From positions 1 to 27,043 of the IMG/VR virus record IMGVR_UViG_3300035156_000187: 27,043 bases of DNA; one strand, written 5' to 3'. Both the position numbers and the translations under genes were made by a program. The notes beneath the pieces were generated by a model. It was not told where the DNA came from, made no database searches, and saw only the letters and a list, made by a program, of their open reading frames with translations. Positions 1 to 27,043 of this stretch are shown in pieces; the first letter of the stretch is position 1; each line of letters starts with the position of its first letter. This stretch comes from a virus.

Positions 1-1190
1 TAGATCTTTCTGCAATTGAAGCTTCCCAAAAGCAAACCCAAGCCGACCTGAAGGCTGTTGGCGACCAAATCAAGACTTACGCTGAGCGCACCGAGAAGGA
101 AATCAAAGCCTCCGGTGAAATGCAGGCTGAGACCCGGGGCAAGGTGGACGAGCTGCTGCTGAAGCAAGGCGAGCTTCAGGCTCGCATGCAGGACGCTGAG
201 CAAAAGCTGGTCAATGCCAACAAGCGTCATGATCCAGAAGTTCAGCAGTCTGCCGGCCAGCTCGTCGCTGCGAAAATGGCAGAAGAAGGCGTCAACAGCT
301 CTTTCCGCGGCTCCCGCCGTGTGACCGTGCCGCGAGCCGCAATCACTTCCGTGCCGACCTCCGGCGGCGCGCTGGTGCAGACCGAGCGCGTCGGCATCGT
401 TCTCGCGCCGCAGCGCCGCTTGACCATCCGCGATCTGGTTGCGCCTGGCACCACCGACAGCAACGCCATCGAGTACGTGCGTGAAACCGGCTTCACGAAT
501 AACGCCGCAATCGTCGGCGAAGGTCTGGCCAAGCCCTACAGCGACCTGAAGTTCGAGCTGCAGAACGCCAATGTGCGAACCATCGCGCACCTGTTCAAAG
601 GCAGCCGTCAGATCCTGGACGACGCTTCTGCGTTGCAGAGCTACATCGATGCCCGCGCGCGGTACGGCCTGCTGATGGCCGAGGAAGCGCAGCTGCTGTA
701 CGGCAACGGCACGGGCAACAACGTGAAGGGGATCATTCCTCAGGCCCAGATTTACGCAGCGCCTGCTGGCATCCAGGTGCAGGCGATTCAGCGTATCGAC
801 CGCATTCGTCTGGCGCTGCTGCAGGCGCAGTTGGCCGAGTTCCCGTCCACCGGCATCGTGCTGAATCCGATCGACTGGGCGGCCATCGAGCTGCTCAAGG
901 ACGGCGAAGGTCGCTACATCATTGGCAAGCCGCAAGAAGGCACCGCGGCGCGCTTGTGGAACCTGCCGGTCGTTGAAACCCAGGCCATTGTTCAGGACCA
1001 GTTCCTGGTGGGCGCATTCAGCCTGGCTGCGCAGATCTTTGACCGGATGGGTATCGAAGTGCTGGTCTCGACTGAGAACGCCGACGACTTCGAGAAAAAC
1101 ATGGTGACCATCCGCGCTGAAGAGCGCTTGGCCTTCTCTGTGTACCGCCCGGAAGCCTTCGTGACCGGTCCTCTGACCCCAGCGGCTTAA
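1..1190 (+). CDS. Major capsid protein, HK97 fold (5' end outside window)
   Basis: The reading frame is open from the left edge (first full codon at base 3), so the N-terminus lies outside the window. The first visible part (DLSAIEASQKQTQADLK, then the stretch from the Met at 120) is charged, Gln/Glu/Lys-rich and helical, like the scaffolding delta domain at the N-terminus of HK97-type capsid proteins. From about base 290 comes the folded shell domain, with the usual signs: an early basic segment, a SGGALVQTE stretch, YVRETGFTNNAAIVGEG, and the C-terminal run NMVTIRAEERLAFSVYRPEAF, which is very typical of the family end. The role is to build the icosahedral head. It starts the head-to-tail gene order that follows. 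The family call is secure from motif pattern; no cleavage site for the delta domain can be fixed by eye. Confidence 0.93.
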   Translation, partial: DLSAIEASQKQTQADLKAVGDQIKTYAERTEKEIKASGEMQAETRGKVDELLLKQGELQARMQDAEQKLVNANKRHDPEVQQSAGQLVAAKMAEEGVNSSFRGSRRVTVPRAAITSVPTSGGALVQTERVGIVLAPQRRLTIRDLVAPGTTDSNAIEYVRETGFTNNAAIVGEGLAKPYSDLKFELQNANVRTIAHLFKGSRQILDDASALQSYIDARARYGLLMAEEAQLLYGNGTGNNVKGIIPQAQIYAAPAGIQVQAIQRIDRIRLALLQAQLAEFPSTGIVLNPIDWAAIELLKDGEGRYIIGKPQEGTAARLWNLPVVETQAIVQDQFLVGAFSLAAQIFDRMGIEVLVSTENADDFEKNMVTIRAEERLAFSVYRPEAFVTGPLTPAA

Positions 1191-1245
1191 CCCTTCCCAC
1201 AGAGCGCCGCCCGCGGGCGGCCTCACTGATTCAGGAGAGACGAAC

Positions 1246-1728
1246 ATGGCACGTGCAAGCGCAAGCGATGCAACCAAAGGGGCTGCTACAGCCGCAAATA
1301 CGGCTTCTGCCCCGTCTGGTCAACAGACTTCAGCAGAAAGCACCAGCGCCACGGCCGTTGCGCCCGGCGTACAAGGTGGGACCGCAGTAGCAGATAGCGC
1401 TTCCGCGGCAGGCGCAGGGACCGGTCCGCTCCAGCCCACTGATCCGGCCAATGGCATTGGCAACACCGTGCAGGCTGGTCAACCGGCCTCCGGTGCCGCA
1501 GCAGCCGGCTCGACGATTACCCTCGACGCTGCTGCAGCGGCCGGTGACCAATTGCAGGCGGATGGCGCTGCTGAGGACGGCAACGAAATCATGATTTACC
1601 CGGTGCGTAGCTACCTGGACGGAAAAGAGATTCGCCGTGCTGGTGGTGAAGGCTACAAGTCGCCCAAGCATGACGCGGTGTCGCTGGTCGCTGCCGGCCT
1701 GGCTACCGACAGAAAGCCGAAGGCCTGA
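1246..1728 (+). CDS. Ala-rich small head-region protein
   Basis: 160 aa, starting at an ATG behind a good ribosome site (CAGGAGAG, 8 nt upstream). Residues 1-110 are low complexity, rich in Ala, Gly, Ser and Thr, and probably disordered. The last 45 residues (from IMIYPVRSYLDGKEIRR) form a compact conserved-looking segment ending in a region with KSPKHDAVSLVAAGLA. This short end resembles small proteins found between capsid and connector genes of many siphophages (DUF7210-like in pattern; not verified). It sits 55 nt after the capsid stop and 1 nt before the connector ATG, so it is in the head operon. A decoration or minor head role is inferred only from position. Confidence 0.7.
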   Translation: MARASASDATKGAATAANTASAPSGQQTSAESTSATAVAPGVQGGTAVADSASAAGAGTGPLQPTDPANGIGNTVQAGQPASGAAAAGSTITLDAAAAAGDQLQADGAAEDGNEIMIYPVRSYLDGKEIRRAGGEGYKSPKHDAVSLVAAGLATDRKPKA

Positions 1729-1729
1729 C

Positions 1730-2071
1730 ATGAACGTCATCCCGACCGATCAAGCGATGCAACATCTGCGGGCGGACGAGGATGACCGCGAGTACGTCGA
1801 GCTGCTGCTGACCGCCGCCGAGGACAGTGCCTCCCAGTTCATGAATCGGCGGTTCTATGCGGACTTGGATTCGCTGAGCGCCGCTGTGCTCGACGGCTCG
1901 GCCGGCCTTGATCCCGTGCTTATGAATGCATCGATCCGGGCGGCGTGTCTGCTGATCTTGGGGTCGCTCTATGCCAACCGGGAGGATTCGGCCAGCGGTG
2001 CTGCATTTAGTGAGTTGCCGATGGGCTCGCGGTCGTTGCTGACGCCTTACCGAATCGGCTGGGGGATTTGA
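1730..2071 (+). CDS. Head-tail connector, gp6-like
   Basis: 113 aa. The ATG at 1730 lies 1 nt after the preceding TGA. An upstream in-frame start at 1637 would run inside the previous gene and is not needed. The protein is helical (QAMQHLRADEDDREYVELLLTAAEDSA followed by FMNRRF, then a second helical pair SIRAACLLILGSLYANRE), the classical pattern of the HK97 gp6 / SPP1 gp15 adaptor ring that docks under the portal. It ends ...LLTPYRIGWGI, as many members do (a proline-tyrosine-arginine close to the C-terminus). Its stop overlaps the next start by one base, which indicates translational coupling. Function is from family pattern and gene order. Confidence 0.85.
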   Translation: MNVIPTDQAMQHLRADEDDREYVELLLTAAEDSASQFMNRRFYADLDSLSAAVLDGSAGLDPVLMNASIRAACLLILGSLYANREDSASGAAFSELPMGSRSLLTPYRIGWGI

Positions 2072-2403
2072 TGCGAGCAGGCAAGCTTCGACACCATGTA
2101 ATGCTTCAGCGCCCTGAGTATTCGCAAGATCCAGTGAGCGGAGACGTCATCCCATCATGGGTTGACGTCGGCAAGGTATGGGCCGGAATCGAGCCGCTGT
2201 CGGCTCGAGAGTTCATCGCCGCGGCAGCGGGTCACACTGAAGTCACTTCGCGTGTCGTGATTCGCTACCGCCCGGGCATAACCTCAGCCGTGCGGATCAT
2301 TCACGGCGGCAAGGTCTACAACATTCAGGGCGTGCTTGCCGATACGGAGAGCGGCCGCGATTACCTGACGCTTCCATGCAGTGAGGGCGTCAACGATGGT
2401 TGA
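2071..2403 (+). CDS. Phage head closure protein (SPP1 gp16 / HK97 gp7-like)
   Basis: 110 aa from the ATG at 2071; a TTG at 2068 is in frame but the TGATG overlap makes the ATG the natural start. The sequence begins MRAGKLRHHVMLQRPEYSQDPVSGDVIPSW, which is the hallmark opening of head-closure (phage head-tail joining) proteins, with a conserved later Trp (VGKVWAGIEPLSAREFI) and RYRPGITSAVRII...YNIQGV. The family forms a small beta-barrel ring that closes the connector after packaging. It overlaps the next gene by 8 nt. Confident from motif order and location. Confidence 0.9.
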   Translation: MRAGKLRHHVMLQRPEYSQDPVSGDVIPSWVDVGKVWAGIEPLSAREFIAAAAGHTEVTSRVVIRYRPGITSAVRIIHGGKVYNIQGVLADTESGRDYLTLPCSEGVNDG

Positions 2404-2881
2404 TACGGTGCAGTTCAGTCTGATCGGTATCGACTCGCTCGTCGCGAAGCTTGAAGCCGTCTCTTACGACGTCAAGCGCAAGGGTGGGCGTTCGGCTCTG
2501 CGCAAGGCTGCGCAGGTGCTCGCGGAAAAGGCCAAAGAGGGCGCGCAGAAGCTGGACGACGCGGCGACAGGTCGCTCGATCGCGAAGAACATCGCGCTGC
2601 GTTGGAATGGCCGGCTGTTCAAAGCATCGGGCGATCTAGGGTTTCGCGTTGGCGTTCTTCACGGTGCCAAAATCGCCAAAAAGGGCAACCCTGACGAAGG
2701 GGAGTCTGGACCTACACCGCACTGGCGTTTCTTTGAGTTCGGTACCGCCAATATGGCGGCCAATCCATTCATGCGCAAGGCGCTGGCTGACAACATCAGT
2801 CTGGCCACGAGCACGTTCATCACTGAATACGAAAAGGCCATCGACCGGGCGATCCGGCGCGCGGCGAAGGCGGCCAAATGA
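2396..2881 (+). CDS. HK97 gp10-like head-tail / tail completion protein
   Basis: 161 aa. The ATG at 2396 is chosen because GAGGG lies 8 nt before it and the protein then opens directly with VDTVQFSLIGIDSLVAKLEAV. A GTG at 2381 is in frame but less likely. The body shows the gp10 pattern: an N-terminal helix, a basic helix (RKGGRSALRKAAQVLAEKAKEGAQ), a beta region (FRVGVLHG), and the motif HWRFFEFGTANMAANPFMRKAL, the diagnostic part of the family. The C-terminus is basic (RAIRRAAKAAK). Four bases overlap the next gene (ATGA). It acts in the neck, joining tail to head. Confidence 0.88.
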   Translation: MVDTVQFSLIGIDSLVAKLEAVSYDVKRKGGRSALRKAAQVLAEKAKEGAQKLDDAATGRSIAKNIALRWNGRLFKASGDLGFRVGVLHGAKIAKKGNPDEGESGPTPHWRFFEFGTANMAANPFMRKALADNISLATSTFITEYEKAIDRAIRRAAKAAK

Positions 2882-3246
2882 AATACCCACCCATTTTCCA
2901 AGTGGCGGCGGCCGATCCTGCTGTAACAGCTCTCATCGGGCAAAACCCGGTCAGGCTTTATCTATTCGGCATGGCGCCGGATAAACCCGCTGGGACCTAC
3001 TGCGTGTGGCAGGTCATCAACGGCAGCCCGGAAAACTATCTCGCGGGGCGCCCCGATGTCGAGGCCTACGGCCTGCAGGTTGATGTATACGCCTCCACTG
3101 CCGCGGCTGCTCGAGCAGCAGGTCAGGCCATCGAGTATGCAATCGAATTGGTCGCGCGGGTGACCAGCTACAACGGCGAAACCCGCGACACCGAGACGAT
3201 GCTCTACCGCTACAGCTTCGACGTCGACTGGATCGTCCAGCGATAA
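2878..3246 (+). CDS. DUF3168-like tail terminator protein
   Basis: 122 aa, starting in an ATGA overlap with the preceding gene. The opening MKYPPIFQVAAADPAVTALIG and the middle section (PAGTYCVWQVINGSPENYL..., EAYGLQVDVYASTAAAARAAGQAI) match the DUF3168 / lambda gpU type of tail-completion protein, which caps the tail tube end and ends tail polymerisation. It is the last gene of the head-neck group; an intrinsic-terminator hairpin follows within 20 nt. The family call rests on pattern and exact placement before the tail tube gene. Confidence 0.82.
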   Translation: MKYPPIFQVAAADPAVTALIGQNPVRLYLFGMAPDKPAGTYCVWQVINGSPENYLAGRPDVEAYGLQVDVYASTAAAARAAGQAIEYAIELVARVTSYNGETRDTETMLYRYSFDVDWIVQR

Positions 3247-3263
3247 CCGAATAAACCAAACCG

Positions 3264-3286
3264 GCCCGCTACCAGCGGGTTTTTTT
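3264..3286 (+). terminator. Intrinsic terminator-like hairpin before the tail tube gene
   Basis: CCCGCT-ACCA-AGCGGG-type stem-loop followed by seven T. It lies between the neck genes and the tail tube gene, both rightward. It is the first of five such hairpins within the late region. Confidence 0.8.
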
Positions 3287-3309
3287 GTGCCCGACATTTG
3301 GAGATCACC

Positions 3310-4041
3310 ATGTCGATTCTGTCCCAAGGAACCCAGATTTACGCCCTGGTGCCGAGTGCCGCCAACCCAGCCGCTTTCGAAATTCTCGAAATTGAATGCG
3401 CTACGGCATTTAGCCCGGGCGGTAACCCTGCTGATCAGATCGAGGTTACCTGTCTGAGCGACAAGGTACGACGCTACATGCGCGGCCTGCGTACCCCTGG
3501 TCAAGCCTCGTTAACTCTCAATGCGGATCCCCGCAACGCATCGCACGTCAGGCTGCACCAGCTCTCCGAAGACGACTCGATCGAGAGCATTCACTGGGCA
3601 GTGGGTTGGTCAGACGGCCTGGACATCGCGCCAACAGTCGGAGCGGCGGGAGCGCTGGCGGCGCTGAGTCTTGCCAATGGGGGCAATGGCTACACCTCGG
3701 CCCCAGCAGTTGCCTTCACCGGGGGCAGCGGTAATGGTGCCGCGGCAACCGCGCAGATCGCGGGCGGGAAGGTCACTGGCTTCACTATCACGAACGCTGG
3801 CACGGGCTACACCTCCGCTCCGAACGTGACCCTCACAGGCGGCGCTGGCGCCGGTGCTGTCGCGGCTGCTGTGGTCGGCGAAGACGATGATTTCGTGCTG
3901 CCGAGTACTCGCACCTGGTTCATCTTTGACGGCTACGTGTCGGATTTCCCCTTCGACTTCGCCGGCAACGCTGTGGTGACCACCGCCGCAACCATCCAGC
4001 GCTCCGGTGGCTCTGCCTGGATTCGTAAGGTATCCGCATAA
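3310..4041 (+). CDS. Major tail tube protein with inserted beta-repeat pair
   Basis: 243 aa. The ATG at 3310 is preceded by GGAGATCACC; a TTG at 3298 is in frame but would place the ribosome site inside the gene. Residues 1-110 ([15 protein letters not shown], then CATAFSPGG...[30 protein letters not shown]) and 192-243 ([31 protein letters not shown]) form a split siphophage tail tube domain of the gpV/TP901 type. Between them, residues about 112-190 hold two Gly/Ala-rich repeats, each with GxGYTSAPxVxxTGG. The insert probably sits in a loop on the tube outside. The gene overlaps the next one by one base (TAATG). Confidence 0.88.
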
Positions 4042-4397
4042 TGGATCTGAGCATCGAGAGTCTTAAGAAATCCAAAGCGTTCACCTCCCGCCCGGTCGAA
4101 AAAACCATTGAATGGGAAAATGCCGGGAAGAAGCACAAGTTCATCACCTACGTTCGACCGTTGTCTTACCAGACCGCGGTTGGCGACATCAGCGCGCGGA
4201 ACGGGGTAGATCCTCTCGCTGCGCGCATCGCCTCCAGCATCTGCGATAAGGATGGCGCACCGGTCTTCACCGTTGCGGACCTGACCGGACAGAACGATCC
4301 GGAGCGTGGCGCGCTGGATCCGTTGCTTACGCAGCTGCTGCTAATTGCGATAAGTGAGGTTCAGAACCTGGGAAAGACACCGGCCTCGACGAAGTAG
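4041..4397 (+). CDS. G: Tail assembly chaperone, gpG-like
   Basis: 118 aa when read without frameshift. It begins [14 protein letters not shown] and has the length and position of lambda gpG, between tail tube and tape measure. Near its 3' end the frame passes through GGGAAAG at 4370-4376, the same heptamer that lambda uses for the G-T slip. After it, the zero frame ends within 7 codons (TPASTK then TAG). The chaperone coats the tape measure protein during tail assembly and is not in the virion. Assignment is by position, the slippery site and general sequence style (TYVRPLSYQTAVGDISAR); strong. Confidence 0.88.
   Translation: MDLSIESLKKSKAFTSRPVEKTIEWENAGKKHKFITYVRPLSYQTAVGDISARNGVDPLAARIASSICDKDGAPVFTVADLTGQNDPERGALDPLLTQLLLIAISEVQNLGKTPASTK
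4370..4376 (+). promoter_or_regulatory. Programmed -1 frameshift slippery heptamer
   Basis: GGGAAAG positioned as G GGA AAG in the gpG frame, fitting X XXY YYZ. Slippage by -1 gives GGG AAA then GAC, opening the downstream frame through to 4678. The heptamer is identical to the lambda G-T site. Confidence 0.9.
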
Positions 4398-4678
4398 ACG
4401 AAATTTGGTGCGAGCTCGTGATGAATGGAATCGGTGGCCGCACCATTGCCGAGGCGCAGGCCAACATGACCTTTCCCGAGTTCATGGTGTGGTGCAAGTT
4501 TCGCGGCAAGCGGGGCTCGCTGAATCAGGGCATGCGGATCGAAGCGGCCGTGGCTCGATTGGCCTCGTTCTATGGCAACAGCCGCGCTGGCAAGAAAGTT
4601 TTCAGTATTGAAGATTTCGCGCCGCACATGGATGAGCCCCCACTAAGCCTGGATCAGGCAATGGCGACATGGGCCTGA
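4376..4678 (+). CDS. T: gpT-like extension of the G-T tail chaperone fusion
   Basis: After a -1 slip at 4370-4376, translation continues DTGLDEVDEIWCELVMNGIG and on to AMATWA, adding about 100 residues to 112 residues of gpG (about 212 aa in all). The frame is open before the in-frame ATG at 4418, as expected for a frameshift product and not an independent gene. The body contains RTIAEAQANMTFPEFMVWCKFRGKRG, followed by an Arg/Ala helical segment and FAPHMDEPPLSLDQAM, typical of gpT-type domains that recruit tail tube subunits to the chaperone-coated tape measure. Coordinates give only the extension; the full fusion is 4041-4678. Confidence 0.87.
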   Translation, partial: DTGLDEVDEIWCELVMNGIGGRTIAEAQANMTFPEFMVWCKFRGKRGSLNQGMRIEAAVARLASFYGNSRAGKKVFSIEDFAPHMDEPPLSLDQAMATWA

Positions 4679-4737
4679 ACAAACATCGACAAATGGATTG
4701 TTTGGTATGCTTGCGCGAGTCAATGGAGGGAATACTG

Positions 4738-5544
4738 ATGCGCAAGGTTTTTGTGTTGGTCGTTGCAGCTTTGATGCTTTCCGGATGCGGTGAGCCAAAG
4801 CTTGATGGTAGCTCGGAAGACGCGATGAAGACTTCAGTGCAGAAAGTCTCTGAAAGTCTTTCAGCTGATAAACGGGCTCAGTTTGAAAGTGATCTCAAGC
4901 TAGTACTTCTGAGCGGGCTAGATTTCAATGCAGTTCTCCGTGGAGAGAAGTCCACCTCGGACACCACAAAGGCGTTGTTGGCGGACCTCAACGGGAAGAC
5001 TGCGGAGCAGGTGGCAGCGGCAGCGACCTCTATCCGGATTGAGCGAGAGCGTCGGGAGCGGGAGCAAGCCGTGCTGGAGATCGAAGAACTCCAAAAAAAG
5101 GAAGCGGCATCATCTGCGTCTAAACAGCAGTTGTCAGCTTTCACAGTGCCAAAGTCGCGGTTCTATTTGGAGGAGGAGAAGTACTCATATCGTCCGAAGC
5201 CGGTGATCGAGATTACGGTTAAAAATGGTACGCAGTCGGCTGTCTCAAGGGCTTATTTTAAAGGAACGCTAGCGTCCCCAGGCAGATCAATTCCTTGGAT
5301 AGTTGAAGACTTCAACTACGAAATAAGCGGCGGTCTCGAGCCGGGAGAACAGCAGACTTGGAGCTTGTTGCCAAACCAATTCGGGCCATGGGGAAAGGTC
5401 GATCCTCCGAAAGATGCTGTGTTCACGGTAGAGGTCGTCCGTCTTGACGGCCCGGACAAAAAGGCTTTATTCGATTCTGAGGGATTCTCAGAATCTAGCA
5501 AGGCCCGCTTGAAGTTATTGAAAAAGCAATATTCGAAGCTCTAA
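4738..5544 (+). CDS. DUF6694-like lipoprotein, cargo gene inside the tail module
   Basis: 268 aa; ATG at 4738 with GGAGGG 7 nt upstream. The first 17 residues are a lipoprotein signal peptide: MRK, a hydrophobic core VFVLVVAALM, then lipobox LSGC with Cys17. The residue after Cys is Gly, so outer-membrane sorting is likely. Residues 25-90 resemble DUF6694 lipoproteins (LDGSSEDAMKTSVQKVSESL...FESDLKLVLLSG). Next come a charged coiled coil (about 95-130, RIERERREREQAVLEIEELQ) and a beta-rich C-terminal part with ITVKNGTQSAVSRAYFKGTL, a pattern seen in periplasmic surface-protein domains. GC and codon use are clearly lower than in flanking phage genes. It separates the G-T gene from the tape measure and has its own terminator. 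It is probably a lysogenic-conversion gene; function unknown. Confidence 0.8.
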   Translation: MRKVFVLVVAALMLSGCGEPKLDGSSEDAMKTSVQKVSESLSADKRAQFESDLKLVLLSGLDFNAVLRGEKSTSDTTKALLADLNGKTAEQVAAAATSIRIERERREREQAVLEIEELQKKEAASSASKQQLSAFTVPKSRFYLEEEKYSYRPKPVIEITVKNGTQSAVSRAYFKGTLASPGRSIPWIVEDFNYEISGGLEPGEQQTWSLLPNQFGPWGKVDPPKDAVFTVEVVRLDGPDKKALFDSEGFSESSKARLKLLKKQYSKL

Positions 5545-5554
5545 TAATTGTTAA

Positions 5555-5576
5555 ACCCGCTACGGCGGGTTTTTTT
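5555..5576 (+). terminator. Intrinsic terminator after the lipoprotein gene
   Basis: ACCCGC-TACG-GCGGGT stem with a tetraloop, running directly into T7. It ends 16 nt before the tape measure ATG. Confidence 0.85.
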
Positions 5577-5592
5577 ATGCCTGGAGGAAAGC

Positions 5593-8166
5593 ATGGCAGG
5601 TTCGCTGGGCACCTTGACTCTTGACCTCGTAGCCAAAATTGGCAGCTACACGGGCCCGCTCGACAAGGCGAGTCAGGAGACCAAAAAACGTAACGCCGAG
5701 ATTGCTAAGTCGTTCGACAACCTTGCGAAAGGCGTGGGCGCTTCTATCGGTGCTATTCCTGCAATACTGACTGCTTTGGTTATTTCTTCAGCAGACTCAG
5801 CGAAAGAAATCGCTAACCTGTCTGCACTAGCGGGCCTTGGCACTACCGAGTTTCAGAAGCTCGCTGCCGGAGCGCGAAGCGTGGGGATTGACCAAGACAA
5901 GCTTGGCGACATTTTCAAGGATACGAACGATAAGCTGGGTGATTTCATCAACACCGGCGGCGGTGCGCTCAAAGATTTTTTCACTAACATCGCTCCGATG
6001 GTTGGTGTCACGGCGGACCAGTTCAAAAAGCTGAACAGTAAGGACGCACTTGCGCTGTATGTAACCAGCCTCGAGAAGGCAAACGTCAGCCAGGCGGAAA
6101 TGACCTTCTACATGGAGGCCATCGCCAGCGACTCCACAGCCTTGGTTCCGCTGCTCCGGAATAACGCGAAAGGTTTTGATGAACTCGGCGAGTCTGCAGC
6201 AGCAACCGGCGTAATACTCAGCACCAGTACCATAGCTTCTGCGAAGCAGTTCGGCATTGAGCTTCAAGGCGTGGAACTGTATTTGTCCTCGGCGAAAACG
6301 CAGTTAGCTGCAGAGTTTTTGCCCCTGCTGGTGCAGTTCAGCAAGGATGTTAACCAAGCGACGAAGGATGCCGGCGGCCTGGGGCCTGCTGTGAAAAAGA
6401 GCGCGGCAGAAGCTGTTGAGGCAATTGCTTTTATTGTTGATGCCGGAAACGGTGTTGGTCGGGTTTTTAAAATAATCTCGGCAGAGTTCGACGGTCTTGT
6501 TTCAAGCGCCGCTGGCAGCATCATCGCTGGCGTTTACCAGACATTAACCCTTCTCAATAAATTGCCGGGAGTAGACCTAAGCTCCCAGCTTGGCGACCTT
6601 GAAAAAAACTACAATGATCAAGTAGCGGCAGCGACAGACGCCACGAACAGGATGCGCTCCGCGCTCGAAACGCCACTGGCGGGTTCTGCATTCGTTGATT
6701 ATTACAGTAAAGCGAACGCCGCCGCGGAGCAGCTCTATCGAACCCAGCAACGCAACCAGCATCAGGGCGTGGGGGAAGGCGCAGGTAGTGGCGTGGACCC
6801 CGCTGCGATCGCTGCGAAGGCGGCAGCAGAGAAGAAAGCGGCCAGCGATGCCGCCGCCGCGGCGAAGAAGATACAGGACACTTTTAAGTCCACCGAAACG
6901 GACTACGAGCGCCAGATCGAGCTGATCAACACCACCACCGATAAGCGGAAGGACGCCACTGAGGTGGCGAAGCTCGGGTTCGAGATTGAGTCAGGCAAGT
7001 TGGTCGGCATCAACGATCAACAGCAGGAGCGGCTAAACAAGCTGGCTGCAGAGCTCGATTCGCTCAACAAAATCAAGAAGGCCAACGAAGACGCCGCCAA
7101 ACTTGCTGCGTTCAGCGCAAACATCGACCGGGGTAACCAGGACGCTCAGGACGGCTTAGATCAGGATCTAGCTGGTGCTGGCCGAGGCGACAAGTATAAG
7201 GATCGACTGAAGCAGTTCCTGACCATCCGGCAAGACTTCAACGCGCAAATGCGTGATTTGCAGGAGCAGCAGAATAGCGGCGAGATCAGTGATGAGCTCT
7301 ACCAGCAAGAACAGCAGAAGCTCGAGAAATCTTTAGAAAGTCGCTTGGAGAGCCAGCAGAATTACTACGACCAAGTTGATGAAGCGCAAAGCGAATGGAT
7401 GGATGGCGTAACGTCCGCGTGGGAGAACTATGCAAATGCCGCGCAAAACTACACGCAGATGGCAGCAGACCTTACATCCAGCACGCTTAGCAACGCGAGC
7501 AGCGGCCTGAGCACCTTCCTTTCTGATGTTGCCACTGGCTCAGAGGATGCTGGTGACGCTTTAGGTGACATGGTCAGCGGTTTCGCGAAATCCACAATCA
7601 AGGCCTTGGCTGACTTGGCGTCGCAGTGGCTCGTTTACCAAGCGGTGCAGTTGGTCGTCGGGAAAACCGGTCAGTCATCTGCGGCGATCGGGATGATTGC
7701 CAACGCACAGGCGGCATCGTTTGCTGCTCAGGTGAATGCTTACGCCTCCACCGCGGCGATTCCTATCTTCGGTCCTGCCCTAGCTCCCGCTGCTGCGTTG
7801 ACTGCTGCTGCTGCCACCGCTCCAATGGTCGCCGGCGTTGCTTCGGCGGCGCTCTCGGGGATGGCGCACGACGGTATCGACTCGGTACCTGAGACGGGCA
7901 CTTGGCTGCTCCAGAAAGGCGAGCGCGTTACCACCGCTGAGACCAGCGCGAAACTGGACCAGACCCTGAGCAATATCCAGGGCAGCAACTCCGGTGGAAA
8001 CATCGAGTTCCACGCGCCGGTGACTGTTCAGGCCCAGCCGGGCATGAGCGATCAGGAGGCTCGCAACCAGGGCAACGCTATCAGCGACGCGATTGAGCAG
8101 CGCATGGGCCAATTCCTTGACCGCGAAATGCGTCAGGGCGGGCGACTCTGGAGGCGAAATGGCTGA
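5593..8166 (+). CDS. H: Tail tape measure protein
   Basis: 857 aa from the ATG at 5593, chosen for the GGAGG 7 nt upstream; an earlier in-frame TTG at 5548 overlaps the terminator. The start MAGSLGTLTLDLVAKIGSYTGPLDKA is the standard opening of lambda-type tape measures. A hydrophobic segment lies near residues 45-65 (GASIGAIPAILTALVISSA). Long Gln/Glu/Lys/Ala-rich coiled coils occupy roughly 400-640, and a hydrophobic Ala-rich stretch lies near 700-765. The C-terminal signature is HDGIDSVPETGTWLLQKGERV. The protein sets tail length and is ejected during DNA entry. No lysozyme or peptidase domain is visible. Its TGA overlaps the next start by 8 nt. Confidence 0.95.
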   Translation: MAGSLGTLTLDLVAKIGSYTGPLDKASQETKKRNAEIAKSFDNLAKGVGASIGAIPAILTALVISSADSAKEIANLSALAGLGTTEFQKLAAGARSVGIDQDKLGDIFKDTNDKLGDFINTGGGALKDFFTNIAPMVGVTADQFKKLNSKDALALYVTSLEKANVSQAEMTFYMEAIASDSTALVPLLRNNAKGFDELGESAAATGVILSTSTIASAKQFGIELQGVELYLSSAKTQLAAEFLPLLVQFSKDVNQATKDAGGLGPAVKKSAAEAVEAIAFIVDAGNGVGRVFKIISAEFDGLVSSAAGSIIAGVYQTLTLLNKLPGVDLSSQLGDLEKNYNDQVAAATDATNRMRSALETPLAGSAFVDYYSKANAAAEQLYRTQQRNQHQGVGEGAGSGVDPAAIAAKAAAEKKAASDAAAAAKKIQDTFKSTETDYERQIELINTTTDKRKDATEVAKLGFEIESGKLVGINDQQQERLNKLAAELDSLNKIKKANEDAAKLAAFSANIDRGNQDAQDGLDQDLAGAGRGDKYKDRLKQFLTIRQDFNAQMRDLQEQQNSGEISDELYQQEQQKLEKSLESRLESQQNYYDQVDEAQSEWMDGVTSAWENYANAAQNYTQMAADLTSSTLSNASSGLSTFLSDVATGSEDAGDALGDMVSGFAKSTIKALADLASQWLVYQAVQLVVGKTGQSSAAIGMIANAQAASFAAQVNAYASTAAIPIFGPALAPAAALTAAAATAPMVAGVASAALSGMAHDGIDSVPETGTWLLQKGERVTTAETSAKLDQTLSNIQGSNSGGNIEFHAPVTVQAQPGMSDQEARNQGNAISDAIEQRMGQFLDREMRQGGRLWRRNG

Positions 8167-8503
8167 GACATTCAACGTTGATGTTCGGGTGGGTGCTTCC
8201 GGCGACGTCACCCAGAAGACTTGGGAGAACGATTTCGGGGATGGCTACGTGCAGGCCGGCGGCATCGGTATCAACACCAAGGGGCAGTCTTGGGATATCA
8301 GTGTCACCGGAAAGCTCGGCCAGGGCCAAATCGTGCAGCAGGTCAGGGATTTCCTTGATCGGCAAGAAGGCTACAAGTCTTTCCTCTGGACACCACCAGG
8401 CGGAGCGCAAGGTCGGTACCGGGCCAACGGTTACCAGATGGCCACGCTCGGCGGTGGAGGCGTGACGATATCCGCGACCTTTAAGCAGGTCTTCAATCCC
8501 TGA
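8159..8503 (+). CDS. M: Minor tail protein, gpM-like
   Basis: 114 aa, close to lambda gpM (109 aa). The ATG at 8159 lies inside the end of the tape measure gene, with GGAGG 8 nt upstream. The pattern (MAETFNVDVRVGASGDVTQKTWENDFGDGY, then KSFLWTPPGGAQGRYRANGY and a final beta strand VTISATFKQVFNP) matches the baseplate/tail-tip protein family of lambda gpM, which forms part of the hub between tape measure and tip. The terminator stem starts at the last base of its stop codon. Confidence 0.9.
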   Translation: MAETFNVDVRVGASGDVTQKTWENDFGDGYVQAGGIGINTKGQSWDISVTGKLGQGQIVQQVRDFLDRQEGYKSFLWTPPGGAQGRYRANGYQMATLGGGGVTISATFKQVFNP

Positions 8504-8525
8504 CCCCGCCAAGTGCGGGGTTTTT
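8503..8525 (+). terminator. Intrinsic terminator after gpM
   Basis: ACCCCGC-CAAGT-GCGGGGT stem followed by T5. The 5' arm begins in the stop codon of the gpM-like gene, and the next gene starts 13 nt past the T run. Confidence 0.8.
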
Positions 8526-8537
8526 ATTGGGCGATCC

Positions 8538-9239
8538 ATGCAGATCACATCAGATTTTCAGAAGCTTGAGCCGGGCAACCAGATCCGACTCTACGAGCTA
8601 GACGCAACTCGCCTGGGCGCGACGATCTGGCGCTTTCATGGCCACGCCCAAGAGGGTGAGATTATTTGGCAAGGCCAGCTCTATTCGCCGATTCAGATCG
8701 AAGCCAAAGGCTTTGACGTGCGGGGCGATGGCCGACCGGCCACACCGACGCTTCAGGTCGCCAACGAGCTGGAAGGAATTCGGGGCGCGATATCGGCTAT
8801 CTGCCTGCAGTTTCGCGATTTGGCCGGCGCCCGGGTGAAGGTCATCGAGACTTTCAAGCACTTCCTAGACGCGGCAAATTTCGCTGAAGGCAATCCCACT
8901 GCTGCTGATCAAAGCCGGACTTCGATCTGGTACATCGAGCAGAAGACCGACGAGAACCTCGCCGCCCTCACGTTTGAGCTGTCCAGCCCGATCGACATGG
9001 AAGGTCAGAAGCTGCCCGCCCAGCAGATCACCAAGCTGTGTCGGTGGGCGTGCCGTGGGCAGTATCGCGGCGAGGCCTGTGCTTACACCGGCTCCGCCAT
9101 GTTCACCAAGAAGAACGAGCCGACCGATAACCCCGCGCTGGACCGCTGCGGCGGCTGGTGGAGCAGCTGCAAGCTCCGCGGTAACACGCGACGGTTTGGC
9201 GGCTCCATGGGCGCGAGCCTGATCACGAGTTCGAGGTAA
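8538..9239 (+). CDS. L: Minor tail protein L with [4Fe-4S]-type cysteines
   Basis: 233 aa, the same size as lambda gpL (232 aa). The N-terminal half (residues 1-150) carries the beta-rich tail-tip domain, with IRLYELDATRLGATIWRFHG at its start. The C-terminal half has cysteines at about 168, 172, 181, 204 and 211. In lambda gpL four cysteines near 173, 182, 205 and 212 bind an iron-sulfur cluster; here 172, 181, 204 and 211 have the same spacing, offset by one residue. The motif CRWACRGQYRGEAC is very characteristic. It sits between M and K, as in lambda. A tail-tip role is known from the family; the cluster is inferred from spacing. Confidence 0.94.
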   Translation: MQITSDFQKLEPGNQIRLYELDATRLGATIWRFHGHAQEGEIIWQGQLYSPIQIEAKGFDVRGDGRPATPTLQVANELEGIRGAISAICLQFRDLAGARVKVIETFKHFLDAANFAEGNPTAADQSRTSIWYIEQKTDENLAALTFELSSPIDMEGQKLPAQQITKLCRWACRGQYRGEACAYTGSAMFTKKNEPTDNPALDRCGGWWSSCKLRGNTRRFGGSMGASLITSSR

Positions 9240-9241
9240 CG

Positions 9242-10024
9242 ATGCGAATCAATCAGCAGTTGGTGGCCGCCATTCAGGCGCACGCGGAGTCGGCCTATCC
9301 CGCCGAGGCCTGTGGCGTCGTGATCAGGACGGCGGAAGGGCGTGAATACGTGCCCTGCGCCAATGTAGCCAGCGACCCCGCCCAGCACTTCCTCATCGAC
9401 AAGCATGATCAGGCAGACGCCGAGGATCGCGGCGAGTTGCTGGCCATCATCCATAGCCACCCTGGACGAAGCCCCGCGCCGAGCATGACCGATCTAGTCA
9501 GCTGTGAGCTGCACGAACTGCCGTGGGGCATTGTTTCCTGGCCCGGCGGCGAAATGGGCTGGTTCAAACCGACCGGGTTCGTTGCTCCGCTTCTGGGCCG
9601 GGAATTCGCGCACGGGCTGCTCGACTGCTGGTCTGCCTGCCGCGACTGGTACGCCCGCGAGGCGCAGCTGCAGTTGCCGAACTTCGAGCGCAAGGAATTA
9701 TGGTGGGAAGAGGAAGACGGTTCGAGCCTCTACGAAGAAAACTATGAGTCCGCAGGCTTCGAGCGTGTCAGCGAGATGCGCCGCGGCGACATGCTGGTTT
9801 TCCAAGTGCCGACGGTAGGCCGACCCTGCTACTTCCCCAACCATGCCGCGATCTACCTTGGCAGTGACCCTTCGATGCAGAGTGAGCCCGCGCCTTCGCT
9901 CGGCGGCGCAGGGCCTTTCATTTACCACCATATGCCTGGCCGCTCAGCAGCACGCGAGGTGCTGGGTTGGTCGATGAGCAAACGCCTTAAGCTGATTTTG
10001 CGGCACAGGGAGTACGGTCAGTGA
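9242..10024 (+). CDS. K: gpK-like tail tip protein: JAB/MPN plus NlpC/P60 domains
   Basis: 260 aa, starting 2 nt after the L stop. Residues 1-115 form a JAB/MPN+ metalloprotease-like domain with Glu22 (PAEACGV) and the zinc motif H71-S-H73...S81xxD84. Residues 118-260 form an NlpC/P60 cysteine peptidase domain with the catalytic Cys129 (LLDCWSACRDWY) and His201 (FPNHAAIYLG). This two-domain layout is exactly that of lambda gpK, a tip-assembly protein that may act on peptidoglycan during entry. All expected catalytic residues are present, so both domains look active. The stop overlaps the GTG of the next gene. Confidence 0.94.
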   Translation: MRINQQLVAAIQAHAESAYPAEACGVVIRTAEGREYVPCANVASDPAQHFLIDKHDQADAEDRGELLAIIHSHPGRSPAPSMTDLVSCELHELPWGIVSWPGGEMGWFKPTGFVAPLLGREFAHGLLDCWSACRDWYAREAQLQLPNFERKELWWEEEDGSSLYEENYESAGFERVSEMRRGDMLVFQVPTVGRPCYFPNHAAIYLGSDPSMQSEPAPSLGGAGPFIYHHMPGRSAAREVLGWSMSKRLKLILRHREYGQ

Positions 10025-10608
10025 CCATGCGGACGATCAAGCTGTACGGCGTGCTGCGACGTCACTTCGGCCGTGAGTACACGATCGACGTGCACAGCGT
10101 CCGTGACGCAGTTAACTCGCTGTGTGCCCAGATCTCGGGGTTCGAGAAATTCCTGCGCAGCGGCGAAGAGCGCGGCCTGGTCTTTAGCGTGTTCTGCGGA
10201 CAGCGGAACGCTGCCGAAGGAGAGTTCGACCTGCAAGGCGCGGATGACAGCGATATCCGCATCGTTCCGCTGATTCAAGGAAGCAAGCAGGCCGGCCTGT
10301 TTCAAGTCGTGCTGGGCGTGGCGCTGATTGTTGCCGGCGCATTCAGCGGCGGTACGACGGCGCCCATGGGAGCTGCGCTTATCGCCGGCGGTGCGGCGGT
10401 CGGGTTGGGCGGGGTGGTGCAGATGCTTGCGCCCACGACCAAAACCGCAACCGGCGGGAATAACGACGACGGCAACAACCCTTCGTATGGGTTCGGCGGC
10501 GCGGTCACCACCATCGCCCAAGGCAACCCCTATCCGCTGCTGTACGGCGAACGGGAGATCGGCGGGGCGGTTGAGTCCGGGGGCATTTACACGCAAGACC
10601 AGATGTAA
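10021..10608 (+). CDS. I: Tail assembly protein, gpI-like
   Basis: 195 aa. The GTG at 10021 is preferred because AGGGAG lies 8 nt upstream and it overlaps the gpK stop; an ATG at 10027 gives only two residues fewer. Residues 3-85 form an ubiquitin-like beta-grasp domain (MRTIKLYGVLRRHFGREYTIDVHSVRDAVNSLC). A hydrophobic Gly/Ala segment (about 98-145, FQVVLGVALIVAGAFSGG, then GAALIAGGAAVGLGGVVQML) follows, then a C-terminal YGFGGAVTTIAQGNPYPLLYGER motif. This is the lambda gpI layout; gpI is needed for tip assembly but not found in virions. It is followed by a hairpin terminator and gpJ. Confidence 0.92.
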   Translation: MTMRTIKLYGVLRRHFGREYTIDVHSVRDAVNSLCAQISGFEKFLRSGEERGLVFSVFCGQRNAAEGEFDLQGADDSDIRIVPLIQGSKQAGLFQVVLGVALIVAGAFSGGTTAPMGAALIAGGAAVGLGGVVQMLAPTTKTATGGNNDDGNNPSYGFGGAVTTIAQGNPYPLLYGEREIGGAVESGGIYTQDQM

Positions 10609-10624
10609 CTAGCAGCAACACCAG

Positions 10625-10650
10625 ACCCGCTTCGGCGGGTTTTCTTTTTT
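10625..10650 (+). terminator. Intrinsic terminator between I and J
   Basis: ACCCGC-TTCG-GCGGGT stem with a UUCG tetraloop and a long T-rich tail (TTTCTTTTTT). The gpJ start follows 11 nt later. Confidence 0.85.
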
Positions 10651-10661
10651 GTGGAGGCAGC

Positions 10662-13600
10662 ATGAGCGAAGCGGTTTTGGTAAGGCCTGTTCAGGGTGGC
10701 AAGGGCGGGGAGAGCAAGCCCAAGCAGCCCTCCATCGCGTCCAACAGCACGCCATCCATTGCCACCGCACGCATCGTCTATCTGTGGAGCTGGGGGCCTA
10801 TCGTGGGTCCGGTCAACGGCCTGCACTCTGTAAAGCTGGACGGCACGCCGCTGGTAGCCGAGGACGGCACTGTCAATTATCCGGGCGTGAAGTGGCAGTT
10901 CCGCAACGGGGAGCTCAATCAGGAGCGCTTGGACGGTATCGCCGAGTCGAGCAATGAGATTGATGTCAATCAGACGCTGCTGTCGACGGCCCCATGGCTG
11001 CACAGCATCACCAATGCTGTGATTGATGCGGTTCGCATCCGTTTCGCCTGGCCGCAACTTCAATCGCAGGACCAGGCCGGGAACATCAACGGCGTGCGCA
11101 TCGATTACGCGATCGACGTTCAGACCGATAGTGGTCCGTTCGTGCAGATGCTGACCTCCTTTGTCGACCGCAAGAACGTCACCAAGTACGAGCGCTCTCA
11201 CCGAATCGACCTGCCGGCCGGAAGCCGCTGGACGATTCGCGCGCGCCGGCTGACACCTGAGGCGAACAGTTCGCTGGTGCAGGACAACATGGTCATTGAG
11301 GCCATTGCGCAGGTGGTCGACAGCGATCAGCAGTATCCGCTGACGGCCGTTGGTTGTGTTGAGTATGACGCCCAGCAGTTCGGCGGCGATATCGCCAAGA
11401 TTGCCGTGCTGATGCGCGGGCGCATTGTGCGCATTCCGTCGAACTACAATCCCGAAACCCGTGCGTACGCCACCGGCGGCCCCGGGACATCGAACGGCAT
11501 TTGGGACGGCACGTTCAAGGAGGCCTATACCAATAACCCGGCCTGGATCTTCTACGACTTGGTGCTCGACCCTTATTACGGGCTGGGCGAGCGCGTCGAT
11601 GCCACCATGATCGACCGCTGGAATCTCTACCGGATCGGTCAATACTGCGATCAACTGGTGCCCGATGGCGCGGGCGGGATGGAGCCGCGGTTCGCCTGCA
11701 ACCTGTATCTGCAGAAGCAGGCCGATGCCTACGCAGCGCTGCAGGACCTCGCTGCGGTATTTCATGGGATGTCGACTTGGGACGGCTCGCAGATCACCGT
11801 CAATGCGGACATGCCCGGCGACCCGGTCTACACCTACAACCCTTCGCAGATCCTGAACAACGGCGAGATCAAATACGCAGGCACCCGCTCGCGCGACCGC
11901 CACAACCTTGCGATGGTTACCTGGGACAACCCGGCCCAGAGCTTCGATACCGACAAAGAGCCTGTCTTTGACGACGAAGGGCTCGCAGAACTTGGCTCAG
12001 TCAACGAGATGTCTGTTGAGGCGTACGGCTGCACCTCGCACGGTCAGGCGCAGCGCGCGGGCCAGTGGGCCTTGCTCACAGAGCAAACCCAGATTCGCGG
12101 CGCCTCATTTCGGGTTGGGCTCGATGGACAGATTCCAAAGCCGGGCCAAATCATTGCCGTCGCCGACCCCATGCTCGCGGGTCGAGCAAACGGTGGGCGG
12201 ATCAACAGCGCAACAGGCCGCGTTGTCACCGTAGACCGTGACATCGAGCTGCCGGCCGGCGGCAAGCTGCGCGTGAACTTGCCCAGCGGTAAGAGCGAGG
12301 CGCGGGTCATCACGTCGGTCTCTGGGCGCAAGGTAACAGTGGCCGCGGCCTACAGCGAAACGCTGGAAGCCGAATCCGGATGGATCCTCGAGTTCGACGA
12401 CCTGAAGACCATGCAGTTTCTGGTCAGAAACATTACCCGTCCTGAGTGGCACCAGTTCCAGCTTGACTGCATTCAGCATGAGCCGAGCAAGTTCGATGCG
12501 ATCGACTTCGGTGCGGTCATTGACGACCGGCCAATCAGCGGCATACCGGTTGGAACGCAAGACCCTCCGGCGCAGGTGCTTCTCAGCCAGCACGTGGTGA
12601 TCGAGCAAGGGATCGCCGTCACGTTTATGACCATCGCTTGGTCATCTGCGCCTGGCGCGGTGGCCTATGACGTCGAGTGGCGGTGGGGCGCGCGCAGCTG
12701 GATCAAGGTTCCGCGCACCGGCGAACTCTCTGTCGATGTGCGCGGGATATATTCGGGGCAGTACTTGGCGCGGGTGCGCGCCGTAAGTGCGCTGAATGTC
12801 GCATCGCTGCCCGCGGCCTCGGTGCTGACCGATCTGCAAGGCAAAACCGGGTTGCCGCCGGCGGTGACCTCACTGACCGCCTCGGCGCTGATCTTCGGAA
12901 TCCATCTCAAGTGGACTTTCCCGCTTGGCGCGGAGGACACCCAGCGCACCGAGATCTGGTACGGACCGACCACGGACCTCGCTGCAGCCACAAAGCTCAG
13001 CGACCTGGCTTACCCGCAGTCCGAATACAACATGCAAGGCCTGCGCGCTGGCGTGACGTTCTTCTTTTGGGCTCGACTGGTCGACCGCACGGGCAACATT
13101 GGACCTTGGTACCCGGGCGGGACCGGCGTGATGGGGCAGAGCAGTTCCGAGGCGGCGCCAATCCTTGAACTCATCGCGGGGGAAATCACCGAGTCGGAAC
13201 TCGGGGAACACCTGCTGGAACGCATCGAACTGATCGACGGGAACGGCCCAGGCTCGGTGAATGAACGGATCAAAGAGATCAAGGACGAGATCGGCGACTT
13301 GGTCGACGCGCTGGTCTACGTGCCCACTGATCCCTACGTTCGCGACAACACCGTCAGGGTAGGCGACAACCTATGGACTGCCATTGCTGATGTTCCCGCG
13401 AAGGCCGACGGATCGAATGGGCCGCCAAACCCGACTTACTGGGTGAACAGCGGCCAGTCGATCAGGACTGCAAACGGCCTTGCCGCCCAGGTCTCGAAGA
13501 ACACGACTGACATCACGACCATTGACGGCAAGACCACGTCGACGGCATCGCAACTGCAAGCGATCCAGGCATCGTCCCGTGACGACCCGATCGAAGGGAT

Positions 13601-14327
13601 GATGGCGGACGCGCTGAAAGGGTGGGACTCCACGGCCAGCTATGCGCAGGAGGTCAAAGTAAGGACTGAGCAGGACTTCGCGCAGGCTCAGCGCACCACG
13701 GTGCTGGACGCCCGCGTCAGCACGAACGAAGCGCGCGTCACCACGGTAGAGACAACGGTCGCCACAAACCAATCCTCTACCGCCAGTTCCCTCCAGCAGC
13801 TGACAGCGTCTGTTGCCGACGCGAACGATGCAACCGGTAAGAACACAGCGGCGATCCAGCAGACGGCCACGGCGTACGCCGACACCGCCGGCAAGCTGAC
13901 AACGATGTGGTCGGTAAAAATGCAGATCACGGCTGGCGGGCAATACGTCGCGGCAGGCATTGGACTGGGTATCGAAAACACAGGCGCCGGCCTGCAGAGC
14001 CAGTTCCTCGTTTCGGCTGATCGATTCGCCATCGTTAACACGATCGCGGGTGGTGCTGTTTCCGTTCCATTTGCTGTTCAGGGCGGCCAGGTCTTCATAA
14101 ATCAGGCCTTCATTGCAGATGGCACGATCACCAACGCGAAGATAGGCAACTACATCAGCTCGACCAATTATGTCGCCGGGCAGCAGGGCTGGATTTTGAA
14201 CAAGGATGGAACGCTGGAGATCAACGGCATCGTGCCGGGGCAGGGCCGCCTGGTCATCAACTCGCAAAACGTCTCGGTCTACGACGTGAACAACGTCCTA
14301 CGCGTGCGGTTGGGCTATTTGGGGTAA
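10662..14327 (+). CDS. J: Central tail fibre / host specificity protein J
   Basis: 1221 aa, slightly longer than lambda gpJ (1132 aa); ATG with GGAGG 6 nt upstream. The N-terminus carries a VRPVQGGKGG opening, and residues about 35-260 make up the hub domains (ARIVYLWSWGPIVGPVNGL; LPAGSRWTIRARRLTPEANS). About 290-620 hold the conserved hub region with GIWDGTFKEAYTNNPAWIFYDL. Fibronectin-III-like repeats follow at about 640-840 (VAYDVEWRWGARSWIKV...YLARVRAVSALNVAS). After a coiled coil at about 940-1060, the C-terminal part looks like DUF1983, starting near TMWSVKMQITAGGQYVAAGI. The distal end should bind the host receptor. A long open frame on the opposite strand here is a codon-bias shadow. 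Confidence 0.95.
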   Translation: MSEAVLVRPVQGGKGGESKPKQPSIASNSTPSIATARIVYLWSWGPIVGPVNGLHSVKLDGTPLVAEDGTVNYPGVKWQFRNGELNQERLDGIAESSNEIDVNQTLLSTAPWLHSITNAVIDAVRIRFAWPQLQSQDQAGNINGVRIDYAIDVQTDSGPFVQMLTSFVDRKNVTKYERSHRIDLPAGSRWTIRARRLTPEANSSLVQDNMVIEAIAQVVDSDQQYPLTAVGCVEYDAQQFGGDIAKIAVLMRGRIVRIPSNYNPETRAYATGGPGTSNGIWDGTFKEAYTNNPAWIFYDLVLDPYYGLGERVDATMIDRWNLYRIGQYCDQLVPDGAGGMEPRFACNLYLQKQADAYAALQDLAAVFHGMSTWDGSQITVNADMPGDPVYTYNPSQILNNGEIKYAGTRSRDRHNLAMVTWDNPAQSFDTDKEPVFDDEGLAELGSVNEMSVEAYGCTSHGQAQRAGQWALLTEQTQIRGASFRVGLDGQIPKPGQIIAVADPMLAGRANGGRINSATGRVVTVDRDIELPAGGKLRVNLPSGKSEARVITSVSGRKVTVAAAYSETLEAESGWILEFDDLKTMQFLVRNITRPEWHQFQLDCIQHEPSKFDAIDFGAVIDDRPISGIPVGTQDPPAQVLLSQHVVIEQGIAVTFMTIAWSSAPGAVAYDVEWRWGARSWIKVPRTGELSVDVRGIYSGQYLARVRAVSALNVASLPAASVLTDLQGKTGLPPAVTSLTASALIFGIHLKWTFPLGAEDTQRTEIWYGPTTDLAAATKLSDLAYPQSEYNMQGLRAGVTFFFWARLVDRTGNIGPWYPGGTGVMGQSSSEAAPILELIAGEITESELGEHLLERIELIDGNGPGSVNERIKEIKDEIGDLVDALVYVPTDPYVRDNTVRVGDNLWTAIADVPAKADGSNGPPNPTYWVNSGQSIRTANGLAAQVSKNTTDITTIDGKTTSTASQLQAIQASSRDDPIEGMMADALKGWDSTASYAQEVKVRTEQDFAQAQRTTVLDARVSTNEARVTTVETTVATNQSSTASSLQQLTASVADANDATGKNTAAIQQTATAYADTAGKLTTMWSVKMQITAGGQYVAAGIGLGIENTGAGLQSQFLVSADRFAIVNTIAGGAVSVPFAVQGGQVFINQAFIADGTITNAKIGNYISSTNYVAGQQGWILNKDGTLEINGIVPGQGRLVINSQNVSVYDVNNVLRVRLGYLG

Positions 14328-14330
14328 GAG

Positions 14331-14678
14331 ATGGCATACGGAATGAGGATATGGGGTGCTGATGGAGCGCTCCAGCTGGATGAAAATTCTTTTACATTCA
14401 GGGTGGTACTGTCTGTTGTCGTGCCTAACTCGAGCTGGACAATAACCAATAGTAGATACGGATTGGGCTATAAGGACTTTTCGGCCCCCGGAATAACCCC
14501 AGGAAACTCCTGCGCAACCGTTGTACCCATCGGCTCCTACAACGCTGACACCACTCAATTCGAGACTGAGGTTCTGAACGAAGTTGTTCGCGTCTACAAC
14601 TACAATCGCGGGTTCCCATCCGGAACATGGGCTGCGACGGCCGGGCCTATGCGACTTATGGTAATGAGGTTTTCCTGA
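14331..14678 (+). CDS. Small tail-tip/fibre accessory protein
   Basis: 115 aa; starts 3 nt after the J stop with GGGGTAAGAG as ribosome site. It opens MAYGMRIWGADGALQLDENSFTFRV and ends TWAATAGPMRLMVMRF, a short all-beta protein. The opening is repeated inside the next gene (FGMRMWDGAGSIIFDS), so the two are related. The gene is lower in GC than J. No enzymatic motif is seen. Position just after J and the Gly/aromatic beta style suggest a receptor-binding or tip-decorating protein; this is an inference. Confidence 0.72.
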   Translation: MAYGMRIWGADGALQLDENSFTFRVVLSVVVPNSSWTITNSRYGLGYKDFSAPGITPGNSCATVVPIGSYNADTTQFETEVLNEVVRVYNYNRGFPSGTWAATAGPMRLMVMRFS

Positions 14679-15359
14679 ATGAGCTACGGCCTCCAGTTCG
14701 TCAATAACAGCAATGTCGTAACGCTAGATTCTGAATTTGCAAGGCTGACCGTGCTCAGCAGCGGAAGGTATGCGCCCACGCAAGAGTCAGGAATTGGCTC
14801 GGTTACGAGCTTTACGCAGACAATCACCAGCCAGGAACCACCGTTGGTCTTTGTGCGGCCCGATACGGTGGCTGGAGGGATTGCGGGGCTGTGTCTGATG
14901 CGCGTGGTGGGCTCGCCTGGCGCATGGACTGGATTTTATGTACGGGGTTACAACAACGACACGCTGCAGCCAAATGGTCGATGGTTTGCGGCCGCATTCA
15001 TGTCCAAGCCCACAGCCTCATTTGGCATGCGTATGTGGGACGGAGCAGGGTCAATCATTTTCGACAGCGGAAATCCTGCTGCGGTATTTACTAGGTCATT
15101 TCAAAACTGGGCATACGTCAGGACTGTCGTTCAAGCGCCTACTTATTTCAACTATTATAAGGTCGACTTTAATTTCCCTGAGAACGAGTTTGTATTAATA
15201 AATAATTTCGGCATGAATCTCGTTGCCGGTAATGGTCCTGGAAGACAGCTGTATATGCTTTGGAACTTTGCCGACAGTACGCTTTATGCGGTGACGGCAT
15301 CCACCTCGAACCCCAACGCCTTTTATCTGCCAGCCATTTTCGCAAAGATGGCTGTGTAG
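14679..15359 (+). CDS. Tail protein with two copies of the MxYG-type module
   Basis: 226 aa, starting on the base after the preceding stop. The first half (MSYGLQFVNNSNVVTLDSEFARLTVLSSG ... GFYVRGYNNDTLQPNGRWFAAAFM) and the second half, from about residue 114 (FGMRMWDGAGSIIFDSG ... LYAVTASTSNPNAFYLPAIFAKMAV), look like two copies of the module that makes up the whole previous gene. No signal peptide or catalytic motif. Probably a trimeric or tip-attached fibre component; function inferred from position only. Confidence 0.72.
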   Translation: MSYGLQFVNNSNVVTLDSEFARLTVLSSGRYAPTQESGIGSVTSFTQTITSQEPPLVFVRPDTVAGGIAGLCLMRVVGSPGAWTGFYVRGYNNDTLQPNGRWFAAAFMSKPTASFGMRMWDGAGSIIFDSGNPAAVFTRSFQNWAYVRTVVQAPTYFNYYKVDFNFPENEFVLINNFGMNLVAGNGPGRQLYMLWNFADSTLYAVTASTSNPNAFYLPAIFAKMAV

Positions 15360-15398
15360 CCGCGTAAGCCAAACTTTCAAACAATCTGGAGATATCTG

Positions 15399-16778
15399 AT
15401 GCCTTGGCTCAGAGGTGGGACTGTGTCCGTGACAAACGGATCGACTGCTGTGACCGGCGTAAATGCGGCGTTCGACGCCAACGCGCGGGTGGGTGACGCC
15501 TTCGTCGGCCCGGACGGCCTGAACTATGAAGTATCCAATGTGGCCAGCGCCACGGTGATTTCCATCTTGCCGCCTTACAAAGGCGCGACCGTGAGCGGAG
15601 CGGCCTACGCCATCATGCCGGTTCAGGGCTACCCGAAGCTAATGGTGGATGCCTTCAATCAGTTGCGCCTGCAGTTCGGTGACAAGATGGCAGCGCTGGG
15701 CACGACCGGTAACTATGACATCCTGCCCGTGGGTAAAGGTGGCACCGGCGGTACAGATGCTGGGCAGGCGCGCCTCAACTTGGGGCTCGGTGTCGCCGGA
15801 AATGACTCGGTGCCGATAGCCAGGGGCGGGACCGGGGTCACGGATGGCCGGCCCATTCTCTCCGAAGTCGGAGTGCAGACAGCGTCCATCCGATATAATG
15901 CCCAAGGGATGTACATGGGCTGGAACGCCGCCAGCTTGGGCGAAGGGCATTTCATTGTTAACCGGGGCGCAGGCAGCGGCGGGTTTACATGGCGCTCCGT
16001 CAATGCCGGCAATACAGCAACCGGACCGAGCATGACCTATTCCTACGACGGTCTACTCACGGTGCCGACGCTCAGTATAACTGGCACTCCGCTTGCCATC
16101 GCGTCTGGTGGCACAGGCGGAAACACCCAAGTTACCGCGCGAAATGCACTAGGGGTAGGACCTGCAGCCCAAGTTCAATTTGGCGGTTTTGAACTTATTG
16201 CCCCCGCCCCGTATATCGATTGGCACTATAACAACAGCGCCGCTGACTATGATGTTCGTTTAATTAACGACGCTTCTGGCACGCTTACCTTGGCGGGCCG
16301 TTTTGGTTCTCTAGGGACATGGTGCAAAGCTGGTTTTAACGGTGCGCGCGGTGGCACTGTTTATAACATGAACTGGACTGGGTCAGCGGTTGACTTTTGG
16401 GTGGACGCTACCTATGTCGGTTCGGTCTCCCTCTATACTTCTGATTATCGTATCAAGAAGTACATTAAAGATTTCAAACCGGAGTCATTCCTCGATCGAA
16501 TCGACGCTTACAGGATTGTTACATTCCAGAAAAGATCTTTCGGCGACGTATTCAAAGGCGACGGAACCACATATCAAGGTTTGATCGCGCATGAAGTACA
16601 GGCAGTTAATCCGCTTGCAGCCAGCGGCGAGAAAGACGGCATGGACGAGGAGGGCAACCCACGAATCCAACAACTCGAACCCATCGCGTTAATCACCGAC
16701 CTTATGGGCGCCATCAAGGAACTGCGGACTGAAGTGAACGCGCTTAAACTTGCGGTTCAACCTTCCGCCGCCGCGTAA
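15399..16778 (+). CDS. Tail fibre/spike with C-terminal S74 intramolecular chaperone
   Basis: 459 aa; ATG with CTGGAG 9 nt upstream. Residues 1-110 make an N-terminal virion-attachment part (MPWLRGGTVSVTNGSTAVTG, then GYPKLMVDAFNQLRLQFGDKM). The middle contains repeated GGTG turns (KGGTGGTDAGQARLNLGLG, ARGGTGVTDG, ASGGTGGNTQVTARNALGVG), as in lambdoid side fibres, and a collar-like domain near 262-340 (YIDWHYNNSAADYDVRLIND). Residues 347-459 form a peptidase S74 chaperone: TSDYRIKK, with Ser348 and Lys353 spaced like the catalytic pair of endosialidase chaperones, then GLIAHEVQAV and a C-terminal helix. The chaperone trimerises the fibre and then cuts itself off before Ser348. Confidence 0.92.
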   Translation: MPWLRGGTVSVTNGSTAVTGVNAAFDANARVGDAFVGPDGLNYEVSNVASATVISILPPYKGATVSGAAYAIMPVQGYPKLMVDAFNQLRLQFGDKMAALGTTGNYDILPVGKGGTGGTDAGQARLNLGLGVAGNDSVPIARGGTGVTDGRPILSEVGVQTASIRYNAQGMYMGWNAASLGEGHFIVNRGAGSGGFTWRSVNAGNTATGPSMTYSYDGLLTVPTLSITGTPLAIASGGTGGNTQVTARNALGVGPAAQVQFGGFELIAPAPYIDWHYNNSAADYDVRLINDASGTLTLAGRFGSLGTWCKAGFNGARGGTVYNMNWTGSAVDFWVDATYVGSVSLYTSDYRIKKYIKDFKPESFLDRIDAYRIVTFQKRSFGDVFKGDGTTYQGLIAHEVQAVNPLAASGEKDGMDEEGNPRIQQLEPIALITDLMGAIKELRTEVNALKLAVQPSAAA

Positions 16779-16800
16779 CAGCAGCACAGCAAGACCGAAA

Positions 16801-16825
16801 CCCGCCATCGAGCGGGAATTTTTTT
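16801..16825 (+). terminator. Intrinsic terminator after the tail fibre gene
   Basis: CCCGC-CATCGA-GCGGG stem followed by AA and T7, 22 nt after the fibre stop and just before the ribosome site of the hydrolase gene. Confidence 0.75.
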
Positions 16826-16840
16826 GCCTGGAGAAAAGTG

Positions 16841-17266
16841 ATGACCGTGACTGAAAAAGATCGCGATGTGCTGGCGCGCACGCTGTGGGGCGAAGCGCGC
16901 GGCGAGGGGCTGGGCGGGATGGTGGCCGTGGCTTGGACGATCCGCAACCGAGTGGACGACGGCAAGGATAAATCGTGGTGGGGCGAGGGCTACGCCGGCG
17001 TCTGCCAGAAGCCGTACCAGTTCAGCTGCTGGAACCGCAACGACCCGAACTCTCAATTCTTGAGCGGCGCGCGGCAGATCCCGTTCCGCGAGCTCGCGCA
17101 GTGCCGGATTGCTGCTGACCAGGTGATTGACGGAAAGGTGGCGGACCCCACCGGCGGCGCGACCCACTACTACGCGACCACTATGCCCAAGGCGCCGGAC
17201 TGGGCGGCCAAGGCAAAGCGGACGCTGAAGTTGGGCAATCACGTGTTCTTCCGCGACGTACCTTAA
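16841..17266 (+). CDS. SleB-type cell wall hydrolase (probable endolysin)
   Basis: 141 aa from the ATG at 16841, with GGAG 8 nt upstream; a GTG just before it is in frame but too close to the ribosome site. The protein is a single Hydrolase_2 (SleB) domain: RTLWGEARGEGLGGMVAVAWTIRNRV near the start, with Glu18 the likely catalytic acid, then a CQKPYQFSCWN loop, and a THYYATTMPKAPDWA...HVFF end. The domain cuts peptidoglycan glycan strands. No signal peptide is present, so release would need a holin, or the enzyme may act with the tail; no holin or spanin was found in this window. Confidence 0.9.
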   Translation: MTVTEKDRDVLARTLWGEARGEGLGGMVAVAWTIRNRVDDGKDKSWWGEGYAGVCQKPYQFSCWNRNDPNSQFLSGARQIPFRELAQCRIAADQVIDGKVADPTGGATHYYATTMPKAPDWAAKAKRTLKLGNHVFFRDVP

Positions 17267-17318
17267 TCGCGCCGAGCATTAGGGTGCCCTTGGTACAGAT
17301 TCAGCTTAGGAGATGAAA

Positions 17319-17534
17319 ATGCAGTCTCAACAATACATCGCGCCGGCGAGCCTGGCGCCGGTGACACTTGCCGTTAAAGCAAACGGCGGAAGCGTGAAGG
17401 TTGAAAAACAGGTGGGTGTCGACTGGGTTGTATCTGATGTGTTCGCGCAGGACGGCGCCTGGCGTCTCGATCTTGGGTATTCGCAAACACGCTTTACGCC
17501 AGTTGGCGGCGCCGTATTTGAGATTTCGTCATGA
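17319..17534 (+). CDS. Small conserved-looking protein upstream of the SGNH esterase
   Basis: 71 aa. Two in-frame ATGs exist (17313, 17319). TAGGAG ends immediately before 17313, so 17319 has the better spacing. The sequence is beta-rich, without a membrane segment (APVTLAVKANGGSVKVEKQ...WRLDLGYSQTRFTPVGGAVFEI), and reads like a short beta-barrel structural protein. Its stop overlaps the next ATG (ATGA), so the two are translated as a pair. It may be an adaptor or partner of the SGNH protein; the function is unknown. Confidence 0.65.
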   Translation: MQSQQYIAPASLAPVTLAVKANGGSVKVEKQVGVDWVVSDVFAQDGAWRLDLGYSQTRFTPVGGAVFEISS

Positions 17535-18775
17535 GTCTGCTCATCAGCACTGCGGTGCCTCGCCGCCGCATCCGTCGTGGTCTCGGACTGTTGGGCGACA
17601 GCTTCAGCGCGAACAGCCACACCATTGCTGCCACTGCTTTCGGTACTGAGGCGTATGGCCCCGCCGGCGCGATCGCGGCAAAGACTGGCCTCTTTCCCAG
17701 CTACCTGGACAATCAGGGCAAGGTGGGCGACCACTCGGGCCAGTTCATGTCGAGGCTGCCGTCTTGTCTGACGTCACTCACGGCGGATTTGTGGCTACTG
17801 CTGTCGCGCACCAACGACAGCACCACGCCCGGGATGACGCTGGCCGACAGCAAGGCGAACGTGATGAAGGCGATCACCGCTTTCCAGAACACGCCCGGTA
17901 AGTACCTGATTGTCGGAACGGGCACGCCGCGGTTCGGCACTAAGGCGCTGGCCGGCCAAGCCTTGGCAGATGCGATCGCATATAAGGATTGGGTGCTGAG
18001 CTACGTCCGACAGTTCGTGCCAGTGGTCAATATCTGGGATGGGTTCACCCAAGACATGACCGTCGATGATCTGCACCCAAACCTAATCGGCGCAGATTTC
18101 ATCCAGTCCCAGTTCGTGCCGATCATCAACGCTCATTTCGAGTTCTTCGGCGTGCCGCTGCCCACAGATGCTGCCGACCTGTACTCAGCGATTCGCCCGT
18201 TCGGCTGCCTGAACGCCAACCCTCTGATGACTGGCTCGACCGGCGTGATTAACGCATCGGTTAACCCAGTCGCCGGATCGGTGCTGGCGGACAACTACAA
18301 AGGCTCGGGCTCGGGCCTGACTGGCATTACCACTCGCTGGTACAAAGAGCCTGCGGCATTCGGCGAGGCGCAGTGCATTGAGTTGGCCGGGACCATGGCA
18401 GCCGCGGGCGGGTACATCTATCTGCAGCCGGCGGCGAACGTCACGCTGTCGAATCTCCTCGCAGGGGATGTCATCGAGATGGTTGCGGCGCCGCAGATCG
18501 TCGGAAATAGCCGGGGCATCCTCGGCTGGGAGGCGGAGCTGATCATCACCAAACCGGTGGCGGGCACCTCTACAACCATCTACTACCGCTCGATGGACAA
18601 GTACCAAGAGCCATTCACGCTGCCAGCTAACTGGAAAGGGGAGCTGGAGACCCAGCGCTACCCGTGTGATGTCACTGAAACGGTCGTAACCGCTCGGATG
18701 GGGCTCTATTTGGCTGCAGGCATCAATCAGGACTCAAAAGTCAAAGCTACTCAGTTCGGGATTCGAAAGGTTTGA
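17531..18775 (+). CDS. SGNH/GDSL-hydrolase virion or conversion protein
   Basis: 414 aa, translationally coupled to the preceding gene. Residues 16-190 show an SGNH esterase fold: block I GLLGDSFSAN with nucleophile Ser24, an Asn in LSRTND (about 95), and block V VDDLHPN with Asp179 and His182. Residues about 200-414 form a beta-rich C-terminal domain (GYIYLQPAANVTLSNLLAGDVIEM ... TTIYYRSMDKYQEPF), resembling carbohydrate-binding or fibre-like modules that follow phage esterases. It may remove acetyl groups from lipopolysaccharide O-antigen during adsorption or after lysogeny; substrate is an inference. The N-terminal basic run (RRRIRRG) is not a signal peptide. It is the last gene of the late block. 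Confidence 0.85.
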   Translation: MSLLISTAVPRRRIRRGLGLLGDSFSANSHTIAATAFGTEAYGPAGAIAAKTGLFPSYLDNQGKVGDHSGQFMSRLPSCLTSLTADLWLLLSRTNDSTTPGMTLADSKANVMKAITAFQNTPGKYLIVGTGTPRFGTKALAGQALADAIAYKDWVLSYVRQFVPVVNIWDGFTQDMTVDDLHPNLIGADFIQSQFVPIINAHFEFFGVPLPTDAADLYSAIRPFGCLNANPLMTGSTGVINASVNPVAGSVLADNYKGSGSGLTGITTRWYKEPAAFGEAQCIELAGTMAAAGGYIYLQPAANVTLSNLLAGDVIEMVAAPQIVGNSRGILGWEAELIITKPVAGTSTTIYYRSMDKYQEPFTLPANWKGELETQRYPCDVTETVVTARMGLYLAAGINQDSKVKATQFGIRKV

Positions 18776-18787
18776 GTCGAGTTTGGT

Positions 18788-18813
18788 ACCAGCCCTCTTA
18801 TTGGAGGGCTGGT
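18788..18813 (+). terminator. Strong hairpin ending the late block
   Basis: Perfect 10-bp stem ACCAGCCCTC / GAGGGCTGGT with a 6-nt loop, 12 nt after the SGNH stop. There is no T run after it, so it may be a factor-assisted terminator or a transcript-stabilising 3' hairpin. Confidence 0.6.
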
Positions 18814-18844
18814 CGAGAATAGACGCTTCGCGCCACAAAAAGGA

Positions 18845-18881
18845 GCGGCCAGCAGGATGCATCAACATCCAAGCTGGCCGC
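18845..18881. repeat. Long inverted repeat (hairpin) upstream of dam
   Basis: GCGGCCAGC pairs with GCTGGCCGC, and inside them GGATG pairs with CATCC around a CATCAA loop. On the minus strand the stem is followed by TCCTTTTTG, so it could serve as a leftward terminator, although the nearest leftward gene ends 850 bases away. Confidence 0.6.
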
Positions 18882-18920
18882 CGAACCGCAGACTATCCCT
18901 GCAAGTCCAGCCAAGGCTCC

Positions 18921-18938
18921 CGCTCTGTGCACAAAGCG
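18921..18938. promoter_or_regulatory. Palindrome, possible operator upstream of dam
   Basis: CGCTCTGTGCACAAAGCG is an 18-bp near-perfect palindrome (8 of 9 pairs) centred on TGTGCACA, 16 bases before the LexA box. It may bind a dimeric regulator; no partner is known from sequence. Confidence 0.35.
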
Positions 18939-18953
18939 CGGCGAGCCTAGCAC

Positions 18954-18969
18954 CTGTTTATCCATACAG
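18954..18969. promoter_or_regulatory. LexA (SOS) box before the DNA adenine methylase gene
   Basis: CTGTTTATCCATACAG matches the gammaproteobacterial LexA consensus CTG-N10-CAG with the usual A/T-rich centre. It ends 14 nt before the methylase ATG, so a bound LexA would cover the promoter or early leader. Confidence 0.8.
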
Positions 18970-18983
18970 TAAAGGCTTGCATA

Positions 18984-19754
18984 ATGACCAACCCGATTGT
19001 TCCGTGGATGGGCGGCAAACGCCGCCTCGCAAAACCGCTGCTTGCGCTGTTTCCAGCGCATGATTGCTACGTTGAAGTGTTCGCCGGCGGCGCAGCGCTT
19101 TATTTCAAAAGGCCACAGCCAGCAAAGGTTGAGGTCTTGAACGACATCAATGGTGAGTTGGTCAGCCTGTACTGGGTTGTGCAGAACCACCTTGAAGAAT
19201 TCGTCCGCCAGTTCAAGTGGGCGCTCAGCTCAAGGCAGATTTTCGAGTGGCAGAAGATGACCCGACCGGAAACGTTGACCGACATTCAGCGTGCGGCCCG
19301 GTTCTTCTACCTCCAGCACCATGCCTTCGGCGCCAAGGCCACTGGGCAGACCTTTGGCACGGCGACTACCGGTCGCCCGATCAACCTACTGCGTATTGAG
19401 GAAACGCTCTCCGATGCGTGGCAGCGCCTGGCCGGTACCTATGTTGAGAACTTGCCTTGGCTCAAATGTGCTGAGAAATATGATCGGCCGCACACGTTCC
19501 ATTATATGGATCCGCCGTATTGGCAGACCCAGGGGTACGGGACAGAGTTCGGACTCGGCGAGTATCAAGCGATGGCCGATTTCATGCGTCGGTGCCAGGG
19601 GAAGGTGATGGTGAGCATCAACGACCATCCGGAAATCCCCCAGGTGTTTGAGGGTTTCCGGATGGAGGAGCTTAAGATCCGGTACAGCACGGCGAACCAC
19701 CGGACCGGCAAAGCGGCTCTCACCGGAGAGTTGGCGATCATGAACTGGGCGTAG
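18984..19754 (+). CDS. DNA adenine methylase (D12 class N6-adenine MTase)
   Basis: 256 aa; ATG with AAAGG about 9 nt upstream. Motif order is that of class alpha Dam-type enzymes: PWMGGKRRLAKPL (residues 7-19) and the S-adenosylmethionine motif VEVFAGGAAL (30-39), a target-recognition region in the middle (AFGAKATGQTFG), then the catalytic DPPY at 176-179 (HYMDPPYW). The C-terminal half has VSINDHPEI. The enzyme methylates adenine N6 in a short site, perhaps GATC as for many phage Dam proteins; the site cannot be read from sequence. It has a LexA box directly upstream, and its last 17 bases overlap the convergent SRAP gene. No cognate restriction gene is present, so it is an orphan. Confidence 0.93.
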   Translation: MTNPIVPWMGGKRRLAKPLLALFPAHDCYVEVFAGGAALYFKRPQPAKVEVLNDINGELVSLYWVVQNHLEEFVRQFKWALSSRQIFEWQKMTRPETLTDIQRAARFFYLQHHAFGAKATGQTFGTATTGRPINLLRIEETLSDAWQRLAGTYVENLPWLKCAEKYDRPHTFHYMDPPYWQTQGYGTEFGLGEYQAMADFMRRCQGKVMVSINDHPEIPQVFEGFRMEELKIRYSTANHRTGKAALTGELAIMNWA

Positions 19755-20448
19755 GCTTTGACAGCTTTATCAGGTGTTGACCCTGATTGCGCACGTTTCC
19801 GACATCCTTGCTCACCTCGAACCAGGTGAATTCCTCGGTCGGCCTGCAGCACTCGTTTGCGATCTCGGCGGCGCGCTCTGGCGTCGTCTCCGGGTCGACC
19901 CATTCCCGGGCGTGCTCGGGAGTCAGCACCACAGGGCGGCGATCGTGGATGTCGACCATGCCCCGGTCGCTGTCGGCGGTGATGATCACGAAACCATCCT
20001 GCGGGTCAGGCTCCAGCCCCCGATGCACTTCTGCCAGCACGGCAAAGAACATCGGTCCTTCCTCTTTCAGCCTAATGAAATACGGCTGCTTTCGCTTCGG
20101 GTCCTCTGGGTCTTTCACCCACTCAAACCAGCCATTGGCCGGTGCCAGGGCCCGGCCGTTGGGCCAGAGCTGTTTGAAATACTTCCCGCTGAGCACCGTC
20201 TCGACCCTGGCATTGATCGGGGCGGGGCGCTTCCCTTCACCTTTCGCCCAGAATGGCGACCATCCCCACCGCACCTTGTCTACGCTCAATCCTTCCTCAG
20301 TTGGCCTGATGATCTCCACGCGAGTCGTCGGCGCGACGTTATAGCGCTCGATTGGCCAGAGATCGTACCCATTGATGACCAACTGCTCTGGCGCGAGCTC
20401 CTTAAGGTAATGGTCCATCGGCTCGTAGATCGAGTAGCGTCCGCACAT
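19738..20448 (-). CDS. yedK: SOS response-associated peptidase (SRAP, YedK/HMCES family)
   Basis: 236 aa on the minus strand; AGGTGA 6 nt before the ATG. It has the complete SRAP signature: Cys2 exposed after Met removal (MCGRYS), NVAPTT, the NARVET motif near residue 80, the APANGWFEW block with the active Glu, and the IHDRRPVVL block with the active His. The family forms a thiazolidine crosslink with abasic sites in single-stranded DNA and protects them during replication. It converges with the methylase gene (17-nt overlap), and its start lies about 60 bases from a LexA box shared with the divergent unit. Cargo copies of this gene occur in phages and plasmids. All active residues are present. 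Confidence 0.94.
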   Translation of the reverse strand: MCGRYSIYEPMDHYLKELAPEQLVINGYDLWPIERYNVAPTTRVEIIRPTEEGLSVDKVRWGWSPFWAKGEGKRPAPINARVETVLSGKYFKQLWPNGRALAPANGWFEWVKDPEDPKRKQPYFIRLKEEGPMFFAVLAEVHRGLEPDPQDGFVIITADSDRGMVDIHDRRPVVLTPEHAREWVDPETTPERAAEIANECCRPTEEFTWFEVSKDVGNVRNQGQHLIKLSKPTPSS

Positions 20449-20481
20449 GAGGTCACCTGTCGCAAATCGGCTTATACAGTG

Positions 20482-20510
20482 TTGACCGCAATCGCACCGC
20501 TTAGTTAACT
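20482..20510 (+). promoter_or_regulatory. Candidate sigma-70 promoter under LexA control
   Basis: TTGACC at 20482-20487 and TTAACT at 20505-20510, spaced 17 bases. The -10 is weak, but the LexA box overlaps its end and would block it. Confidence 0.4.
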
Positions 20511-20524
20511 GTATGTATATACAG
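20509..20524. promoter_or_regulatory. LexA (SOS) box between yedK and the umuD-like operon
   Basis: CTGTATGTATATACAG fits CTG-N10-CAG with an alternating A/T core, a near-ideal LexA operator. It lies 22 bases before the rightward ATG at 20547 and 60 bases upstream of yedK on the other strand, so it may control both. Confidence 0.88.
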
Positions 20525-20546
20525 TCTCAACAAGCGAAGCATTCCC

Positions 20547-20843
20547 ATGTACGTCCTTGTCACTCCGCGCCGCCAGATGGGCGTCGCCCTACCGAAAGAC
20601 CAGCTCAGCAAGATCCCGCCGCTCAAAGGTGACGTGCAGATCGTGGAGTCTCAGTGCTCCGCGCTTGGCCGCATTACCCGGGAAGCCTTCATTTTGAACA
20701 GCGTCGGTCACGCTCCCGATGTTTTGCCAAGGCTCCTAGACGCCAGCGTGACGAGCATGGGCACGCAAGGGTTGATTGTCTCCGGCATTGAGCAGGTGGG
20801 CGAGGCGTTCTACTTTCAGTCGTGGTGGTGCCGCTTTGAATGA
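20547..20843 (+). CDS. Unknown 98-aa SOS-regulated protein
   Basis: 98 aa. It starts 22 bases after the LexA box with only a weak ribosome site (GAAGC). No domain is recognised. The visible content is a short beta segment (MYVLVTPRRQMGVALP), a helical middle around SALGRITREAFIL, and a Trp-rich end (YFQSWWCRFE). Its TGA overlaps the start of the UmuD'-like gene, so they are co-translated. The arrangement of a small gene followed by an S24-type gene under a LexA box suggests an SOS helper; the function is unknown. Confidence 0.7.
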   Translation: MYVLVTPRRQMGVALPKDQLSKIPPLKGDVQIVESQCSALGRITREAFILNSVGHAPDVLPRLLDASVTSMGTQGLIVSGIEQVGEAFYFQSWWCRFE

Positions 20844-21186
20844 CGACATTGCTCCTGACCACCTCGACATCTCCCTGGACGAGTGGCTGAACATCCGCGC
20901 TCCGGGCACTTACCTGGTGAAGGTTGAAGGCGACAGCATGGAGGGGGCGGGTATCTTTTGCGGCGATCTGCTGATCGTAGACAAAGGGCTCGAAGCTAGG
21001 GCCGGTCAGGTCATCATTGGCGTGGTAAATCAGCAGCCCTTGGTAAAGTACCTCTGCTTCCTGGGCCGGCAGATGGTGCTGCGTTCGGCCAATCGAAAGT
21101 ACCCGGACAGGTACATCATGGAAGGCGACTATTTCGATATTTGGGGCGTGGTCACGCACAGCATCCGGGATCACTCGAGGAACTGA
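20836..21186 (+). CDS. UmuD'-like S24 peptidase (LexA/UmuD superfamily)
   Basis: 116 aa from the TTG at 20836, overlapping the previous stop. The length equals processed UmuD' (115 aa). Residues 22-115 follow UmuD closely: APGTYLVKVEGDSMEGAGIFCGDLLIVD with Ser34 as nucleophile, Lys71 in LVKYLC (37 residues later, the UmuD Ser60-Lys97 spacing), and an end DIWGVVTHSIRDH. The stretch before Ser34 lacks the Ala/Cys-Gly cleavage site and the approximately 24-residue arm of full UmuD. In-frame upstream codons to 20776 lie inside the previous gene and do not provide a recognisable arm. A polymerase V UmuC partner does not follow. Confidence 0.85.
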   Translation: MNDDIAPDHLDISLDEWLNIRAPGTYLVKVEGDSMEGAGIFCGDLLIVDKGLEARAGQVIIGVVNQQPLVKYLCFLGRQMVLRSANRKYPDRYIMEGDYFDIWGVVTHSIRDHSRN

Positions 21187-21188
21187 GC

Positions 21189-21410
21189 ATGGACGTCAAA
21201 GAGCGTGAACTGAAAATCTGGAACGACCTGCTTGAGCATGAGGCTCGGCGCGAATGCGCGATCGATCATTGGGCGGGCGAGCTGGCCGGCCATGCGAAGG
21301 TATTGAACCGACTCGGCGTTATTGAGGACGAGGAGTTGCGGGAGATGCTTGAGTACGCCGACGCGGCTTACGGACACGTGTCGGCGGAACGCCAGGATGG
21401 TGGTGCCTAA
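21189..21410 (+). CDS. Small helical phage protein
   Basis: 73 aa; the ATG is 2 nt after the UmuD'-like stop with GAGGAA 8 nt upstream, so it belongs to the SOS operon. The sequence is almost entirely helical and acidic (ERELKIWNDLLEHEARRECAIDHWAGEL, then VIEDEELREMLEYADAAYGHV). No known family is recognised. A truncated second copy of its C-terminal part lies beyond the attachment site (26718-26786), so it is a recurring phage gene. Confidence 0.75.
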   Translation: MDVKERELKIWNDLLEHEARRECAIDHWAGELAGHAKVLNRLGVIEDEELREMLEYADAAYGHVSAERQDGGA

Positions 21411-21492
21411 GTGTCTAATACTACCTCGGGCTACCTTCAATTTATTTGGCGTAAAAGCGGGAATCTGGGACTTTCTGTTTAGACAGAAAAAA

Positions 21493-21531
21493 AGCGCGCG
21501 CCGTGTCCGTCATGGCGTGCGCTTCGTTTTT
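21493..21531 (+). terminator. Strong terminator ending the SOS cassette
   Basis: 13-bp stem AGCGCGCGCCGTG / CATGGCGTGCGCT with two G-U pairs and a 5-nt loop, followed by TCG and T5. It separates the phage genes from the low-GC accessory region. Confidence 0.85.
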
Positions 21532-21906
21532 CACCCTACTGCTGCCTCATAAGGGTGTATGCGGAAAAATCCAAATTGCACGGCCCTTCAGTTGCTTAGC
21601 GGATATTTTTTGAGTAGCCGGGGAAAAATTGGTGCGGGTCGTTTGAGTTCTGATTACCTGTCTAGTTCCAGCGTATCTACCCTTAGGTATAGGCAAAGGG
21701 CACCGCCTAAGCGTGCGGCTAATGGCTTCGGGTGCTATTCTGCGCGTAGTTTTTACCGTAGAACAAGTGCGCCTCGGCCACTATTCGCGCGCTCTGCTGT
21801 ACTGCTATCTTTAGGCGGCGATACGGCAGCGCAACGATAGGCTGCGGCGAGCACCAGCTACCTGGATGAGCTGGTCTGGTTATCACATGAATGAGTTAGA
21901 GAAAAA
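21532..21906. other. Intergenic region upstream of the three-gene operon
   Basis: About 375 bases without a convincing gene. A 93-aa open frame here (start about 21559) has no ribosome site and a Ser/Arg-rich sequence, so it was not called. A hairpin ACCAGCT / AGCTGGT lies at 21853-21875, just upstream of the operon start. No clear sigma-70 promoter pair was seen. Confidence 0.5.
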
Positions 21907-22620
21907 ATGTCAACGTACCCATGGCAGGTCGAAGCGCTGAGATTCTCCTTTATCAACCTCCAGTCGGACCAAGCCTCGGATGGCTTTGGGTGGGTTGATC
22001 TGCTTGGGTCTCCGCCTGAATCCGTTACTGAAAAGAAAAGTATGGGCATCAAAACCGAGCAAGGTAATTGGTTGCGCGGTACTCTTTCTGTCAATCGTCA
22101 AGTTGGTCGGATAGACGTGGTCTATTCCTTTGCTCAGCCTGAGGCATTTACTGATCTCGACAGTCCGCTACCAAATGCGGGATCCATCGATGAAGTATTT
22201 TCAGCATGTGCAGAGCTTTTTAATGATGCGAAAAAACTCCGGTTCGGTAGGTTTGCATTCGGCGCGGTTTTATTAATGCCGGTGGATGAAGCTTCAAAAG
22301 GTTATGAACATCTCAAGACCTTTCTCCCATTTATAGACTTCAAGTCTGACATGAGAGACTTCTTCATGCAAATTAACCGCCCTAAGCAGTCGCCTCTTGG
22401 GGTTGAAGTTAACGAGCTAAGTAAGTGGGGCTGCGTAAACGTTAAAGCAGTCAATCTCGTGGAGCTGAATTCGATGGTGTCTGCTGAAGTTCATGCCGTA
22501 CGGCTTGAGCTGGATATAAATACTCCAGAACAAACGGCGCCGCTGAATACTGATGTGTCCGCATTGGTTCATGAGTTTGTTGAGCGAGGTAGGGCTCTTT
22601 CCGAAAGGGGCGCTGTATGA
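21907..22620 (+). CDS. Accessory operon protein A, unknown
   Basis: 237 aa, ATG after AGAGAAA. No family could be recognised with confidence. A beta-rich N-terminal half (WQVEALRFSFINLQ ... WLRGTLSVNRQVGRIDVVYSF) is followed by a helix (SIDEVFSACAELFNDAKKL), a beta segment GRFAFGAVLLMPV, and a long C-terminal part with AVRLELDINTP near residue 200 and a final helix (VSALVHEFVERGRALSERG). The general shape, beta sheet with an LELDINTP-like strand near the C-terminus, reminded me of the TIGR04255 group, but this is only an impression. No signal peptide or membrane segment. It is translationally coupled to the next gene by ATGA, and its base composition is lower in GC than the phage genes. Probably a cytoplasmic component of a defence or conversion system. 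Confidence 0.75.
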   Translation: MSTYPWQVEALRFSFINLQSDQASDGFGWVDLLGSPPESVTEKKSMGIKTEQGNWLRGTLSVNRQVGRIDVVYSFAQPEAFTDLDSPLPNAGSIDEVFSACAELFNDAKKLRFGRFAFGAVLLMPVDEASKGYEHLKTFLPFIDFKSDMRDFFMQINRPKQSPLGVEVNELSKWGCVNVKAVNLVELNSMVSAEVHAVRLELDINTPEQTAPLNTDVSALVHEFVERGRALSERGAV

Positions 22621-23294
22621 TCGCTGATAGCGTTTTTGGAATGACCCCGGGACTTTTTTACGGGAATTGGGATGATGTTAAGACTGCGCCATCTTTTACA
22701 AGTCACGCGGCTCGAAGTGAGGAACGAGTTTTTCCGTCCGAAGTAATTTTCGAAGGGTCTAGCAGTTCGCCGGTCGTATACGTTTGCTACACTGAAGGGG
22801 CGCGGGATAGTGCATACCTAAATGCGTTTTTGCAGGGCAATCAAATGGGGCTAGGCATTGGCGCTGTAATCGCGCCCGCTGCACGCCCTCGAAAAGCTTT
22901 AGGTTATAATAAGTGGTTTAAAAAAATAATTGGCCTCGACTCTGTCGATATGGCTGACTCTTCTTCTACCGCTTTATCACCAAAGGCTAGTGCAAAGCTT
23001 CATATTTATAATATGTTACAGTATGAGGCGGTTCGTTCTCGCGGTGAAGCGCTTGAGTATATGTTTGATTTTCTAGAGCAGTCTTTCGAGCATAAAGAAG
23101 TTGAGATGTTGAATCTTTTGCTTTATACCGCAGCTCGCGATCTTCGAACATCTTCTTTGGGGGTGAGCTTGCTAAGGGGGACCTTCAGGGCAAAGAAGGA
23201 TCTCACTATGTGGGCGGTTTGCAGGGACGCTATGTACTCGTCAATGCAGTCCTCGCCGGATAGCAAGAAACTTTTCCGCGGTTTGCTAGGGTAA
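22617..23294 (+). CDS. Accessory operon protein B, unknown
   Basis: 225 aa, starting in the ATGA overlap with gene A. No family recognised. The first 95 residues look alpha/beta, with PVVYVCYTEGARDSAYLNAFL and a Gly-rich turn MGLGIGAVIAPAARPR. Residues 130-225 are helical (SAKLHIYNMLQYEAVRSRG, EALEYMFDFLEQSFEHKEVEMLNLLLY, LLRGTFRAKKDLTMWAVCRDAMYSSM), ending KKLFRGLLG. No catalytic triad or nucleotide-binding motif could be identified. The tight spacing to A (overlap) and C (5-nt gap) indicates one functional unit. It could be a sensor or adaptor for the C protein. Confidence 0.75.
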   Translation: MIADSVFGMTPGLFYGNWDDVKTAPSFTSHAARSEERVFPSEVIFEGSSSSPVVYVCYTEGARDSAYLNAFLQGNQMGLGIGAVIAPAARPRKALGYNKWFKKIIGLDSVDMADSSSTALSPKASAKLHIYNMLQYEAVRSRGEALEYMFDFLEQSFEHKEVEMLNLLLYTAARDLRTSSLGVSLLRGTFRAKKDLTMWAVCRDAMYSSMQSSPDSKKLFRGLLG

Positions 23295-23299
23295 GCATT

Positions 23300-24016
23300 A
23301 TGGGGCTGCAGCTAAAGGAATATGCTGATTCTGCATTGGGTGTTACTGTCTCTGGTACCGCTGAACAGCGTCATGCTGGTTTTATATTTAAAGATGGTGC
23401 GGATGTTAGGATTCTTCATTTGGCCTGGCATTTTGCATTAAAGCGTAACTCTGTCGATGAGTATATAAATGCGCGTGGGCTGGGGCCATTTTGCGCATAT
23501 TGTTGCGAAGGGCTGCTGGATTCTCAGACGCTTGAAGTTGTTAGCTTTCTAAAGGTAATCTGGAAGCGGAATCAGCATGCGATTCCTTACGGTATTGGTG
23601 CGGACGGCATTGAAGGTTTCTTCAATCTGGATGGAACGATAGCAAGAGCTAGATCCGGAGACGGCCTCACGTGCGCAACATTCATCATGAGTGTTTTTTC
23701 ATGTTTGGGCTTGTCGCTCATCGATCCAAGCGATTGGGAGAGTCGCTCAGATGACAAGGTGTGGCACCGTTGGATACTTGATAATTTAAGCCAGCATCCC
23801 GCCTACCAGCCTCAGGTAGCGGGACATGCCGCCGCACAGGAAAGACATGTCGGACATGCGGCTCGATTCCGCCCTGAAGAGGTGGTAGGTTGCGCTGCTT
23901 ACATTGAGGACGACCCTAAAAGCTTCGATCAAGCTGTCGAAGCTGGTGAAGTAGTGCTAGCGGATATGGTCGCCAAAGGTATTTATGCTCTTCCTGGCGC
24001 ACCCACCTGCGCATGA
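23300..24016 (+). CDS. Accessory operon protein C, candidate permuted papain/NlpC-like enzyme
   Basis: 238 aa, starting 5 nt after B. It contains LHLAWHFALKR (His40 and His44) followed, about 80 residues later, by SGDGLTCATFIMSVFSCLGLSL with Cys125. A His-before-Cys order with the Cys at the start of a hydrophobic helix is what circularly permuted NlpC/P60 and LRAT-like (YiiX-type) proteins show. On this basis it could be a cysteine peptidase, amidase or acyltransferase and the effector of the operon. Residues 60-72 hold a Cys cluster (FCAYCCEG). Residues 165-200 are His/Ala-rich (GHAAAQERHVGHAARF). No membrane segment or signal peptide. The assignment is tentative and needs structure prediction. 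Confidence 0.6.
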   Translation: MGLQLKEYADSALGVTVSGTAEQRHAGFIFKDGADVRILHLAWHFALKRNSVDEYINARGLGPFCAYCCEGLLDSQTLEVVSFLKVIWKRNQHAIPYGIGADGIEGFFNLDGTIARARSGDGLTCATFIMSVFSCLGLSLIDPSDWESRSDDKVWHRWILDNLSQHPAYQPQVAGHAAAQERHVGHAARFRPEEVVGCAAYIEDDPKSFDQAVEAGEVVLADMVAKGIYALPGAPTCA

Positions 24017-24048
24017 CCATTATTGGGATTGCTCCAAATGTCCTGTAG

Positions 24049-24420
24049 CTTCTTCGGCGACTCCTCTTCCATGGCGAGATCTCCCGGTGGCTACCTCAGC
24101 TTTGCAGGGGGATTGGAATTATTTCTCCAGCCAAGAAGGCCAGGGGCGGCGGGAATGCCGGGAAAGGGGGAAAATCAGTTCCAGAACTCAAGCGACGCCC
24201 CTTGTAAAGGGCGGTCTCTAATCCTGTCGTTCGAAAAAGTATTGGAACTGATTTGTACGTCAACGGGCCGACCGTCGGCGCTTTGCATGACGGTCTTGAA
24301 AGCCGTGGGCAGTGTGTGGGGTGTCACCACTCTCCGAGTGCTGTGGCCCTGAGTGCGATGCTTCTGGACAGAGTACTAAAGTCGTATCCAGGATTCAGGA
24401 GAACGCCGGCTATGCTCTAG
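24049..24420 (+). pseudogene. Decayed coding remnant after the accessory operon
   Basis: In one frame, open stretches are separated by stops at 24046 and 24205. The first reads ISPAKKARGGGNAGKGGKS and continues to the stop; the second reads NPVVRKSIGTDLYVNGPT, then GALHDGLESRGQCVGCHHSP, SAVALSAMLLDRVLKSYPG, ending at a TAG at 24418. These have protein-like composition but no usable start codon in the second part. The Gly/Lys linker and the Cys-rich domain are reminiscent of polymorphic-toxin tips, only as an impression. It appears to be a gene relic with at least one in-frame stop. Confidence 0.4.
24172..24254. repeat. 12-bp inverted repeat enclosing a small hairpin
   Basis: AAATCAGTTCCA at 24172-24183 and TGGAACTGATTT at 24243-24254 are perfectly complementary. 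Between them CCCTT-GTA-AAGGG forms a small stem at 24199-24211. A third hairpin, GACCGTC / GACGGTC, follows at 24270-24295. They fall within the remnant, so coincidence is possible. Confidence 0.4.
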
Positions 24421-24453
24421 GCAAAAAGATCACACGCTATAAAGGAGGGAAGG

Positions 24454-24627
24454 ATGCCCCAGATAAAAGGACGCAGCCCAGCCCAACTCGCTAGAGTTCA
24501 AGCGATGTTGGACTGGCATTTGGACATGGCGGCCGAGCTAGAACGTTCCGGCAGGTTCGTCCAGGCCCGGGCCCATTTGTTAAGGGCGAACCTATTAAAG
24601 CCCGCCGCGTCCTACCCGAGCGGATGA
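24454..24627 (+). CDS. 57-aa helical protein
   Basis: 57 aa with a near-perfect ribosome site (AAAGGAGGGAAGG just before the ATG). The sequence opens MPQIKGRSPAQLARVQAML and continues DWHLDMAAELERSGRFVQAR, then AHLLRANLLKPAASYPSG: two amphipathic basic helices with no membrane segment. Codon use is typical of the high-GC host, unlike the three-gene operon before it. No family is recognised. It stands alone, so it may have its own promoter, but none was convincing. Confidence 0.65.
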   Translation: MPQIKGRSPAQLARVQAMLDWHLDMAAELERSGRFVQARAHLLRANLLKPAASYPSG

Positions 24628-24935
24628 GTGACAAAGCTCATCGCGGAGCCTCGTAGGTTCAGGATTCCGAAAACTTGGCATATCGGGATTGCAAGGCTGG
24701 CGCAGCCGCAAGAGTAGGGGAGCGGTAGTTGTCGGCAGGACGCCCAAGAAGGGAAAACGCGCACGTGAACAAAACGTGAGTCACAGCGCCTCACAGCGTG
24801 TACGCTGAGCGACTTCTTGAGATAGCGTAACCGTTTGCGGGCGGCGTAAGCTGTTGATAGTTAAGTGCTTTCCGTTGGTAAGGATGATTTAGGTTCCAGC
24901 GCCGCAAGACTCGACTCTCTTAATCCGCACCAAAC
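24628..24935. other. Gene-free stretch between the 57-aa gene and the bidirectional terminator
   Basis: About 310 bases. Short open frames on both strands (longest about 60 aa on the minus strand) lack ribosome sites and show no family signal. No tRNA, strong hairpin or repeat was recognised. Confidence 0.4.
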
Positions 24936-24969
24936 AAAAAAGCCCCGGCTCTCATGAGTCGGGGCTTTT
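24936..24969 (-). terminator. Bidirectional terminator of the minus-strand DUF2971 operon
   Basis: GCCCCG / CGGGGC stem with a short CTCATGAG inner palindrome. On the minus strand it runs into T6; on the plus strand into T4. It lies 22 bases beyond the stop of the small minus-strand gene. Confidence 0.88.
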
Positions 24970-24991
24970 GAGTTATGTACGCTGCAAAATT

Positions 24992-25162
24992 TTAATATGG
25001 CTCCCCAAAACGCAACCGTTTGGACCAATGTTTATTGAGGTTGAAAGGGTCGGGAAACAGGGTGGTTTTGTAGGTCAATTTTGCGGTTAAAGCCTTGATT
25101 ATAAAGTGATTGACGGCTTCGACCGGGGCGTCCCAGTCGGTAACATGTCTATCATTCGGCAC
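24992..25162 (-). CDS. Probable 56-aa partner of the DUF2971 gene
   Basis: 56 aa on the minus strand if the GTG at 25162 is the start; it begins 14 nt after the DUF2971 stop. The translation is protein-like: VPNDRHVTDWDAPVEAVNHF, then IIKALTAKLTYKTTLFPDPF, then NLNKHWSKRLRFGEPY. There is no good ribosome site next to the GTG; a GGGAGAGA lies about 20 bases upstream, so an unusual start or coupling is needed. Placement between the DUF2971 stop and a strong minus-strand terminator supports a real gene. No family is known. Confidence 0.5.
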   Translation of the reverse strand: MPNDRHVTDWDAPVEAVNHFIIKALTAKLTYKTTLFPDPFNLNKHWSKRLRFGEPY

Positions 25163-25176
25163 GTGCCGTATGTTTC

Positions 25177-26124
25177 TTATTTGTCTCTCCCTACTTTGTT
25201 AAACATTTCTAAATAGTCTCCAAGTATCCCCGCATGATGGAGAATGTGGAATGTATTACGATGGGCGGCTTCGCGCTTGTCATGTTCTGAGATGCTGCAC
25301 CATGAACATTTTGCGCTTTTTGATGGTTCTAGACAGTCCTCACATCTTTCTTCAGTTTGGACAATTTCATCCGGACTGAATACGTAGGTGTTATCAGCGT
25401 CGTCGACGAAGAATGGAGTAGTGGTACTTCGTCCGATTCGCTTTTCATAGAACTTGCAGCCGATTGTAGCGGCGGTTTCGCGAAGCTTGGCCTTTATTGT
25501 ACTCGAGGACTTTGCGCCTACGATGATGGCTGTTACGAGTTCTGACGGAAAATATAACAAAGATAGCTTAGGGCTTATTACCGTTTCTGCCGCTTTGGAT
25601 GTGACTAGTCTGCGCTCCTGCTCGTAGGACCAGCATTGCTGCTTCGTAAAATACGCTGCACTGCTAATTGCGTCCCGCAACCACCCGATGTACCTAAATT
25701 TAGAGATGTGGAACGCCCTATCTAATAAATCCTGCATATAATCATGAGGAGTATCTTGATAATCAATATCACCAAACGCTCCTTGCCAATTCATTTTTTC
25801 TTCAAGCCAGTTGGACAGACCTATTTCGTCGATTTCAACAACAAACCCTTGAGAGTTTGCTGCATAGTGCGCCCACATCGGCGTGCTTATAGGTGATTTA
25901 GAAAAACATGTTACGGGATGCTCAATCACCATAGATATCATTTCGTTGTAATACGCTAAAATCTCAGGGCCTTGATCATAGTCTATGGTCAAGAAAAACT
26001 CGTAAGGGTCGTTATAATCCTTGAGGTATGAAAGCTTAAAACTGCATCTGCCATCGTCTTGAAGGAAGACGCCGGCAATTTCGGGGCCAAAGTATTTGTA
26101 GACGTTGCCCGGGCTGCGTTCCAT
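25177..26124 (-). CDS. DUF2971 protein with C-terminal zinc-ribbon-like cysteines
   Basis: 315 aa on the minus strand from the ATG at 26124, chosen because GGAGAACCGC precedes it and the protein then opens MERSPGNVYKYFGPE, the normal DUF2971 start. An in-frame GTG at 26217 would add 31 atypical residues. The family blocks are all present: CSFKLSYLKDYNDPYEFF near residue 27, VTCFSKSPISTPMWAHYA near 71-88, GFVVEID, and CWSYEQERRLV near 164. After residue 260 a C-x2-C...C-x2-C pair (CEDC, CSWC) looks like a zinc ribbon. DUF2971 genes are frequent in phage and defence-island cargo; the biochemical activity is unknown to me. Lower GC than the phage genes. It forms a two-gene operon with the small gene downstream. 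Confidence 0.85.
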   Translation of the reverse strand: MERSPGNVYKYFGPEIAGVFLQDDGRCSFKLSYLKDYNDPYEFFLTIDYDQGPEILAYYNEMISMVIEHPVTCFSKSPISTPMWAHYAANSQGFVVEIDEIGLSNWLEEKMNWQGAFGDIDYQDTPHDYMQDLLDRAFHISKFRYIGWLRDAISSAAYFTKQQCWSYEQERRLVTSKAAETVISPKLSLLYFPSELVTAIIVGAKSSSTIKAKLRETAATIGCKFYEKRIGRSTTTPFFVDDADNTYVFSPDEIVQTEERCEDCLEPSKSAKCSWCSISEHDKREAAHRNTFHILHHAGILGDYLEMFNKVGRDK

Positions 26125-26436
26125 GCGGTTCTCCAGTGCGGTGGGTAAATTTTCGTTGCTGGCATCATGCCACTGAGTTGTATTTGAGTAAACGCGAAGC
26201 ATGGACACAGTCTGCACTAGGGCGGGTTCTGGAGTGGCTTTCGGTAGGCTTGCCGCGACTCCGTGAGAAAGGTCGCGCTAATTCGGCTGTGGTAGCAACA
26301 ACGCTTGGGAGTGCGCAAAACCTTTGCTGGAGGCCGCGTGTTCTCGTTTGCAAAATCACAAGAAAGACCGTATTTTGCGAGGGTGATTAGGGTGTATTTT
26401 TCTTACGTATCAAGAGGTTGAGAGCCTATCGTCCCC
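26125..26436. other. Gene-free stretch between DUF2971 and the attachment site
   Basis: About 310 bases. It contains the candidate minus-strand promoter and a GCAAAAT...ATTTTGC inverted pair at 26350-26378 whose role is unknown; near an attachment core it could be a recombinase arm site. No gene is seen. Confidence 0.4.
26386..26413 (-). promoter_or_regulatory. Candidate sigma-70 promoter for the DUF2971 operon
   Basis: On the minus strand TTGATA (26413-26408) and CCTAAT (26391-26386) are spaced 16 bases. This would give a leader of about 250 bases. Weak support. Confidence 0.3.
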
Positions 26437-26484
26437 AGCATGGGGTGCTAGGGGTCGAGTGTTCGAATCACTCCGTCCCGACCA
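26437..26484 (+). tRNA. 3' part of tRNA-Pro(GGG): prophage attachment core
   Basis: The sequence contains the anticodon loop ATGGGGT (anticodon GGG at 26442-26444) closed by AGC/GCT, the variable region, the T arm GAGTG-TTCGAAT-CACTC, the acceptor strand CGTCCCG, discriminator A and CCA. The 5' half (D arm, 5' acceptor) is missing: upstream bases do not pair or match. This is the pattern left when an integrase uses a tRNA 3' end as attachment site. The element lies to the left; the intact tRNA copy should be at the other end. Confidence 0.85.
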
Positions 26485-26492
26485 TAATTCCT

Positions 26493-26529
26493 AAAGGGAA
26501 CCAGCCACTTACAGGCTTGGTTCCCTTTT
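26493..26529 (+). terminator. tRNA-Pro terminator
   Basis: AAAGGGAACC-A-GCC pairs with GGC-TTGGTTCCCTTT with one bulged base, then continues into T. It follows the tRNA CCA end by 8 nt, as expected for the host tRNA transcript. Confidence 0.75.
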
Positions 26530-26717
26530 TCGTTTCCGGCTTGCGCAAAATCCGCGGAAAACTATCCGGCTATTTCGCTGATGTCGGACTCCGCAATGGC
26601 CTCCGACAATTAGACGAATCGACATCTGGCCGACAGCCTTGCCCTTCAATTCCCGCTGGAAGCTGCGCAAGCCCCGGCGGACAGCCCGAGCGTGCCTTGG
26701 CGCGATCTGCTTAGGCC

Positions 26718-26786
26718 GAGGAGTTGCGGGAGATGCTCGAGTACGCCGACGCGGCTTACGGGCGCTTGTCGGAAGACCTCGCGTAG
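26718..26786 (+). pseudogene. Truncated second copy of the 73-aa phage gene
   Basis: The translation EELREMLEYADAAYGRLSEDLA matches the C-terminal part of the gene at 21189-21410 (EELREMLEYADAAYGHV), and the DNA is nearly identical over about 50 bases (21330-21384 against 26718-26772). A TAG two codons upstream cuts off the N-terminal part. It lies on the host side of the attachment core, so it is a relic of another related prophage or of an earlier insertion. Confidence 0.75.
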
Positions 26787-26885
26787 CGGGATTGGTCGAA
26801 GGCTGGCGGTCGGAAAAAAGGGGAGTTCGAGATGTCGGCAGAACGCCGTGGCGGGTGGCCCCGCCGATGAGCCGGGGCTCGGCCG

Positions 26886-27032
26886 CTAAGCCTGAGTCCA
26901 CCGCACCTCTGCAATCCCGTGCCGCTCAGCGAGCGGTTTGCTGACCACCTTCACTTGCTCGTGTCGGTATTTGGGAATGGGTGCAACCCCGGAATCCACC
27001 GCCGCCCAGTGCCAGGCTTCGGCATTACTCAT
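26886..27032 (-). CDS. Small protein of unknown function (may extend past window)
   Basis: 48 aa from the ATG at 27032 on the minus strand, or the C-terminus of a longer protein beginning outside the window, since the frame is open to the edge. It reads MSNAEAWHWAAVDSGVAPIP, then KYRHEQVKVVSKPLAERHGI, then AEVRWTQA. The composition is protein-like with high-GC codon use. No family recognised. Confidence 0.5.
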   Translation of the reverse strand: MSNAEAWHWAAVDSGVAPIPKYRHEQVKVVSKPLAERHGIAEVRWTQA

Positions 27033-27043
27033 CGTCGCTGTAC

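Follow-up and report, generated by a model that had tools for sequence, protein, structure and literature searches.

We propose that the DUF2971 locus of this prophage consists of one gene, coding for a stand-alone, zinc-tailed DUF2971 protein that is an ADP-ribosyltransferase-like effector, carried as cargo and probably directed against phages; we give this composite reading about an even chance of being right. The 27,043-base stretch that was analyzed (the window) is a virus record in its own right and represents a prophage fragment. Its genes code for a major head protein, a tape measure and a tail fibre J, and also for a lipase-type moron, a DNA methyltransferase and a UmuD-like protein; no integrase gene was recognised among them. 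The features of the locus are collected in Table 1.

Table 1. Features of the window discussed in the text, numbered from its first base
Feature	Position	Strand	Basis or remark
Terminator-like hairpin	24938..24969	-	-31.6 kcal/mol, z -6.4
Chance open frame, 56 codons	24992..25162	-	GTG start; not a gene
Conserved non-coding element, 149 bp	24998..25146	-	Origin of the false 56-aa frame
DUF2971 CDS	25177..26124	-	315 aa; Pfam, PADLOC, ATG preceded by GGAGAA
Predicted ADP-ribosyltransferase-like part and four-cysteine C-terminal tail	about residues 1-257; C261, C264, C273, C276		Within the DUF2971 CDS
Attachment-side strip, ~180 bp	26311..26489		77-79% identical to L106, L031 and L092
tRNA-Pro(GGG)-like 3' end, attachment core	26439..26485	+	Comparison with relatives; one copy in the window

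The DUF2971 gene and its place in the prophage

The DUF2971 gene named by an earlier, sequence-only reading of this DNA is real. It starts at an ATG at position 26124 with GGAGAA upstream, and its product has PF11185 (DUF2971) as its sole Pfam match, at 29.9 bits (E=1.5e-6) compared to a gathering cut-off of 22 bits. PF11185 likewise matched all 18 members of our alignment of zinc-tailed proteins (A3) at E-values up to 0.1. Five PDC-S31 models of PADLOC matched with a best E of 1.2e-20, in a run that used a 346-aa form read from an upstream GTG start and displayed no curated cut-off, and PHROG 1762, a family of unknown function, matched the protein at E=2.5e-33. These HMM matches make up its likeness to PDC-S31 and PF11185, from which the window protein differs in belonging to a zinc-tailed subfamily. 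DUF2971 matches were found in 320 plasmid records, eight of them spanning at least 80% of the window protein. The low GC content remarked on earlier was confirmed, the gene having 44.5% GC compared to 58.9% in window positions 1-21000.

The same reading had put the gene right beside an attachment site and had called a strong terminator, and both were recovered. The 3' end of a tRNA-Pro(GGG)-like sequence, present once in the window, is duplicated at both prophage ends in G003, G221 and G007/L021; the GGG anticodon was read by eye, and ARAGORN gave no whole tRNA at this core. The terminator is a hairpin with a T-rich tail; a simple terminator scan of positions 24000-27043 missed this minus-strand hairpin and returned two sites, compared to 3.2 on average in shuffles. 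The strip holding the hairpin also occurs in L021, where the conserved element (described below) and the terminator strip are together 85% identical to the window over 382 columns. Since the core-side strip and the strip of element and terminator both match relatives, the DUF2971 gene sits between two shared blocks, where cargo genes of prophages are commonly located.

The interval between core and element spans 0.3-3.7 kb in five prophages with the tRNA-Pro core (the window, L106, L092, L021 and L031), the core lying at -332 relative to the element in L106, -2476 in L092, -3718 in L021 and -2936 in L031. In L031, the piece compared from the integrase end held no duplicate of the core. What lies in the interval varies: a histidine-kinase-like gene in L021 and a radical-SAM-like protein in L092 (both by eye), a UDG-superfamily protein (Pfam E=1.6e-5) with a coiled-coil protein (by eye) in L031, nothing clear by eye in L106, and DUF2971 in the window. 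The DUF2971 gene is prophage cargo (a moron) in this variable slot. Elsewhere, the DUF2971 relative in G003 lies outside the prophage, about 5 kb beyond the tRNA-Pro core, and that in L047 is the last gene of its contig, opposite the integrase, with no duplicated core found at the contig ends.

Several other observations were made in the window. Three low-GC genes lie side by side at positions 21907-24016, with no Pfam match above cut-off; the third matches PHROG 11836 (unknown function), and the trio is possibly more cargo. A 60-bp direct repeat, 92% identical, occurs at 21325-21384 and 26713-26772, and the second copy, past the attachment core, comes perhaps from another phage. By eye, a plus-strand strip at about 24881-24935, adjoining the terminator, resembles the 3' part of a tRNA-Leu(UAG); ARAGORN gave no tRNA there, and L021 has the same strip just downstream of its terminator. 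A scan for sigma-70-type promoters across positions 24000-27043 found zero sites, with a mean of 2.2 in shuffles.

The 56-codon frame and the conserved element

A frame of 56 codons opens with GTG 14 nt downstream of the DUF2971 gene, and the sequence-only reading had taken it for a partner gene. We reject it as a gene in view of a conserved stop, a length expected by chance and the lack of an evident ribosome-binding site (by eye): the DNA is conserved and the reading frame is not. When viral contigs were scanned by a tblastn-based method, 27 loci matched the frame, and in every one a stop codon follows right after the residues aligned to W-D-A. Among 37 copies of the element, 35 of them distinct and the window included, that codon is TAA or TAG in 33 of the 35 distinct copies, where the window reads GTC; one further copy, probably L084 owing to a one-base shift, reads ATA. 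The window's frame is open throughout in the window alone (1/35), and whichever of the six frames is read, at most 10 of the 35 are open. In Markov simulations of the 556-nt stretch, one or more frames of at least 56 aa arose in 85% of the sequences. Because the homologous copies hold stops and long frames are common in simulation, the frame is, judged from its sequence, open by chance within a non-coding element that is conserved.

We surveyed ORFs of at least 60 aa within about 3.2 kb of 19 DUF2971 loci, several of which were shortened by contig ends (e.g. L004 and L047), and found no recurring partner family. The families that did recur were the identical-sequence pair L005/L048, a transposase-like pair in L003/L008, and DUF2971 itself, in tandem in L006 and as a second copy in L005/L048. 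Downstream of DUF2971 in L047 is a 174-aa protein with a weak SLATT_1 match, below cut-off. A 34-mer of the element had no exact match in any of the 22 DUF2971 loci gathered by sequence. When the 26 viral stretches with the element were set against the five viral contigs with a zinc-tailed DUF2971, the two shared one contig, 2731957839_000002, at a distance of about 3 kb; a wider-family DUF2971 lies elsewhere on another element contig, 2639762638_000001. The DUF2971 gene stands alone, without a conserved partner, since no partner family recurs among neighbour ORFs of 60 aa or more, L047 differs downstream and the 34-mer is absent.

A two-gene toxin-antitoxin or defence unit made of DUF2971 and the 56-aa protein, the interpretation first offered for this locus, is therefore very improbable. 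Its appeal lies in the 14-nt spacing and common terminator, which resemble an operon, and in the 27 viral loci that match the frame, but the similarity is that of DNA, with the stops described above, and the element and zinc-tailed DUF2971 genes occur apart. The conserved stop refutes the two-part reading as far as sequence can; the part of the suggestion that survives is a plausible defence role for DUF2971.

The element itself is widespread. Its 25-mer TGGTCCAAACGGTTGCGTTTTGGGG has exact matches in 26 IMG/VR stretches. When one mismatch was allowed, the 25-mer was present in 9 of 298 Pseudomonas genomes; G003, a member of this genus that was picked for its DUF2971 relative, is among the nine. 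The 149 bp aligned across 31 sequences with no internal gaps except a one-base indel in L084; being nearly free of indels argues that the element is not idle. Searches by blastn of named phages and plasmids gave no match to it, and Rfam gave none over the element in the window, L021, L022 and L029; two sub-threshold Rfam hits lie elsewhere in the window. A structured RNA was rejected on an RNAalifold covariation term of -0.1. Four named hairpins of the element were no better than shuffles, the first of them showing one-sided changes that keep G-U pairs, insufficient for an RNA structure, and the window copy had a folding z of -1.1. Rz-like, endolysin-like and tail-fibre-like genes recur 3' of the element (by eye, from clusters), and it therefore marks the late end of the prophage. 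An integrase lies near the opposite end in G204, G106, G066, G033, G097, G009, G003 and several virus records; 4 of the 26 element records, all fragments, had no integrase match.

Two further arrangements were noted around the element. In L022, L025, L026, L033 and L034 it is followed 3' by a LexA-box-like sequence (by eye) and then by a small coiled-coil-like gene that faces the lysis genes. Contig G221:C1 holds two same-strand copies, at 2327844 and 2367830, and their 40-kb separation suggests neighbouring prophages.

In six prophages (G204, G106, G097, G009, G033 and G066) the 5' end of the element is overlapped by a core repeat of 29-49 bp, whose copies at the two prophage ends share 78-86% identity. 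The integrase-side core runs into an ArsC-family gene (protein LQLYGIKACDTMKKARTW...), which we take to be yffB, in the five of the six where it was read (all but G066). Integrase identity among the six is 89-99%, compared to about 34% between them and the integrase of the tRNA-Pro integrator G003. In the yffB group the element is, on this sequence comparison, the putative attachment core together with the arm that points away from the integrase. The motif GTTTTGGGGAAGA, with one mismatch allowed, occurs on the integrase side in five of the six yffB prophages compared to none of three tRNA-Pro prophages, a distribution that favours an arm role and that we give little weight because part of the strip looks like a copy of the host sequence that precedes yffB. 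We rejected the element as an arm of the window's own (tRNA-Pro) integrase, with the core 0.3-3.7 kb away in such prophages. The element may be left over from an earlier integration module, or it may serve a second function.

As a separate observation, the integrase side of the prophages in L116 and L112, and also in L100, L114 and L110, appears to give the interrupted yffB a new start (MPNEINHLQLYGIKACDT in L116), so these prophages appear to restore the gene.

We regard it as a possibility of some substance, though below even, that the element is not an attachment arm and instead serves all these phages at their late end as regulatory DNA or regulatory RNA. The near-perfect preservation of its length, with one indel among 31 copies, would fit such a role, as would its retention where the core lies elsewhere, for example in G003. 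Against this stand the overlap of its 5' end with the core in the six yffB prophages, covariation that does not exceed shuffles, and the silence of Rfam over the element in the four sources scanned.

Tail, fold and conserved residues of the DUF2971 protein

The C-x2-C / C-x2-C tail reported by the sequence-only reading is present, as C261-x2-C264 and C273-x2-C276, but it marks a subfamily of DUF2971 and is not peculiar to the window gene. All four cysteines are invariant in the 18 rows of alignment A3, the window counted. With the sequence of the window protein, 22 loci were gathered (17 from genomes and five viral), of which 19 were aligned; L049-L051, three of the five viral loci, were left out, and the sequence of L005 recurs under the record L048. 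Among 42 wider-family DUF2971 proteins, 41 are without any C-x2-C and one has a single C-x2-C near its N-terminus. Zinc-ribbon Pfam models matched weakly in 1-3 of the 18 zinc-tailed members. The distribution of the subfamily is sporadic: it was found in one of 199 Pseudomonas genomes (G003), and the other members come from Vibrio, Shewanella, Photobacterium, Aeromonas, Acinetobacter and alphaproteobacteria, with L047 the closest relative of the window protein (82% identical). In a Jannaschia MAG (L019, 4998-5645) the DUF2971 copy is broken by a stop, with the tail in a second frame.

An AlphaFold2 model computed from A3 had a pLDDT of 87.6 and a pTM of 0.81. Rows 1-17 of its VIA-align results are all chains that belong to the ADP-ribosyltransferase superfamily. 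They are headed by Tpt1 (7yw4, Z 7.1, rmsd 3.0, 110 aligned) and include DarT (7omw, Z 6.7, rmsd 3.7, 140 aligned), 7yk3 (Z 6.5) and 8baq (Z 5.1), followed by CteC, CARDS, LT and TreTu. The first four Foldseek matches were DarT at E 0.0048-0.022, and no PDB match reached 0.001; a structure library of viral proteins gave one match under 0.001, to an unnamed protein. We also modelled L137, a short DUF2971 protein of 223 aa, 17-22% identical to the zinc-tailed proteins, from a 43-row alignment. This model (pLDDT 91.5) again gave the ADP-ribosyltransferase superfamily in VIA-align rows 1-12, the first other row having Z 5.1, with Tpt1 at Z 7.0 (rmsd 2.5, 101 aligned) and DarT at Z 6.9-5.4 (best DarT rmsd 4.2, 137 aligned). 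Its best Foldseek E was 0.13, with Tpt1 and CteC first and Hsp90 chains mixed in. All Z-scores in both models are below 8, values that according to the tool are often seen when a model has no clear match, and the two models are not fully independent since their alignments have nine rows in common. An ADP-ribosyltransferase-like fold is nevertheless likely for DUF2971 on these models.

Sequence comparisons gave no such result: hhalign against six DarT-like sequences returned a probability of 0.15%, and the Pfam DarT family (PF14487) had no match, so an assignment to DarT by sequence was rejected. A sequence-profile search of the PDB was not meaningful: its best E, 0.11, belonged to a RING-finger chain that matched the profile at its tail end.

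The wider family was built from 59 loci, of which 44 were examined, giving 42 usable ORFs and 34 sequences in alignment A4. N38, D39, M83, W84, H86, Y87, G93, K161, W165, Y167, E168, E170, R172 and G203 are invariant in all 43 rows, and K10 is present in 41. Among the peptide patterns used to collect the viral loci of the wider family are LMWSHYAD and DWAYEEEE, so these motifs were partly selected for; the 17 genome loci, gathered with other patterns, still hold them. E170 lies at the start of a strand in the A3 model, a position that would fit the glutamate of an ADP-ribosyltransferase. K10 would stand in place of the H or R that classic ADP-ribosyltransferases have on the first strand, and with this exchange the family could be inactive or do other chemistry. 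The reference catalytic sets for these candidate residues were H-Y-E, R-S-E and R51/E160 of DarT.

Possible function of DUF2971

We infer the catalytic site, activity, substrate, defence role and regulation of the protein as follows. Residues 1-257 would form the ADP-ribosyltransferase-like domain, with NAD+ bound in a cleft lined by Y9-K10, N38-D39-P40, M83-W84-x-H86-Y87 and Y167-E168-x-E170-x-R172, and E170 as the likely catalytic glutamate. ADP-ribose would be moved onto nucleic acid, in the manner of DarT or CmdT, or onto protein, and the zinc tail would recognise the target or the trigger. The protein would be silent or restrained in the lysogen and would block a superinfecting phage. We know of no antitoxin or sensor for a stand-alone toxic transferase of this kind, which counts against our preferred explanation.

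An anti-phage role for the gene is plausible because of the PDC-S31 match, the ADP-ribosyltransferase-like fold and some defence-type neighbours. The neighbours, all of them in relatives, are SIR2_2 in L004, SIR2_2 with TIR in L009 and, in L005, Mrr_cat together with another DUF2971 copy; one Agrobacterium plasmid carries a Lit-family protein, and another plasmid a HEPN gene together with a DEAD/DEAH helicase. These genes were picked by eye among the 19 loci plus five stretches of plasmid, and no background rate was set against them; in the remaining stretches, including most of the 19 neighbourhoods, no defence gene was recognised by eye. PADLOC files PDC-S31 as a 'phage defence candidate' only (PMC11514479). 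In the literature searched, which has most subscription papers and all preprints outside its coverage, 'DUF2971' occurred only in a genome re-annotation, and neither 'PDC-S31' nor 'DUF2971' combined with 'defense' or 'ADP-ribosyltransferase' gave a record.

Three known enzymes offer comparisons. DarT, the toxin of DarTG, ADP-ribosylates phage DNA and acts against phages (PMC9967889). It is, with Tpt1, the nearest fold in both models, whereas no sequence similarity to it was found for the window protein, which has a zinc tail, a lysine on strand 1 and no recurring antitoxin neighbour among ORFs of 60 aa or more. CmdT of CmdTAC ADP-ribosylates mRNA in phage defence (PMC11618068), and DUF2971 may likewise be a transferase that acts on nucleic acid against phages; CmdT is partnered by an antitoxin and a chaperone, whereas the DUF2971 gene is alone. 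The tRNA 2'-phosphotransferase Tpt1/KptA ranks first by Z-score for each model (7.1 and 7.0), but the aligned chain is only 120 residues long, and its H-H-h motif (PMC9967889) was not seen in DUF2971.

Two other accounts of the protein have to be weighed. DUF2971 might not be an enzyme and might instead be a regulatory protein of phage or host, a nucleic-acid-binding or an anti-defence protein, with the zinc tail as its active part. The invariant tail cysteines, the weak zinc-ribbon matches and the low fold scores lean this way; the residues invariant across the wider family fall in the ADP-ribosyltransferase-like part, however, and the wider family has no tail, so we consider this account unlikely. 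Alternatively, the protein could be a lysogenic-conversion ADP-ribosyltransferase that modifies a host protein or small molecule and has no part in phage defence. Cargo in the same slot that by eye is not obviously defensive (the histidine-kinase-like gene of L021 and the radical-SAM-like protein of L092) is in keeping with this, whereas the PDC-S31 assignment and the defence-type neighbours are not, and we judge it rather improbable.

Our preferred reading, a single-gene effector, can be extended to the whole of DUF2971, which would then be an unrecognised, widespread family of single-gene ADP-ribosyltransferases of phages, plasmids and defence islands with the signature K-(N-D-P)-(M-W-x-H-Y)-(E-x-E-x-R), its zinc-tailed subfamily recognising nucleic acid; we put this extension at slightly less than an even chance. 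The analysis is most useful for the hypothesis that DUF2971 is an ADP-ribosyltransferase and for having recognised the conserved attachment-side element, which highlights that a conserved attachment-side phage sequence can mimic a conserved small gene in six-frame translation searches. If DUF2971 proteins are ADP-ribosyltransferases, a plasmid and phage family of unknown function would become testable through NAD+, the conserved glutamate and phage challenge.
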